Assembly (NCBI GenBank): GCA_017435505.1
Contig: JAFSEZ010000042.1
Location: 62,001-126,000 of the forward strand
Source of the DNA: Akkermansia sp.
GTDB lineage: Bacteria > Verrucomicrobiota > Verrucomicrobiia > Verrucomicrobiales > Akkermansiaceae
Direction: 5' to 3'
Length of the DNA stretch: 64,000 nucleotides
In this document: one piece after another, positions 1 through 64,000 of the stretch
Layout: the number at the start of each line of letters is the position of its first letter
Numbering within the stretch: position 1 is the stretch's first letter
Program-made: the position numbers and the translations under genes
The notes under the pieces: generated by a model
What the model was told of the DNA's origin: nothing
Database searches by the model: none
The model's input: only the letters and a program-made list of their open reading frames with translations

Positions 1-1
1 T

Positions 2-358
2 TTTCTGCAAAAACCGGGGAAAGATCCGGTTCTGGCAGACCTGATACGGGGGCTGGAAAACATCACCTACCCCACAGCGGTGGAACGCCTGTACCAAAAG
101 CGCTTGCTCGCTATCCTCCCCCAGATTGCACAAGGTGCTTCTGTCAACAGCATTATCCCCAACGCCAACGGCACCACCGCCCTGCACAATGCCTGCGGAC
201 TCAGCCATGCGGAAATTGTGCAGTGGCTTGTTGACCACGGGGCCGACACCACGCTCAAAACCGCGAAAGGAGCCGGCGTGGATGCTTGCGTGGGTGGTAA
301 AAATGCCAAAGCCATTCGCGCCATACTTCAAAGAAAAAAATCGCCAAATCATTTATAA
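2..358 (+). CDS. Ankyrin-repeat protein, 5' end outside the window
   Basis: The frame is open from base 2 with no stop before 358, so the gene begins outside the window; a GTG at 80 is internal rather than the start. The visible 118 residues contain one clear ankyrin unit (GTTALHNACGLSHAEIVQ, then WLVDHGAD) and a second, weaker one ending IRAILQR. Ankyrin repeats mediate protein-protein contacts; the partner and location cannot be told because the N-terminus, where a signal peptide would be, is missing. It lies 17 nt before the next exported protein on the same strand, which suggests co-transcription. Confidence 0.7.
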   Translation, partial: FLQKPGKDPVLADLIRGLENITYPTAVERLYQKRLLAILPQIAQGASVNSIIPNANGTTALHNACGLSHAEIVQWLVDHGADTTLKTAKGAGVDACVGGKNAKAIRAILQRKKSPNHL

Positions 359-375
359 CCGAAAGCTCATCAACC

Positions 376-1686
376 ATGACAATCAAATTAGCTCTCTCCA
401 TGATACCCTGGCTGGCTCTGAGTTTCAGTGCCACGGCATCTCCGCAAAAAGCCCCCCAACGTGATCTGGGGTATACGGAATACTACCTGAAAGAATTTGA
501 AGCGGAGGTAAAGCGAGCCCAAGGCAGCGCCAACACCATGTTCCGCAATAAGAATGAAGCGCTACGCCGCGTGCAAGCACTCATGCAAGCCTACCCGGAT
601 GACCCCGCCGTGCAGGCTCTTTACGCACGCACCCGTACGGCCCTCATGATGAGTAAGGGTAACTATAATCAGATTACCCCCGCCATGGTAGCCTACCTCA
701 ACAATGAAAAACAACTGCGAGAGAAATATGCCCAGCTTAGTGCGGCCAAATGGCAAGAACTTCTGCAGGGGCGGGAACTTCTCGCCCAAGTCTTCCCCAC
801 GGTAGACCCGCTCAAGAATACGCCGGAGACATCCCCCATCGATAAAACCATTGTATTGACGGATGTCAAGTACCCCGATAATCAATTTGTAGGCGGTTCC
901 GGTGAATACATTGTCGTAGGCAAACCCTCCACCGGGTTTTATTTCGTCAATATAAGCGGGCGCGAATGGCTCGGTCCGTACGAGGCTATCAAACGATTCC
1001 GGCGCGAGGTGGATGGCTCGCTGGGTGATAGCTTCAACTTCACCGTACTGGGAAAAATCACCGGTCCGGTCATGGAAATTCCCGGCACCCGCCGCACCAA
1101 TATGGCCTGGGGCTGGGTCGTTGAGCCGGAGGTGCTTTACATAGATGGTCGCATTGTAGCAACTTTCGATGCCCAACACGAGAAGAGTGGCACCTTTGTG
1201 GAGGAAGACAAGGTAGCCGGCATCAAGGAGGGCTGGTACACGGAGAAGGATGTGCCGGATAACGCAACGCCCGAACGCGTGATGGAAATCTTCTTAGCCT
1301 CCATCAAAGAGAAAAACTACCCCCTCTACCGCAAATGCATCAACCCAGAACGCTATAAGACAGAAACAGCAGAATCCCTCTTGCGTTACCATTGGGATTT
1401 GCACCAACAGCGTCTGCATGGCGAATATGTGCATGCCACCTTCAGCGACACCAAGATTACCGTTGCCAAGGGGCATGATGATAAAAACGACTTAGAAAAC
1501 TTCTTCCTGGATGACAGCCAACGCGCTCAGCTCACCAAAATGCAAGGTGAAAAGGTAGAGTATGCCACCATCCAAAGTCAGGCATTCGATGCCAACGGCA
1601 AACAAATCGGCGTCAAGCATGCGCATAAGCTTATCCGCAAAGGCAATGGCCGCTGGTACGTGGATTCGTATGAAATCCGCTTCTAA
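376..1686 (+). CDS. Exported protein of unknown function, 436 aa
   Basis: A typical Sec signal peptide is visible (MTIKLALSMIPWLALSFSA, likely cleaved near residue 21 after TAS), so the protein is exported. Residues about 40-120 look helical and charged. The middle (about 150-290) is rich in beta-prone sequence with many aromatic residues. The last 135 residues, beginning TPERVMEIFLASIKEKNY and ending GRWYVDSYEIRF, resemble in pattern the NTF2-like or lumazine-binding-like domains often found at the end of exported proteins; this is inference from pattern only. I do not recognise a family. It is followed after 30 nt by another exported protein on the same strand. Confidence 0.75.
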   Translation: MTIKLALSMIPWLALSFSATASPQKAPQRDLGYTEYYLKEFEAEVKRAQGSANTMFRNKNEALRRVQALMQAYPDDPAVQALYARTRTALMMSKGNYNQITPAMVAYLNNEKQLREKYAQLSAAKWQELLQGRELLAQVFPTVDPLKNTPETSPIDKTIVLTDVKYPDNQFVGGSGEYIVVGKPSTGFYFVNISGREWLGPYEAIKRFRREVDGSLGDSFNFTVLGKITGPVMEIPGTRRTNMAWGWVVEPEVLYIDGRIVATFDAQHEKSGTFVEEDKVAGIKEGWYTEKDVPDNATPERVMEIFLASIKEKNYPLYRKCINPERYKTETAESLLRYHWDLHQQRLHGEYVHATFSDTKITVAKGHDDKNDLENFFLDDSQRAQLTKMQGEKVEYATIQSQAFDANGKQIGVKHAHKLIRKGNGRWYVDSYEIRF

Positions 1687-1716
1687 TAATTTGAACTTTG
1701 ACACTTTTACTAAGAC

Positions 1717-3102
1717 ATGATGAAAAATGGATTTTTATGGGTATGGGCTCTTAGCGGCTTACTGATTCTCCCCCAAACTCAAGCTCAGCAGGGCTACGAT
1801 TTCACCGAGAACGAGGGCTACGATTTTTCGGAAAATGAAGGCTATGATTTTTCGGATGATGAAGAGGAAATAGCCGCGCAAAAAAAATCAGCGGATGATA
1901 AGCGTGCTTTACAATCTCTGCTCTACAATGGAGCGCAATATGCTCTTGCCTGCCGCAAGGCATACCAAGAAGAAATTGTATGGCCCGTTTCTGCATGCTG
2001 TGATGGCATTATAGGCTCCAACGACTTGGTGGAATGCACCAAGGATCCGGCACCTGCCGATTTGCATCGCGAAGCCATTTCCAAAATCACCGGCAAACAT
2101 CCCTTTGCTCCGGATGCCGGGCAATTCTTGGAGGGTATCTTATCCCGCACGACCTTACAACAGGCCAAGCCCAACCTGACTGCGCAACAATACGCAGAGA
2201 TTGACCACGTCATCTCTCGCTCTGAGAACCTCATGAAATGGTTTATGGGTTCCTTTGCCAAGGCCTGTGCCGTACACGACTACGATTTCCTGAAAGAAGT
2301 GCAGCGCGTGGTTCGCTTCAAAGAATACCTCAAATCTGCTAAAGTAGAGGAACTGGATGAAAAATACTACGCCATGATGCACGCATATACAGGAAGTTAT
2401 GTATCATCCCGAATCTATAACGCAGAACAACGTTTCTCTAACAACATCCGCGAAAACAGCGTAAGCTTCTTCCGCCATTTCCACAATTCCATTAGCCGCG
2501 CAGAACGAGAACAATGGATTTCCTTCATCGTTTTGGGGGGCTCCAGTCGCTCCTCCTATTTAGGCCCGGAGTTTGGTATCAATGCCAGATTTGAGCACAG
2601 CAAAGTGGATGATCCCTATATGTACTACGATATCAGCGGCACCCGCGTCATTCCGGCCGGTACAAACGCCGCTACTCTGCTTGCCAGTTACATGCACTAC
2701 TTTGATTTCTGGACAGATTCCCGCATCACGGCAACGATGGATTTGGGAGACAAAACAGGCAATATCGTCCGCATAGCCAGCAATGAATTCTTGAGCAGGC
2801 TCGATAAAATGGCCGATGAAATCGTCATCCGGGAAGACGCAGATTTCAAACACACTATCAGAAACAGCGCCCTGTACGCTCTCAACAAATTGACGACATT
2901 GGATGATGAACTATCCAACTTCCTGCCATACTTGGAAGAGAACTCCAAATTCCTGAAAAATCGCCGCAAAACCAACAGCAAGGGCACCCTCGCAAATCAA
3001 ATTCAAGTGCGCGCAGAGGAAGCAAGCCGTCTCCTTGACCACATGATGAAAATAGCCGGCCAACACGTACCGGCCAGCGCACCGGAGCGCCAAGTTGATT
3101 AA
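1717..3102 (+). CDS. Exported protein with N-terminal GYDF repeats, 461 aa
   Basis: The signal peptide is MMKNGFLWVWALSGLLILPQ with a likely AxA cleavage at TQA-Q. Immediately after cleavage come three tandem copies of an acidic octapeptide, GYDF(T/S)(E/D)(N/D)E, at residues 26-49, then an acidic and lysine-rich linker. The rest is largely helical, with Cys pairs around ACCDGIIGSNDLVEC (residues about 88-102). No known catalytic motif was found. The repeat at the mature N-terminus could be a flexible spacer or a binding or maturation tag. Neighbours are exported proteins of equally unknown role, so an envelope function is the most one can say. Confidence 0.75.
   Translation: MMKNGFLWVWALSGLLILPQTQAQQGYDFTENEGYDFSENEGYDFSDDEEEIAAQKKSADDKRALQSLLYNGAQYALACRKAYQEEIVWPVSACCDGIIGSNDLVECTKDPAPADLHREAISKITGKHPFAPDAGQFLEGILSRTTLQQAKPNLTAQQYAEIDHVISRSENLMKWFMGSFAKACAVHDYDFLKEVQRVVRFKEYLKSAKVEELDEKYYAMMHAYTGSYVSSRIYNAEQRFSNNIRENSVSFFRHFHNSISRAEREQWISFIVLGGSSRSSYLGPEFGINARFEHSKVDDPYMYYDISGTRVIPAGTNAATLLASYMHYFDFWTDSRITATMDLGDKTGNIVRIASNEFLSRLDKMADEIVIREDADFKHTIRNSALYALNKLTTLDDELSNFLPYLEENSKFLKNRRKTNSKGTLANQIQVRAEEASRLLDHMMKIAGQHVPASAPERQVD
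1792..1863 (+). repeat. Three tandem 24-bp coding repeats (GYDF octapeptide)
   Basis: Three consecutive 24-bp units encode GYDFTENE, GYDFSENE and GYDFSDDE, placed directly after the predicted signal-peptide cleavage site of the 1717-3102 gene. The units differ at synonymous and a few non-synonymous positions, so the repeat has had time to diverge and is not a fresh slippage product. Confidence 0.8.
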
Positions 3103-3119
3103 AAACCACCCCCGACCAC

Positions 3120-3488
3120 ATGAAACGCATCTGCATAGCGGTATTGTTTGCCGGACTGACGCTGATACTCAACTCCTGTGGGTTGTACTATGGCCTTACC
3201 GGCTACAACAAGGGCTTTGGTGATGCCGGTGGCTACTATGCCGGGCATTATGATGATGCGGGCATCCCCATCTATGGCCATGAAAAGGGGCTCCCCGTGT
3301 ACGGCTACACCCCTGCCGGGCTCCCGGTACATGCGCTCAACCAACTGTATGCCGGTTGCTATGTTCCCAACTGGGGAGCGGTCTCCTCTCTTTACCCACA
3401 TGGGGTGCGTTTGTCTTCCAATCCTCCGCGTATGCTTGATTCTTCAAACTCCGGGAGTCCCGGCCCCCACAATGGCAATGACTACTGA
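3120..3488 (+). CDS. Small Gly/Tyr-rich lipoprotein, 122 aa
   Basis: The N-terminus MKRICIAVLFAGLTLILNSCG has a positively charged start, a hydrophobic stretch and a lipobox (LNSC, Cys 20), so it should be a lipid-anchored envelope protein. The mature part is rich in Gly, Tyr and Pro, with irregular repeats such as GYYAGHYDDAGIPIYGHEKG and LPVYGYTPAGLPVHA, and shows no enzyme motif. It begins 17 nt after the preceding exported protein and 14 nt before the DUF4236 gene, so the set from 376 to 3763 looks like one transcription unit. Function unknown. Confidence 0.7.
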   Translation: MKRICIAVLFAGLTLILNSCGLYYGLTGYNKGFGDAGGYYAGHYDDAGIPIYGHEKGLPVYGYTPAGLPVHALNQLYAGCYVPNWGAVSSLYPHGVRLSSNPPRMLDSSNSGSPGPHNGNDY

Positions 3489-3502
3489 CATCTGACCCCA
3501 CC

Positions 3503-3763
3503 ATGACACAACGACGCAGAAGCAACTACAACCACCGCTCACCACAGTATACACGCATTCCGATTATCCCGGGGATTCTCTATCTTAATCTTAGCCGCAG
3601 CGGGGTGTCGCTCAGCTTCGGCAAGAGTGGGGTGGGGCGCGCAACCGTGAGCAAAAGCGGTGTGCGGCTCAACAAGAGCATCGGCGGCTTCAGTATCGGC
3701 AAGAGTTTCAGTTTCGGCAAACTCGGCAAGCTTTTGGGCGGAAAGTCCAAGCGCGATGAATGA
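3503..3763 (+). CDS. DUF4236-like small protein, 86 aa
   Basis: The segment ILYLNLSRSGVSLSFGKSGV, followed by a run of Gly/Ser/Lys-rich beta-type repeats (SKSGVRLNKSIGGFSIGKSF), matches the pattern of the DUF4236 domain (RLNLSKSGVSLSFG...), a short bacterial domain of unknown function. There is no signal peptide and the N-terminus is very basic. It is the last gene of the plus-strand set beginning before the window and is followed by an inverted repeat that separates it from convergent osmC. Confidence 0.7.
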   Translation: MTQRRRSNYNHRSPQYTRIPIIPGILYLNLSRSGVSLSFGKSGVGRATVSKSGVRLNKSIGGFSIGKSFSFGKLGKLLGGKSKRDE

Positions 3764-3769
3764 GCAACA

Positions 3770-3795
3770 GGCGAGATAGCCGTGGCTATCTCGCC
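3770..3795. terminator. Inverted repeat between convergent genes, probable terminator
   Basis: A 12-bp perfect stem, GGCGAGATAGCC / GGCTATCTCGCC, with a 2-nt gap sits between the DUF4236 gene (+) and osmC (-), where transcripts of both strands should end. Neither side has a long T tract, so termination efficiency is uncertain. Confidence 0.5.
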
Positions 3796-3824
3796 CGATA
3801 TTCAAAAATCCGGGGGAATTAAGC

Positions 3825-4232
3825 TTACTCAGCCCAATTCCAGGTGATGTTCTTGGCCACGGTGGGCACAATAGCTGCCCCGACGGGACAATTTTTCACA
3901 GCGGCTTCCAACACGGCGCGTTCTGCCGGGGTGGTGGGGTGCGGCACGGTGATGCAGAAGTTCAACGCAGTGATACCGCTCTTTCCTTCCTCATACCCGG
4001 CGGCAATGGTTATACCCTCGGTTTTCAACTCGCGGCGGGCTCCCATGAATGCCATCATGCTGGCCATACACGATGCCACGGCAGCGGCCAACATCTGCGC
4101 GGGCGTGGGCTGCTCGCCCAGTCCTCCCAAGGCGCTGCCTACATCGGTGATAAATGTAGCCTGTCCCTGCGGAAATTGGGTGGCGCAGCGCATGTTTCCC
4201 CGGTGCTCGGTAGTGGATGTGTAGTTGCTCAT
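3825..4232 (-). CDS. OsmC/Ohr-family peroxiredoxin-like protein
   Basis: The 135-aa protein has the family pattern: two conserved cysteines, Cys55 in AAAVASCMASMM and Cys115 in VKNCPVGAA, in the places where OsmC/Ohr proteins carry the redox pair that reduces organic hydroperoxides with a lipoyl or thiol partner. Length agrees with the family (about 130-145). It is cytoplasmic and single-gene, with its own promoter at 4272-4300 and a Shine-Dalgarno-like AAAGGAAA 7-8 nt before the ATG. Whether it belongs to OsmC proper or the YhfA/OsmC-like branch cannot be settled by eye. Confidence 0.85.
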   Translation of the reverse strand: MSNYTSTTEHRGNMRCATQFPQGQATFITDVGSALGGLGEQPTPAQMLAAAVASCMASMMAFMGARRELKTEGITIAAGYEEGKSGITALNFCITVPHPTTPAERAVLEAAVKNCPVGAAIVPTVAKNITWNWAE

Positions 4233-4271
4233 TTCTGTGTTTCCTTTCTGGTTATTGTTTGGAATGCTTCT

Positions 4272-4300
4272 AAATTAGCAAAATCGAACGCACCTGTCAA
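4272..4300 (-). promoter_or_regulatory. Promoter of osmC-like gene
   Basis: On the minus strand TTGACA is followed by a 17-nt spacer and TAATTT, about 40 nt before the OsmC start codon. It closely matches the sigma-70 consensus. Confidence 0.7.
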
Positions 4301-4340
4301 CACTAATTTCTACAATTTTTAAAGGAAATGCGAAATTTAT

Positions 4341-4370
4341 TTTACAATGAGGGAAAGAATATGGTAGATT
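4341..4370 (+). promoter_or_regulatory. Possible promoter of GH123-like gene
   Basis: TTTACA, an 18-nt spacer and TAGATT end 6 nt before the ATG at 4377. A start of transcription at the usual distance would fall on or next to the start codon, giving a leaderless message. Confidence 0.45.
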
Positions 4371-4376
4371 AGGGCG

Positions 4377-6107
4377 ATGATGATACGGAAGATTTGGGGA
4401 ATAACAGTACTGGCAGTCGCCATGAATGCACAGGAACTACAAGCACAGGATTTGGGCGATAGGCACCCGCTCTACGATGCGGCAAGCCCGCGCCAAGCCG
4501 GCAAAACAACCGCCGCGACGCGGTTGCGCATCGTCCCGGCAGCGGAGATGCGAGTAGAAGCAGGAGCCCCTGCCCCCGGCAGTGCAGAAGACAAACCGGA
4601 TACCCTGCGCATGAGTGCGTGGCGCGGCGAGCGATGCAGCGGGCAGCTTGTCATTTCTGCGGATGGAGGGGAAGCCAGCATCAGCGTGAGCAGCACCACG
4701 CTGCGCCAAGGAGACAAGGAAATACCCGCCACCGTGCGCATGGTACGCTATGTGCAGGCAGGCAAGACCCGCACGGCAGATATCATAGGGCATGAGACTC
4801 AATGCAACACCCCGGCAGGTATTTGCCGCGCCGTGTGGTATGAAGTGAATGTGCCGCAGGACGCAGAGCCCGGTGTGTACCAAGGGAGCGTCACCGCCAC
4901 GGCACCGGGCTGCGAATCTGCCCGGCAGGATATTGAGATTCAGGTAGAGCAAGCATGCCTTCCCAAGCCACAGGATTGGAAAATGCACCTGGATTTGTGG
5001 CAATACCCGTACGCCGTGGCGCGCTGGCACGATGTGGAGCCGTGGTCGGCCGAGCATTTTGCGCTGATGCGCCCGCTCATGAAGCGCTTGGCAGAAGCCG
5101 GGCAAAAATGCATCACCTGCACCTTGCTGGATGAAGCATGGAATGCCCAAACCTACGATTGGTATCCCTCCATGGTACGCTGGGTTCGCGGCAAAGATGG
5201 GGTAATGCGCTACGACTACGCGGTACTGGATAAGTGGATTCATTTCATGCACGATGAGGTCGGCATTCGCGGACAAATCAGCTGCTATTCTATGTTACCC
5301 TGGCACCTCAAGATTCAGTATTTTGATGAAGCAACAGGGCAAACGGCCTACCTGGAGGCCACACCCGGTAAAGCTGCGTTTGAGGAGCTGTGGGCTCCTT
5401 TCCTGCGGAATTTTCACCGCCACATGCAGAAAAAAGGCTGGGCAGAGAAGACCTGCATCTCCATTGATGAACGTCCCGATTACATGGTACGCGAAGCCAT
5501 GCGTCTCGTGCAGGAAAACGCCCCCTCTTTCCACATCGCCTCTGCGGTAGACAAGCCATCTGCCCTCACCGATGAGGTCTACAGCATCTCCCCGGTCATT
5601 ACCCACGCCGGATCCGCCTTGGGCGATATGCTGCGCCAGCGCAAAGCTGCCGGCAAAATCACCACGTTCTATGTGTGTCTGCACCCCCGCGTGCCCAATA
5701 CCTTCACCACCTCCGCCCCCGCAGAAGCCGAATGGCTGGGATTTTTTGCCGCAGCCAATCACTTGGATGGCTTCCTGCGCTGGGCTTACAACGCCTGGAA
5801 TCGCAACCCCATGCAATGCACCGATTTCGGCAATTGGCCCACAGGCGATTGCTTCCTCGTATACCCCGGCAACCGCAGCTCCATTCGCTTTGAACGCCTG
5901 CGCGATGGCATTGAAGAATACGAAAAAATAGCACTGCTCCGCGCCCGCGCAGAAGAATCCCCCCAAGCCGCAGCAGCTATCGAGCGCATGAATGCCCACT
6001 TGGCCGCCATCTTCACCGTAGAGCGCAGCACTTGCATGCAGCACGCGCAGGATGTGGCCCGGGCTCGCAGCATCATTGCAGATACGCTCCGTGCCCTTTC
6101 CAAATGA
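4377..6107 (+). CDS. GH123-family (DUF4091) glycoside hydrolase, putative beta-N-acetylgalactosaminidase
   Basis: The 576-aa protein has an N-terminal signal-like segment (MMIRKIWGITVLAVAMNAQELQAQ), a beta-rich domain (about 70-190) and a C-terminal TIM-barrel-like region. The Asp-Glu pair in CISIDERPDYM (D364-E365) lies where GH123 enzymes carry the substrate-assisted catalytic pair. The C-terminal RFERLRDGIEEYEKIALLR is typical of DUF4091. Characterised GH123 members release beta-linked GalNAc from glycosphingolipid-type glycans; exact substrate here is inferred. Exported and probably periplasmic or surface-located. The gene stands alone after a divergent osmC and fits the glycan-degrading theme of the window. 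Confidence 0.8.
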   Translation: MMIRKIWGITVLAVAMNAQELQAQDLGDRHPLYDAASPRQAGKTTAATRLRIVPAAEMRVEAGAPAPGSAEDKPDTLRMSAWRGERCSGQLVISADGGEASISVSSTTLRQGDKEIPATVRMVRYVQAGKTRTADIIGHETQCNTPAGICRAVWYEVNVPQDAEPGVYQGSVTATAPGCESARQDIEIQVEQACLPKPQDWKMHLDLWQYPYAVARWHDVEPWSAEHFALMRPLMKRLAEAGQKCITCTLLDEAWNAQTYDWYPSMVRWVRGKDGVMRYDYAVLDKWIHFMHDEVGIRGQISCYSMLPWHLKIQYFDEATGQTAYLEATPGKAAFEELWAPFLRNFHRHMQKKGWAEKTCISIDERPDYMVREAMRLVQENAPSFHIASAVDKPSALTDEVYSISPVITHAGSALGDMLRQRKAAGKITTFYVCLHPRVPNTFTTSAPAEAEWLGFFAAANHLDGFLRWAYNAWNRNPMQCTDFGNWPTGDCFLVYPGNRSSIRFERLRDGIEEYEKIALLRARAEESPQAAAAIERMNAHLAAIFTVERSTCMQHAQDVARARSIIADTLRALSK

Positions 6108-6260
6108 ATCCTTCCCATTTGCTAGAGTCCCCTCTACAATCCCCACCAAAATCATGTACTAATACATCAATTTTCTTTACATATCAACCGGTATATGCTA
6201 AAGCAGAGATGACGTATATACCGAATCACGTCGCCTGAAATTGAACCCTTACCTCACACT

Positions 6261-6824
6261 ATGAATAAGTATACCTACATGGCTCTGGCACTGGCTCCCA
6301 TGGTCTGCATGACTGTGCAAGCCTCTCCCGAAGTAACAGCTCAAGACACCATCAAGACCGCGCTCACCCAGCTGACTGCCCGTCTCGATGGCGCACAAGA
6401 CAAGGATTTACCCGCTCTGATTTCCGAGCTGGATGCCCAGCTTTCTGCCAGCACCCCCGCCATTGTGCAAGCGCTGGAGCCGCTCACCAACGAGCAGCGT
6501 TTAGGCGTCATTCAAGGTCTCATGTCTGCGCCGGAACTGAATGCCCTGGTGGCCGCAGCCGCACCGCTGAGCGAAGGCAAAGCTGCAGCAGCACTCATGC
6601 CCACCATCACCGGTGAAGCCGACCCCACCGAACTTTCCTCCGTCCTTCCTTTCAAGACAAAGCTGCAGGTGATTGACATTGCTGCCAACCTGCTCAAGAT
6701 ATGCATTGGATTGGGCATTGATAGCCCGGCTGTACACGGCATGTTCATGTCTGCTGACGATGATGACATGGGCGAAGATGCCCCCTGCGAGTCCGGCACG
6801 ATCGAAGACCCCTGCGAGGAGTAA
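6261..6824 (+). CDS. Exported helical protein with acidic Cys-containing tail, 187 aa
   Basis: The signal peptide MNKYTYMALALAPMVCMTVQAS is followed by an Ala/Leu-rich helical region (about 25-150) and a strongly acidic tail, SADDDDMGEDAPCESG, with two cysteines separated by nine residues. No homologous family is recognised. It is preceded by a 152-nt A+T-rich gap and followed by a strong terminator, so it is probably a single-gene transcript. Periplasmic or secreted location is inferred from the signal peptide. Confidence 0.7.
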   Translation: MNKYTYMALALAPMVCMTVQASPEVTAQDTIKTALTQLTARLDGAQDKDLPALISELDAQLSASTPAIVQALEPLTNEQRLGVIQGLMSAPELNALVAAAAPLSEGKAAAALMPTITGEADPTELSSVLPFKTKLQVIDIAANLLKICIGLGIDSPAVHGMFMSADDDDMGEDAPCESGTIEDPCEE

Positions 6825-6845
6825 ACTCGTACCCACCCATTACCC

Positions 6846-6883
6846 GCACCGCCTATCGTTTGCAATCAAGGGATAGGCGGTGC
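6846..6883 (+). terminator. Rho-independent terminator
   Basis: A perfect 12-bp stem, GCACCGCCTATC / GATAGGCGGTGC, with a 14-nt loop is followed by TTCTTGTTCT, 22 nt after the stop of the 6261-6824 gene. Confidence 0.7.
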
Positions 6884-6912
6884 TTCTTGTTCTACAAGCT
6901 TCTGATTTGTCC

Positions 6913-7401
6913 ATGAAAATCCCTTCTTCAGCTGCATGGGTACTGATAGCCACCCTTCTTACCCCCGCATGCAGTACAAGTGCGTCTCCCGGCGCAAGCT
7001 CCACCGCACCGGCCACACTGGCCAAGACTTGCTTGGAGCTACACTTCGCCGATGACACGGTAGCCTCAGCGCCCATGCTCATCCAATTCCCGACCTATAC
7101 CGGGTCGTTTGCCGCGCTTCCCGAAACGCAAGCCGCCGCCACCTCTCAGTATGATGCACCCATGCCCCTGAACATTGCTTACACCCCCACCACACAGGGG
7201 AGAGCCATCATCTCGCTGCAAAATTACAACACCGAGGCCACCCTCACCCTGTACTTCACCACCCCTCACTCCGGCCAAGCTCAGCTTAGCTGGAAGAAAC
7301 AAGGCGCCGCGCCCTTTACCGCAAGCGCCATGTTCCGCCTCAAAGACTCACCCGCCGAGCGGGTGCGCCTCGTCTTGCCTGCATTCTCCACCGGCAAGTA
7401 A
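6913..7401 (+). CDS. Putative lipoprotein, 162 aa
   Basis: I take the ATG at 6913, which gives MKIPSSAAWVLIATLLTPAC with a lipobox (LTPAC), rather than the earlier in-frame start at 6880 that lies at the edge of the upstream terminator. The mature protein is Thr/Ala-rich and beta-prone (LNIAYTPTTQGRAIISLQNY, TLTLYFTTPHSGQAQLSWKK), compatible with a small beta-sandwich in the envelope. No family recognised. A hairpin at 7417-7444 ends the gene inside the 3' end of the convergent M60 gene. Confidence 0.6.
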   Translation: MKIPSSAAWVLIATLLTPACSTSASPGASSTAPATLAKTCLELHFADDTVASAPMLIQFPTYTGSFAALPETQAAATSQYDAPMPLNIAYTPTTQGRAIISLQNYNTEATLTLYFTTPHSGQAQLSWKKQGAAPFTASAMFRLKDSPAERVRLVLPAFSTGK

Positions 7402-7416
7402 GCAAAAGCCCCCGGC

Positions 7417-7444
7417 ATGCGCATCATTCCACCATGATGCGCAT
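7417..7444 (+). terminator. Terminator overlapping the 3' end of the convergent peptidase gene
   Basis: An 11-bp perfect stem, ATGCGCATCAT / ATGATGCGCAT, with a 6-nt loop is followed by TTCTTTATCC on the plus strand. It ends the lipoprotein gene while also coding for the last residues of the M60 protein on the minus strand. Confidence 0.6.
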
Positions 7445-9823
7445 TTCTTTATCCACCGCGCCTACCTCATTGGAAACGCGGTAGCGTATCGTATCCTCAC
7501 CGGTAAAGCCATCGAGCGGAGTGTAGACAGCATGGCTCTTTCCCTGCATGGTGACACGGCCACCCATTTTGGACACAGGATGCCACTGGATGGCGGCTTT
7601 TTTTGCAAAGCTCAGTAGTTCATTCTCACCGCAAGCAATGGTCAGGGACACATTTTTGACCGTTTCGGCAGGAGCCGGCTGCACCAGATAAGTCAAATCC
7701 CACGGGGGAAGCTTAAGCTTGTTGAGATAGGCGGCGGCACCATCGGAAGGGAACATTTTGAAGTGTGCAAAATAGGGGCGAACATCGCGTCGGGCAGCTT
7801 CGGAAAGCCCAATCAGGTAGCGGTCTATCTTGGCTTGATCTGCATCTGCACCCTGCACAAAATCCCACTTATACATAGCGTCCTCCTTGTTGCGCAGGCG
7901 TTTGATAGTGTTCTTCACACAATCCCAGCCAAAGTCCTCGGCATAGCCAATCATCATGGAGGTGATGGGGTAGGACCAATGGTGCGTTCCTTTGTTGGAG
8001 ATTTTGTACCATTTATCCTGCATGATTTCCTGCATCCCCTTATCGCTTGCATCAAAAAGACGGCGTAGGTGCGCATCATGAGAGTCTTTCCAATCAAAGG
8101 CCATGCCGGGGCGGGCTTTCAGGTAATACCCACCCCAGTTGGTGGTGGATTCACCCCAAAAGGAAAGTTCCATTTCCCAAAAATCGCTGTGGTGTCCATG
8201 CTCATGCAGGAAGAGTGCCGAGTTCTTGGCTTTCATGGCCTCCAAGTTCAGCAGGTAAGCCATATTCTTGGGTTCCCAATGCAGCGGCCAGAAGGACACC
8301 CCCTCCTCCGCATAGTGACCGGAATGCATACGAAAAGCCACCTTAGGATAGTATGAGTAGAAATCCTCCAAATCACGGTTGTTGGTGTTCCACCAAGTCA
8401 TCACCTCGGTGGGGTTGGTGAGGGTCTGCAAGACATCCCGAGGCACCACGAGGATGATATGCTCGCTCACCAACTCACCCCACGGAGCGGGCGCTTTCTT
8501 GAGTTTTTTCCAATCTTCATCCGTGTGTTTACCCAAGATGAAGCGCGGAGCACGCAGCGCGCCCTCAATTGTCACGGGGGTATCATTCAGCGCCACTTCT
8601 CGGGGTACTTTCAGCAGCATGAGCCCACCATGCGGTGTCACCAACTCGGTTGTCACTTTATCCAGCTTGAACCAATAGGTGGTGTTCGGCATGCAAACGA
8701 GTGGCTTGTTTTTATGCGGGAAATGGTGCCCCACCTGCACTTCCAGCTTCTTGCCGACGTATTCTTGCGGTATCGTCACCGTCACCGGCTTGCCGGGCAT
8801 GGCATACAACCCGAGGGAGACGTACTCCTCCCGCCACTTATCGCCGCGCGAATGAAGCTTCTGCGTAAGCTTGACCGCCTTGGCCTTTTTAGGAATCTTG
8901 CCCAAGGAGGCCGCCAAGCGGTGCGCACCATATTGGAGCAGCTCCTCGTGGGAGAGCGATTTCAACCGAGCATCTTCCATCAGCAACAGAGTCTTAGCCA
9001 CGGGATTGGTAACGGGTTTCTTCGGCGTTGCTTTAATACCGGCGGCTACCTTTGCAAAACGATACATGGCCTTTTGAAAACCCTCCCCCTTGGTGCTTGC
9101 GCTTATTCGGCTTTGTTCCCTGAGCAAAAAATCCACAAGAAGCTGCTGCTCGTGGCGCGGCAACTTATCCAACCAAGCAGCCAGCTCCGTTGATTTCAGC
9201 CGACACATCTCATGGCACAGTTTTTTGCCCTGGGCTTCTTTGGCGACAGTTTCCTGCCATCGTTTGAGCTGGGTATCATTGACACGAGGAGTCAGATACT
9301 TTTTAGCAACGATATCTTTCGACATGCCGGGTCCGGACCACGCCAGCGCCACGTGATCATCATTCACCGCCTCTTTATAATGCAACACAAGCGCGTATTT
9401 TTTCCCTTCTTGCAACTGCACTTTGCCCGAGCCTCGCCCTGGCACAAATTGATGACGCGGTGTGTATGAACCCACCGAGCAAATCTTGCGTAAGTTCGCC
9501 TCATTTTCATCGGTACTCAGCAACAACTCTGCCGCATCATCAGCCGCCAAATAAAACGTGTATTCACCTGATTTGGGTGCGGTAATCCAAGCAGAAAAGC
9601 GCGCCCCAAAATGATCCACGCCCGAGGCATTCTCATCAATACTCTCTTTGATGTACACCGTCTTGGCCGGGCGCTTCCCCATCTCCGCAAGAAATTCCTC
9701 CATACGCCCAATCTTGACATTGTCCCACACCTCCATCAGTACCCCGTGATTGGGCATTTCAGGCTCCCCTGTCGCCACCGTAGCGGCTGCCAGCAACATA
9801 CTCAGCAATGATGCGCTTTTCAT
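7424..9823 (-). CDS. Exported PA14 / peptidase M60 (enhancin-like) metallopeptidase
   Basis: This is a 799-aa exported protein: signal peptide MKSASLLSMLLAAATVATG; a PA14-type domain at about 30-170 (FSAWITAPKSGEYTFYLAAD, LVLHYKEA); a linker; and an M60 catalytic domain with the zinc motif HEHGH (540-544) followed by acidic residues about 7-15 positions later (WEMELSFWGES). At the end is a cadherin/Ig-like domain (YTPLDGFTGEDTIRYRVSNE). M60 enzymes cleave mucin-type O-glycosylated proteins, and PA14 domains bind glycans, so a mucinase role at the cell surface is likely. Promoter-like boxes lie at 9832-9859. Confidence 0.88.
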   Translation of the reverse strand: MKSASLLSMLLAAATVATGEPEMPNHGVLMEVWDNVKIGRMEEFLAEMGKRPAKTVYIKESIDENASGVDHFGARFSAWITAPKSGEYTFYLAADDAAELLLSTDENEANLRKICSVGSYTPRHQFVPGRGSGKVQLQEGKKYALVLHYKEAVNDDHVALAWSGPGMSKDIVAKKYLTPRVNDTQLKRWQETVAKEAQGKKLCHEMCRLKSTELAAWLDKLPRHEQQLLVDFLLREQSRISASTKGEGFQKAMYRFAKVAAGIKATPKKPVTNPVAKTLLLMEDARLKSLSHEELLQYGAHRLAASLGKIPKKAKAVKLTQKLHSRGDKWREEYVSLGLYAMPGKPVTVTIPQEYVGKKLEVQVGHHFPHKNKPLVCMPNTTYWFKLDKVTTELVTPHGGLMLLKVPREVALNDTPVTIEGALRAPRFILGKHTDEDWKKLKKAPAPWGELVSEHIILVVPRDVLQTLTNPTEVMTWWNTNNRDLEDFYSYYPKVAFRMHSGHYAEEGVSFWPLHWEPKNMAYLLNLEAMKAKNSALFLHEHGHHSDFWEMELSFWGESTTNWGGYYLKARPGMAFDWKDSHDAHLRRLFDASDKGMQEIMQDKWYKISNKGTHHWSYPITSMMIGYAEDFGWDCVKNTIKRLRNKEDAMYKWDFVQGADADQAKIDRYLIGLSEAARRDVRPYFAHFKMFPSDGAAAYLNKLKLPPWDLTYLVQPAPAETVKNVSLTIACGENELLSFAKKAAIQWHPVSKMGGRVTMQGKSHAVYTPLDGFTGEDTIRYRVSNEVGAVDKEMRIMVE

Positions 9824-9831
9824 ACCCTAAC

Positions 9832-9859
9832 AGTATCGCATATTCATTTGATATAGCAA
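9832..9859 (-). promoter_or_regulatory. Possible promoter of the M60 peptidase gene
   Basis: Minus-strand TTGCTA, a 16-nt spacer and GATACT end 9 nt before the start codon, again predicting a very short leader. Confidence 0.4.
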
Positions 9860-9897
9860 GCATTTTCAACATTCAAGCGCTATATTGCGGAAAAAAG

Positions 9898-9926
9898 TTG
9901 GATTCATCTCCGTACCATGTTATCAT
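9898..9926 (+). promoter_or_regulatory. Promoter of the 9946 exported-protein gene
   Basis: TTGGAT, a 17-nt spacer and TATCAT lie 20 nt before the ATG at 9946. A strong Shine-Dalgarno (AGGAGGAA) sits 4-5 nt before that ATG, which decides the start in favour of 9946 over the upstream in-frame ATG at 9808. Confidence 0.6.
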
Positions 9927-9945
9927 GAGCAAAAGAGGAGGAACT

Positions 9946-10911
9946 ATGAGAATGTATGTGAAAGGGGGCGTGAGCTTGTTTCTTGCATCGCTGGTATGGA
10001 CTGCGCCGTTGGTGCATGCCGGCGAGACGAAAGAACGCGCCTACACGGAGACGCACCTTGGCACTGCCGTTTCCCCGGCAGATGCTGCCCTATTCGAGCG
10101 CTATTTCGGTACCGAAGCTGAGCCGGTGGCAGAAGCCTGGGATGCTGAGAAGCTTGTACAATACGCCTCCTCATGGGGGCGCAACAAGGCAGGCAAGCGT
10201 GTGCTGCGCGAACGCCTGATGCTTCTGGCAGAGAATGGCAGCACCATGCGCAAAATCTTCTGCGAGCGCTTTGAATCCGCACCCGATAAACGAGTCAATT
10301 TCACGCAGCAGCTATACCACGCCATCGTACCTTTTGTGTTTGCCTCTCATTTGGTGGACATCGTTGATAGGGATGAGGAAACATTGTCTGTTGACTGGGT
10401 GCTCTACAACCCGCAGACCCGCCAAATCGAACGCACCGAGCACAAGCAATGGACGCGCCGAGAACTGCGCGGTGCCCAAAGCGACATCTCGGATGAGGAG
10501 GCAGAGATCTTCCGCCACCTATTCCCCTCCCACAAATGGCGGCGCACTCCCCCCACCTGGGATGCAGCCAAGCGCGTGGTCTATTCTGCCAGAGGCCGCA
10601 CAGGAGCCCGCGGAGCCTACGCTCTCAACGGCTACCTCAAACACATTGCACCGGATGGCCGCAGCTGCCGCATCGCCGTCAAAACGCTCGAAACCAAAGG
10701 CGCGTGGATATGCCATGACCGCCCTTGGGCTCACGAACTCTCCATGGTGAAACCCTTTGTCTTTGTGGAGCTGAAAGACCGCCTCCGCTTCTACATCGAG
10801 CAATTTCACCCCCAAACCGGTGCCTACTCAGGCACCCATACCAAAGAATACGACTTCCGCACTCTGGAGCTGCTGAATGATACCCGGAAACCAGCCGCGT
10901 CTGCGAATTAA
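9946..10911 (+). CDS. Exported protein of unknown function, 321 aa
   Basis: Starting at 9946 gives MRMYVKGGVSLFLASLVWTA, a clean signal peptide with AxA cleavage after VHA. The mature protein is basic and Arg-rich (SSWGRNKAGKRVLRERLMLL, SHKWRRTPPTWDAAKRVVYS) with no recognised domain. The gene is divergent from the M60 peptidase and shares a 122-nt intergenic region with it, so co-regulation is possible but unproven. A run of eight C residues follows the stop codon; the next gene starts 58 nt later. Confidence 0.7.
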   Translation: MRMYVKGGVSLFLASLVWTAPLVHAGETKERAYTETHLGTAVSPADAALFERYFGTEAEPVAEAWDAEKLVQYASSWGRNKAGKRVLRERLMLLAENGSTMRKIFCERFESAPDKRVNFTQQLYHAIVPFVFASHLVDIVDRDEETLSVDWVLYNPQTRQIERTEHKQWTRRELRGAQSDISDEEAEIFRHLFPSHKWRRTPPTWDAAKRVVYSARGRTGARGAYALNGYLKHIAPDGRSCRIAVKTLETKGAWICHDRPWAHELSMVKPFVFVELKDRLRFYIEQFHPQTGAYSGTHTKEYDFRTLELLNDTRKPAASAN

Positions 10912-10969
10912 GCCCCCCCCCGGATGCAGGTACAGTTGATGCACGAATGTTAACCTTGCCACTTTCAAT

Positions 10970-11455
10970 ATGAAGAAGTTTTTCATTTTTATCACATGTT
11001 GCACACTTCCGTTTTTTGCCGTAAAAGCCGAGGAAGTTGTTTATTCCGGCAATCCCAACCACCCGGCATTCGGGAATAGACGATATTGCCAGTATGACAG
11101 CGTACTCATTCGCCTCATTCAGAACATGGATGGCCGTGAAGCCTCTCGGCAAGCTGTGATGACTCGCATCAAGGAACATCCCGAAGAAGTAAACGATTGG
11201 TGGAGTCACGATGGCTGGAGTGGTACACCTCTGACAGAAGCCATGCTCAAGAAGGATAAGGAAATCGTGTCACTTCTCTTGGCTCATGGAGCCATTCCGT
11301 TTCCGCCTCCCGGCACCTCTTTCTGGACGAACTATGCAGAAGGCAAACCGGATTATGCCGAGATTTTCACCCTCATTCAGGCAGCGCAGAAAAAATACCC
11401 TGTCTACACAAGCATCCTGTACTCTGATAGGTATCGAAAGCAACACTGCAAATAA
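10970..11455 (+). CDS. Exported single-ankyrin-type protein, 161 aa
   Basis: The signal peptide MKKFFIFITCCTLPFFAVKA is followed by a helical domain. One recognisable ankyrin-like unit (GTPLTEAMLKKDKEIVSLLL, then AHGA) sits at about residues 84-108. The overall plan resembles the ankyrin fragment at the left edge of the window, so these may be related exported contact proteins. No enzyme motif. Confidence 0.65.
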   Translation: MKKFFIFITCCTLPFFAVKAEEVVYSGNPNHPAFGNRRYCQYDSVLIRLIQNMDGREASRQAVMTRIKEHPEEVNDWWSHDGWSGTPLTEAMLKKDKEIVSLLLAHGAIPFPPPGTSFWTNYAEGKPDYAEIFTLIQAAQKKYPVYTSILYSDRYRKQHCK

Positions 11456-11516
11456 TAAGCATCTCCGCTTCTCCTTTTGACTCTACCAACAATCACACAT
11501 CGTGAAAGGATTGGAC

Positions 11517-11654
11517 ATGAAGGGATGGGGCGCCTTCTTCGGCAAAAAAGCCCATGCGGTTCTTGTTTACGATGGAAAAAAATTGCCGGTATACACACCC
11601 GGGAAGCAAGCATGGGTGCAAGCCATTCTGCGGCATCATGGACTTCTCCCTTGA
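11517..11654 (+). CDS. Small possible protein, 45 aa
   Basis: An ATG at 11517 (with an in-frame GTG at 11502) opens a 45-codon frame ending at 11654. The sequence MKGWGAFFGKKAHAVLVYDG and the tail WVQAILRHHGLLP look like folded-protein composition rather than noise. There is no recognised family or strong ribosome-binding site. It could equally be the 5' remnant of a longer gene. It lies between the ankyrin-type gene and the convergent 11687-12529 gene. Confidence 0.3.
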   Translation: MKGWGAFFGKKAHAVLVYDGKKLPVYTPGKQAWVQAILRHHGLLP

Positions 11655-11686
11655 GCAGAATCGGCTCAATTAATCAGTAAGGAGCA

Positions 11687-12529
11687 TCATCGCAAAGGCC
11701 AATCGGGGCGGAGGGCGCGGGTGCGGGTATCATGCAGCTCAATAAGGGGATGCTGAAGGGGCGCGCCCAGGGTTTCAATGAGGCGGCATACGGCATAGGG
11801 AGCGGATGCAGCGGCGTATTCCTCAATCCACTGCTGCGTCTCCGGGCTTTGGGCGGCAGCGGAGCACGCAGGGCGGGGATAGCGCGGCATGCCCACTTTG
11901 GAGGGCTTGGGTGTGAGACGCGCGCGCCAGCATTGTTGCTTGGCGCAGAGGTGCGCGTAGAGTTCATCGGCGTGCAACTGTTCAAAAATCACCTGCATGC
12001 GGTGAGAATCCGGTTGCAAACCGGGTTCCAGCGCAAGGATGCGCCAACCTCTGGAGGTGCGATACACGCGGGCGCCGCGCAAATCGCCATCACCCACGAG
12101 CCGATGCAGTTTTTCCAGCAAGCAGGCTTCGGGGGCGGTATCTTGCCCCAGCAAACGGCGCAGCCAATCGAAAGGTCGGGGAGGTATGCGGTCGACATCA
12201 ACGAAGCATAACTCGGTGGAGTTGAGCACCTCTACCCCGTAGCGATTGCGAGTGATAATGTTTGCAGCATCCGGCTGCTCCACCACGGGCTCAGGCATAA
12301 GGACAGCGTATCGTCCCTCCTCTCCTGCATCCAGCTCCAGCCACGCACTCCGCATCTGCTCCGACATGGCGGTGCTACACCCACTTGCCAAAAAGCGCCG
12401 CATCAGTTCTGTCTTGGTTTCCCACTTGGCACGGGCATCCTCTTCCGATACCCACGACACCCCGCGCAAGCGGTATGCCCTGCCGTTGATGTTGCACTCT
12501 GCGCTATGCCAATAGGGTGGAATCTTCAT
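11687..12529 (-). CDS. Unrecognised cytoplasmic protein, possibly primase-like fold, 280 aa
   Basis: The minus-strand frame stays open far upstream through the fumarase gene, but the real start is the ATG at 12529: it is followed by [20 protein letters not shown] and a promoter (TTGACT-17-TAGGCT) sits directly upstream. No signal peptide. Conserved-looking blocks are [12 protein letters not shown] (a hydrophobic-DxD pattern), [16 protein letters not shown], and [18 protein letters not shown]. The hhhDxD block followed by an RTxxGxR-type block recalls the archaeo-eukaryotic primase fold, but this is weak inference and no catalytic histidine can be assigned with confidence. Divergent from fumarase. 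Confidence 0.65.
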
Positions 12530-12539
12530 GCTGTGGCGG

Positions 12540-12568
12540 AGCCTAGCAGCTACTCCGGGCCGAGTCAA
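12540..12568 (-). promoter_or_regulatory. Promoter of the 11687-12529 gene
   Basis: Minus-strand TTGACT, 17-nt spacer, TAGGCT. The -10 box ends 10 nt before the ATG at 12529, which supports that start and predicts a leader of only a few nucleotides. Confidence 0.55.
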
Positions 12569-12649
12569 CTGCAAAAAGCTTTCAAAGCGACCGATATGAG
12601 CATTTTTTGCTGGCAAAAAGCCGGCACAAGTGGTACAACTAACGGCGTT

Positions 12650-14299
12650 ATGGCAACACCTCCCTTTGTGTATCAGGAAATGTTCCCCATGGGGGAAGAT
12701 ACGACTAAATACCGTCTTATTACCAAGGATTACGTCAGCGTGAGTGAGTTTGAAGGCAAGCCCATACTGAAAGTGGAGCCGGAGGGGCTCCGCCTGCTGG
12801 CCGAAACTGCTTGGCATGATGTAGCTTTCTACCTGCGCCCGGAACACCTGCAAATGGTGCGCGATATTCTGGATGACCCGGAAGCCTCTGAGAACGATAA
12901 GAGCGTGGCGCTGACCATGCTGCGCAATGCCGAGGTGGCAGCCTTGGGCGTGCTGCCCCTGTGCCAAGACACGGGCACGGCCATTTGCGTGGGCAAGAAG
13001 GGGCAGCAGGTATGGACCGGCTACAACGATGCCGAGTACATCTCCCGCGGCGCTTACGATTGCTACACCAAGAATAATCTGCGCTACTCCCAAAACGTGG
13101 CGCTGGATATGTACAAGGAAATCAACACCGGCACCAATCTGCCCGCCCAGATTGACCTCTTTGCCACCGACCACGGCATGGATTACTCTTTCCTCTTCAT
13201 CGCCAAGGGCGGCGGCTCTGCCAACAAGACGTATCTGTACCAGGAGACGAAGGCTCTGCTCAACCCCACCTCCCTCAAGAAGTTCATGGTGGAGAAGATG
13301 AGTACTCTCGGCACCGCAGCCTGCCCGCCCTATCACGTGGCCTTTGTGGTGGGTGGCACCAGTGCCGAAATCTGCCTCAAGACAGTGAAGTTGGCCTCCA
13401 CCAAATACTACGACAGCCTGCCCACCAGCGGCAACGAACACGGCCGCGCTTTCCGCGATGTAGAGCTGGAAAACGAGCTCAAGAAGGAAGCGGAGAAGCT
13501 GGGCTTGGGTGCTCAGTTCGGCGGCAAAGCCTTTGCGTTGGATGTGCGTGTGGTGCGTCTGCCCCGCCATGGTGCTTCCTGCCCGGTAGCACTGGGTGTA
13601 TCCTGCTCTGCAGACCGCAATGCCAAAGCCAAGATTACCCCCGAGGGTATCTTCATCGAAGAACTGGAGTACGACCCCGGCAAGTACATCCCCGCCGAGC
13701 TGCGCGAAACAAAGAGCGCCGGCGTGCCCATTGATTTGGATCGCCCCATGAAGGAAGTGCTGGCCGAACTCACCAAGTACCCCGTCAAGACCCGCCTCTC
13801 CCTGAGCGGAACCATCATCGTGGGGCGCGATATTGCCCACGCCAAGCTCAAGGAGCTGATTGATGCCGGCAAAGATCTGCCCCAGTACGTGAAGGATCAC
13901 CCCATTTACTACGCAGGCCCCGCCAAGACGCCAGAGGGCTATCCCTCCGGTTCCTTTGGCCCCACCACAGCGGGCCGCATGGACTCCTACGTAGACCTTT
14001 TCCAGAGCCACGGCGGCAGCATGATTATGATTGCCAAGGGCAACCGCGCCCAATGCGTGACTGATGCCTGCCAGAAGTACGGCGGCTTCTACCTCGGTTC
14101 CATCGGTGGTGTGGCAGCAGACCTCGCCAAGAACTGTATCACCTCCATCGAATGCATCGAGTACCCCGAACTGGGCATGGAAGCCATCTGGAAGATTACC
14201 GTGAAGGACTTCCCCGCCTACATTCTGGTGGATGACAAGGGCAACGACTTCTTTGCTGATATCCGTGCCGGCTGGGCCTGCCCCGGATGCGCCCACTAA
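12650..14299 (+). CDS. Fumarate hydratase, class I ([4Fe-4S])
   Basis: This enzyme reversibly hydrates fumarate to malate in the cytoplasm. Starting at the ATG at 12650 ([15 protein letters not shown]) gives 549 aa, nearly the length of E. coli FumA. The three cluster ligands fall where expected: Cys105 ([10 protein letters not shown]), Cys225 ([11 protein letters not shown]) and Cys319 (LGVSCSADR). The C-terminal part carries [16 protein letters not shown] and TAGRMD, typical of the beta domain. The oxygen-labile class fits an anaerobe, and the reductive branch to succinate is plausible but its other genes are not here. A strong terminator follows. Confidence 0.95.
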
Positions 14300-14318
14300 G
14301 ACAAGGCTTTCTTCTCAG

Positions 14319-14348
14319 CCCCGTTGCTTCGGCAACGGGGCATTTTTT
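14319..14348 (+). terminator. Rho-independent terminator of fumarase gene
   Basis: A 9-bp stem, CCCCGTTGC / GCAACGGGG, with the stable TTCG tetraloop is followed by CATTTTTT, 19 nt after the fumarase stop codon. Confidence 0.85.
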
Positions 14349-14375
14349 GGCTCAAAATGAAAGCAAAAGTATATA
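14347..14375 (+). promoter_or_regulatory. Promoter of the fic gene
   Basis: TTGGCT, a 17-nt spacer and TATATA precede the Fic start by 39 nt. The -35 box abuts the T tract of the fumarase terminator. Confidence 0.5.
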
Positions 14376-14400
14376 TTTCTTGCCGATACCGGCAAGAAAT
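14375..14400. promoter_or_regulatory. Perfect 11-bp palindrome, probable operator of the fic gene
   Basis: ATTTCTTGCCG and CGGCAAGAAAT form a perfect inverted repeat with a 4-nt centre (ATAC). It begins at the last base of the -10 box and covers the expected transcription start, the classical place for a repressor site. The Fic protein encoded 14 nt later has an N-terminal helix-turn-helix, so autoregulation is a reasonable inference. It also could form an RNA hairpin in the leader. Confidence 0.55.
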
Positions 14401-14414
14401 GATAAAATGAGCGC

Positions 14415-15314
14415 GTGGAAACGAGAAAATACATATCTGCCGCAGAGTTTGCCATACGCAACGGCATAGCCGAACGTACTGCTAGGCACTATTGTGCAAT
14501 CGGCAAAATAGAAGGAGCATTTCTGACGGGAAAAACATGGAACATACCTGAAAATGCTCCGATTCCGCTTCGGCGGGCGAAAAAGAAAAAGCCAATGCCG
14601 CTTCTTGACATTCTGCGAGAGCAAATGGAGATGAGACTCCCCGGGGGAATCTACCACAAAACACAGATTGAGTTGACATACAATTCCAATCACATAGAGG
14701 GGAGCCGGCTCACGCAGGAACAGACGCGTTTTATTTTCGAAACAAACACCATTGGGGGAGAAAACGAGATATTGCAAGTAGATGACATCATCGAAACGAG
14801 CAATCATTTCCGGTGCGTTGACTACATCATCGCCCGGGCAGAAGAGAAACTGCATGCCGCATTTATCTGCGAACTCCACGCCATGCTCAAAAGCGGCACT
14901 TCCGATTCTCGCAAAAGCTGGTTTTCCGTGGGGCGCTATAAACAGTTACCCAATGAAGTGGGTGGGCTCGAAACGGCTGCGCCGGAGAATGTTGCAACGG
15001 AGCTGCAAAACTTGCTGCACCAATATCATACAAAAAAGCACAAGAGCTTAGATGATATTCTTGACTTTCACCACCGTTTCGAGCTTATTCATCCTTTCCA
15101 AGATGGGAATGGGCGCGTAGGGCGACTCATCATGTTCAAAGAATGCCTAACCAATGGTATCATTCCTTTCATTATTACAGACGAGCTGAAAATGTTTTAC
15201 TATCGTGGTTTGCGGCACTGGCCGAACATTCCGGGATATCTGCGAGACACATGCCTGACGGCTCAGGATGAATACAAACTGATGATGCAGCGCTTTCGCA
15301 TAGAGGAACGCTAG
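14415..15314 (+). CDS. Fic-domain AMP-transferase with N-terminal helix-turn-helix
   Basis: The 299-aa protein (GTG start) has an N-terminal winged-helix/MerR-like DNA-binding segment (ISAAEFAIRNGIAERTARHY, about 7-45), a basic linker (RRAKKKK), the inhibitory helix motif SNHIEG (Ser91-Glu95-Gly96), and a complete Fic active site HPFQDGNGRVGR with catalytic His226. Fic proteins transfer AMP to hydroxyl side chains of target proteins, and the motif before the Fic core marks the class in which the same chain inhibits its own activity. The target is unknown. No separate antitoxin gene is adjacent. A palindromic operator candidate precedes it. Confidence 0.88.
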   Translation: METRKYISAAEFAIRNGIAERTARHYCAIGKIEGAFLTGKTWNIPENAPIPLRRAKKKKPMPLLDILREQMEMRLPGGIYHKTQIELTYNSNHIEGSRLTQEQTRFIFETNTIGGENEILQVDDIIETSNHFRCVDYIIARAEEKLHAAFICELHAMLKSGTSDSRKSWFSVGRYKQLPNEVGGLETAAPENVATELQNLLHQYHTKKHKSLDDILDFHHRFELIHPFQDGNGRVGRLIMFKECLTNGIIPFIITDELKMFYYRGLRHWPNIPGYLRDTCLTAQDEYKLMMQRFRIEER

Positions 15315-15317
15315 ATA

Positions 15318-15340
15318 GAGAGAGAGGAAACAACTCTCTC
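15318..15340 (+). terminator. Weak hairpin after fic
   Basis: GAGAGAG / CTCTCTC with a short A-rich loop follows the fic stop by a few nucleotides, with a pyrimidine-rich stretch and TTTT further on. Weak as a terminator. Confidence 0.3.
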
Positions 15341-15407
15341 CATCTCTCATTTTGCCAAGGCTCTCCCTAACACGACTTTTGTTCCCAGCTTTTCAAGCAT
15401 TAAAACA

Positions 15408-15436
15408 TTGACAAATTAATCTTAAGGCACTACACT
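15408..15436 (+). promoter_or_regulatory. Promoter of cdsA
   Basis: TTGACA, a 17-nt spacer and TACACT lie 32 nt before the cdsA ATG; a near-consensus sigma-70-type promoter. Confidence 0.75.
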
Positions 15437-15467
15437 CAGGTGCGTAACAGCAAGATACACAGCAGAC

Positions 15468-16394
15468 ATGACCCCCAAAGTAAAAACATTTCTTGAGCGC
15501 GGATTAAGCACAGTGATTCTCCTGGCCCTTCTCGGTGGGACAGTATGCTGGAACAACCCTATTGGCTATGCTCTGTTGGTGTGCGTGCTGTGCAACCTGA
15601 CCAGCTATGAGTGGTTCAACATGCTGCGAGAGCGCGGGCGAGCCGCCAACCGCAAGCTGGCATTGGCCGCAGGCTTAGTGTATCCATGGCTCATGGCCGC
15701 GGGAATGCTGCTGCTTTCGGAACAGGCAGAGCCCATCTTCGTTAGCGGCGAGGATGGCCCCATGGCGCTGTTCGCAGTATTCGACTTTTCTCTCATGGCG
15801 CTTGCCATGTTGGTGCTGTATGTTTTGGTTGCCTTTTTCTGCGAATTGTACCGCATGGATTACAAGGGGAGCGACGGCAGCACAGCGCTGAGCAGTATAG
15901 GCATCACCATCCTTTCTTTTGTATACCCCGTGTGGCTCTTTGCCTTTGCTCTGAGCACGCTGTCCACCCCCGAAAGCATCTGGAATCTGCTCTGGCTGGT
16001 ACTCGTCACCAAGATGAGTGACATCTGGGCCTATGTGAGTGGCGTGCTGCTGGGGGGCAAGTTCATCAAGCGCAGATTCAGCCCGGTTGTGTCGCCCAAG
16101 AAGACGTGGGAAGGCATCATCGGCTCTTTCATCATTACCTCTGTATGCGGCTGGTACATGCTGGGGCTCACGGACTTTGAGTTTGCTCTCACCCCGGTGG
16201 TCTTCTTTTGCGTACTGATGCCCTGCATCTTCATTTTGAGTGTAGCAGGGGATTTGGCCGGTTCTCTCATCAAGCGCGGTTTGGCCGTCAAGGACAGCGG
16301 TTCGCTGCTGCCGGGGATTGGGGGCATCTTTGATTTGATAGATTCCCCGGCGTTCACCGTATCATTCTTTGTAGCCGTGATGGCTATACTCTGA
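15468..16394 (+). CDS. cdsA: Phosphatidate cytidylyltransferase
   Basis: This integral membrane enzyme makes CDP-diacylglycerol from CTP and phosphatidic acid, the precursor for PssA encoded at 44164-45012. The 308-aa protein has eight or so hydrophobic segments, the motif SPKKTWEG in the cytoplasmic region and the C-terminal signature AGDLAGSLIKRGLAVKDSG (Lys275-Asp276) followed by LLPGIGGIFDLIDS. In most CdsA proteins the last block reads PGHGGxxDRxDS; here His and Arg are replaced by Ile and Leu. It is followed after 19 nt by a diacylglycerol-kinase-like gene, so the two are probably one operon. Confidence 0.93.
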   Translation: MTPKVKTFLERGLSTVILLALLGGTVCWNNPIGYALLVCVLCNLTSYEWFNMLRERGRAANRKLALAAGLVYPWLMAAGMLLLSEQAEPIFVSGEDGPMALFAVFDFSLMALAMLVLYVLVAFFCELYRMDYKGSDGSTALSSIGITILSFVYPVWLFAFALSTLSTPESIWNLLWLVLVTKMSDIWAYVSGVLLGGKFIKRRFSPVVSPKKTWEGIIGSFIITSVCGWYMLGLTDFEFALTPVVFFCVLMPCIFILSVAGDLAGSLIKRGLAVKDSGSLLPGIGGIFDLIDSPAFTVSFFVAVMAIL

Positions 16395-16413
16395 TACCAC
16401 ATTTCCCCTTTCC

Positions 16414-17391
16414 ATGCACATTACAGTACCCCTGCTCATCAACCCCAAGGCCGGTAGTCTCTTTCGCTCCGGGCTCAAGGGATGGCTGGATGCCAACCGC
16501 GCGTCTTTCACCATCATCCCCACGAAAAGCGCGGAGGATTTGACCGCCAAGGCTCGTGAATTGGCAGAGGCGGGGGAACCTGTGGTGGCAGCTGCCGGTG
16601 GCGATGGCACCCTGATGTGCGCGGCTCGCGGACTCATCGGCACCAAATCAGCTCTGGGCATTTTGCCCTGCGGCACCATGAATGTCTTTTCCCGCGAACT
16701 GGGTATTGGCTCCCGCCGCTTTGATGTGGCGCTGGATACCATCCAAAGCGGGGTGCGCCAGCAGGTGGATATCTTCACCGTCAACGACCAACCATTCCTG
16801 CAAATGGCCGGATTCGGGCCGGATGCCCGCATCATCAAACTCATCACCCCCGGACTGAAGAAACACATGGGAGCGGCGGCGCACATCTATACAGGGCTGC
16901 GTGTGGCCATGCAAAGCCACCCTATCATCACCATGACCCTGCCGGATGGCAAAGCTTACACCGGGACACAAATCATTTTGGGCAATGGTAAGCGCTACGG
17001 CGGGGAGGCGCATCTCTTTGCAGAGGCCCGCTATGACGATGGGTTGCTCAACGCCGCAGTCATCCACCAAGAAAGCATGCCCATTCTCTTCGAGATACTG
17101 GGCTGTATGCTGCAACGCGGTGCCACCCGCCGCAACACGAGCGAGTTCACCCGCCTGTGTACTTTCTCTGAATGCGATATCACAGCAGATGGCAAGCTGG
17201 ATTACCAGCTGGATGGTGATTATGCCGGTACTCTCCTGCCCGGTGAGACGCTCCGCATCCGCAAGCTGCCACACACCTTGCGCGTGTGTATCCCCCGCAA
17301 CTTTGTACCCAATACCCCCATGGAAAAATTCATGGCGCACCCCATGGTCGAAGCTTGGAGAGCCCATATTCGCCAAGCTCAGGAATTCTAA
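16414..17391 (+). CDS. Diacylglycerol kinase / YegS-like lipid kinase
   Basis: The 325-aa protein has the DAGK catalytic domain: nucleotide-binding VPLLINPKAGS at the N-terminus, AAAGGDGTLM (GGDGT at residues 62-66) and LGILPCGTMNVFSREL. The C-terminal half is the beta-sandwich typical of this family (YGGEAHLFAEARYDDGLL). Family members phosphorylate diacylglycerol, sphingoid bases or similar lipids with ATP. Linkage to cdsA suggests that it returns diacylglycerol to phosphatidic acid for CdsA, but the lipid substrate is not proven by sequence. Confidence 0.88.
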   Translation: MHITVPLLINPKAGSLFRSGLKGWLDANRASFTIIPTKSAEDLTAKARELAEAGEPVVAAAGGDGTLMCAARGLIGTKSALGILPCGTMNVFSRELGIGSRRFDVALDTIQSGVRQQVDIFTVNDQPFLQMAGFGPDARIIKLITPGLKKHMGAAAHIYTGLRVAMQSHPIITMTLPDGKAYTGTQIILGNGKRYGGEAHLFAEARYDDGLLNAAVIHQESMPILFEILGCMLQRGATRRNTSEFTRLCTFSECDITADGKLDYQLDGDYAGTLLPGETLRIRKLPHTLRVCIPRNFVPNTPMEKFMAHPMVEAWRAHIRQAQEF

Positions 17392-17482
17392 TTAACACTA
17401 TCCCGTTTCTTATAACGGACTTCACCTCCCTGCCCTCAGCAAGCTTATCAGCGCCTATATTCTTTGATTGAGGTTCAGCTAA

Positions 17483-17542
17483 ACACCATCTAAAAAAGAG
17501 AGGCAGGTACCAACATACCTGCCTCTCTTTTTTAGATGGTGT
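17483..17542. terminator. Very long perfect bidirectional terminator hairpin
   Basis: A 27-bp perfect inverted repeat (17483-17509 and 17516-17542) with a 6-nt loop lies between the lipid kinase (+) and ndk (-). Each arm contains a six-base A or T run next to a GC-rich core (GAGAGGCAGGTA), so it can stop transcription from both sides. Its length is unusual for a simple terminator. Confidence 0.8.
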
Positions 17543-17555
17543 GAGGGGGGGGGAA

Positions 17556-18005
17556 TTAATCCACGTTGTCGAAGATTTCTTCGGGCTTGAAGAAGCGCTT
17601 GATTTCCACCTCGGCGCTTTCGGGAGAATCGGAGGCGTGGCAGATATTGAGCATGCTGTTGGTGCCGTAATCGCCACGGATGGTGCCCTTATCAGCCTTC
17701 ATGGAGTTGGTGGGTCCAAGGATGGTGCGCACGCGGGTGATAACACCGGGGCCTGAAAGCACGAGCGCCACCACGGGACTGGTCTGCATAAATGCGGACA
17801 GCTTGGGGAAAAGAGGCTCGCCATCTATCACCAAATCAATGATGTGGCCGTAGTGCTCGCGCAACACGGCATCGTTGAGTTGCATCATCTTCATGGCACG
17901 CAGGCGGAAGCCCTCGCCCAGAAGGCGCTGCAAAATCACACCGGAAAGATTCTTGCGCACGCAGTCCGGCTTGAAAAGAATGAGTGTTTTTTCGTCTCGG
18001 TTCAT
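17556..18005 (-). CDS. ndk: Nucleoside diphosphate kinase
   Basis: It transfers the gamma-phosphate between NTPs and NDPs through a phosphohistidine. The 149-aa length is normal. The active-site histidine is His123 in NICHASDSPESAEVEI, close to the family signature NxxHGSDS (Gly replaced by Ala). ATP-pocket blocks TLILFKPDCVRK and GPTNSMKADKGTIRGDYG are intact. It lies 63 nt downstream of leuB on the same strand and may be partly co-transcribed with it; a short GCCCTTACGGGC hairpin lies between them. Confidence 0.95.
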   Translation of the reverse strand: MNRDEKTLILFKPDCVRKNLSGVILQRLLGEGFRLRAMKMMQLNDAVLREHYGHIIDLVIDGEPLFPKLSAFMQTSPVVALVLSGPGVITRVRTILGPTNSMKADKGTIRGDYGTNSMLNICHASDSPESAEVEIKRFFKPEEIFDNVD

Positions 18006-18068
18006 AAGTTTTTGTAGAATGTGTTGGGGGTATACATACGCCCTTACGGGCTATCTGTCAAGCAGAAA

Positions 18069-21412
<3,344 letters not shown>

Positions 21413-21419
<7 letters not shown>

Positions 21420-22063
21420 TAGCACCTTCCATGCTCGCTTGTGATTTCCGCCGCATCGGAGAAGAAGCTAACCGAGCCCTGCAAGCCGGGGCTGATTGGC
21501 TGCATCTGGATGTGATGGATGGCTCCTTTGTGGATAACATCTCTTTTGGCCCGGATATCTGCGCGGCCATTCGCCACAGCGTGCCCGATGGTGCATTCCT
21601 GGATGCACACCTCATGATTGATGCGCCGGATCACTACCTGCCCCGCTTTGTGAAAGCCGGCATGAATATGATTACGATTCATGTGGAACGCGAAGGGCAC
21701 GTGGATTTGCATGCTACATTGGCAGCTATCCGCTCTGCCGGTATCCAATGCGGCTTGGCAGTCAACCCTGCCACCCCCGTGGAAAAAGTACTGCCCTATC
21801 TGGCAGAGGTGGATATGATACTGGTAATGAGTGTGGTGCCGGGATTCGGCGGGCAAAGTTTCATGAGTGAGGTGCTGGACAAAGTTCGCCGCCTGCGAGA
21901 TGAACGTGAAGCCGCCGGGCTGAGCTTCATCATCCAAATGGATGGCGGCATAGGTGCTACCCAAGCCCCGCTGTGCCGGGATGCCGGAGCAGATTGCTTG
22001 GTGGCAGGCTCCTCTACGTTCAAAGCACCGGATATGGCCGAAGCCATCCGCAGCATGAAGTAA
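21413..22063 (+). CDS. rpe: Ribulose-phosphate 3-epimerase
   Basis: It interconverts ribulose 5-phosphate and xylulose 5-phosphate. From the ATG at 21413 (MLIAPSMLACDF) it is 216 aa, the normal length; a GTG at 21398 would add five residues. Signature blocks are LHLDVMDGSFVDNISFG, DAHLMIDAP, VMSVVPGFGGQSF and IQMDGGIG, holding the metal-binding His/Asp residues. Its stop codon overlaps the ATG of the next gene (TAATG), so the two are translationally coupled. Confidence 0.95.
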
Positions 22064-22833
22064 TGGCCATGGACGATGGCTCTAAAACATTCCTGAACGT
22101 GGTGCTCAGCGTGCTGGCTCCCGTCATCATTCTGGACACATGCTCCACCGAAGGTCCGAAACTGTGGGAGGTAGGCACCACTTGGGCCATGGTCATTGCC
22201 TTGGCGCTACCTATTGGTTGCGGCGTTTATTCTCTTATTGACAAAGGGAAGGTAGAGATTTTAACGTTATTTGGCTTGCTTGGCACCATCCTGACAGGCG
22301 TTGTCACCATCTATGCCAACACGGGGAGCGACACCGCCATTCGGCCGGATGCCCCTTGGTGGTACGCAGCCAAAGAGGCACTCATCGCTTTGTTGCTGGC
22401 CGGGGCTATGCTGGTCAAATCGCGCGGCAAAGCCTCAATGTTGCGCGTCTTTATCTACACTGACTCTGTCTTTGATGTAGCCGGCATTGAGCGCGACATT
22501 GCCAATCAGGGAAAAGAGCAAGCGTACGATGCACTCCTGCAACGCATCAACCGCATCATGGCTGCATCTTTTCTCTTCTCTGCCGTGGCAAACTTCCTGC
22601 TCGCATTGCATTTTCTCCTGCCGGTGCTGGATAAACCAGCTGCCGAGCAAGCATTGGAATACAATTATGCGGTGAGCAGCATGACGTGGTGGGGCTACCT
22701 GACGATTGCCATCCCCCTGCTCATTACCATGGCGTGCATCATCCGCTATCTTTTCCGCTCGCTACAACAACTCACCGGGCGCAGCTCCGATTGCATTTTT
22801 GCACCCGGTGTATCCCGTGCCGGTAAAAAGTAA
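22063..22833 (+). CDS. VC0807-type integral membrane protein
   Basis: The 256-aa protein begins at the ATG that shares a base with the rpe stop. Hydrophobic segments lie at about 10-27, 38-55, 64-80, 102-118, 165-190 and 215-240. The pattern of an N-terminal NVVLSVLAPVIILD, then LPIGCGVYSLIDKGKVEILT, matches the VC0807 family, whose members are distantly related to intracellular septation protein A and have no proven role. A short cytoplasmic helical insert (DIANQGKEQAYDALLQRINR) is visible. Convergent with ugd. Confidence 0.7.
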   Translation: MAMDDGSKTFLNVVLSVLAPVIILDTCSTEGPKLWEVGTTWAMVIALALPIGCGVYSLIDKGKVEILTLFGLLGTILTGVVTIYANTGSDTAIRPDAPWWYAAKEALIALLLAGAMLVKSRGKASMLRVFIYTDSVFDVAGIERDIANQGKEQAYDALLQRINRIMAASFLFSAVANFLLALHFLLPVLDKPAAEQALEYNYAVSSMTWWGYLTIAIPLLITMACIIRYLFRSLQQLTGRSSDCIFAPGVSRAGKK

Positions 22834-22847
22834 CGCGCTCCGGCACC

Positions 22848-24173
22848 TCAGCGTTCCGGATAAAGGGTCCTGCGGCCAACGGAATGATACTCAAACCCGG
22901 CATGCACGGCATTTTCCCCGTGCAGGATATTGCGGCCATCAAAAATGATTGGCAGCTTCATCAGCTCTCGCACCTTCACCAAATTGGCTGTAGCGAACTG
23001 CCTCCATTCGGTGGCAACGACGAGGACCTCTGCCCCGCGCACGCACTCATACATGTCATCGCAGATTGTCACCTTCACGCCATCCAATGCCTTAGTTCCC
23101 GTCTCGGCAGCCTTGGGGTCGTATGCAGTAACGATAGCGCCCTCCTCCACCAATCGGCGTATAAGCTTGATAGCAACGGACTCGCGCACATCATCCGTAT
23201 TCTGTTTGAAAGCCAGCCCCCACACAGCTATGTGCTTATTGCGCAACACCCACATTTTTTCGCGAATGCGCTCCAAAAAACGCTCCATCTGGCGGGCATT
23301 GATGCTCTCCACCTCCTTCAGCAAATGCATTGGCGCACCCAGCTGGTCTGCAATATTAATGAAACCTTTTACATCCTTGGGAAAACAAGAGCCACCATAC
23401 CCCAAACCGGCGTTGAGGAAATGGCGGGAAATACGTTTATCCATCCCGATTCCCTGAGCCACCAGCTCCACATCTGCCCCGGCGTTTTCGCACACAGCCG
23501 CCACCGCATTGATATAGGAAATCTTAAGAGCCAAGAATGAATTGGCTGCATGTTTGATGAGCTCCGCAGATGATAAATCCACCTCCACAATAGGAGCACT
23601 GAAAGGCTGGTACACGCGCTTCATCATATCCATGGCGCGCTGTGAATTAGCCCCAATGACAATGCGATCCGGGTTCATCAAATCTTTCACCGCACTACCC
23701 TCGCGCAGGAACTCAGGGTTGGATACCACATCCACCTCCACATCGCATGAAGCATAGCGGCGAATCACCTCCGAGACCTTGCTACCGGTGCTGACGGGTA
23801 CGGTGGATTTGTCCACAATGATGCGGTAGCCATGCTCCGGGCGCAAGGCATCTGCTATCTCGTGCGATACCGCCTCTATGTAGGAAAGATCCACAGAACC
23901 ATCTGCGTGTGGCGGCGTGGGAACAGCAATGAAGATAATGTCGCATTCATGCACAGCCGCCGGCAAATCCGTTGTAAAGGAAAGCTTACCGGCAGACACG
24001 TTGGACAAAATCATATCCTCCAATTCCGGCTCATAAATAGGCATGCGACCGGATTTGAGCATTTCCACTTTCTCCCGGTCGTTGTCCACACAAATAACAC
24101 TATGGCCAACCTCTGCAAAACATGTGCCGGTTGTCAAGCCCACATACCCCGTTCCGATAATCGCCAGATTCAT
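22848..24173 (-). CDS. ugd: UDP-glucose 6-dehydrogenase family protein
   Basis: It should oxidise UDP-glucose to UDP-glucuronate with two NAD+, providing an acidic sugar nucleotide for envelope glycans. Starting at 24173 (MNLAIIGTGYVGLTTGTCFA) it is 441 aa. The Rossmann motif GTGYVG, the catalytic Cys263 in GYGGSCFPKDVKGF, and the C-terminal VWGLAFKQNTDDVRES are all present. A UDP-N-acetyl-sugar or GDP-mannose dehydrogenase role cannot be fully excluded, but the block pattern is that of Ugd. Divergent from fucP. Confidence 0.92.
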   Translation of the reverse strand: MNLAIIGTGYVGLTTGTCFAEVGHSVICVDNDREKVEMLKSGRMPIYEPELEDMILSNVSAGKLSFTTDLPAAVHECDIIFIAVPTPPHADGSVDLSYIEAVSHEIADALRPEHGYRIIVDKSTVPVSTGSKVSEVIRRYASCDVEVDVVSNPEFLREGSAVKDLMNPDRIVIGANSQRAMDMMKRVYQPFSAPIVEVDLSSAELIKHAANSFLALKISYINAVAAVCENAGADVELVAQGIGMDKRISRHFLNAGLGYGGSCFPKDVKGFINIADQLGAPMHLLKEVESINARQMERFLERIREKMWVLRNKHIAVWGLAFKQNTDDVRESVAIKLIRRLVEEGAIVTAYDPKAAETGTKALDGVKVTICDDMYECVRGAEVLVVATEWRQFATANLVKVRELMKLPIIFDGRNILHGENAVHAGFEYHSVGRRTLYPER

Positions 24174-24195
24174 AAGCCAAATGAATACGCAGGGC

Positions 24196-24223
24196 ATTAT
24201 ATACCACTATCACCACATTGCAA
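24196..24223 (-). promoter_or_regulatory. Promoter of ugd
   Basis: Minus-strand TTGCAA, 16-nt spacer, TATAAT, 22 nt before the ugd start. Confidence 0.6.
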
Positions 24224-24263
24224 GCTTTTTGAATTTCCGGGGGAACAAGCATCAATTTCTACC

Positions 24264-24291
24264 TTGACACGGCAGAACAGGCTGCTATACT
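24264..24291 (+). promoter_or_regulatory. Promoter of the fucose operon
   Basis: TTGACA, 16-nt spacer, TATACT, ending 10 nt before the first fucP ATG at 24302. No operator-like palindrome is obvious around it. Confidence 0.7.
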
Positions 24292-24301
24292 CAACTATGA
24301 T

Positions 24302-25873
24302 ATGAGTAGTATGAACACGAAAGATCTCACTCCCGTTGTTCCGCGCCGTTTCCGTTCCATCTTCTTCATGTTGGTGAGCTGCTTTGCCTTGTGGGGCCTG
24401 CTCAACAACATGACGGATAATCTGGTGCCGGCTTTCCAACAAATCTTCACCATTCCCCAAGAAAAAGCAGGCCTGATACAGGTAGCATTTTACGGAGCCT
24501 ACGCTGTATTAGCCATTTTCGCCTCCATATTAATTGAAGAGTTTTCCTACCGCGTGGGGGTATTGATAGGTTTGGGTATTTACATTATCGGCGCTCTTTG
24601 CTACATACCTGCCTGTTCGACACAAAGCTTTGAACTTTACTTCATTGCCATTTTCGTAGTAGCAAGTGGCTGCTCTCTTTTGGAAACAACCTGCAACCCA
24701 TACGTTCTCTCCCTCGGGCCGCAAAGCACCGGGGTGCGGCGTCTCAACTTCGCACAGGCGTTCAATCCGGTTGGCTCCATGATGGGTATCGTGCTGGCTC
24801 AACAGCTTATCCTCAGCAACCTGCATCCTGCCACGGCAGAAGAACGCAAAGCTATGTCTACCGAAGAACTGCAGAAAATTGTTGATTCTGAGCTCTTCTG
24901 GGTATGTGCCCCGTATGTAGGGCTTTGCGCTATTGCCTTCCTGATTTGGCTGTTCTTCTTGCGCACAAAAATGGAAGAACAACCTTATGATAAAAAAGAA
25001 GCGCCCGAATCCACCCCGGCAGAGGGCAAAGGAAGCAATGGTGGCATCCGCGTAGCCGTGGCCGCCTTATTTGCCGTAGGCCCGCTCACTGTTCTTTATT
25101 TCATCTTCCCCGACATGGACAAAGTACACTGGATACTCTATGGCATGCTTGGGCCCATTGCATATCTTCTTGTGACGAAGTCATACCGTGATATGCTCAT
25201 CAAACTTATCTCCTTCCCGCGTTATTGGATGGGTGTTGTGGCACAATTCTTCTATGTCGGCGTGCAAATTGCCGCATGGACCTGGCTCAACTGCTACTGC
25301 CAAAAAGAATTGGGAGTAACCAAAGCAGAGGGTGCAATTTACTACACCATCTCCATCATCCTCTTCATTGGATGCCGCTGGCTTGCCACTTATTACATGA
25401 AGAAGTTCAACCCGGCCAACATGATGAGCCTGTTTGCAGTAGGAGCCATTGCATGCTGCGCCGGTGTGATGTACCTGCCCTCCGTCGTGCTGTTCGAGGT
25501 AGGCGGGCTGCCGTTCACCCCCAATGTGCTGTGCTTGGTAGCCATGTCCGGCTGCATGAGTCTCATGTTCCCCACCATTTACGGCATTGCCTTGGGTGGC
25601 TTGGATAACAAGGTTGTAAAGCTGGGTGCCGCCGGTCTCATCATGGCTATTCTGGGTGGTGCCATCATCACCCCCTGGATGTCGGAAATCATAGGCAGCA
25701 CCGATTCCTGCTGGCTGGCTCTCACCGGCGCATTCGACACCACATGGGACAGCAATCTGATGACATCCTCGCAGGCTGTGCGTGCAGCGTTCATCGTGCC
25801 CGCCATTTGCTTCAGCGTAGTGCTGGTATATGGCCTCATTTTCCGCAAACCCATCACACCTTCCGAACAATAA
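24302..25873 (+). CDS. fucP: L-fucose:H+ symporter (MFS)
   Basis: This inner-membrane transporter imports L-fucose with protons. The 523-aa protein has twelve hydrophobic segments and FucP-type blocks: FFMLVSCFALWGLLNNMTDN in helix 1, ETTCNPYVLSLGPQ, RRLNFAQAFNPVGSMMG, and GCMSLMFPTIYGIALGGL. A long charged loop between helices 6 and 7 (EEQPYDKKEAPESTPAEGKG) and an insertion before helix 7 make it longer than E. coli FucP (438 aa). It is 26 nt upstream of fucI in the same operon. An alternative start is the ATG at 24311. Confidence 0.92.
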   Translation: MSSMNTKDLTPVVPRRFRSIFFMLVSCFALWGLLNNMTDNLVPAFQQIFTIPQEKAGLIQVAFYGAYAVLAIFASILIEEFSYRVGVLIGLGIYIIGALCYIPACSTQSFELYFIAIFVVASGCSLLETTCNPYVLSLGPQSTGVRRLNFAQAFNPVGSMMGIVLAQQLILSNLHPATAEERKAMSTEELQKIVDSELFWVCAPYVGLCAIAFLIWLFFLRTKMEEQPYDKKEAPESTPAEGKGSNGGIRVAVAALFAVGPLTVLYFIFPDMDKVHWILYGMLGPIAYLLVTKSYRDMLIKLISFPRYWMGVVAQFFYVGVQIAAWTWLNCYCQKELGVTKAEGAIYYTISIILFIGCRWLATYYMKKFNPANMMSLFAVGAIACCAGVMYLPSVVLFEVGGLPFTPNVLCLVAMSGCMSLMFPTIYGIALGGLDNKVVKLGAAGLIMAILGGAIITPWMSEIIGSTDSCWLALTGAFDTTWDSNLMTSSQAVRAAFIVPAICFSVVLVYGLIFRKPITPSEQ

Positions 25874-25899
25874 CCTATTTAACCTAAACCAAACGTATT

Positions 25900-27681
25900 A
25901 TGAAGTACGATACATTACCCACCATCGGTATCCGTCCCACGATTGACGGCCGCCGCCTCGGCGTCCGCGAATCCTTGGAGGATCAGACCATGAACATGGC
26001 CAAAGCCGCGGCTGCCCTCATTGAGGCCAACGTGACCCACGCCAACGGCCAGCCCGTGAAGTGTATCATTGCCGACACAACCATCGGCGGCCCGGCAGAA
26101 GCAGCCGCATGCAACCAGAAGTTTGCTGAGAACAATGTAGGCTGCTCCCTCATTGTGACTCCCTGCTGGTGCTACATTACCGAAACATTTGAAACAGACG
26201 CCACCACGCCCAAAGCTATCTGGGGCTTCAATGGCACGGAGCGCCCCGGCGCCGTGTATCTGGCCGCAGCCCTTGCCGGCTACGCTCAAAAGGGCGTACC
26301 CGCATTCTCCATCTACGGGCATGATGTACAAGATGCAGATGACACCAGCATCCCCGAAGACGTGGCAGAAAAGATTCTGCGCTTTGCCCGCGCCGGTCTC
26401 ACCGTAGCCACCCTGCGTGGTAAGGGCTACCTCTCCATTGGCGGTTGCTCCATGGGTATTGCAGGTTCCATTCTCGACCATTCTTTCTGGGAAGCCTACC
26501 TCGGCATGCGCGTACAACCCGTAGACATGACGGAGGTACGCCGCCGCATGGAGCTTGGCATCTACGACAAAGCTGAGTTTGACTTGGCCATGGAATGGGC
26601 CAAAAAGTATGTAAAGATTGGTCCGGATCGCAACCGCCCCGACCTGGTTCTCTCCCCTGAGGAAAAAGAACGCACCCTGCGCGAGAGCATCCTCATGACC
26701 ATCATCTTCCGCGACATGATGCACGGCAACCCCTACCTCAAGACCATCGACCGCGAGGAAGAGGGGCTGGGCTTCAACGCCATCTGCGGTGGCTTCCAAG
26801 GCCAGCGCCACTGGACGGATTTTTACCCCAACGGAGACATGGCAGAATCCATCCTCAACAGCACGTTTGACTGGAACGGCCCCCGCGAGGCCATCCCCTT
26901 TGCCACGGAAAACGATGCCATGAACGGCGTGTGCATGCTCCTGCTGCACCAGCTCACCGGCCGTGCCGCCTGCTTCTCCGACATCCGCACCTATTGGAGC
27001 CCCGCCGCCGTGAAGCGCGTAACCGGCTACACCATGGAAGGTCTGGCCAAGGACGGCATCATGCACCTCATCAACTCCGGCTCAACCGCGCTGGACGGCA
27101 ACATGCAGTCCAAGGCAGAAGATGGTACCCCCATCATGAAGAAGACAGGCGAAACCACCCAAGCCGACATCGAAGCCATGATGGCTGCCTCCGAGTGGTG
27201 CCCCGCTAACCGCGAATACTTCCGCGGCGGCGGCTACTCCCTGCACTTCGTTTCCAAGGGCAATGTACCCGTGACCATGATTCGCATGAACTTGGTGAAG
27301 GGTCAGGGTCCGGTGCTCACCATCGTGGAAGGTTGGACCTGCGACCTGCCCCAGGACGTGAACGACAAGCTCGACCAGCGCACAGACCCGGGTTGGCCCA
27401 CCACTTGGTTTGCCCCGCGTCTCACCGGTAAGGGAGGCTTCAAGGACGTGTACACCGTGATGGCCAACATGGGTGCCAACCATGGCGCCTGGACATACGG
27501 CCACATCGGTGCAGACATCATCACCCTGGCCTCAATGCTGCGCATCCCCGTGTATGCTCACAACGTACCTGAGGACAAGGTATACCGCCCTGCCGCATGG
27601 GATCTGTTCGGCACAGCCTGCCCCGAAAGCGCAGACTTCCGCGCCTGCGCCAACTTCGGCCCCATCTACGGCAAGTACTAA
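25900..27681 (+). CDS. fucI: L-fucose isomerase
   Basis: It converts L-fucose to L-fuculose in the cytoplasm. At 593 aa it has the family's length. Recognisable blocks include [20 protein letters not shown] at the N-terminus, [50 protein letters not shown], and the C-terminal [20 protein letters not shown]. Metal-binding Glu/Asp/His residues belong to these conserved regions. It follows fucP directly, and a hairpin with a short T run follows it, so distal genes may be transcribed at lower levels. Confidence 0.95.
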
Positions 27682-27696
27682 AGCTCTGCTCAACAC

Positions 27697-27733
27697 CCGC
27701 CCTGTCGCACCGTAGCGGCAGGGCGGATTTTAC
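27697..27733 (+). terminator. Intra-operon hairpin, partial terminator after fucI
   Basis: A 12-bp stem, CCGCCCTGTCGC / GCGGCAGGGCGG (one G-U pair), with a 6-nt loop is followed by ATTTTAC, 16 nt after the fucI stop. The downstream gene is on the same strand, so it may attenuate transcription into the glycosyltransferase and fucK genes or protect the fucPI message. Confidence 0.6.
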
Positions 27734-27750
27734 TCACATCCGCTCTCGGC

Positions 27751-28866
27751 ATGAACCCCCGATACAAGAAAGTATACACCTGTACACCGGTGGCGTTTCA
27801 CGCGAATGATTGGTTTTTCATTCGCGATTCGGGACTCATATCCCGCGCGCTGCGCCGCTTGGGGGCCGAGAGCAAAGTGATCATGCCGCTGCCATACTAT
27901 GATGATGACCACCGAGAAGAACTGATACGCACAGAATACAAAAATCTGGAATCTGCGGCTTGGTGGAAATCTTTGGGAATTGATGGGCTTGTTCTCTACT
28001 CATGGGGGGCTCCGCGCTACCGAAACATTGCAAAAGCCATCCATCAGGCGGGAATTCGCTTAGTTGTTCATATGGATTCATCCGGTGATTTTGTGGGCGT
28101 TTTCCCGAAAGGCACTTCATGCCTCCGCAAACTACTCACATGGGGGTGTGTCAAGTTGCAGGATATCCTACGAGCCCGGCACCTGAGCTATGCTGATATC
28201 ATCACCATGTGTCCGGATGCCGCAAAGGCCGTCAGCCGCAAGCTTTTCTACGGACGAGATATTGTAGACAAATGCTACCCGATGCCCTGCCCGGTAAATC
28301 CCCATTTTGCGTACGACTCAAGCGGAAAAAAACCATTAATTCTCTGTATTGGGCGTTGGGATGATGAATTTCAGAAGAGGCCGTCCATGCTCATGCAAAC
28401 CCTAGAACATCTATACACCTTGGGAAGGCAAGCAGAAACTCGCATATACGGGGTCATCACTCCGGCGTTACGTTGCTGGCACACAAGCCTTCGGCCGAAA
28501 CTTCAACACCAAATCAAGCTTATAGGTGCCATTGAAAATGCGGAATTAGCCTCCGAATACTGTGCTGCGCAAATAGTACTGTGCACCTCATCTTTCGAGT
28601 CATCACACATTGTCTCAGCTGAAGCCTTGTGCTGCGGGTGTAGTATTGTCACCCCCAACCGTCCCACTCCGCTACGCGATGTATTGTGGTACACCACCAA
28701 AAATTCCGGCACCATATCAGCAGAAGACACCCCGGAATCCCTGGCAGAAGCCATTCGACACGAATTACAGCTATGGGAAAGCGGCCAACGCGACCCGCAA
28801 GCCATTGCCCATGCATGGCAACCTCACTTCCATGCCGACAAAGTTTTCAACACCATATTCTCATAA
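27751..28866 (+). CDS. GT4-like glycosyltransferase in the fucose operon (paralogue 1)
   Basis: The 371-aa protein opens with KVYTCTPVAFHANDWFFIRD and has a second Rossmann-like half with PLILCIGRWDDE and the GT-B retaining motif E-x7-E (ESSHIVSAEALCCGCSIV). This points to transfer from a nucleotide sugar; donor and acceptor are unknown. No signal peptide. It lies 69 nt after fucI, and fucK follows after 6 nt. Its closest visible relative is the gene at 30292-31386, with which it shares the start, ESK-IMPLP, LYSWG-PRY, and the E-x7-E region. Confidence 0.8.
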   Translation: MNPRYKKVYTCTPVAFHANDWFFIRDSGLISRALRRLGAESKVIMPLPYYDDDHREELIRTEYKNLESAAWWKSLGIDGLVLYSWGAPRYRNIAKAIHQAGIRLVVHMDSSGDFVGVFPKGTSCLRKLLTWGCVKLQDILRARHLSYADIITMCPDAAKAVSRKLFYGRDIVDKCYPMPCPVNPHFAYDSSGKKPLILCIGRWDDEFQKRPSMLMQTLEHLYTLGRQAETRIYGVITPALRCWHTSLRPKLQHQIKLIGAIENAELASEYCAAQIVLCTSSFESSHIVSAEALCCGCSIVTPNRPTPLRDVLWYTTKNSGTISAEDTPESLAEAIRHELQLWESGQRDPQAIAHAWQPHFHADKVFNTIFS

Positions 28867-28872
28867 ACCACC

Positions 28873-30288
28873 ATGTCCTACGTACTTTGTTTAGACTGTG
28901 GCGCCACCAATGTACGCGCCATCCTGGTAAATGACAAAGGCCAGCTCATCGCCAAAGCCAGCCAACCGAACTCAACCGATACCGGGGCAGAAAACCCGCA
29001 ATTTCATGTATGGAATGCAGACCGCATCCTCAAGCAGCTTGCGGATTGCACCCGCGAAATCCTGCCGCAGATTGACCCTACGCAAGTATGCGGCATTACC
29101 ATCACCACCTTCGGGGTAGATGGTGCGCTTGTGAATGAAGCCGGGGAACTGCTCTACCCCGTCATCTCTTGGAAGTGCCCCCGCACGGCAGAGGTGATGA
29201 AGAAGATTGAAACCTACATCCCCCAGAGCGCACTGAATCAAATTTCCGGCGTGGGAGAGTTCGCATTCAACACCATATACAAGCTTATATGGCTCAAAGA
29301 AAACCGACCGGAGCTCTTGGAGCAAGCACACGCTTGGCTTTTCATCTCCAACATCCTGGCTCACCGCCTGACCGGCACCATGGCTACTGACCGCACCATG
29401 GCCGGCACCTCGCAGATGACAGATTTGAACACCGGCGATTGGAGTGATGAAATCCTCAACGCCATCGGCGTGCGCAAAAGCATCTTCCCACCCATGGTCA
29501 ATGCCGGCGAGGTGACCGGCACGCTCACCCAAGCGGCAGGCGAACTTCTGGGCTTACCCGCAGGGGTGCCGGTCATCTCCACCGGTCACGACACCCAGTT
29601 TGCCCTTTTCGGCAGCGGGGTGAAAGAAAACCAACCCTTCCTTTCCAGCGGCACCTGGGAAATCCTGATGTTGCGCACAGCCAAAGCAGCACTGGCAGCA
29701 GACGATTACGCGGCCGGAGCCACGGTAGAGTTCGACAGCAAAGCAGGCCTTCTCAATCCCGGTTTGCAATGGATTGCCAGCGGCATCATTGAGTGGGTAA
29801 AATCCACCTGCTACCAAGGAGAAAACTACGATACGATGGATGCTGAGGCAGCCGCCATCCCCCCCGGATGCGAGGGCGTGAAACTCACCCCCAACTTTCT
29901 GCCCAGCGACCCCGTACCGGGAAGCATCGAAGGGCTCATCCTGGGGCGCACCCGTGGACACATCTACCGCGCGGCGATGGAGGCACTCACCCTGCGGCTC
30001 AAGAATCGTTTGGAAAAACTGGAAAAGGTAGGTGGTTTCAAAGCCACCGAGCTACTGCTGGTAGGCGGTGGCGCCCGAAACAAGATATGGACGCAGATGA
30101 GGGCAGACATTCTGGGGCTACCCATCATGGTGGCAAAAGTCTCCGAAAGCACAGTTCTGGGTGCTGCCATGTATGCCTTTGCCGGTGCCGGCACCTATCC
30201 CAGCGCAGAAGCATGCCGCGATGCATTCGGGATTGATTACGAAACAACCCTTCCCGGCGAACAACAAGCGGCCTACGCCGCACTCTGA
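28873..30288 (+). CDS. fucK: L-fuculokinase (FGGY family)
   Basis: It phosphorylates L-fuculose to L-fuculose 1-phosphate with ATP. The 471-aa protein has the FGGY plan: phosphate-1 loop LCLDCGATNVRAILVN, central GHDTQFALFGSG and SSGTWEILMLR, and the adenosine-binding LLLVGGGARNKIWTQMRADI. The same family includes rhamnulokinase; the neighbouring fucI and fucP make fuculose the most likely substrate. It sits tightly between the two glycosyltransferase genes (6 and 3 nt gaps), so all three are co-translated from one message. Confidence 0.88.
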   Translation: MSYVLCLDCGATNVRAILVNDKGQLIAKASQPNSTDTGAENPQFHVWNADRILKQLADCTREILPQIDPTQVCGITITTFGVDGALVNEAGELLYPVISWKCPRTAEVMKKIETYIPQSALNQISGVGEFAFNTIYKLIWLKENRPELLEQAHAWLFISNILAHRLTGTMATDRTMAGTSQMTDLNTGDWSDEILNAIGVRKSIFPPMVNAGEVTGTLTQAAGELLGLPAGVPVISTGHDTQFALFGSGVKENQPFLSSGTWEILMLRTAKAALAADDYAAGATVEFDSKAGLLNPGLQWIASGIIEWVKSTCYQGENYDTMDAEAAAIPPGCEGVKLTPNFLPSDPVPGSIEGLILGRTRGHIYRAAMEALTLRLKNRLEKLEKVGGFKATELLLVGGGARNKIWTQMRADILGLPIMVAKVSESTVLGAAMYAFAGAGTYPSAEACRDAFGIDYETTLPGEQQAAYAAL

Positions 30289-30291
30289 TTT

Positions 30292-31386
30292 ATGACACCT
30301 CACTTTCGCAAGGTGTACACATGTACCCCCGTGGCTTTTCATGCCAATGCCCGCTTCTTTACGCGAGACACCGGGCTGATTAGCCGCACCTTGCGAGAGC
30401 TGGGGTATGAGAGCAAGACCATTATGCCCCTGCCGTGGCACGCTGATGACGAAGCCGAAAACATCATCCGCACAGATGCCCGCAATCTCCGCTCGACCGC
30501 ATGGTGGAAAAGCACCGGCGTCGAAGCCGTTGTCCTCTACTCATGGGGCGACCCCCGCTACACCCTCATCGCGCGAGCCATCCACCAAGCCGGCATCAAG
30601 CTTATCTTGCAGTTGGATTTCAACGGGCATTTTCTCAAAGCAACAAAGTTCCCGCGCTTGCTACGGGAATATGTGGTGAATCTTCTGCGCTCGCAACACC
30701 TGGGCTACGCCGATGCCATAGCGGCCTCTCCCATAGCCAAGGTATACCTTCGCGGGCACAAAATGTATGGCCCCACCATAGCAGACAAATGCTACACCAT
30801 GCCCACTGCGGTGGATAGCCGCTTCACCTACTCCGGCACGCCCAAGGAACGCCGCATCATCTGCGTGGGCAATTGGGAAGACCCCATCAAGCGCCCCGCT
30901 TTCATGCGAGAGACGATGCAGCTTCTACTGGAAGCCGATACCGAACTACGCATTGATCTGTGCGGGCCTTTCAGCGCAGCATGTGAGTCTTGGTGGCTGA
31001 ACCTTCCCCCGGCACAGAGAGAGCGCCTGCACCTGCTCGGTGCAGTCAGCCACGCAGAACTACCGGCGCTTTACAATCGCGCCCAAGTGTCAGTATGCAC
31101 GTCCGAAAGCGAGGGGACGCATGGAGTTTCGGCAGAGGCATTGTGCTGCGGATGCTCCGTTGCCACCACAAATCGGGAGCATTTGCGTATGGTGCATTGG
31201 TATACGACAAGAGATTCCGGCAGCATTGCGGATGATGACACACCGGCTGCACTGACTGCCGCCATTCAGGCAGAGCTTGATGCTTGGCAATGCCGTAAGC
31301 GAGACGCGCACCGTATCGCTCAATCCTGGCAGCAGGTTCTCCATACCGCAAACACCCTGCCCCGCATTTTGCAAGCCATTCAATAA
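30292..31386 (+). CDS. GT4-like glycosyltransferase in the fucose operon (paralogue 2)
   Basis: This 364-aa paralogue of the 27751-28866 product has the same opening (KVYTCTPVAFHANARFFTRD) and order: ESKTIMPLPWHADDEAE, VVLYSWGDPRYTLIA, IICVGNWEDPIKRPAF, and the E-x7-E motif in SEGTHGVSAEALCCGCSV. Divergence between the two is large, so the duplication is old. It starts 3 nt after fucK. It ends the fuc operon; kdsA downstream has its own promoter. Acceptor and donor are unknown; LPS or capsule fucosylation is one inference from context. Confidence 0.8.
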   Translation: MTPHFRKVYTCTPVAFHANARFFTRDTGLISRTLRELGYESKTIMPLPWHADDEAENIIRTDARNLRSTAWWKSTGVEAVVLYSWGDPRYTLIARAIHQAGIKLILQLDFNGHFLKATKFPRLLREYVVNLLRSQHLGYADAIAASPIAKVYLRGHKMYGPTIADKCYTMPTAVDSRFTYSGTPKERRIICVGNWEDPIKRPAFMRETMQLLLEADTELRIDLCGPFSAACESWWLNLPPAQRERLHLLGAVSHAELPALYNRAQVSVCTSESEGTHGVSAEALCCGCSVATTNREHLRMVHWYTTRDSGSIADDDTPAALTAAIQAELDAWQCRKRDAHRIAQSWQQVLHTANTLPRILQAIQ

Positions 31387-31431
31387 GCCCAGAAAATCCG
31401 TTTTCCCAGCCCTTTACTTTGCAATTCTACC

Positions 31432-31460
31432 TTGACTTTGCACCGGGCTTGCTGCATAAT
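31432..31460 (+). promoter_or_regulatory. Promoter of kdsA-lpt operon
   Basis: TTGACT, 17-nt spacer, CATAAT, 24 nt before the kdsA ATG. Confidence 0.65.
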
Positions 31461-31483
31461 GTGCAAGGTAAGCTTATCTCACT

Positions 31484-32302
31484 ATGTCTTTCTACATTCA
31501 GAACATCGAAATCGGCGGCGAAAAGCCATTTTATCTACTGGGACCCTGCTCTTTGGAGAAAGAGGAATTTGCTTGGGAAATGGCACGCAGCATCAAAGAA
31601 ATCTGCACACGCCTGAATGTTCCCTTCATCTTCAAAGCCTCATACGACAAAGCCAACCGCACCAGCGTAAAAAGTTTCCGTGGCTTGGGCATCCAGGAAG
31701 GTTGCCGCATTCTCTCTGAAATCGGCAAGGAATTGCAAGTCCCCGTCGTCACGGACGTGCACACAGAAGAACAAGCTGAATACGCTGCACAATACGTTGA
31801 CCTGCTGCAAATCCCCGCTTTCCTCTGCCGCCAGAGCGACCTCTTGGAAGCTTGTGCCAAGACCGGCAAGCCCGTCAACATCAAGAAAGGTCAATTCCTG
31901 GCACCATGGGACTGCAAAAACATCTGCGAGAAAATGATAGCGTTCGGGTGCGAACAATTCATGCTTTGCGAACGCGGCACCAGCTTCGGATACAACAATT
32001 TGGTGGTGGACATGCGCGGCATGTACTGGATGAAGCAATTTGGCTACCCTGTTGTATTTGATGCAACCCACTCCGTACAGCGCCCCGGTGGACTGGGCGG
32101 CGCCACAGGTGGCGACCGTGAGCTTGCCCCTGTGCTGGCCAATGCAGCCATGGCCGTTGGTGTAGATGGGGTATTCATGGAAGTGCACAAAGACCCGGAC
32201 AACGCATTGAGCGATGGCCCCAACCAAGTTCGCTTGGACGATTTGGAAAAAGTGCTCACCAACCTGCAGCTCGTGCGCGATGCATATAAGCGCATGGCCT
32301 AA
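31484..32302 (+). CDS. kdsA: 3-deoxy-8-phosphooctulonate synthase
   Basis: It condenses phosphoenolpyruvate and arabinose 5-phosphate to KDO 8-phosphate, the first committed step to the LPS inner-core sugar. The 272-aa length is normal. Blocks seen: FKASYDKANRTSVKSFRG, VTDVHTEEQA, NIKKGQFLAPWD, CERGTSFGYNNLVVDMRG and FDATHSVQRPGG. A cysteine at position 22 in LLGPCSLE occupies the site of the metal ligand in metal-dependent KDO8P synthases, so this is probably the metallo-type. It heads the operon with the Lpt genes. Confidence 0.95.
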   Translation: MSFYIQNIEIGGEKPFYLLGPCSLEKEEFAWEMARSIKEICTRLNVPFIFKASYDKANRTSVKSFRGLGIQEGCRILSEIGKELQVPVVTDVHTEEQAEYAAQYVDLLQIPAFLCRQSDLLEACAKTGKPVNIKKGQFLAPWDCKNICEKMIAFGCEQFMLCERGTSFGYNNLVVDMRGMYWMKQFGYPVVFDATHSVQRPGGLGGATGGDRELAPVLANAAMAVGVDGVFMEVHKDPDNALSDGPNQVRLDDLEKVLTNLQLVRDAYKRMA

Positions 32303-32331
32303 TCTCCTCATTACACCACACCACGCCAAGC

Positions 32332-32814
32332 GTGACAACACATACACAAACCCTCATCAGGCTTACCACAGTGGCAGCACTCATGTTGCCACTGTGGGCA
32401 GCAGACCCTACTGATGACGTGGGGCAAAAAGAATTCCCGGGCTTGCAGCTGTTGCCGGAGGGAAGCGTTGTAAAAGGCATTGTACTTCCCCGCTACGAGA
32501 AGCATCGCGTATCAGCCCTCATGATGGCCGATGAGCTGCGCATTGACACCCGCAGCCTCGTGAGCCTGAAAAACCTACGTGCCGAGCTGTACTCACCCGC
32601 AGGGGGCCTCACCACCATCATGTGTGGGGTCACACAGTATGACTTTTCCAAAGACAGCATCACCACAGATCAAACAGCTGCGATTAAAGACTCTCGGTTC
32701 TCTGCCAAGGGAAAAGGCATCTCCTTTAGCACACGCACCCAACTGGGCATCCTCAAAGGTCCCGTACGCACCACGTTCACCTCATCCGCATTCTCTTCCG
32801 CCAAAGGCAAATGA
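32332..32814 (+). CDS. LptC-like LPS-transport protein
   Basis: The 160-aa product (GTG start) has a signal-like segment (LIRLTTVAALMLPLWA) and a small beta-rich domain. Short beta strands such as VSALMMADELRIDTRSLVSL and the ending GISFSTRTQLGILKGPVRTT follow the LptC/LptA-type pattern, where a beta-jellyroll carries lipopolysaccharide across the periplasm. The identity rests mostly on context: kdsA upstream and the LptA-like and lptB genes downstream. The stop overlaps the next start by 4 nt (ATGA), showing translational coupling. Confidence 0.6.
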   Translation: MTTHTQTLIRLTTVAALMLPLWAADPTDDVGQKEFPGLQLLPEGSVVKGIVLPRYEKHRVSALMMADELRIDTRSLVSLKNLRAELYSPAGGLTTIMCGVTQYDFSKDSITTDQTAAIKDSRFSAKGKGISFSTRTQLGILKGPVRTTFTSSAFSSAKGK

Positions 32815-35159
32815 GACACCTCCCCGCCATCCTCTTTTTGAGCACCCCTTTACTTCTGGCCGACACCATAGCATCGTGGCAGACAGAAGCCATACAGGAG
32901 CGCAATGCATCCATTCACTCCATTCGCACCGTATGCAAGGAAGTGGATGAAATCCTGCTGCACTTGGGCATCAACGACACCCCGGATGACTACGCATTTG
33001 AGAACAGAGACATGCCCACGGGAGCTCCCGGTGAAACCGTTGCAGAAGCTGATGGGGGCATGCTTTTTGATGCCGCCAACTCACGCGTCACCTACATCAA
33101 CAACGTGCGGGTGAACGACGCGCGAGCCAGGTTGCGCTGCATTCGCCGTTTATATGTGCAGCTGCCAAAATCCACCTTGTCTGATCGCCAGAAAACAGCC
33201 AAGGATGCCGTGGAGCATGCAGCTTCATCCCACACGCCTACTCCCACAACAAAAGAGGAAGAAGATGCGCCTGTGGAAGCAATCCCCGGTTTACCCATAG
33301 CAGAGGCGCCCACAGCCATGGAAGTACCGGAAGGCGACTCAACGCTGGACATCACCACAGAAGAAGCCGTCATTGACACCAACCGCAACTGCATTTTGCT
33401 GACCGGCAGCACCAAGCGCTCACCCGGCATTCACATTCGCCACGGGGAGAATGAAATCACCCTACAGCCCACCAGCAAGGGAGAGCCTCCCACCATCATG
33501 GCAGATGCCAACGGTGACATCATGATTAACAGCGGCAAACTGCAACTTTCATGGCGAGATAAAAACGGCGCGCCATGTGAGATGACAACAGAAGCAGAGC
33601 ATATCTATTACCGAGCTGCGGAACACAGCCTGCTGATTCATGGCAAAGCCACACTGCGCACGCCACACGGCACACTGCAATTTGATAAAGGCGCCCTCAT
33701 TGCCCTTGAATCTGCAAGCAAGCCGGGTAAGAAGAATGATGGCTTCATGAGCCAGTTCACCAACGTGAGTATAGACGGCGTAGCTCATGCTGAGGCATGG
33801 GGCAATGTAGTGGCCACAGCCCCGGCCAATCAATCACACCTTGCAGCAGAAATTCACGGAGACCATCTTGTATACAGCGCCAAGACCGGAAGCTGCCTTA
33901 CAGAAGGCCAACATTGCCGCTTAGTATACGGCACGAATTCCTTGCAAACCGATGGGGCTCTGCGTTTGGAACCCAATGGCGATATCTACCTGAGCGGAGC
34001 GAACATCACCGGCAGCTACGAGCGCCCGGCTCCGCAAAAAGGAAAACCCGCCGTGCAAGGCACATTCCACACCGCTGATACATTAGTCTTCTCTGCAGCA
34101 GAAGGCACAATCAGTGCGCCCCGGGGTATCACCATGAAAGATGCTTACAGCGACTTTTCATGCACCGGGCCGCTGGTGCTCAATCTCCGCCAGTCCCCAA
34201 AAGCAACTGCCGCGCCCCAAGTCGGCAACCTCAATCTTGCCATAACACGCTACACCGACATATCGCACGCCAGAGCCAGCGGCAACATTGTAGCACACCA
34301 TGGCAACACCCCCGGCGCACCCGATACGGAGTTACTGGCCTCGCAAGCCGATGTAAACATGCTGACAGGTGAAATGACTCTCACCGCAGCAAGCGGGAGC
34401 GCAGCCAAGCTGCGAGTGAAAGGGTACGAAATTGCGGCCACATCCTCGCAATCCCCCTCTCTGGTAGAATTGAAAAGCAACGGAGATATCAGCATCTCCG
34501 GCGAACAAATCAACGCAACCTTACAAGCCGGTGATGGTGGAGCCCGCATCTTGGCACGCCAAAATCTGTATCTAAACCGCGAAAAGGGAGAGATTTCCAT
34601 TGGCCCGAACTCGCGCATCACATCACCGGATGGCATCCTGACGGCCAACGGCCCTCTCACCGCCACCCTGCACCGCGCCGCAGATGAGCTTGCTCGCCCC
34701 ATTTTGCCAAACTTCCCCCACTTAGTGTACAACTATGATGGCTTAGAAAAGGCCAGCACAAACCAAGGTGGCACCATACGAACCGAGCAAGCCTCCATGC
34801 AATGCAGCGGCCCTATCATCGTAGTAATGAACCCCACACCGGCAAAAAAAGACAGCTCCCCCACAGCAGCTATTCACCACGCCTCTGCATCCGGGAATGT
34901 GGCTTTGGCCGGTAAAGACAGCGCCGGGCGCATCATCAAAGCAACGGGTGATACCCTCTCCCTGAACGGCGCTACAGGAGAAAAACGACTCACCGGCAAC
35001 AAAGTCACCTTGGCAGATGCCTACAACACTCACACCGCGTATGGTCCGGGCGCCGGCGTCATCATCGACAAGAAAAACAACGCACGCATTACCGGCTCTC
35101 GCCACACAACAACGGCCACGCGCATTCATGATCAGATTAACCAGCAAAAGAAAAAATAA
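32811..35159 (+). CDS. Very large LptA/OstA-like periplasmic protein, 782 aa
   Basis: The signal peptide MRHLPAILFLSTPLLLAD is followed by a helical segment (about 20-130), a Pro/Thr/Glu-rich linker, and then about 600 residues of repeating beta-type units typical of OstA/LptA folds, for example CILLTGSTKRSPGIHIRHGE, SLLIHGKATLRTPHGTLQFD and INATLQAGDGGARILARQNL. LptA of E. coli is only about 185 aa, so this is either a fused row of LptA domains able to span the periplasm alone or an LptD-like relative lacking the barrel. No outer-membrane barrel was recognised. It ends 2 nt before lptB. Confidence 0.65.
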   Translation: MRHLPAILFLSTPLLLADTIASWQTEAIQERNASIHSIRTVCKEVDEILLHLGINDTPDDYAFENRDMPTGAPGETVAEADGGMLFDAANSRVTYINNVRVNDARARLRCIRRLYVQLPKSTLSDRQKTAKDAVEHAASSHTPTPTTKEEEDAPVEAIPGLPIAEAPTAMEVPEGDSTLDITTEEAVIDTNRNCILLTGSTKRSPGIHIRHGENEITLQPTSKGEPPTIMADANGDIMINSGKLQLSWRDKNGAPCEMTTEAEHIYYRAAEHSLLIHGKATLRTPHGTLQFDKGALIALESASKPGKKNDGFMSQFTNVSIDGVAHAEAWGNVVATAPANQSHLAAEIHGDHLVYSAKTGSCLTEGQHCRLVYGTNSLQTDGALRLEPNGDIYLSGANITGSYERPAPQKGKPAVQGTFHTADTLVFSAAEGTISAPRGITMKDAYSDFSCTGPLVLNLRQSPKATAAPQVGNLNLAITRYTDISHARASGNIVAHHGNTPGAPDTELLASQADVNMLTGEMTLTAASGSAAKLRVKGYEIAATSSQSPSLVELKSNGDISISGEQINATLQAGDGGARILARQNLYLNREKGEISIGPNSRITSPDGILTANGPLTATLHRAADELARPILPNFPHLVYNYDGLEKASTNQGGTIRTEQASMQCSGPIIVVMNPTPAKKDSSPTAAIHHASASGNVALAGKDSAGRIIKATGDTLSLNGATGEKRLTGNKVTLADAYNTHTAYGPGAGVIIDKKNNARITGSRHTTTATRIHDQINQQKKK

Positions 35160-35161
35160 CC

Positions 35162-35908
35162 ATGCCTGAGCCTACCAACGAAATCCTCTTGGATGCACGA
35201 GGACTCTGCAAATCTTACAACGAACGAAAGGTTGCAAACAACGTTAGCCTGCAAGTCCGCAGTGGCGAAATAGTGGGTCTATTGGGGCCCAACGGCGCCG
35301 GCAAAACGACCTCCTTCTACATGGTTGCCGGTCTCGTGCGCCCGGATGCCGGTGAGGTTACCTTTGCCGGGCAGGATGTATCCGGTTTGCCCATGCACCT
35401 TCGTGCCCGCTTGGGCATGGGCTATTTACCCCAAGAAGAATCCATCTTCCGCAAGTTGAGCGTGATTGAAAACCTCATGGCTATCTTGGAAACCCGCAAA
35501 GACCTTACCCGCGCCCAGCAACAAGAAAAAGCGGATGAACTGTTGGAGCGCTTCAACATCACCAAACTGCGCAAAAGCCAAGCCATCCAACTTTCCGGCG
35601 GTGAAAAACGGCGTCTCACCATCGCTCGCGCCTTGGCTGCAAACCCTCGTCTGCTCATGCTGGACGAACCCTTTGCCGGGGTAGATCCCATCGCCGTACA
35701 GGATATCCAAAGCATCGTAGCCTCTCTGCGAGAAACGGATGGTCTATCCATCCTCATCACCGACCACAACGTCCGCGAAACGCTTGGTATTGTAGACAGA
35801 GCCTATATCTTGTTCGAGGGGACTGTCATCAAACAAGGCAATGCAGAGGAAATCGCCAACGACCCCAAGACCCGCAAAATCTATCTGGGGGAAGACTTTA
35901 AGATGTAA
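35162..35908 (+). CDS. lptB: LPS export ABC transporter ATP-binding protein
   Basis: This is the cytoplasmic ATPase of the LptBFG exporter. The 248-aa protein has Walker A GPNGAGKTT (residues 42-50), the Q loop at LGMGYLPQEESIFRKLSVIE (typical for LptB), signature LSGGEKRR at 144-151, Walker B LLMLDEP at 164-170 and the switch histidine in LITDHNVRE. The ending GNAEEIANDPKTRKIYLGED is also typical of LptB. No lptF or lptG is adjacent; the small membrane proteins that follow cannot replace them. Confidence 0.95.
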   Translation: MPEPTNEILLDARGLCKSYNERKVANNVSLQVRSGEIVGLLGPNGAGKTTSFYMVAGLVRPDAGEVTFAGQDVSGLPMHLRARLGMGYLPQEESIFRKLSVIENLMAILETRKDLTRAQQQEKADELLERFNITKLRKSQAIQLSGGEKRRLTIARALAANPRLLMLDEPFAGVDPIAVQDIQSIVASLRETDGLSILITDHNVRETLGIVDRAYILFEGTVIKQGNAEEIANDPKTRKIYLGEDFKM

Positions 35909-36061
35909 ATGTTCAGTCGTTACCACAGGCAAGAACGATACAGATACACCATTCTCACCTTGTGGGGGTTGCTGTGGATTATATCGTTTATAGTTTGGGG
36001 CGCGGTGTTTCATCCGGCCTACACATGGGTTGCAAACTACTTTGACATCCCTCAATTATGA
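35909..36061 (+). CDS. Small membrane protein, 50 aa
   Basis: The ATG follows the lptB stop directly, with no gap. The product has a basic N-terminus (MFSRYHRQERYRY), one transmembrane helix (ILTLWGLLWIISFIVWGAVF) and a short polar end. The stop overlaps the ATG of the next small gene (ATGA). Its coupling to lptB and the TM helix argue for a real protein, perhaps an accessory subunit of an envelope complex; no family recognised. Confidence 0.6.
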   Translation: MFSRYHRQERYRYTILTLWGLLWIISFIVWGAVFHPAYTWVANYFDIPQL

Positions 36062-36219
36062 GTCGAACACCGGCTAATCAAAAAGTGGCAGGCAGCATGC
36101 CCCCCCTACAATTTTGGCTAGTGCCACTGTATACCCCCTGCATAGTCATGCTGCTGGGACTCGTCCTCTACACGGCGGCGTGCGCCATTCAACACCTTTA
36201 CAACATCACCCACCCCTGA
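36058..36219 (+). CDS. Small membrane protein, 53 aa
   Basis: The ATG at 36058 overlaps the stop of the previous gene by 4 nt, and hemC starts 3 nt after its stop. The product has one hydrophobic helix (LVPLYTPCIVMLLGLVLYTA) after a short polar N-terminus (MSRTPANQKVAGS). Tight packing between lptB and hemC and the matched TM architecture support a real gene. Function unknown. Confidence 0.6.
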   Translation: MSRTPANQKVAGSMPPLQFWLVPLYTPCIVMLLGLVLYTAACAIQHLYNITHP

Positions 36220-36222
36220 ACC

Positions 36223-37158
36223 ATGTCAACGGCCCCCCTTCGAATCGGCTCCCGCAGCAGCGAGCTCGCGCTCCGGCAAACAGAACTGGCCATCGCAGCC
36301 ATTACAGCAGCCACTCCCGGCACCGAAACGCAAATCATCCCCATCCATACAGCCGGAGATATGCGCACAGATATCCCCTTGTGCAAGGTAAATAAGGCCA
36401 CGCAAACCCAAGACAAGGGTGTGTTTATCGCTGCGCTGGAAGAAGCCTTGGCAGATGGTCGAATTGACTGCGCTGTCCACAGTCTCAAAGACATGCCGGG
36501 CACCTTGGATGAGCGATTTGAAATTGCCGCCATCCTCCCCCGTGAAACGATATGGGATGCCCTCGTCATCAAAGAAGGGGCCAACATGGAACGCCTCACC
36601 ATCGGCACCAGCAGCGTGCGCCGCGCCAATCTCATCCGCAATTATTGGAGCGGCACAGCCAAAAGCATTTCCATCCGCGGAAACGTAGCTACCCGGCTTC
36701 AAAAACTCATTGATACACCGGAGTTGGATGCCATCGTCTTGGCGCGCGCCGGGCTCAACCGCTTGGGCTACACGAGTGACACCATCGAAATCAACGGCAC
36801 CCGCCTGCACGTTGTTGAAATGGCCAAAGACTCGTTCATGCCGGCCTTCTGCCAAGGTGCTATCGCCATTGAAATTCGCAAGGGCGACACCGCCACCAAA
36901 GCTTTGGTATCCCCGGCCAACGACCCTACCAGTGAGCTCACCGTCCGCGCTGAGCGAGCTTTCTTAGCGGAGTTGCAAGCGGATTGTTCTGTTCCCGTGG
37001 GTGGCTATGCCACCTGCAACCGCGACTTGATGATGTTCCGTGCCATCTACTATACCCCCAACGGCATGCCTATCCGCATCACACACCGCGGCTCCTCCTC
37101 TGCCCCGGAACAAGTCGGCCACGAAGCCTGCGCTATGCTTAAACAACAACTCGGATAA
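36223..37158 (+). CDS. hemC: Hydroxymethylbilane synthase (porphobilinogen deaminase)
   Basis: It polymerises four porphobilinogens to hydroxymethylbilane in tetrapyrrole synthesis. The 311-aa protein has LRIGSRSSELALRQTE at the N-terminus, the active-site region HSLKDMPG with the catalytic Asp, IGTSSVRRANLIR, GNVATRLQKL, and the dipyrromethane cofactor cysteine Cys255 in ADCSVPVGGYATC. It is the last recognisable gene of the kdsA-lpt operon; its link with LPS export is unexpected. Confidence 0.95.
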   Translation: MSTAPLRIGSRSSELALRQTELAIAAITAATPGTETQIIPIHTAGDMRTDIPLCKVNKATQTQDKGVFIAALEEALADGRIDCAVHSLKDMPGTLDERFEIAAILPRETIWDALVIKEGANMERLTIGTSSVRRANLIRNYWSGTAKSISIRGNVATRLQKLIDTPELDAIVLARAGLNRLGYTSDTIEINGTRLHVVEMAKDSFMPAFCQGAIAIEIRKGDTATKALVSPANDPTSELTVRAERAFLAELQADCSVPVGGYATCNRDLMMFRAIYYTPNGMPIRITHRGSSSAPEQVGHEACAMLKQQLG

Positions 37159-37161
37159 ATC

Positions 37162-38544
37162 ATGTCACCCGCTACATCACGGCTCCTATCCACTATCTTC
37201 ATACTCATCGTCTTTGTGGGATGGACAATATATGAATCGTGGCAATGTTGGCCGTCAACGTATACACCAGAACCAGATATAATATCGCAGATGTCACAAG
37301 CTTTATCCGGTCACTATAATGACTGGAAGCCTACCCTGCACTCATGGTTATTAGGAGTTCTGGAACTCATTCATCCGGGAAATGGGGTTGGCATGGCATT
37401 GTTGGTACATATTTTCATCATAGGCATATCAGTAACCGGTATTAGTTTATATTACGGAATCCTAGACAAGCGATATACCCTCTTGGTTTTGGCGTTACCT
37501 TTATTTTTCACATATAAAGGAATGTCCATTAACTCAGTAAGCAATGATGTTTTAGCAGCGGCATGTTACCTTCTTTTCATTAGCCTGATTCTCTGGGGTC
37601 AACTTATTTCTCAGAAAATGGTAAAAACATCATTTATCGCTATAGCGTACACCATTTTGGCGTATGGGATGGTACTACGACACAATGCCATACCAGCCAT
37701 CGTTGTACTAGCGGCATGGGGGGCTTGGAGGCTTGGAACGCGCCCCCTGCGTGCCTGTATTCTCGCTACCTGTTTCATACTCATTACCTTAATGGGCAGT
37801 CACATTCTCACCTATCAGGTTTTAAGAGCAGAACCCAGTTATCCCCTCAAATCGCCCTTGGCCAATGATTTAGTCAATCTTTCCATAGTCCAAGGCAAAT
37901 GGTCCACATATTGCATAGAAAACGGAGCCGATAAGTTGCCTGCACCACATGAGTATTCCATGTTGATGCCTCAAGTTGCCAATGGTGGAGTTCCTATCAA
38001 CCCGTTTCTTATCCCCGCAAATCCAACCGAACGCAAGCAAGTATACTTGGATATGCGAGAAGCATGGCTCAAAGAAATAACAACTCATCCCTTGGATTTT
38101 CTTGCATTCAAGTCGTTTTTCTATCACCAGCACTTGCTGCAAGGGCGCTGTCTACCGGTGGTATGCCGCTATTTCCGCTCCATCTACCCCCATGTGCGCA
38201 TACATATGGAGTCTGAGTCACAACATCTGGGAGCATGGCTGAACAGGCAATTTATCGTCCTGTCCCTCATTCCATTAACATCCTTTGCCGCATTGATTTT
38301 CTTCCCTATTGTTTGCCGAGTAAAACATTGTAAATTTTCATCATTACCCCAACCTGCGCAAGACGCGTTCTGCTTTATAGCAACAGCTCTTCTTTACTGC
38401 GCCACATTTATGCCTTTTGTCGTAGCGGCAACAGAATTTCGCTACTACATCATCAGGGCATCGCTATGCGCCGTGGCACTCCCCTTGCTTATTCTAACAT
38501 ATTACATATATCGTAGACCCACAAACTTGGGTCAGACAAGTTGA
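37162..38544 (+). CDS. Polytopic membrane protein, possibly GT-C glycosyltransferase-like, 460 aa
   Basis: About ten hydrophobic segments are visible, starting with a helix at 9-25 (LSTIFILIVFVGWTIYESW). A soluble loop of about 130 residues lies between about 230 and 360. An early acidic residue after helix 1 (TPEPDIISQMSQALSGHYND) and the plan of many helices plus a periplasmic loop recall lipid-linked-sugar glycosyltransferases (GT-C/ArnT-like), but no decisive motif was seen. Its DNA is clearly more A+T-rich than the flanking hemC and lpt genes. Begins 3 nt after hemC and ends 1 nt from the convergent GT2 gene. Confidence 0.6.
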   Translation: MSPATSRLLSTIFILIVFVGWTIYESWQCWPSTYTPEPDIISQMSQALSGHYNDWKPTLHSWLLGVLELIHPGNGVGMALLVHIFIIGISVTGISLYYGILDKRYTLLVLALPLFFTYKGMSINSVSNDVLAAACYLLFISLILWGQLISQKMVKTSFIAIAYTILAYGMVLRHNAIPAIVVLAAWGAWRLGTRPLRACILATCFILITLMGSHILTYQVLRAEPSYPLKSPLANDLVNLSIVQGKWSTYCIENGADKLPAPHEYSMLMPQVANGGVPINPFLIPANPTERKQVYLDMREAWLKEITTHPLDFLAFKSFFYHQHLLQGRCLPVVCRYFRSIYPHVRIHMESESQHLGAWLNRQFIVLSLIPLTSFAALIFFPIVCRVKHCKFSSLPQPAQDAFCFIATALLYCATFMPFVVAATEFRYYIIRASLCAVALPLLILTYYIYRRPTNLGQTS

Positions 38545-38545
38545 A

Positions 38546-39244
38546 TCAAGGATTGTAGCGTCCCATCCAATTGAGGAAAAGCGTTTTCATCAGCTCCCAA
38601 TTACCTTTGAAAAAAGATATTTTTGTGGGAGTTTTACCGACAGGCGGATACGCCCGCGTTACCGGTACCTCGCAGGCAGAATATCCCAATTGGGTGGCAC
38701 GAACGGACAAATATGCCAACAATTCATAACTCACAAAATTATCCCTAAACACTTTCACTCTGGGATCTTTTAAATAGCGCAAAGAATAAGCACGAAAGGC
38801 ATTAGTCGTATCCGTAAACCAAAAACGAGCTGTATGTGAAATAACGGGAGCATGAATCAGTCTTACTGCTATGTAGCGAATAAGTGGAGTATTAATAGCT
38901 ATTCCCCCTCTTATAAAACGCGAGCCTTGCACAAAATCATACCCTTGTTCAAGCTTCTGGATAAATAAGGGTATACTCTCTATGCTATCTTTGTTATTAC
39001 CATCATCATATCCACGCTGCAGAGCCCAGAAAAAACCCATCCTAAGTTGAGCTCCTTGTTTTCCTGCCCCCTTTTTAATCAACAGTGTATTAATATGCAT
39101 TTTTTTCAATGCATCACATTCCACACTCCCGTCAGTTGAACCGCCATCACAAATGACAATATCAACCACATCATGTATTCTCGCTACACGAGCTCGTTCT
39201 AGTTGATGCGCAATCCTCTCCCCTTCATTGATAATAGGTATCAA
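38546..39244 (-). CDS. Family 2 glycosyltransferase (DPM1-like), N-terminus possibly frameshifted
   Basis: A GT-A glycosyltransferase with LIPIINEGERI, VDIVICDGGSTDGSVE (nucleotide-sugar site), GAGKQGAQLRMGFFWAL, GYDFVQGSRFIRGG and FTDTTNAFRAYSLRYL. Such enzymes transfer a sugar to a polyprenyl phosphate or a growing glycan at the inner membrane. The frame has no ATG: it would start at a TTG at 39244, inside the first beta strand. An ATG at 39279 opens MSFPKK in another frame and would join this frame exactly if the A7 run at 39261-39267 (minus strand) had one more A, giving MSFPKKNHRYVVLIPIINEG. DNA is A+T-rich. Confidence 0.8.
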   Translation of the reverse strand: MIPIINEGERIAHQLERARVARIHDVVDIVICDGGSTDGSVECDALKKMHINTLLIKKGAGKQGAQLRMGFFWALQRGYDDGNNKDSIESIPLFIQKLEQGYDFVQGSRFIRGGIAINTPLIRYIAVRLIHAPVISHTARFWFTDTTNAFRAYSLRYLKDPRVKVFRDNFVSYELLAYLSVRATQLGYSACEVPVTRAYPPVGKTPTKISFFKGNWELMKTLFLNWMGRYNP

Positions 39245-39421
39245 TACTACGTAACGATGATTTTTTTCGGAAAACTCATCGCAATGAACACCATTGGTAA
39301 TCTAGTCTTGGTAAGAATACGAGGTAGGGAGGACCTATGCTTTTATTACCTTTTGGAACAGCAGATCCTTTGACTTATACTACTTTAATCCTAATGGTGT
39401 TTATTCCTTTTGAAAGCCCCC

Positions 39422-39456
39422 AAAAGTCCACCGATGATGAACATCGGTAGACTTTT
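39422..39456. terminator. Terminator downstream of fucA
   Basis: A 15-bp stem with one mismatch, AAAAGTCCACCGATG / CATCGGTAGACTTTT, and a 5-nt loop lies 20 nt after the fucA stop on the minus strand. The A/T ends give a T-rich tail in either direction. Confidence 0.65.
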
Positions 39457-39475
39457 GAATGGAAATGGAAGCCAA

Positions 39476-40294
39476 TTACTTTCCGGAAGTCCCCATGGTG
39501 TAGCCGTTGAACTCGCGGGTATTGTAGAGGGGCTGGCCTTCGGGGACGGAGTAGCCGATATTCTTGCGGATAGCAAGGAAATCCTCAATACCTTCGGGGC
39601 CCACTTGGTTGAGCTTGCCACCGTGCATATCTGCGAAGAGTACCATCTTGCAGTACGCATCGGCATTTTCCATGAACCACTCTGCTTCTTCAATATGGCG
39701 TGCGCCGGCAATCACGCCATGGTTTTCCATGAACACCACAGTGCTCTGGTGGGCAGCTTTGGCCACAGCCTCAGCCGTTTCCACAGAACCGGGCGTGCCG
39801 TAGGGGGCTAACGGAATCTGCCCCAAGAAGATGTCTGCCTCAGGGTTGATGCCATTGGGGGGGACAAGACCGGCAAAGAGGAAAGCATTGCAGCAGGGAG
39901 GATGTGCGTGGATGCAAGCATTCACCCCTACTTCCTGCATCATGGCGATGTGGGTTTTTACCTCGCTCGTGGCGGGACGAACACCACAAAGCTGACCGGC
40001 TTTCATGTCCACCAAGCAGATGTCCTCGACTGTCATGAAGCCTTTGGAGCAAAGCGTGGGTGAGCAAAGCACCAAATCTTTTGCTACACGCACGGAGAGG
40101 TTGCCACCATTGCCATCCACGTATTCGCGTTGCCAAAGGCGGCGACCCATATCAACCATACGCTCCTTGATTACTTGAATCTCGGGGCTATTGAAAAATG
40201 CGTCGATTTCTTCACGTGTCTGCGGGTCGTAATTTTCCCAGGGGAAAATGCGATCAGGCAGAGCCGGCTTGATATATAATTCAGGATTGGCCAT
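39476..40294 (-). CDS. fucA: Class II aldolase, L-fuculose-1-phosphate aldolase type
   Basis: It should cleave L-fuculose 1-phosphate to dihydroxyacetone phosphate and L-lactaldehyde, completing the fucose pathway. The 272-aa protein has the class II fold blocks GNGGNLSVRV, RPATSEVKTHIAMMQ (phosphate and catalytic Glu region), the zinc ligands His129 and His131 in ACIHAHPPC, and His192 in FMENHGVIAG. E. coli FucA has 215 aa; the extra length is at the N-terminus. Rhamnulose or other substrates are possible, but fucP, fucI and fucK lie 8-15 kb away. It has its own promoter. Confidence 0.85.
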   Translation of the reverse strand: MANPELYIKPALPDRIFPWENYDPQTREEIDAFFNSPEIQVIKERMVDMGRRLWQREYVDGNGGNLSVRVAKDLVLCSPTLCSKGFMTVEDICLVDMKAGQLCGVRPATSEVKTHIAMMQEVGVNACIHAHPPCCNAFLFAGLVPPNGINPEADIFLGQIPLAPYGTPGSVETAEAVAKAAHQSTVVFMENHGVIAGARHIEEAEWFMENADAYCKMVLFADMHGGKLNQVGPEGIEDFLAIRKNIGYSVPEGQPLYNTREFNGYTMGTSGK

Positions 40295-40306
40295 AATTCA
40301 CCAGAA

Positions 40307-40335
40307 AATCTAGCACATACACATGCGTAAGTAAA
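40307..40335 (-). promoter_or_regulatory. Promoter of fucA
   Basis: Minus-strand TTTACT, 17-nt spacer, TAGATT, ending 12 nt before the fucA ATG. Confidence 0.5.
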
Positions 40336-40395
40336 GAAGAAAGCCAGCTTTCTCAACTTTTTGAGCAATAATCATTTCATATTGTCAACATGAGC

Positions 40396-40425
40396 TTGAC
40401 CACATGGGGGAAGATGTGGTAGCAT
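40396..40425 (+). promoter_or_regulatory. Possible promoter of ppk1
   Basis: TTGACC, 18-nt spacer, TAGCAT, 33 nt before the ppk1 ATG. An imperfect palindrome CCACAT...ATGTGG fills most of the spacer and could be a regulator site, though no regulator can be named. Confidence 0.45.
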
Positions 40426-40458
40426 CCCGGATGGTCGCAATACTTCGCATCTGTCGCT

Positions 40459-42534
40459 ATGTACATTAACCGAGAACTATCATGGCTGGAGTTCAACCGG
40501 CGTGTGCTCAATCAGGCACAGCGCAGGGATTTACCGTTGTTGGAGCGAGTGCGTTTTCTGGCCATCTCTGCCAGCAATTTGGATGAGTTCTTTCAGGTGC
40601 GCGTGGGCGGTTTACAGCTCATGCAACAGCGAGGCAAAGGAACAACTGACCGCGCGGGGCTCACTCCCGAAGAACAATTGGATCTCATCCGTGAGCGCAC
40701 GCTGCACATGGTTCAAGCCCAATATGACCTCATGCGGCACGAGCTTTTCCCCCTACTCAAAGAAGCTGATTTGGCCCCCACAGCCATGGCTGATTTGGGC
40801 GAAACCCCTCAAGCTGCGTTGGAGCAATATTTCATCAGCAACATAGCCCCGCTCCTCACCCCCCTTGCCATGGAGGTAGAGCAACCGCCCGTGCTGCCAT
40901 CTCTCAATTTGATTCTGGGGGTAGAGTTGCAATCTGGCACCACGCCGGCAGCGACTCGTTTTGTGGCCGTCACCCTGCCGGACATGTTGCCCCGGCGCAT
41001 TCATGCTGCCGCCTTGGGGAAAGAAAAATATGTACTGCTGGAGGATTTGGCCGCCACGCATATCGGGCATCTTTTCCCGGAGGAAGAAGTCGTATGCGTC
41101 TATCCTTTCCGAGTGACGCGCAATGGTGATATAGCCGTGGCAGAAGAAGAAGGCGGCAATTTTGCGCAGGACATGGAAGAGGTGTTGGTGGCACGTAAAT
41201 TTTCCGATTGCGTGCGCTTGGAGATACCGGAAGGAACCCCGGAAAACTACACTTCGCGACTCGCAAGCATAGCGGGTGCTCAAAATAGCTCCATCTACAG
41301 CGTGCCGGGGCCGCTGCGTCTGGTAGACTTTGCAAGCTTGGCATCCACCCCCGGACACGAGCATCTGAAAATCGCGCCATGGGAACCGAGCATGCCGGCC
41401 GGGGTTGATCCCACCATGTCCATGTTTGAAAACATAGCAGAGGGGGATATACTCATCAACAACCCGTACGAAAGCTATGAGCCTGTGGTGAAGCTGGTGG
41501 AAGAAGCCGCAGCAGACCCGGATGTGCTGGCTATCAAGCAATGTTTGTACCGCACAGCCGCCAATTCACGCTTTATCAACGCGCTGTGCCGTGCTGCAGA
41601 GGCCGGTAAGCAGGTGACAGCGCTCGTGGAGCTCAAAGCGCGTTTCGATGAGGGACAAAACCTGCAACAAGCCGAAAAACTGCAACGCTCCGGGGTGCAA
41701 GTGGTATACGGAGTCAAGGGCTTCAAAACGCACGCCAAGGTGCTCCTCATTGTGCGTCGGGAGAACGGCATCCTGCGGCGCTACAGTCATTTTGGCACCG
41801 GCAATTACAACGAAAACACGGCACGCATCTACAGCGACATATCACTCCTGACCTGCGATGAGAACTTGGGAGCAGATGCCTCACAATTTTTTAACTCCAT
41901 TACCGGGCGCACCAAGCTCACGCGTTTCAGGCGGCTGCACCCCTCCCCCGCGCTGATGAAGGAAAAGCTACTCGCCCTCATCCATGCAGAAACACGCCGA
42001 GCCCGGCAAAATGAGCGAGCTGAAATACGGGCCAAGATGAACTCCCTCAACGATGCAGACATGATACGCGCGCTGGATGAGGCGGCAGAGGCCGGAGTAC
42101 GCATCAGCCTGAATATTCGCGGCATATGCTGCTGGCTTCCATCCTCTGCCTCCGCGCGGAAGCGAGTCAACATCGTGAGCATCGTAGATCGGTACTTGGA
42201 GCACGCCCGCATCTTTGCGTTCCACAATGGTGGCAGCCCGCAAATATATATTGCCAGCGCCGACTGGATGGGGCGCAATTTAGATCGGCGCGTGGAGCTC
42301 ATGATTCCCATCGAAAATGCCATGTTGGCACACCGCGTTTCGGGTATTTTAGATGCGTGTTTCAAGGATGATTCACAATCCTACCGCATGCAGGAGGACG
42401 GCAACTATGCACCGGCAAAGCAATCTTCGCAAAGCTTTCGCATGCAGCAATACCTGCAACGGCAGGCAGAGCTCAATGCACGCTCCCAAGAACGAGCCAA
42501 CCGCCAAACTCTTGAGCCGCACCTTCCCCGGTAA
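40459..42534 (+). CDS. ppk1: Polyphosphate kinase 1
   Basis: It builds inorganic polyphosphate from ATP reversibly. The 691-aa protein matches PPK1 throughout: YINRELSWLEFNRRVLNQA and ISASNLDEFFQVRVGGL at the N-terminus, SIYSVPGPLRLVDF, and the catalytic histidines His425 (GFKTHAKVLLIVR) and His589 (IFAFHNGGSP), equivalent to His435 and His592 of E. coli, followed by IASADWMGRNLDRRVELMIP. A short Gln/Arg-rich tail follows. The DUF805 gene begins 8 nt downstream. Confidence 0.95.
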   Translation: MYINRELSWLEFNRRVLNQAQRRDLPLLERVRFLAISASNLDEFFQVRVGGLQLMQQRGKGTTDRAGLTPEEQLDLIRERTLHMVQAQYDLMRHELFPLLKEADLAPTAMADLGETPQAALEQYFISNIAPLLTPLAMEVEQPPVLPSLNLILGVELQSGTTPAATRFVAVTLPDMLPRRIHAAALGKEKYVLLEDLAATHIGHLFPEEEVVCVYPFRVTRNGDIAVAEEEGGNFAQDMEEVLVARKFSDCVRLEIPEGTPENYTSRLASIAGAQNSSIYSVPGPLRLVDFASLASTPGHEHLKIAPWEPSMPAGVDPTMSMFENIAEGDILINNPYESYEPVVKLVEEAAADPDVLAIKQCLYRTAANSRFINALCRAAEAGKQVTALVELKARFDEGQNLQQAEKLQRSGVQVVYGVKGFKTHAKVLLIVRRENGILRRYSHFGTGNYNENTARIYSDISLLTCDENLGADASQFFNSITGRTKLTRFRRLHPSPALMKEKLLALIHAETRRARQNERAEIRAKMNSLNDADMIRALDEAAEAGVRISLNIRGICCWLPSSASARKRVNIVSIVDRYLEHARIFAFHNGGSPQIYIASADWMGRNLDRRVELMIPIENAMLAHRVSGILDACFKDDSQSYRMQEDGNYAPAKQSSQSFRMQQYLQRQAELNARSQERANRQTLEPHLPR

Positions 42535-42542
42535 GAGATAGA

Positions 42543-43088
42543 ATGCACGCGCTTCTCCAAGGCTTTCGACAATACGCAGACTTTTCCGGCAGGACATCGC
42601 GCCGGGATTTTTGGCAGTTTGTATCCATCACCCAGCTCATCCTCATCATCCTGCTGCTACCCGCATGGCTTGTGTTTCTGGAATTCTTCCGTGAAATCAT
42701 CAGCAATCCCAGGGTGCTGGATTTGCTCTTCTGCGGCTTCCAAACGGCAGATTTTTTATACGAAGAACTGGCAGAAGAGATTGTGGCTATTGGGCATCTC
42801 TACGTGGAAGAATTACTCACCACCTACTGCATTCACTTCATTTGCACCTGCATCGCCGCTGTGTGGGGGCTCCTCATCGCCGTCCCCACGCTGGCAATCA
42901 CCGCCCGCCGACTGAAAGATGCAGGGCACAGCCGCTGGTGGATCAGCCCGCTCATCTTCCTCATCATTCCGCTGCCTATCATTGCTGATATAGCGTTTAT
43001 CTGTAGTATCATCACCCTTATATTCTGCTGCCAAGCCGGTAAGCAGGAAGATGAGCTCCCCTCGGTACCATCTGCAAACAATCAGTAA
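42543..43088 (+). CDS. DUF805 membrane protein
   Basis: The 181-aa protein shows the DUF805 pattern: FRQYADFSGRTSRRDFWQFV at the N-terminus, then transmembrane segments, and VPTLAITARRLKDAGHSRWW before the last pair of helices. DUF805 proteins are inner-membrane proteins of unknown function. The first loop between helices 1 and 2 is longer than usual. It is probably co-transcribed with ppk1 and ends 1 nt from the convergent acyltransferase gene. Confidence 0.8.
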   Translation: MHALLQGFRQYADFSGRTSRRDFWQFVSITQLILIILLLPAWLVFLEFFREIISNPRVLDLLFCGFQTADFLYEELAEEIVAIGHLYVEELLTTYCIHFICTCIAAVWGLLIAVPTLAITARRLKDAGHSRWWISPLIFLIIPLPIIADIAFICSIITLIFCCQAGKQEDELPSVPSANNQ

Positions 43089-43089
43089 A

Positions 43090-44136
43090 TCAGGAAAGGG
43101 CGAACACGCGCAGGAAGCCAGGGCAAAGACGCCGCAACAGGCAATATATACCAATGCTCATGGCGGTGATACAGAAAGGAGCCACACTCATCTCCCACGT
43201 GGAGAGCGAGCCTCCATATGAACCGGTGGAGATCAGCTTCCAAATGTGCAACAGGGGGTAGTGCGTCACATAGATGAAAAAGGCGGCTTTACCCCAGCGG
43301 GCAATCCACCCGCAGAAGCGCGGCAGATATTGCTCGCACAGGCAGCCAATGCTCATCGTAGTGGCCACACCCAGCAACACGAGCGCACTGCTCTGCACGG
43401 GTGGGTAAAAGCCAAAAGCATATACCGCGGGCAACAGAATGAGTGCAGCCAGTACCACCGTCCATGCGTAGCTGCGCATATACGCGGTAAAACGCTCAAA
43501 ATCAGCATAGCGGCGTATCCATAGACCCAAAGAATAAAAACCCAGAGCCAAGATACTCTCGTACAAACGGAAGGGGAGCCACCCCACATACCAGCTCTTG
43601 TGGCTGCGCGCCGTCTCAAAATCGCGCGCACAGAGCACATCACTCCCCGCAAAACAGAATAACACCAATACCAGCAGCACCTTGGAAGGCAATTTTTGCA
43701 AAATCGGGCAGAAAAGTGCCAGCAACATCAACGTGCGCAGAAACCACAGCGGCACGTTATCAAAATCCCAATAGCACCAGTTCAGCAGACCCATCTCCCG
43801 CGGAATGAGTTCCCAGCTCAACCAACTAAAATCTCCCGCTATCGTCTTGGGCCAGTGAATCAGCGGTTGGAGCAACAGGATAGAAACAACTGCTGTCCAG
43901 AAGATGTATGGCAGCAGCAGCTTGCGGGTGCGCTGCCAGTCCAGCCACTGCCCAGCCAACGCCTTGTGAGTAAAATACCCGGATGCGAGGAAGAAAAAGA
44001 AAATCAAGCTGCGGTAGTTAAACAAATCCACCACATAGTTGACACTGGCGTAGGGTCTATCAACATGGCGCAGCACCACAAGAAATGCCGTGTACACGCG
44101 ACAGAAATCTATCCACTGGACGCGTGCAAACGGCAT
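43090..44136 (-). CDS. Acyltransferase 3 family membrane protein
   Basis: The 348-aa protein has about ten hydrophobic segments and the OafA/acyltransferase-3 plan: WIDFCRVYTAFLVVLRHVD in helix 1 with the conserved Arg-His pair, then LIFFFFLASGYFTHKAL with the following basic motif. Such enzymes acetylate or succinylate surface polysaccharides, LPS or membrane-derived glycans. It lies 27 nt downstream of pssA and is likely the third gene of the alaS-pssA operon. Acceptor unknown. Confidence 0.8.
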   Translation of the reverse strand: MPFARVQWIDFCRVYTAFLVVLRHVDRPYASVNYVVDLFNYRSLIFFFFLASGYFTHKALAGQWLDWQRTRKLLLPYIFWTAVVSILLLQPLIHWPKTIAGDFSWLSWELIPREMGLLNWCYWDFDNVPLWFLRTLMLLALFCPILQKLPSKVLLVLVLFCFAGSDVLCARDFETARSHKSWYVGWLPFRLYESILALGFYSLGLWIRRYADFERFTAYMRSYAWTVVLAALILLPAVYAFGFYPPVQSSALVLLGVATTMSIGCLCEQYLPRFCGWIARWGKAAFFIYVTHYPLLHIWKLISTGSYGGSLSTWEMSVAPFCITAMSIGIYCLLRRLCPGFLRVFALS

Positions 44137-44163
44137 AGTCTTGTCGGTTATATTATTCTAATG

Positions 44164-45012
44164 TTAATCTTCCGGCGTATTGTCAGCCTCATCATCAGCC
44201 ACTTCAATCATGCGGCGCATGCGGCGGGTCAGGAAGGGGCGCACCACCAAACCATAGCCCAAGTAGCACACAAAGATGAAGGCCGGCGCAATCCAGGGGA
44301 AAAAGATGAAAGCGCAGATGGCGATAACAGCCATGAGAATGGCCATAGCCGTGCCTCGCTTCTCAAAGTTCACATGCTTGAAGCTGGGGTAAATCACGCG
44401 GCTCATCATCAGGATTGCCACCACAGCCATCACCGCAGCCATGACGTATTGCCACACCGGAGGGATGATGAGATTGCGGTTAGATGTCAGGTCGATGACC
44501 AAGTACATGGTGCTCACGACAGCACCGGCTGCCATGGGAACGGGCAAGCCCACAAAGTCCATGCTCTGATTCGGTTTCTTGGGGGCAGCAGCCATGCAGT
44601 TGAAGCGAGCCAGACGCAAAGCTGCGCACAGCAAATACAGCACCGCAATGGCCCAACCTAAGTATGGTATCTCCAGGTTGAACAACACGGCCTGCGAAAG
44701 CAACATGGCCGGGGCAATGCCAAATGAAACCACATCCGCAATGGAATCGAACTCACGCCCGAATGGTCCGTCACTCTTGCACATGCGGGCCACGCGGCCA
44801 TCGAGCAAGTCGAAAATACATGCTGCAAAGATGAGGTAGGTGGCGTGCTGGTAATGCAGGAATGCCTGTTCAGTACCGGGCTGGAACTTCATACCCTCAA
44901 AGATAGTCAGAATCGCGAAGAAGCCGCACAGCAGGTTGCCGGCTGTGAGCATATTCGGCAGAATCGGAATCTGAGGTTCATCCGGATAGACGGGAGGAGT
45001 ATTCTTATTCAT
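44164..45012 (-). CDS. pssA: CDP-diacylglycerol-serine O-phosphatidyltransferase
   Basis: This membrane enzyme makes phosphatidylserine, the precursor of phosphatidylethanolamine, from the CdsA product. Starting at 45012 (MNKNTPPVYPDEPQIPILPN) it is 282 aa. The CDP-alcohol phosphotransferase motif DGRVARMCKSDGPFGREFDS, then IAD, is complete (DG-x2-AR-x8-G-x3-D-x3-D). The N-terminal ILPNMLTAGNLLCGFFAI is typical of PssA. Hydrophobic helices fill the rest, and the end is acidic. It lies 31 nt after alaS in the same operon. Confidence 0.93.
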   Translation of the reverse strand: MNKNTPPVYPDEPQIPILPNMLTAGNLLCGFFAILTIFEGMKFQPGTEQAFLHYQHATYLIFAACIFDLLDGRVARMCKSDGPFGREFDSIADVVSFGIAPAMLLSQAVLFNLEIPYLGWAIAVLYLLCAALRLARFNCMAAAPKKPNQSMDFVGLPVPMAAGAVVSTMYLVIDLTSNRNLIIPPVWQYVMAAVMAVVAILMMSRVIYPSFKHVNFEKRGTAMAILMAVIAICAFIFFPWIAPAFIFVCYLGYGLVVRPFLTRRMRRMIEVADDEADNTPED

Positions 45013-45043
45013 GGTGTAGAGATGTAGGTGTGTTGTAGAAATA

Positions 45044-47854
45044 TCAGCAGGCCAAAGCTTGAGCGGCCCGGGTAGCCAACCGGTCTGCAGCGTCCCGGTT
45101 CTTACCGGAGCCTCGTGCCATATCAGCCTTGCCACCCCCCTTGCCACCCACTACGGGAGCCAAGGTTCGAATGAGATCACCGGCTTTCAAACCGGCGGAC
45201 TGGGCTTCTTCGCCACAATAGGCACCCAGGGAAAGTGCAGCGCCGTCGTCCACAATCATGAACACGGCTCCTGCGTAATGGCGCTTGCGCAAACCATTGA
45301 AAAGTTCTGTGAGCAAATCATTGCCGCCCTCAGCGGTCAGCACCATATTGCCACCGGTCAGCTTCTCGGCAAGCAGTGCATCTGCCATGCCGGCTGCGGC
45401 GGCGGCTTGGGCTTTCTTGAGGCGCTTATCCGCCTCCAAAGCAGCCTCCTTGAGCTTATCGCAATAGGCGTTGAACTCATCCAGCAAGGCGTTGACCGTG
45501 CGGATATCGCGAGATTCCACAGCCTTCTTGGCCGGTTGGGAATCGTTGGTGGGCACAGGAATGGTGGGTTGCCCCATGTCGGCAAGCTTGCCGTTGGCTT
45601 CCACCAACTTGTCGTACATTTCCTTGGATTCCGGGATGCGCGCGCTAATCATATCGCGCACCGTGGCCAAGCCTGCATCACCCACAGCAGCTTCGATACG
45701 GCGCACACCGCTGGCAATGGCTCCCTCGCTGCGAATCTTGAAGAAGCCCACCTTACCGGTCGTTGCGGCATGAGTACCACCGCAAAGCTCCATGGAAACC
45801 CCGTTGAAGCCATCTGCCTCGCCACCCATCTGCACCAAGCGCACCACATCACCATACTTATCACCGAAGAACTGGCAGATTTCCGGGTGTTTCTTGATTT
45901 CCGTCATGGGGTATTCCTTGGCGATGATGGGCATATCTTCCTCCACCCACTGGTTGACCAATTCTTCCACACGGCGCAAATCTGCCTTGGAAATAGCACC
46001 GCTGTTCACATCGAAGCGCAGGCGGTCGGCATCCACCAAGGAACCCTGCTGGGCGATATCTTCGCTCACCAGCGTACGCAGCGCCTTGTGCAACAGGTGT
46101 GTGGCACTGTGGTGAGCCTCCAAAGCGCGGCGGCGCACAGTGTCCAGCTGCAGAGTCACCATATCGCCCACGGCGGGGGTAACGCCATCTGCAGTGGATA
46201 TAAGGTGAGCACGGGCCTTGCCAATCTGCTGCACCCCCAGCACGGGAGCGGAGTCGCCACCCAGCGCCAGTGTGCCGCCATCACTCATCTGACCACCCAT
46301 TTCAGCGTAGAACGGGGTCTTATCGGTGATAACGAAGAGCATTCCCTCGGCCTCATGCACCTCCGTCACGGTAGCCTCGCAGGCATCATCCGTGTAGCCC
46401 ACAAACTCTGTCACCTGCTCGGTCTTGAGGTCGAGAGCACGCACAATCTGCTTTTTCTGAGCCGCCTTGGCGCGCTGGCGCTGTACCTCCATGAGGGCAT
46501 CGAAACGCTCCGTGTCTATACAAAGTCCGCGTTCACGCGCCATCAGAGCAGTCAAGTCAATCGGGAAGCCGTATGTATCGTACAGCTTGAAAGCAAAATC
46601 GCCGGAAACAGCCCCCGTAGCAGCCACTTCCTTATCGAAAAGCTCCAATCCGCGATCAAGCGTCTCGTTGAAGCTCGTTTCCTCTCGCAGCAGCACCTCT
46701 TTAATGGTGGCGGCGCGGCTCACCAGTTCGGGGAACACGCCACCCATTTCCTCTGCCAGCGTGTCAACAAGCAGGGAGAGGAAGGGTTTTTCCAGCCCCA
46801 GGGTGCGGCCATAGCGCACGGCTCGGCGCAAAATGCGGCGCAGCACATAGTTGCGGCCATTGTTGCCGGGCAAAATACCATCTGCAATGGAGAAACTGAG
46901 CGTGCGGATGTGGTCTGCAATCACACGGAAAGCAATACTCTCTTTGAGCTGTTCGCGGTTGTCATCCGTGGCATCCTGCGGGTAAATGTCCGTGTAAGTG
47001 CGGCCGGAAATCTCCTCAATCTTCTTGAAGATGGGGCGGAACACATCGGTGCTGTAGTTGGAAACACGCACATTGAAATCGGTGAATCCCTTGGTGCACT
47101 GCATCATGGCGCAGGCGCGTTCAAAGCCCATGCCCGTATCCACGTGGCAAGCCGGCAGATTGCGGAAGCTGCCATCGCTCTCGGCATTGTATTGAATGAA
47201 CACCAAGTTCCAAATCTCAATACACTGTGCACTATCCTTGTTCACCAAGCGTCCTTCTGTCTTGCCCTCAGGGGTCAGATCCACGTGTAATTCCGAACAG
47301 GGACCACAGGGACCTGTTTCCCCCATCATCCAGAAATTATCTTTCACCCCGCCGTTGACAATATGCACATTGGGGTCCAGCCCCTTGGCCCGGAAAAGCG
47401 GAGCCCATGTATCGTAGGCTTCTTGGTCAAACTCGCCGGGGTCGCCCTTGCTCTTGTCCGGGCAATATACGGTAGCATACAGGCGCTCGGCGGGGAAACC
47501 CCAACGCTCTACAACCAGTTCCCATGCCCAGGCAATGGCTTCTTTCTTGAAATAATCACCAAAGGACCAGTTACCCAGCATCTCAAACATGGTGTGGTGG
47601 TAGCTATCCTGCCCCACATCCTCCAAGTCATTGTGCTTACCGCCGGCGCGAATGCACTTCTGCGTATCCGTGGCGCGTGCGGGCTTCCACGGCGGGGTCC
47701 ACACCCCAAGGAAATACGGCACAAACTGGTTCATACCGGCGTTGGTAAACAACAAACCGGGGCTCTGCGGCATCAGCGAGGCCGAAGGCACCACCGCATG
47801 CTGCTTTTCACGGAAAAAGTCCAAAAAGCTCTGGCGAATCTGAGCAGAAGTCAT
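45044..47854 (-). CDS. alaS: Alanine-tRNA ligase
   Basis: It charges tRNA-Ala. The start at 47854 (MTSAQIRQSFLDFF) is chosen over the longer open frame because a TTTACA-17-TATAAT promoter lies inside the upstream part (47900-47928). The 936-aa protein has the class II catalytic core (LFTNAGMNQFVPYFLG, MFEMLGNWSFGDYFKKEA), the editing-domain zinc motifs HSATHLLHKAL and CGGTHAATTG, and the C-terminal DHHA1-type domain with GGKGGGKADMARGSG. It heads the operon with pssA and the acyltransferase. Confidence 0.97.
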   Translation of the reverse strand: MTSAQIRQSFLDFFREKQHAVVPSASLMPQSPGLLFTNAGMNQFVPYFLGVWTPPWKPARATDTQKCIRAGGKHNDLEDVGQDSYHHTMFEMLGNWSFGDYFKKEAIAWAWELVVERWGFPAERLYATVYCPDKSKGDPGEFDQEAYDTWAPLFRAKGLDPNVHIVNGGVKDNFWMMGETGPCGPCSELHVDLTPEGKTEGRLVNKDSAQCIEIWNLVFIQYNAESDGSFRNLPACHVDTGMGFERACAMMQCTKGFTDFNVRVSNYSTDVFRPIFKKIEEISGRTYTDIYPQDATDDNREQLKESIAFRVIADHIRTLSFSIADGILPGNNGRNYVLRRILRRAVRYGRTLGLEKPFLSLLVDTLAEEMGGVFPELVSRAATIKEVLLREETSFNETLDRGLELFDKEVAATGAVSGDFAFKLYDTYGFPIDLTALMARERGLCIDTERFDALMEVQRQRAKAAQKKQIVRALDLKTEQVTEFVGYTDDACEATVTEVHEAEGMLFVITDKTPFYAEMGGQMSDGGTLALGGDSAPVLGVQQIGKARAHLISTADGVTPAVGDMVTLQLDTVRRRALEAHHSATHLLHKALRTLVSEDIAQQGSLVDADRLRFDVNSGAISKADLRRVEELVNQWVEEDMPIIAKEYPMTEIKKHPEICQFFGDKYGDVVRLVQMGGEADGFNGVSMELCGGTHAATTGKVGFFKIRSEGAIASGVRRIEAAVGDAGLATVRDMISARIPESKEMYDKLVEANGKLADMGQPTIPVPTNDSQPAKKAVESRDIRTVNALLDEFNAYCDKLKEAALEADKRLKKAQAAAAAGMADALLAEKLTGGNMVLTAEGGNDLLTELFNGLRKRHYAGAVFMIVDDGAALSLGAYCGEEAQSAGLKAGDLIRTLAPVVGGKGGGKADMARGSGKNRDAADRLATRAAQALAC

Positions 47855-47899
47855 CATAAGTCGTTCACGAAATGTGTTTATATAGTTCTCGCGCACATC

Positions 47900-47928
47900 A
47901 TTATACGCCTTACACGCGCACATGTAAA
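47900..47928 (-). promoter_or_regulatory. Promoter of alaS
   Basis: Minus-strand TTTACA, 17-nt spacer, perfect TATAAT, about 46 nt before the alaS ATG. Confidence 0.75.
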
Positions 47929-47989
47929 GGCAATTCACATATTGCTTGAACACAAATCACTTGACTATCCGATAGCAGTATCGAAACGC

Positions 47990-48234
47990 ATGCCCCCCCT
48001 ACCCTATCTCTTTCACCTGCATCATCTCTTCCGGCTCAGACTCGCCGTTCCTCGTGACGATTACAGATTCCACAGAAAAAGGAACACTTCCGGAATTGCA
48101 TTACGCCCCGGATGGAATACGATGCCGAAACACGAAATGAAGAAGATTTCTTCCTCAGCGAACACTACAAGGGCGTCTTATCCGAAGAACGTATCTCTCA
48201 TTTAGCAAAGCTGCTCTTTCCCACCCCTAAATAA
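47990..48234 (+). pseudogene. Decayed small gene with two apparent frameshifts
   Basis: No single frame codes a full protein here, but successive frames give protein-like text. After ATG and a run of seven C residues, the frame obtained by removing one C reads YPISFTCIISSGSDSPFLV and TITDSTEKGTLPELHYAPDG. At about 48112 the text continues in another frame as YDAETRNEEDFFLSEHYKGV and LSEERISHLAKLLFPTPK, ending at 48234. Joined, this would be a protein of about 82 aa with acidic character. A separate 40-aa ORF from the ATG at 48112 is the alternative. Family not recognised. Lies in the 415-nt space upstream of alaS. Confidence 0.4.
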
Positions 48235-48273
48235 AAACAGACCACTCGCGTAGTAAAAAAACAACCTCCCTCT

Positions 48274-48849
48274 TTACTCTCCTTCCCTTGATGTCGGCAG
48301 AGATATTTTCGCTTTTTCCGAAAACTCTTCGCGGGAAATTTTACCTTCTAAGAAATCTCGAATCAGGCACAGCGTCTTATACTCAGCAGAGTGAACAAAG
48401 TTGGGAGAATTCTCTGCCACCGACTTCTTTTCCATTCGAACGATTTCAAGTTTGATTTCCCGGAGAGCATCTTCCTTGCTACCCCCCAGTTCATCCAAAA
48501 TCTTCTTTAAATCTTCAGGCATTGTGGCACTACGTACTTGTCGAACGGCCATCTCCACGAAAGGCCTAGATGGCATTCCCATCGATTGAACAAAGACGGC
48601 CATACTAAGATTGATAATCATGAAAAATGCAAACAAACAGCCTGTACACCATACACCCAGCTTAGCCAGTTTCATGAAGACACCCTCACTGCGAGGCATG
48701 CGTCTGGCGAGTATTAAATCAACCACCGTCAATCGGGGTTGTTTCCTCCATGGTTTGATAAGTACACGATAGACAGCTTTGGCAATAAAGAGAAGCAGAA
48801 AGAAAGCAAATGCGAAACCTGCCCCCCCAAAAAACATATCCTGATACAT
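48274..48849 (-). CDS. Membrane protein of unknown function, 191 aa
   Basis: Two hydrophobic segments are seen: FGGAGFAFAFFLLLFIAKAV (about 7-27) and CTGCLFAFFMIINLSMAVFV (about 67-87), separated by a basic cytoplasmic loop. They are followed by a charged helical domain of about 100 residues (MPEDLKKILDELGGSKEDAL, REFSEKAKISLPTSREGE-like end). No known domain. A+T content is higher than in neighbours. No clear operon partner. Confidence 0.65.
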   Translation of the reverse strand: MYQDMFFGGAGFAFAFFLLLFIAKAVYRVLIKPWRKQPRLTVVDLILARRMPRSEGVFMKLAKLGVWCTGCLFAFFMIINLSMAVFVQSMGMPSRPFVEMAVRQVRSATMPEDLKKILDELGGSKEDALREIKLEIVRMEKKSVAENSPNFVHSAEYKTLCLIRDFLEGKISREEFSEKAKISLPTSREGE

Positions 48850-48946
48850 TCAATATAATGGTTTTCCATGGATTACACACACCACATTTTTATACAGAGA
48901 ACAATAACACATAAGAATCTAGAGCGCAAGATTTTTTGAAAAAGAA

Positions 48947-48970
48947 GAGTGGGGGCAAAAGCCCCCACTC
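48947..48970 (-). terminator. Terminator of ppdK
   Basis: A perfect 10-bp stem, GAGTGGGGGC / GCCCCCACTC, with a 4-nt loop; on the minus strand it is followed by TTCTTTTTC. It lies 80 nt beyond the ppdK stop. Confidence 0.7.
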
Positions 48971-49049
48971 ACAGTACCGCATGAGCTATTTTCAGCCTAC
49001 GGCTGTTTCCCAACCATATTAGCTGAAACCCGTACGCCACCAATCTTTC

Positions 49050-51776
49050 TTATGCTTCCTCCTCAAGCGCAGCCTGAGCGGCAGCAATGCGTGCGGTGGG
49101 CACGCGGTAGGGAGAACAGGAAACGTATGTGAGGCCAATCTTGTGGCAGAACTTGACAGAGGCGGGGTCGCCGCCGTGCTCGCCGCAGATACCCATCTTC
49201 ATGCCGGGGCGGGTCTTGCGGCCCAGCTCCACACCAATCTGCATGAGCTTGCCCACACCCTGCTGATCAATGCTGGCGAAGACGTTGCGGCCAATGATTT
49301 CCAAGTCCTGATAGGTACCGAGGAAAGCGCCGGAGTCGTCTCGGCTCATACCGAGGCCGGTCTGGGTAAGGTCGTTGGTACCAAAGGAGAAGAACTCTGC
49401 ATTTTGGGCAATTTCATCTGCCGTGACGCAGGCGCGGGGAATCTCAATCATCGTGCCGACCTTGTAAGAAATGCGGCGTCCCTTTTCCTCGAACACCTCA
49501 GCGGCCACGCGGTCGATGATGGCCTTCTGCAGCTCCAATTCCTTGTTGAAGGAGACAAGCGGCACCATGATTTCGGGGCGTACTTCGATACCCTCCTCTT
49601 CTTCCACCTCGATAGCAGCCTCGATAATGGCGCGAGCCTGCATTTCGGTGATTTCGGGGTGGTCGATACCCAGGCGGCAACCACGGTGGCCGAGCATGGG
49701 GTTGAACTCATGCAGCTCGGACACGCGGCGCATGATGAATTCCACGGGCATGTTGAACTTCTTGGAGAGATCCAACTGCTGTTCCTTAGTCTGAGGCAGG
49801 AATTCGTGCAGGGGGGGATCCAGCAGACGAATGGTGGCGGGGCGGCCAACCAAAGCCTTAAAGATACCCTTGAAATCGCTCTTCTGGAAGGGCAGCAAAT
49901 TGAGTACGGCCTCGCGGCGCTCATCCATGCGCTGGGAAAGAATCATGCGGCGCATGAAATCAATGCGGTTACCATTGAAGAACATGTGCTCCGTGCGGCA
50001 CAGACCGATACCCGTAGCACCAAAGGCGATAGCTGCGGCCGCCTGGTCGGGGGAGTCTGCATTGGTGCGCACTTTCAGGCGAGCCAAGCGACTGCACCAG
50101 TCCATCACGCGAGCAAAATCGCGGTAAGTGCGGCTCTGTTCCGGCTGCATCGTCTTCTTGATGAGCACCTGCACCACCTCAGAGGGGGCGGTGGGCAGCT
50201 TGCCGGCGTACACCAAACCGGCTGTACCATCCAAGGAAAGGTAATCGCCCTCGTTGTACACCACTCCACCGATGGTGATAGTGCGTTCCTGATAGTCGAT
50301 GGCCATATCGCTCACGCCGCACACACATACCTTGCCCATCTGGCGAGCAACCAAGGCAGCGTGGCTGGAAAGACCGCCGCGAGCCGTCAGAATACCCTCA
50401 GCTGCAATCATGCCGCGCAAATCTTCCGGAGAGGTTTCCAAGCGCACCAGCAACACTTTTTCGCCGCGTTTGGTAGCCTCAACGCAGCGGATGGCGTTGA
50501 GGTAGAAGCGCCCGGAGGCGGCACCGGGGCCGGCATTGAGCCCCTTGGCAATGCACTTGGCAGTGCGCAAAGCGGAATCATCAAAGATAGGAGCAAGCAC
50601 TTGGTCTACCTGGTCAGCGGGGATACGCTTCACGGCGGTTTTCCAGTCGATGAGCCCCTCGCGCTCCATATCGCAGGCGATGCGGAATGCGGCAATACCT
50701 GTACGCTTGCCATTGCGGGTCTGCAACATGTACACCTTGCGATCCTGAATCGTGAACTCGAAATCCTGCATATCGCGGAAGTGGTTTTCGAGCGTCTTGC
50801 GGATAGAGCAAAGCTCCTCATAAGCACCGGGCATCACCTCTGCCAACTTGCCTACCGGCTCGGGGGTGCGCACACCGGCCACCACGTCCTCGCCCTGTGC
50901 ATTCATAAGGAATTCGCCGTAGAACTCATTGGCACCGATGGCGGGGTTGCGGGTAAAGGCTACACCGGAGCCGGATTCGTTGGAGGTATTGCCGAAGACC
51001 ATGCACTGCACATTCACAGCGGTGCCCCAATCGGCGGGGATACCATACTTGGCTCGGTAGGTGATGGCACGTTCGTTGTTCCAAGAGCCGAACACAGCTC
51101 CGATAGCACCCTTGAGCTGCTTCCAGGGGTCCGTGGGGAAATTCTCTCCTGTGCGGCGCAACACCAATGTTTTGAATCGCTTCACCAGCTCGCGGCTATC
51201 CTCGGCAGTGAGTTCGGCATCAGAAATATCGCGCCCGTAGCGCTCCTGCTTCAAGGCATGAATCTCGGATTCAAAAGGCTCCATGTCCTCACCCTCACTC
51301 TTCTGCACCCCCATCACCACATCGCCATACATCTGCACAAAGCGGCGGTAGCAGTCCCAAGCAAAACGAGGATTGGAGGTGGCTGAAGCCATGGCTTCCA
51401 CCGTCTCATCGTTGAGGCCCAAATTCAAAATGGTATCCATCATACCGGGCATGGATTCGCGCGCTCCTGAGCGAACGGATACAAGCAGCGGCATGGCTGC
51501 AGTATCACCAAACTTGCGTCCCACCAGCTCTTCCATGCGGGCAATACCCGTTCGGATTTCTGTCTCCAGCTCCGCAGGATAAGTTAACCCATTATCATAA
51601 TAATATGTGCAAACTTCCGTCGTGATGGTGAATCCGGGAGGAACAGGCAAACCAATACGAGCCATTTCCGCCAAATTAGCACCCTTGCCACCCAGCAGCT
51701 CTTTCATGCCACCATTGCCATCTGCCGTACCACCGCCAAAGTGGTAAACAATCTTATTTGTCTTCATTGTCTTCAT
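49050..51776 (-). CDS. ppdK: Pyruvate, phosphate dikinase
   Basis: It interconverts pyruvate, ATP and phosphate with phosphoenolpyruvate, AMP and pyrophosphate, working in glycolysis or gluconeogenesis of anaerobes. At 908 aa it has the family's length. Blocks: [20 protein letters not shown] and [11 protein letters not shown] in the ATP-grasp domain, the phosphohistidine His472 in [14 protein letters not shown], and the C-terminal barrel with [17 protein letters not shown] and [19 protein letters not shown] (catalytic Cys region). Two starts are possible (51776, 51767). The promoter lies at 51822-51850. The divergent neighbour is PFOR. Confidence 0.97.
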
Positions 51777-51821
51777 TCAGAAAAAACTTGCTCCCAATAA
51801 TAAAGGGATAATAGGGGCATC

Positions 51822-51850
51822 ATCCTACACAACCCCCTCAAGCATGTCAA
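51822..51850 (-). promoter_or_regulatory. Promoter of ppdK
   Basis: Minus-strand TTGACA, 17-nt spacer, TAGGAT, 46 nt before the ppdK start. Confidence 0.65.
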
Positions 51851-51932
51851 GCATACGCTGCACTTAGAACACAATAATTCTGCACGCTCGCGTTTTCTGC
51901 CACAAAAAATCATGGCTATGCGCCTTTTAGTG

Positions 51933-51961
51933 TTGATTTAGCTTGCATCGGGGTGTAATAT
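51933..51961 (+). promoter_or_regulatory. Promoter of the PFOR gene
   Basis: TTGATT, 17-nt spacer, TAATAT, about 75 nt before the ATG, giving one of the longest leaders among the promoters in this window. Confidence 0.6.
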
Positions 51962-52036
51962 CGGGGTAGTGAAACTGTCTTTCGCGTTGTGGTTTTGTCT
52001 CTGCACGCTTAACTCTTTTCAAACTCACTCACAAAC

Positions 52037-55000
52037 ATGAATACAACATACAGCACCATTGATGCCAACGAAGCCGTAGCTTCCGTGGCATACCGTTGTT
52101 CGGAAGTGGCCGCTATCTACCCCATCACCCCGTCCTCTCCGATGGGTGAATCGGCAGAGGCCTGGACCGCCGTAGATCGCAAGAACCTCTGGGGAACGGT
52201 CCCCAGCATTGTGGAAATGGAAAGTGAAGCCGGTGCAGCCGGCGCCGTACACGGCGCATTGCAGACAGGCTCCATGGCCACCACCTTCACCGCATCCCAG
52301 GGCTTGCTGCTGATGATTCCCAACATGTTCAAGATTGCGGGTGAGCTTACACCCTGCGTCTTCCACATTGCAGCCCGCGCCTTGGCTGCTCAGGGGCTCT
52401 CCATTTTCGGTGACCACAGCGATGTCATGTCCGCTCGCTCCACCGGCTTTGCCATGCTTTGCGGTGCCAGCACCCAAGAAGCCCCGGATATGGCAGCCAT
52501 CGCCCACGCCGCCACGCTTGAAAGCCGTGTACCTTTCATCAACTTCTTTGACGGATTCCGCACCTCCCACGAAGTAGGCAAGATTGCCGACATCACCGAT
52601 GAGCAGCTGCGTGGCATGATTGACCAGGATTTGGTGGATGCCTTCCACGCCCGCGCCCTCACCCCGGATGCACCCGTGATTCGCGGCACAGCTCAGAACC
52701 CCGACGTATACTTCCAAGGCCGCGAAACCGTCAACAGCTTCTACAACGCCGTGCCCGGCATCGTGAAGAAAGCCATGAAGAAGTTCGGCGAGCTCACCGG
52801 TCGCTGCTACGACTTAGTGGAATACATCGGCAGCCCCGAAGCCACCCGCGTGATTATCATCATGGGCTCCGGTGCCGAGGCCTGCCTTGAAACCGTGCAG
52901 GCGCTCAACGAGGATATCGGTGTACTCAAGGTGCGTCTCTACCGTCCCTTCCCGGCAGAAGACGTCATTGCAGCCCTGCCCAAGACGGTGAAGAAGATTG
53001 CCGTACTGGATCGCACCAAGGAACCCGGCAGCTTGGGCGAGCCCCTGTTGCAGGACGTCGTGCAGGCTCTCTCCGATGCATCTGTGAAGGGCACCCTGCC
53101 CTACGCCATGCCCATCGTCGTAGGCGGCCGCTACGGCTTAGGCTCCAAGGAATTCACCCCCGCTATGGTAAAGGGTGTATATGATGAGCTCAAGAAAGAG
53201 GCTCCCATGACCGGCTTTGCCGTGGGTATTGAGGACGATGTGACCGGCAAATCCATTGCCTACGACCCAAGCTTCACCACCGAATCCGACACCGTAACCC
53301 GCTGCATGTTCTATGGTCTGGGCTCCGATGGTACCGTGGGTGCCAACAAGGACGCCATCAAGATTATCGGCAAGCACACGGATTTGTATGTACAGGGCTA
53401 CTTTGTGTATGACTCCAAGAAGTCCGGCTCCTCCACGGTATCTCACCTGCGTTTCGGCACCACTCCGATTCACAGCACCTACCTCATCACGAGCGCCAAC
53501 TTCATCGCTCTACACCAGCCCAGCCTTCTCAACACCTTCGACTTCCTGAAGAACGCAGCACCCGGTGCCACCTTCCTCATCAATACCCCCGTACCTGCCG
53601 ACAAGGTGTGGGACAGCCTGCCTGCCCGTATGCAGCAGCAGATTCTGGACAAGAACATCAAGGTATACTGCATCAACGCCTTCAAGGTGGCTCGCGCCAC
53701 AGGCATGGGCGGCCGTATCAATATGATTATGCAGACCTGCTTCTTCCACCTCTCCGGCGTGATTCCCTCCGATGAAGCTATCGGCTACATCAAGGAAGCC
53801 ATCAAAAAGACCTACGGCAAGAAGGGTGACGAAGTGGTAGCCAAGAACATTCAGGCTGTGGATGCCTCCCTCGAAAATCTCTACGAAGTACCCCTGGGCA
53901 GCGCCATCAACGGCCACGAACTTCCCCCTGCCCTGACTCCCGGTGCCCCCGACTTCGTACGCAACGTGCTCGGCAAGATTGTCATTGGCGAAGGCGACAG
54001 CGTGAAAGTATCTGAAATGCCTGTGGACGGCACCTTCCCCAGCGGCACCACCCAGTATGAAAAGCGCGACCTGGCGCTGGAAATTCCTGTCTGGCAGCCC
54101 GATAAGACCGAAACCAGCAAAGCCTGTATCCAGTGCGGCAAGTGCACCATGGTGTGCCCCCACGCAGCCATCCGCGCCAAGATGGCAGACCCCGCCGATT
54201 TGGAAGGCGCCCCGGAAAGCTTCAAGAGCGCCGATGCCAGCAAGATGCACAAGAACTGGCAGGGCAAGAAGTTTATCATCCAGGTATCAGCCTCCGACTG
54301 CACGGGCTGCACACTCTGCTCCCGCGTATGCCCCACGAACTCCCTGACCATGACCCCGGCAGCAGAAGCACTGGAACCCGAGGCCGAAAACTGGAAGTTC
54401 TTCGAGAAGCTGCCTGATCCGGATCGCACCAAGATCAACGTCGCACAGGTGAAGGATGCGCAGTTCCTGCGTCCCTTGTTCGAATTCAGCGGTGCATGCG
54501 CCGGTTGCGGTGAGACTCCGTATGTGAAGGCTCTTTCCCAGCTCTTCGGCAACCGCTTGGTGGTGGCCAACGCTACAGGCTGCTCCTCCATCTACGGCGG
54601 CAACCTGCCCACCACGCCTTGGACGCACGATGCAGATGGCCGCGGCCCTGCCTGGGCCAACAGCCTCTTCGAAGACAACGCTCAGTTCGGTCTTGGCTTC
54701 CGTGTCTCCTTAGATAAGAAGGAGGAATACGCTCTGGAACTCCTCGATGCCGCTGCCGACAAGATTGGAGCCGAGCTGGTAGATGCCATCAAGAACAACC
54801 CGCAGAAGACCGAAGCCGAAGTGGCTTCCGCACGCGAAACGGTAGCCGCTATCAAGGCGGCATGCGGCGACACACCGGAACTGGCAGCCCTCAAGGCACA
54901 AGCCAATTACCTGGTGCGCAAATCCGTATGGATTCTCGGCGGCGATGGTTGGGCATACGACATTGGCTACGGTGGCTTGGATCACATCTTGGCTTCCGGG

Positions 55001-55615
55001 CGCAATGTGAAAGTGCTGGTCATGGATACGGAAGTTTACTCCAACACCGGTGGGCAGTGCTCCAAGGCTACCCCGCGTTCCGCCGTGGCCAAGTTCGCCA
55101 CCCGCGGTAAGGATCAGGTGAAGAAGGATATCGGCTACATGGCCATGACCTACGGCAACATCTATGTGGCATCTATCGCCATGGGCTCTAACGATGAGCA
55201 CGCCCTCAAGACCCTCGTCGAAGCCGAGGAGTATGATGGCCCCGCCCTCATCATTGCCTACAGCCACTGCATCAACCACGGCATCAACATGGCCCAGGGC
55301 TTGGATCGCCAGAAGGATGCCGTAGACTGCGGTCGCTGGTTGCTCTACAACTTCAACCCCGACAACATCAAGCTGGGCAAGAACCCGCTCACCATCAAGA
55401 GCCGCAATCCCAAGATGCCCGTGCGCGATGCCCTTATCGGTGTAGATGGCAAGGGTGGCGAGAACCGCTTCAAGATGCTGGCCAAGAGTAACAAGGCCAA
55501 CTTCGAGAAGTTGCTGGCTCTGGAAGAACAGGACATCAAGCGCCGCTGGCGCCTCTACCAGGCTCTGGCCGCCATTGACTACTCTGCTGAAGCAGAAAGC
55601 CAACCGGAAGCCTGA
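52037..55615 (+). CDS. nifJ: Pyruvate:ferredoxin (flavodoxin) oxidoreductase
   Basis: It oxidises pyruvate to acetyl-CoA and CO2 and reduces ferredoxin. At 1192 aa it is the single-chain homodimeric form. Domains in order: N-terminal pyrimidine-binding region (ANEAVASVAYRCSEVAAIYP, ITPSSPMGE), the CoA and gamma domains, two [4Fe-4S] ferredoxin motifs (Cys697/700/703/707 in CIQCGKCTMVCP and Cys755/758/761/765 in CTGCTLCSRVCP), and the thiamin-binding domain with the proximal-cluster cysteines 821 and 824 in GACAGCGETPY and GGDGWAYDIGYGGLDH. A strong terminator follows. Confidence 0.97.
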   Translation: MNTTYSTIDANEAVASVAYRCSEVAAIYPITPSSPMGESAEAWTAVDRKNLWGTVPSIVEMESEAGAAGAVHGALQTGSMATTFTASQGLLLMIPNMFKIAGELTPCVFHIAARALAAQGLSIFGDHSDVMSARSTGFAMLCGASTQEAPDMAAIAHAATLESRVPFINFFDGFRTSHEVGKIADITDEQLRGMIDQDLVDAFHARALTPDAPVIRGTAQNPDVYFQGRETVNSFYNAVPGIVKKAMKKFGELTGRCYDLVEYIGSPEATRVIIIMGSGAEACLETVQALNEDIGVLKVRLYRPFPAEDVIAALPKTVKKIAVLDRTKEPGSLGEPLLQDVVQALSDASVKGTLPYAMPIVVGGRYGLGSKEFTPAMVKGVYDELKKEAPMTGFAVGIEDDVTGKSIAYDPSFTTESDTVTRCMFYGLGSDGTVGANKDAIKIIGKHTDLYVQGYFVYDSKKSGSSTVSHLRFGTTPIHSTYLITSANFIALHQPSLLNTFDFLKNAAPGATFLINTPVPADKVWDSLPARMQQQILDKNIKVYCINAFKVARATGMGGRINMIMQTCFFHLSGVIPSDEAIGYIKEAIKKTYGKKGDEVVAKNIQAVDASLENLYEVPLGSAINGHELPPALTPGAPDFVRNVLGKIVIGEGDSVKVSEMPVDGTFPSGTTQYEKRDLALEIPVWQPDKTETSKACIQCGKCTMVCPHAAIRAKMADPADLEGAPESFKSADASKMHKNWQGKKFIIQVSASDCTGCTLCSRVCPTNSLTMTPAAEALEPEAENWKFFEKLPDPDRTKINVAQVKDAQFLRPLFEFSGACAGCGETPYVKALSQLFGNRLVVANATGCSSIYGGNLPTTPWTHDADGRGPAWANSLFEDNAQFGLGFRVSLDKKEEYALELLDAAADKIGAELVDAIKNNPQKTEAEVASARETVAAIKAACGDTPELAALKAQANYLVRKSVWILGGDGWAYDIGYGGLDHILASGRNVKVLVMDTEVYSNTGGQCSKATPRSAVAKFATRGKDQVKKDIGYMAMTYGNIYVASIAMGSNDEHALKTLVEAEEYDGPALIIAYSHCINHGINMAQGLDRQKDAVDCGRWLLYNFNPDNIKLGKNPLTIKSRNPKMPVRDALIGVDGKGGENRFKMLAKSNKANFEKLLALEEQDIKRRWRLYQALAAIDYSAEAESQPEA

Positions 55616-55642
55616 GATTGCCACTAGCTCACTAAGCTTTCA

Positions 55643-55675
55643 GCGGGAGTTGCGCCAAACGCAGCTCCCGCTTTT
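55643..55675 (+). terminator. Rho-independent terminator of the PFOR gene
   Basis: A 12-bp stem, GCGGGAGTTGCG / CGCAGCTCCCGC (one G-U pair), with a 5-nt loop is followed by TTTT, 27 nt after the stop. Confidence 0.8.
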
Positions 55676-55759
55676 CATTTCCAAAGTGTCACCGGAGAAT
55701 TTTCCACATGGCAAGATTCCGGCTTGCAACACAGGAGAGATACCTTTACGCTAAAAGAC

Positions 55760-57178
55760 GTGAAAAATCTTCTTCTCCTTCTTCTTTGCTTTTTTTCTTT
55801 TCAAACATACGCTTGGCAACAAGTGAATGAGCGCGTGCCCGAACCGGCACGCGAGTTCCGTGCAGCTTGGGTAGCTACCGTGTACAATCTTGATTGGCCC
55901 TCCCGCGCGGGGCTGTCTGCCGGGCAACAAAAGGCAGAACTACTGGCCATCCTCAACAAAGCTGTACAGCTCAAACTGAATGCTATCATCCTGCAAGTAC
56001 GCCCCAATGGTGATGCTCTCTACAAATCCGGCATTGAACCCTGGAGCGCATGGTTGAGTGGTCCCGGCAAGAGTCCCGGCTATGATCCCTTGGCCTTTGC
56101 CATTGCCGAAGCGCACCGCCGTGGCATTGAACTGCACGCATGGTTCAACCCCTTCCGCGCGACGATTGATGGTCGACCCATCGGCCAGGGGCACATTGCA
56201 GCCCGCCAACCCGGGCTCATCAAACGAGCCGGCAAAACAACCATGCTTGATCCCGGTAAAAGCGCAGCCCAGAGCCACGTGCTCAACGTCATCATGGACG
56301 TGGTGCGCCGCTACGACATAGATGGGGTGCATCTGGATGACTATTTCTACCCCTACCCCCCGCACCACAACATTGCAGATGGCCGCACTCCGGCTCAACG
56401 CCGCGCAGCGATTGATGCGTTTGTCCAAAAGCTCTACCGCAGCGTCAAATCAGCCAAGCCGTGGGTGCGCGTGGGCATCAGTCCTTTTGGTATATGGCAA
56501 CCCGGTTATCCCCAAGGTGTACAAGCCGGGGTGAACGCATACGAACATTTGGCCTGCGATGCCCGCAAATGGTTGGCAAAAGGCTGGGTGGATTACCTTT
56601 CCCCGCAGTTGTACTGGCGCATTGAAGGGTCGCAAAGCTTCACCGCTCTCATGCAGTGGTGGAGTGCTATCAACCCCAATCGTCCCGTATGGCCCGGTAT
56701 TGCCTCCGTGCGCATCAACAGCTCGGAAGACCCCGGCCGCCCCGCATCCGAAATCGGTGCGCAAATTGATTATTCCCGCAAGCTCGCCCGCCAAAGCGCA
56801 GGCCAACTCTACTGGAGCTGGAAATCAATCGGCACCAACCGCGGCGGGGTACAAGCCCAGCTGGAAGCTCGTTACCGCGGCTATGCCGTACCCCCGGCCA
56901 TGCCTTGGTGCGGCAATGCCCGCCCTGCCGCCCCGGTAGTGCAGCTTAAAATGACCCGCCGAGGTGTGGGGCTCGTATGGCATCCGCAAGATGGAAGTGC
57001 GCGCAAATGGGTGGTGCAAGCGCGTCGCGATGGGCGCTGGGCAAGCTTGTGTGTGCTCCCCGGCAGTCGCCGCAATGTAACCCTGCCCGCAAGCATGCTC
57101 AGCGGTGCAGACCGCATTGCCGTGCGCCCCATCTCTGCCTGCGGAAACAGCGGCACCCCCGGCGTGCTGGCCCGCTAA
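55760..57178 (+). CDS. Exported GHL10-type (DUF187) glycoside hydrolase
   Basis: The GTG at 55760 gives a signal peptide (VKNLLLLLLCFFSFQTYA) directly; upstream in-frame TTG at 55724 is less likely. The 472-aa protein has the GHL10 barrel: REFRAAWVATVYNLDWPS, NAIILQVRPNGDALYKSGIE, PWSAW, LHAWFNPFRA, the acidic motif GVHLDDYFYPYP (Asp193-Asp194) and SPFGIWQPGYPQG. The last about 90 residues form a fibronectin-like domain. The E. coli relative DigH cleaves peptide-free peptidoglycan strands, so a wall-glycan role is plausible, but other glycans are possible. Confidence 0.85.
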   Translation: MKNLLLLLLCFFSFQTYAWQQVNERVPEPAREFRAAWVATVYNLDWPSRAGLSAGQQKAELLAILNKAVQLKLNAIILQVRPNGDALYKSGIEPWSAWLSGPGKSPGYDPLAFAIAEAHRRGIELHAWFNPFRATIDGRPIGQGHIAARQPGLIKRAGKTTMLDPGKSAAQSHVLNVIMDVVRRYDIDGVHLDDYFYPYPPHHNIADGRTPAQRRAAIDAFVQKLYRSVKSAKPWVRVGISPFGIWQPGYPQGVQAGVNAYEHLACDARKWLAKGWVDYLSPQLYWRIEGSQSFTALMQWWSAINPNRPVWPGIASVRINSSEDPGRPASEIGAQIDYSRKLARQSAGQLYWSWKSIGTNRGGVQAQLEARYRGYAVPPAMPWCGNARPAAPVVQLKMTRRGVGLVWHPQDGSARKWVVQARRDGRWASLCVLPGSRRNVTLPASMLSGADRIAVRPISACGNSGTPGVLAR

Positions 57179-57232
57179 ACAGCGAGGAACCTTTGGCACA
57201 ACCGGGGGTGCTTGGCTTGACCATGAGCCTTA

Positions 57233-58870
57233 TCAGCCCTTCATGCCGGAGATGCGGCCATCTGCATCCACGCGAATATCGCAGGCCGCGGGCACCTTGG
57301 GCAGAGCAGGCATGCGCAGGATATCCCCGCACAGCGCCACCAAGAAGCCGGCACCATTGGCAATTTCAAAATCACGTATCGTCACGGTGAATCCCTTGGG
57401 ACGCCCGGTCAGGGAGGCGTTGTCAGAAAGTGAGTTCTGTGTCTTAGCCATGCAAATGGGCAGGTTTGTCAGTCCGTTGCGCTCCATGAGTGCCAACTTT
57501 TTCTGAGCCGCCTTGGTGAGCACCACGCCATCTGCACCATAGATTCCCTTGGCAATTGCTTCCATACGCTCCACCACGGGGATATCCAAGCTATACAGGC
57601 AGTTGAAAGGCGGCTGGTCATCGGTGATGCTATCCACCACCGTCTGAGCAAGCTCCATAGAACCGGCTCCTCCCTTGCCAAATACATTGGCCACGGCGCA
57701 TCCTACCCCCATAGAGGCACACAGTTCCTTCACAGCAGCAATTTCCTCCTCCGTGTCGGAAGCCTCAAAAAGGTTGATAGCCACCGTGATGGGGCGCTTG
57801 TACATGCGCGCACTCTCAATATGAGCAGCCAGATTATCCAAGCCCCGGCGCACAGCTTCTACATTGGGAGTCTCCAAATCTGTCTTGGCCACACCACCAT
57901 GCATCTTGAGAGCGCGAATAGTCGCCACAATCACGATAGCATCGGGCGAAAGCCCGCTCTGGCGGCACTTGATGTCCAAGAACTTCTCTGCACCCAAATC
58001 AAAGGCAAAACCGGCCTCCGTCACCGCATAATCTGCACAAGCCAGCGCCATGCGCGTAGCAATCACAGAGTTGCAGCCATGAGCAATATTGGCAAAGGGA
58101 CCACCGTGTACAAATGCGGGCACACCCTCCAACGAGCGCACCAAGTTGGGGTTGATGGCCTCTCGAAGAATGGCCAGCAAGGCATCCGTCACGCCGAATT
58201 CCTTGGCATACACAGCCTCGTCCTCATCGGTGAACCCCACCACGATATTGTCGATACGGCGGCGCAGGTCATCCATATCCTCGGCCAAGCAGAAGCAAGC
58301 CATGATTTCGGATGCAGGGGTAATGTTGAAGCCATCTTCACGCGGCACGCCATTGCGGTTGAGACCTACCACGATGCTGCGCAGGGAGCGATCATTCATA
58401 TCCATCACACGCTTCCACGTCACCTTGTTTTGGCTCAGTTTGGTGGTACCATAGAACAGGGCATTATCAATCACAGCAGCCAGCAGGTTGTTAGCGGCGG
58501 TGATGGCAGGGAAGTCCCCGTTGAAGCACAGATTAATGCTATCTCCGGGGGTAATACTGGAAGCACCGCCCCCCGTAGCCCCACCCTTGCGCCCGAACAC
58601 GGGACCCATGGAGGGCTCGCGCAGAGCCAAGCAGGCATCCTTACCAATCGCTTTCAGCCCCTGGGCCAAACCAATGGAAACAGTCGTCTTGCCCTCGCCG
58701 GCGGGCGTGGGCGTGAGCGCGCTTACCAAAATCAAGCGTCCCTTGCGCGGTTTTTCGCGCAGCACCTGTATACTCACCTTGGCCTTATCGCGGCCATAAG
58801 GCACCACAAAGCTCTCATCCAGCCCCAGCCGGTCTGCCATCTCTGCTACAAAACTCATATTTGCGCTCAT
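57233..58870 (-). CDS. fhs: Formate-tetrahydrofolate ligase
   Basis: It makes 10-formyl-tetrahydrofolate from formate, tetrahydrofolate and ATP. Starting at 58870 (MSANMSFVAEMADRLG) it has 545 aa. The P-loop TPTPAGEGKTT, LREPSMGPVFGRKGGATGGG, NPNLVRSLEGVPAFVHGGPF and FANIAHGCNSVIA are characteristic. It can supply one-carbon units for purine synthesis; an acetogenic pathway is not indicated by neighbours. The promoter's -10 box ends 6 nt before the first ATG, so the message is probably leaderless, or starts at the second ATG (58858). Confidence 0.96.
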   Translation of the reverse strand: MSANMSFVAEMADRLGLDESFVVPYGRDKAKVSIQVLREKPRKGRLILVSALTPTPAGEGKTTVSIGLAQGLKAIGKDACLALREPSMGPVFGRKGGATGGGASSITPGDSINLCFNGDFPAITAANNLLAAVIDNALFYGTTKLSQNKVTWKRVMDMNDRSLRSIVVGLNRNGVPREDGFNITPASEIMACFCLAEDMDDLRRRIDNIVVGFTDEDEAVYAKEFGVTDALLAILREAINPNLVRSLEGVPAFVHGGPFANIAHGCNSVIATRMALACADYAVTEAGFAFDLGAEKFLDIKCRQSGLSPDAIVIVATIRALKMHGGVAKTDLETPNVEAVRRGLDNLAAHIESARMYKRPITVAINLFEASDTEEEIAAVKELCASMGVGCAVANVFGKGGAGSMELAQTVVDSITDDQPPFNCLYSLDIPVVERMEAIAKGIYGADGVVLTKAAQKKLALMERNGLTNLPICMAKTQNSLSDNASLTGRPKGFTVTIRDFEIANGAGFLVALCGDILRMPALPKVPAACDIRVDADGRISGMKG

Positions 58871-58876
58871 GGCGGG

Positions 58877-58905
58877 ATTATAGCACACAACTCATCGCAT
58901 AGCAA
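58877..58905 (-). promoter_or_regulatory. Promoter of fhs
   Basis: Minus-strand TTGCTA, 17-nt spacer, perfect TATAAT; the box ends 6 nt before the ATG at 58870. Confidence 0.65.
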
Positions 58906-58985
58906 CCGTTATCTCAGGGCAAACGCATTAGGCGAGATCTGACTTAAATAGCTGCCGGTGCTTGAATATCAATTGCAAAATTCAT

Positions 58986-59169
58986 ATTTCAAATTTCACA
59001 TTGAAAAAATTGGCGCTGTCGCGCAAGAAAATGGGTGGGGTGCATCTGCGCTCGCCGCCCCCGCCTTGAAGGCGGGGCGAGGCCAAAGTGTCGTTATCGT
59101 TTCGCTTTACACCTGACGCAAGTCAGCTAGCTCCAATAAATGATAAATTTGAAATCTGAAATTTGAAAT
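58986..59169. repeat. Intergenic element bounded by 13-bp inverted repeats
   Basis: The 352-nt space between fhs and the terminase gene has no credible ORF. ATTTCAAATTTCA at 58986-58998 and TGAAATTTGAAAT at 59157-59169 are perfect inverted repeats; the right copy is preceded by a second, imperfect copy. Between them lies a GC-rich hairpin, CCCCGCC / GGCGGGG with flanking CTCG/CGAG, around 59060-59082. The plan of A+T-rich termini around a GC-rich core resembles a miniature inverted-repeat or REP-like element; an attachment-site or terminator role is the alternative. Confidence 0.5.
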
Positions 59170-59222
59170 CACGCAGATATGTCATCATCCTCATGCGTTT
59201 GCCCTGATCGTTATCTTCCCTT

Positions 59223-60857
59223 TCACATTCTGGCTAAGCGCGGGGCACGCCGCACGTTGACCGGTGCCACAAGGCCATGGGAGAGGGCCTCCGCAAACAT
59301 GCGGGCAGCATCAGCACTATGCGAGCTGGCATCGTGCAGAGGTGTTTCGCGGCAGGTGCCGCCGGTTCCGGGTGGAGCCGTGCGGTACATTTCCAAGCAG
59401 GTGAGGCCGGAGGGCTCCCGCTCTCCCGTGGGGGTGAGCCGCTGGTTCATGGTATCCGGGTGAAACCAGCTGTGCACCAAGATACCACGCAGAGTGTTGA
59501 TGCCACGCCACACATCCGGTGTACGCGGCACTACACGCACGGCTACAATCCCCTGCTGTGCCAAGCTTTCTACGTAGGAATGCCCGTGCGGGTCGCGGTG
59601 AGCGGCATCATGCGGCAGGAAATGAGCCGCAATAGGGCCATAGCGTTGTTCCCATTCGCGTATTTTACCGGCGTAGTGCTCCAAGGGGTATTGATTGGCC
59701 GCATAGTGGTTGAGCCAGTATACATCCCGTCCCCAATGCTGGATGAGCCAAATGGCGGTGTGATCGCTCAGGCCCAAATCCCATGCGGCATACAGGGGCT
59801 CGGATGGGTTGTAAGCAAACGCCGCCCCGATGCGCCCCTGCTCTCGCAGCAAGGCCATTTGCGCTCCGTAGATAGCACCGTCATTCCCGGTGGAGAAAGC
59901 TTCTTCCGGGGTGGAGGGGTATTCTTGGCACATGGCGGCTCCCATGGTACGCTGCATGCGGGCATACCATTGCTTTTGACGGGGGCTGAGCTGCACTCCG
60001 CTTGTTTGCTCCAGCTTTTCGAAGTAAGCCGCAGCGGCATCATCCCAACCGGGGCGACCTGTGAGAGCGTAGTCCGGGTGGTCGAACCAGCTGAAGAAGA
60101 AGAATCGAAAATCCAACGGGGTGAGTTCCCCCTTAGCGGTATTCTCCATCGCCTGCACCATCATCTCATAATTCACCCCATAGCGCCCGCCCTCATGGGT
60201 GCTTTCCAAGATGATTGTACCCTCTGCCGGCACGGTGTTGATAGCCCCTGTGCGTATCTCGCGGGCACGCCACGGAGAATGCACCGACACGTGCGCCAGC
60301 TCCGACACATGAAGGAACTGCAAGGTACCACCACGCAGCGTTGTACCGAGGCGAATATCGCTTCCGTTGGCAAAGGCTAAGCGGGTGCGGGCATCTGCCA
60401 CGGGGCGCAACGCAGTCTTTTTCTGCACACCGGAACGTTGTTTGAGCAAAGCTCCGACATAAGCCAGGGCTTTTTCCTCACCCGCAGCACCGGGTGGCAC
60501 ATAATCCAAATGCTCCCAAGCAAAGCGGATTTTTTCCAATTTTTGCTCGGCATCGGGTAGAGTCTTATCAATGATACCGGCGTGATAATTGGGAGTGAAC
60601 AAACAACGATCCAGCATCAACATAGCCACATAGGTAGATATGCCCAACTGGCGCGCTTTGAGTACCGCATTGCGGTTCCACAAATGCCGATGCAGGCGAT
60701 TTTGCGCAGCGTTCAAGCGAAAGCGTTGCATGTGACCACTCTTCGATTCTATCCAATACAAATGGTTGAGACGCCAGAGAGGATTATCCAAACGCCCTTG
60801 GAGGGAGGGATGTAAATGCGGGGATTCCATAGGTGGGTTTTCCGGGAAGGCTTGCAT
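59223..60857 (-). CDS. Phage-type terminase large subunit-like protein
   Basis: The 544-aa protein has an ATPase half with a terminase-style Walker A variant (LKARQLGIST, residues about 66-75), a Walker B-like LQFLHVSELAHV and the coupling region IILESTHEGG. A second half has an RNase H-type nuclease pattern (YAAWDLGLSDHTAIWL, Asp360; later HDASSHSADAARM). Such proteins cut and pump phage DNA into capsids. The ATG shares its A with the stop of the upstream giant gene (TGATG). No small terminase, portal or capsid gene is recognised in the visible part; a prophage edge or domesticated element is likely. Confidence 0.8.
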   Translation of the reverse strand: MQAFPENPPMESPHLHPSLQGRLDNPLWRLNHLYWIESKSGHMQRFRLNAAQNRLHRHLWNRNAVLKARQLGISTYVAMLMLDRCLFTPNYHAGIIDKTLPDAEQKLEKIRFAWEHLDYVPPGAAGEEKALAYVGALLKQRSGVQKKTALRPVADARTRLAFANGSDIRLGTTLRGGTLQFLHVSELAHVSVHSPWRAREIRTGAINTVPAEGTIILESTHEGGRYGVNYEMMVQAMENTAKGELTPLDFRFFFFSWFDHPDYALTGRPGWDDAAAAYFEKLEQTSGVQLSPRQKQWYARMQRTMGAAMCQEYPSTPEEAFSTGNDGAIYGAQMALLREQGRIGAAFAYNPSEPLYAAWDLGLSDHTAIWLIQHWGRDVYWLNHYAANQYPLEHYAGKIREWEQRYGPIAAHFLPHDAAHRDPHGHSYVESLAQQGIVAVRVVPRTPDVWRGINTLRGILVHSWFHPDTMNQRLTPTGEREPSGLTCLEMYRTAPPGTGGTCRETPLHDASSHSADAARMFAEALSHGLVAPVNVRRAPRLARM

Positions 60858-63800
60858 CACGATTCATCGCCAAAATCAAAGAAACCTTGTGTATTTTTCG
60901 GCGGCCGAGGCGGATTTGCAGAGGATTTATCGGCGTGCTTCATGCCGGGGAATTTGAACTTGAACAAATCTCCCCAAATCTCCGCATTATCCGTTTCTAC
61001 CGCTTTCATGAGCGGTGCTTGGCGTGTTGTCTCCCTGCGTTCGGGGGCAGGAGGCCCATCTGCCGGCGCTACGGCGGGAGATGGCTCCTGCGGAGTGTTT
61101 TCTTCTCCTATCTTTTGGGGTGCCCAAATTTTTCTTTGCGAGGCCGACCCATTTTCATCGCTGAAATCAAATTGCATCAACTCCAGCGGGGGGAGGGTCG
61201 ATTCATCAATATCCACAGGGCCAAAATCCATATCCTCATCTTGCTCCATTCGGGATATGTCGTTGGCACGCGGCAGCTTGATGACCGGTAGCCATGTGCC
61301 TTCCTCCCGGTGTGCTGCGGCATCTGCCTCTGCTGCTTCTCCCTGCGACTCCGGACGAAGCGACTCAAATTGAGCTGCGGCCGGATTGGGTTTAGTTTGG
61401 CTGCGGGCAGCTTCTCGCAGCACGCGCAATACCAATTTGTAATCTCCCTCGCTGCTGCTCAAACGGCGGGTGATATTTCTCAAAGCAGAGCGCGATTCTG
61501 CCAAATCCGGGTGGCAGCTGTACTCATACAATGCATTGACCAGGCTGTAAGTTAATGCATTACCATAATCCATCTGCTCCGGATAAGCATCTTTGATTGT
61601 ATCCAAGAAACCGGTATCCACAGCCAGGCGCATCAACATTTCACGTGGACTCACATTAATGGGCGAGTCCTCATCGTCATAAGAAAACGGCTGTTGCACA
61701 ACAAGCTCCAGATTTTTATGAATGGCCGCCATGCGCCCCTTGTTGATACTATCTTCGTTGCGATTCTGGTCGCCCCATGGCCTGAAATCCTCCAGCGGCT
61801 GCATTGCCTGTGCCATCAATTCCGGCGTGTCTGCCATTTGGCGGCGGTAAATATAGGCGCCTCTGGTGCACTGCACCACGTAGGGATTGGACACATTGGG
61901 ATGGTGCGCAAAGAATTCTCCCGGCATCAGTCGGCACAGATCATGAACCTTGGCCGGATTTTTGTACACCGTGACGTTGCCAAACACCTCATCATGGTAA
62001 GACGGCAAAATGTAATTGTACAACAACTCTACATTGGGCACCTTGTCATACAAATCCAAATCCTCAATGGTTTCCATCCTGTCTCGCATTTGCAGAAGGG
62101 GCGCCAGAGGATTATCATCTATGACCCAATCATTCAAGCGAAGGGGCGTCTTACCTCCGCGTCCGCCATACACAACACCTTTCCAGCTAATGTTACCATC
62201 TTTGAAAATGGGGCGTGTAATGGGGTACATACGCAGCCGGCTCATCAATGCCAGTGCTTTCTCCACGCCTTGCGGCGCATCAGCATGCGTACTAAACTTA
62301 CCATAAGGCACCGCGGTAGGAGAAACCACATGTTTCCCGGGGTGCAGGGGTAGCCCGCGATAAAGGGGTTCTTCCAGCCGCTCCATCTTCGGCATTTTGC
62401 GGTCTATCATCAGCATGCTGGCATGCGGATCGTTGGCATCCAAATAGCCATATTGGCGCAAATGCGGGTGTAATCTCAGGACCGAAGCCATTTCGAACAC
62501 AGCCTTTTTAAGCCGCTTCACATCGCTCAAATTCTCCGCATCCACCACATCCACGACATCATCTGCCATCACATCCTCATCTTCCGGGGTGGCTTTCCGT
62601 TCCGGATGCAACACAGGATTCGCGAAAGCTGCTAACTTGCGTTTTTCATAATCGCTCAATCCGGGCCATCCGGCACAGGGGTTGTACAGGAAATTGAGCC
62701 ACCGCTGGGGCGCGCTGCGCAGCACCGCCTCCCCACACAGCAGCTGCATCCACCCCTGCTCCATCTGCATCACAGGGTCTTTACCCAAGGACATATCGAA
62801 AAGCTCCCGAATCTGCCAATCCTGTTCCTTCGAAAAGAATGCCTTATCACGCAAACTCTCCAGCATGGGTGCCAGTTTGCGCAATTTTTCGGAGGACTTG
62901 CGGTTCACCCACATCATGATTGTACGGTCGCGAACCCCGCGTGCCACGCTTTGTCGCGCACGCTCCTGGTACTCATTTATGGGTCTGTTTTCATGCACAA
63001 GCGGTGCCATCGGGGTTAGTTGCAACCACAAGCGAACAGAATCCGGCATCTCCATCTCATGTGGGTTGGCAAGAATATAGCAGGTGCTATACACGGCCAT
63101 CTTATTGGCTAAGGTAGACGTACGGTTGCGACTCCAACGTACCCGCGAGATGGTATTGGGATCCGGGAAATAGTTTTCCAATGCCTCTTTCATCAACGGA
63201 AATTCATTTTCCACCCGATTCAAAAAGCGTTCCACTATTTTGGAGTCAACGCGTTTAGATTTCATCGCACGCTCCCAAAAAACACGCGTGCGGCTTTGAA
63301 GATAAGCCACCGGAGACACCACAGTAAAGTGATTGACTTCATAGCGACCGGACAAGGCATCCGCCGCAGAAAAGAGCGGGCTAATACCATCATCCCTATC
63401 ATCATATATCGGATAAAAACGACTGGGGAGGCGGTCCACAAACATGCCGGGCTGCAAAAAGGCTGCACGTTCATCCATCAGTTTCAGCATATCGCGCGAG
63501 GCGTAGCTCATAATCTGGTCGTGCCCTATTAACGGATTCTGGCGGCTCAGCCACTCCTGCTTATGTTCGTCAACCGTATGAGCACGGCCTTGTGCTTTAC
63601 CCAGTGAAAAGAAATATACAGAATTAAATTTTTGGAAGTACGTTTGCGCATTAACCACATAATCATTGATAGCCTGTTGTTTCGTATTGTGCCAAGGAGA
63701 TTGTGTACCATCCGGGCGGCGAACAGCCCACAAAGTCCGGCCATGCTCCCCGGTATCTTGCAGTAACCTATTGCCAAACATTTGCTGAGTCAACGTAAAG

Positions 63801-64000
63801 ATGCGGTTATTCTCCGCACAGAAATCCGCATACTGCTGCGCTGCGACATTCTGCGCCAATTCGGCATGCGGGTAATTCGGTATGTTCTCCGTATCGCATG
63901 GCAGCTCACGCAAAAGCAGATGATTATAGGCTTGCAGCGGAGTCATCCCGACAGAAATGGCCGTGTAATAATCATTGCTGAGGGGCAACAAGTCTGCCAG
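60857..64000 (-). CDS. Giant protein of unknown function, N-terminus outside the window
   Basis: The frame is open from the right edge to the TGA at 60857-60859; about 1047 codons are visible and the start lies beyond 64000. No signal peptide or membrane segment is seen in the visible part. It is mostly soluble mixed sequence with many Arg and Met, an acidic spacer (PEDEDVMADDVVDVVDAENL) around the middle, and a disordered Pro/Glu/Ala-rich C-terminal 170 residues ending NTQGFFDFGDES. No family recognised. Translational coupling to the terminase-like gene argues for a joint role, perhaps in a virion or packaging module. Confidence 0.7.
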   Translation of the reverse strand: MADLLPLSNDYYTAISVGMTPLQAYNHLLLRELPCDTENIPNYPHAELAQNVAAQQYADFCAENNRIFTLTQQMFGNRLLQDTGEHGRTLWAVRRPDGTQSPWHNTKQQAINDYVVNAQTYFQKFNSVYFFSLGKAQGRAHTVDEHKQEWLSRQNPLIGHDQIMSYASRDMLKLMDERAAFLQPGMFVDRLPSRFYPIYDDRDDGISPLFSAADALSGRYEVNHFTVVSPVAYLQSRTRVFWERAMKSKRVDSKIVERFLNRVENEFPLMKEALENYFPDPNTISRVRWSRNRTSTLANKMAVYSTCYILANPHEMEMPDSVRLWLQLTPMAPLVHENRPINEYQERARQSVARGVRDRTIMMWVNRKSSEKLRKLAPMLESLRDKAFFSKEQDWQIRELFDMSLGKDPVMQMEQGWMQLLCGEAVLRSAPQRWLNFLYNPCAGWPGLSDYEKRKLAAFANPVLHPERKATPEDEDVMADDVVDVVDAENLSDVKRLKKAVFEMASVLRLHPHLRQYGYLDANDPHASMLMIDRKMPKMERLEEPLYRGLPLHPGKHVVSPTAVPYGKFSTHADAPQGVEKALALMSRLRMYPITRPIFKDGNISWKGVVYGGRGGKTPLRLNDWVIDDNPLAPLLQMRDRMETIEDLDLYDKVPNVELLYNYILPSYHDEVFGNVTVYKNPAKVHDLCRLMPGEFFAHHPNVSNPYVVQCTRGAYIYRRQMADTPELMAQAMQPLEDFRPWGDQNRNEDSINKGRMAAIHKNLELVVQQPFSYDDEDSPINVSPREMLMRLAVDTGFLDTIKDAYPEQMDYGNALTYSLVNALYEYSCHPDLAESRSALRNITRRLSSSEGDYKLVLRVLREAARSQTKPNPAAAQFESLRPESQGEAAEADAAAHREEGTWLPVIKLPRANDISRMEQDEDMDFGPVDIDESTLPPLELMQFDFSDENGSASQRKIWAPQKIGEENTPQEPSPAVAPADGPPAPERRETTRQAPLMKAVETDNAEIWGDLFKFKFPGMKHADKSSANPPRPPKNTQGFFDFGDES

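Follow-up and report, generated by a model that had tools for sequence, protein, structure and literature searches.

A probable gene transfer agent of short-tailed phage descent, dispersed over unlinked loci of Akkermansia chromosomes

The terminase locus between fhs and ileS

The window analysed here (64,000 nucleotides, G000:C34:62001-126000) comes from a metagenome-assembled genome (MAG) of Akkermansia of 2.0 Mb in 57 contigs, 94% complete. Contig C34 (136,896 bp) extends beyond the window, the edge of which cuts a giant gene. With the contig read to its end, a three-gene operon is found, composed of a gene for a 432-aa protein, the giant gene and terL, and enclosed by fhs and ileS:

59223 to 60860, minus strand: terL, terminase large subunit, 545 aa, final gene of the operon
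60857 to 64000, minus strand: gene of the giant, predicted internal-virion protein, C-terminal 1047 codons and stop (start at window-equivalent position 66898)
60857 to 60860, minus strand: GTGA, stop of the giant gene over the first TerL start, read directly from the sequence
66904 to 68202 (window-equivalent), minus strand as the giant gene: 432-codon gene, upstream neighbour of the giant gene
68595 to 71315 (window-equivalent), divergent from the 432-codon gene: ileS, then lspA

In full, the giant gene counts 2013 codons, even more than the original prediction had claimed (over 1040), and its frame is open from 60857 to 64000 without internal stop. On the minus strand its TGA (60859-60857) and the GTG of TerL (60860-60858) share the GTGA, an overlap which probably reflects translational coupling. 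In many relatives, the giant/TerL junction shows the same GTGA overlap or a gap or overlap of a few bases, the wider spacings of others being partly an artefact of over-extended starts of open reading frames (ORFs). It had also been correctly seen that terL is the last gene, here of a three-gene operon, and that fhs lies within 350 nt, as 334 nt separate the TerL stop from the fhs start (58888). The edge of a larger, unseen element did not materialize: to the right, the contig holds one more phage-like gene and then ileS, with no element of 30 genes, the remaining virion genes being at distant loci. A degraded relic was considered and rejected, the giant/TerL pair having no stop codons and a dN/dS of about 0.04-0.2, and so was a plain known prophage in G000, the pair being part of a three-gene island between host genes.

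As anticipated, the same gene pair occurs in related genomes. Intact homologs of the giant gene (1600-2013 codons) are present in about 30 Akkermansia genomes and the gene order of the TerL cassette is repeated in nearly every contig examined, so that the giant frame is not a product of chance. A conserved genomic site for the cassette was rejected, its flanks being common to close species only and different in distant ones. In eight contigs (L052, L059, L083-L087 and L092), two adjacent PDZ/serine-protease-like genes follow the cassette on the opposite strand. In L052 (G022:C40) and L092, a tail-tube B gene of the type here called GTA-type, after the gene transfer agent (GTA) discussed below, lies directly downstream of TerL, the two loci being separate elsewhere; this arrangement can be either a relocation or ancestral.

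TerL matches PF17289 (Terminase_6C; E=6.1e-5, above the family cut-off) and the phrog_2 terminase (E=4.9e-21). In the alignment, a Walker-A-like motif (KARQLGIST), a Walker-B-like motif (LQFLHVSE) and the acidic residues of the nuclease (WDLG, LPHD, ADAAR) are conserved throughout the GTA-type sequences, and these ATPase and nuclease motifs are largely kept also in two prophage sequences. With its Walker A/B motifs and RNase-H-like nuclease domain, TerL is, judged by its sequence, a true packaging ATPase/nuclease. Across 76 Akkermansia genomes, full-length GTA-type TerLs reach bit scores of 888-1094, as against 641 at most for prophage-type TerLs; prophage TerLs are at most ~50% identical to them. 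GTA TerLs cluster together, separately from those of prophages and viruses, with moderate support (82/85; 84% of bootstraps) in a tree where the prophage TerL of L062, on a very long branch, was probably read in the wrong frame. Outside Akkermansia, no GTA-type TerL was found in 289 genomes of the order, where only lower-scoring prophage-type TerLs were retrieved. Relatives in IMG/VR are 42-50% identical, apart from one short contig (L365, IMGVR_UViG_3300022601_000527; 13.7 kb) whose end carries a TerL of 81% identity and which is probably a host GTA locus classed as a virus. A partial TerL match, covering the nuclease half at ~41% identity in a 300-codon frame, was seen in a species devoid of the system (L397; G028:C33, ~36.8-37.4 kb).

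Neither the giant nor the 432-aa protein could be assigned to a Pfam or PHROG family, loose thresholds included, and no phage record was retrieved for them. When profiles were compared with those of a wide range of prophages the matches were weak, and it was a profile HMM search against the prophages with the closest major capsid proteins which succeeded. A profile of 37 giants detected the giants of two prophages, L360 (E=1.5e-27) and L347 (E=5.2e-24), over prophage residues 115-638, the homology lying in the N-terminal third of the giant protein, and a profile of 27 432-aa proteins detected the genes immediately upstream of these prophage giants (E=8.7e-9 and 1.7e-5). In the G060 prophage, tail-tube B is followed by the 432-like gene and then by the giant gene; in podoviruses, the genes of internal-virion proteins come after the tail-tube genes. 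These profile matches mark the giant and 432-aa proteins as homologs of two adjacent internal-virion (ejection-type) proteins of Akkermansia podoviruses, the prophage counterparts themselves being assigned as internal virion proteins from gene position and fold. The proposal that the giant protein is a virion partner of TerL was thus right in substance. That it would lack a recognisable fold holds for Pfam and PHROG but not for its N-terminal third, homologous to the giant of integrated phages.

Modelled with AlphaFold2, the 432-aa protein (pLDDT 85) is all-helical and, in a Foldseek search of the PDB, its highest-probability match is the phage ejectosome protein 8vb2_E (prob 0.60; E=0.38, not significant). 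The model of the N-terminal half of the giant protein (pLDDT 76) is helical as well; the search of the PDB with this half was blank, and in Foldseek the giant model finds counterparts among giant proteins from uncultured tailed phages (E=1.7e-4, weak support). The ejection proteins of T7/P22 type are likewise large, almost entirely helical and encoded by adjacent genes in a short-tailed virion set, although the resemblance of the 432-aa model to 8vb2_E is weak and the Akkermansia proteins differ in giving no significant family match and in the lack of a detectable lysozyme domain in the 432-aa protein, a domain present in some prophage counterparts. The giant sequence evolves fast (54% identity to its closest relative vs 94-95% for TerL), its frame and rough length being kept. 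The tail described as acidic is mildly so, with 32 D/E vs 17 K/R in residues 1851-2013, and is unconserved (conservation about 0.1).

Dispersal of the virion genes

The other genes of the particle are present in single GTA-type copies outside the TerL locus, the virion genes being split over at least four separate chromosomal loci:

Locus 1: 432-aa internal protein, giant internal protein and TerL; between fhs and ileS in G000
Locus 2: ~70-aa protein, portal, ~93-aa protein and scaffold, with tail-tube A (TTA) divergent
Locus 3: major capsid protein (MCP) alone; C20:15522-16475 in G000
Locus 4: tail-tube B (TTB) alone; C45:58965-61484 in G000

For TerL, portal, MCP, TTA, TTB and scaffold there are matches among PHROG families or the proteins of Akkermansia prophages (phrog_3742 for the scaffold, phrog_394 for TTA), and the ~70-aa gene before the GTA portal resembles the gene before a prophage portal; an ORF of ~200 aa at this place was unreliable and was dropped in favour of the real gene of ~70 aa. 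The genes recognised constitute a virion and packaging set, among which lysis, small terminase, tail-fibre/receptor-binding and regulator genes do not figure, and no promoter motif shared among the loci was evident by eye. The portal locus was absent from the search of G000, a 94%-complete MAG; because its closest relatives G033 and G079 carry this locus, it may fall in an assembly gap.

Since G000 is a MAG of 57 contigs and genuine podovirus prophages occur in the genus, a normal temperate phage split across contigs by draft assembly could be suspected. This reading is refuted by closed genomes and deserves practically no credence. Indeed, even the two loci nearest each other are separated by 82-348 kb in six closed genomes, and the others by more, each locus being one gene or a small cluster flanked by host genes; furthermore, GTA-type sequences form a group of their own and track the species tree. 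Nowhere, at the TerL locus or at the other loci read, was a contiguous genome with integrase and replication genes found. Such distances, presumably far beyond the capacity of such a particle, would make self-transmission as a phage practically impossible.

Taken by itself, the three-gene island resembles a partial structural module, as expected of a phage satellite encoding part of a virion and borrowing the rest from a helper phage. A satellite is nevertheless very unlikely, given that the same genomes encode, at other sites, almost all of a head, portal, tail and packaging set, that the surroundings of the loci examined showed no genes for integration or replication, and that inheritance is vertical rather than mobile.

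Distribution, inheritance and selection in Akkermansia

In a genus-wide search of 76 Akkermansia species, represented mostly by MAGs and with ORF starts picked mechanically (some of them over-extended), the GTA-type portal was found in 58 species, the MCP in 56, TTB in 58 and TerL in 58, the last count comprising 57 full-length genes and one fragment at a contig end. At least three of the four loci are present in 60 of the 76 species and none of the four in the other 16, with no species holding one or two. On the IleRS tree, the 16 species without the system, which show that it is dispensable, correspond to a clade of 13 species and three single lineages; this pattern points to about four events in which the unlinked loci were lost together, or to a history equivalent to that, and joint loss argues for one functional unit.

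The four loci are intact, vertically inherited and under purifying selection. In the 20 genomes with all four proteins, the pairwise distances of these correlate with those of IleRS (r=0.960-0.981), including inside each of the two major clades (0.84-0.97). For the TerL, portal, MCP, TTB, giant and 432-aa genes, dN/dS is mostly 0.02-0.2. Values of 0.26-0.45 for MCP and TTB in two close pairs are probably inflated by over-extended starts, and for the 432-aa gene a single very close pair, in which changes are few, gives 0.36. In most pairs dS is near the ileS value; in G000/G033, the giant and 432-aa genes have higher values.

These data weigh directly on the possibility of decaying remnants of one or several prophages persisting by chance. 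Fragmentation into pieces can produce such a picture, and at G062:C1, near 560 kb, an additional MCP copy resembling a relic lies with a fragment of TTB. Even so, frames intact in dozens of species, the low dN/dS quoted above and the joint retention or loss of unlinked loci speak against decay, which the selection data refute as long as the dN/dS estimates are correct and which is, in our opinion, scarcely tenable. At that G062 site (L349, G062:C1:550.5-570.5 kb), the second near-GTA-type capsid gene stands beside the TTB fragment and has the look of a phage relic.

A more serious alternative is that Akkermansia make a domesticated podovirus-like particle without gene transfer, be it a bacteriocin-like killing particle or a decoy against related phages. 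Selection and vertical inheritance suit any domesticated particle, and interference would have a possible target, as prophages of related podoviruses occur commonly in Akkermansia. However, the dN/dS of TerL (0.04-0.15) is close to the constraint on IleRS in most pairs, its ATPase and nuclease residues, superfluous for a DNA-free particle, are kept, and none of the portal, scaffold, capsid or internal proteins has been lost. We consider a particle without transfer rather improbable. DNA packaging is the best reading of the role of TerL because the gene is retained under near-housekeeping constraint, and a DNA-packaging particle with a function other than gene transfer is possible.

A putative gene transfer agent and its relatives

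The loci thus likely encode a domesticated, podovirus-derived particle, most probably a GTA, with its virion genes on at least four unlinked loci; the suggestion of a gene-transfer element or domesticated system made at the outset is the best-supported reading. Production of virus-like particles packaging DNA is probable in Akkermansia, the kit being kept intact and vertically inherited in most species. As we envision it, the loci would be expressed together in a subset of cells, the head being built on the portal by the scaffold and capsid protein, filled with host chromosomal DNA by TerL in a headful mode and fitted with a short tail formed by the two tail-tube proteins. The 432-aa and giant proteins would reside inside the head and be ejected first, opening a channel across the recipient envelope, through which DNA could enter and then recombine.

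Six features have been used to define GTAs: particle proteins derived from tailed phages, for which sequence similarity is sufficient; encapsidation of mostly random host DNA; a fully endogenized genome, often in multiple loci; a head too small for all its own genes to be packaged; mostly vertical inheritance with host co-diversification; and delivery of the encapsidated DNA to other cells (PMC9662315). Tailed-phage proteins, endogenization and vertical inheritance are found in Akkermansia, and locus spacing makes it practically certain that the head would be too small for all its own genes, while random packaging and delivery are predictions of this reading. A core structural cluster, accompanied by accessory genes at other sites, is typical of known GTAs (PMC11841831), and dispersed operons have been mentioned for GTAs (PMC12946183). 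As in RcGTA (Rhodogtaviriformidae), BaGTA (Bartogtaviriformidae) and BhGTA (Brachygtaviriformidae), tailed-phage virion genes are carried on several chromosomal loci; the vertical inheritance, purifying selection and TerL group distinct from phages seen in known GTAs recur in the Akkermansia system, and a TerL outside the main cluster is likewise reported for the Brachyspira GTA. Differences are the host, the short-tailed (podovirus-type) gene set and the lack of a core head-tail cluster, the capsid, portal/scaffold, TTB and packaging/ejection modules each being separate.

Also related are the integrated podoviruses of Akkermansia (for example G060:C1:2.44-2.48 Mb, G061:C116, G017:C1:1.58-1.59 Mb and G022:C53), which possess homologous TerL, portal, scaffold, MCP, TTA and TTB and, in G060 and G061, homologs of the 432-aa and giant proteins, the 432-like gene again preceding the giant one. 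Unlike the GTA loci, these prophages form one contiguous block with an integrase and are sporadically distributed, and that of G060 has DNA-replication-type genes. The capsid proteins of L347/L348 (G060:C1:2.44-2.48 Mb) and L360 (G061:C116) are much nearer the GTA type than those of other prophages (E about 1e-147 to 1e-160), and the G060 podovirus carries an integrase. The G060 and G061 podoviruses are candidates for a sister phage lineage of the GTA.

In the literature searched, which omits most subscription papers and leaves priority uncertain, no description of a GTA in Akkermansia was found. In its main text, a study from 2026 on gut DNA packaged in capsids is silent on the genus, and a pangenome paper reports prophages for BAA-835, apparently with no detail on these loci. 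Our best reading is that this would be the first GTA in Akkermansia among the papers searched.

Finally, it appears likely that Akkermansia, including A. muciniphila (here G059, which we take to be ATCC BAA-835), has an independently domesticated GTA of short-tailed phage origin, on at least four unlinked loci without core cluster and predating the divergence of the two main Akkermansia clades, which may transfer host DNA between members of the genus in the gut. Characterised GTAs are few and mostly from Alphaproteobacteria. If confirmed, a GTA system would be present in a human gut bacterium that is intensively studied and counted among next-generation probiotics, offering a route for gene exchange within Akkermansia, and a giant protein family without Pfam or PHROG model would gain a likely identity. 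It would also mean that a particle can be maintained over the history of a genus without a structural cluster, a dispersal which would explain how prophage finders could miss the system.
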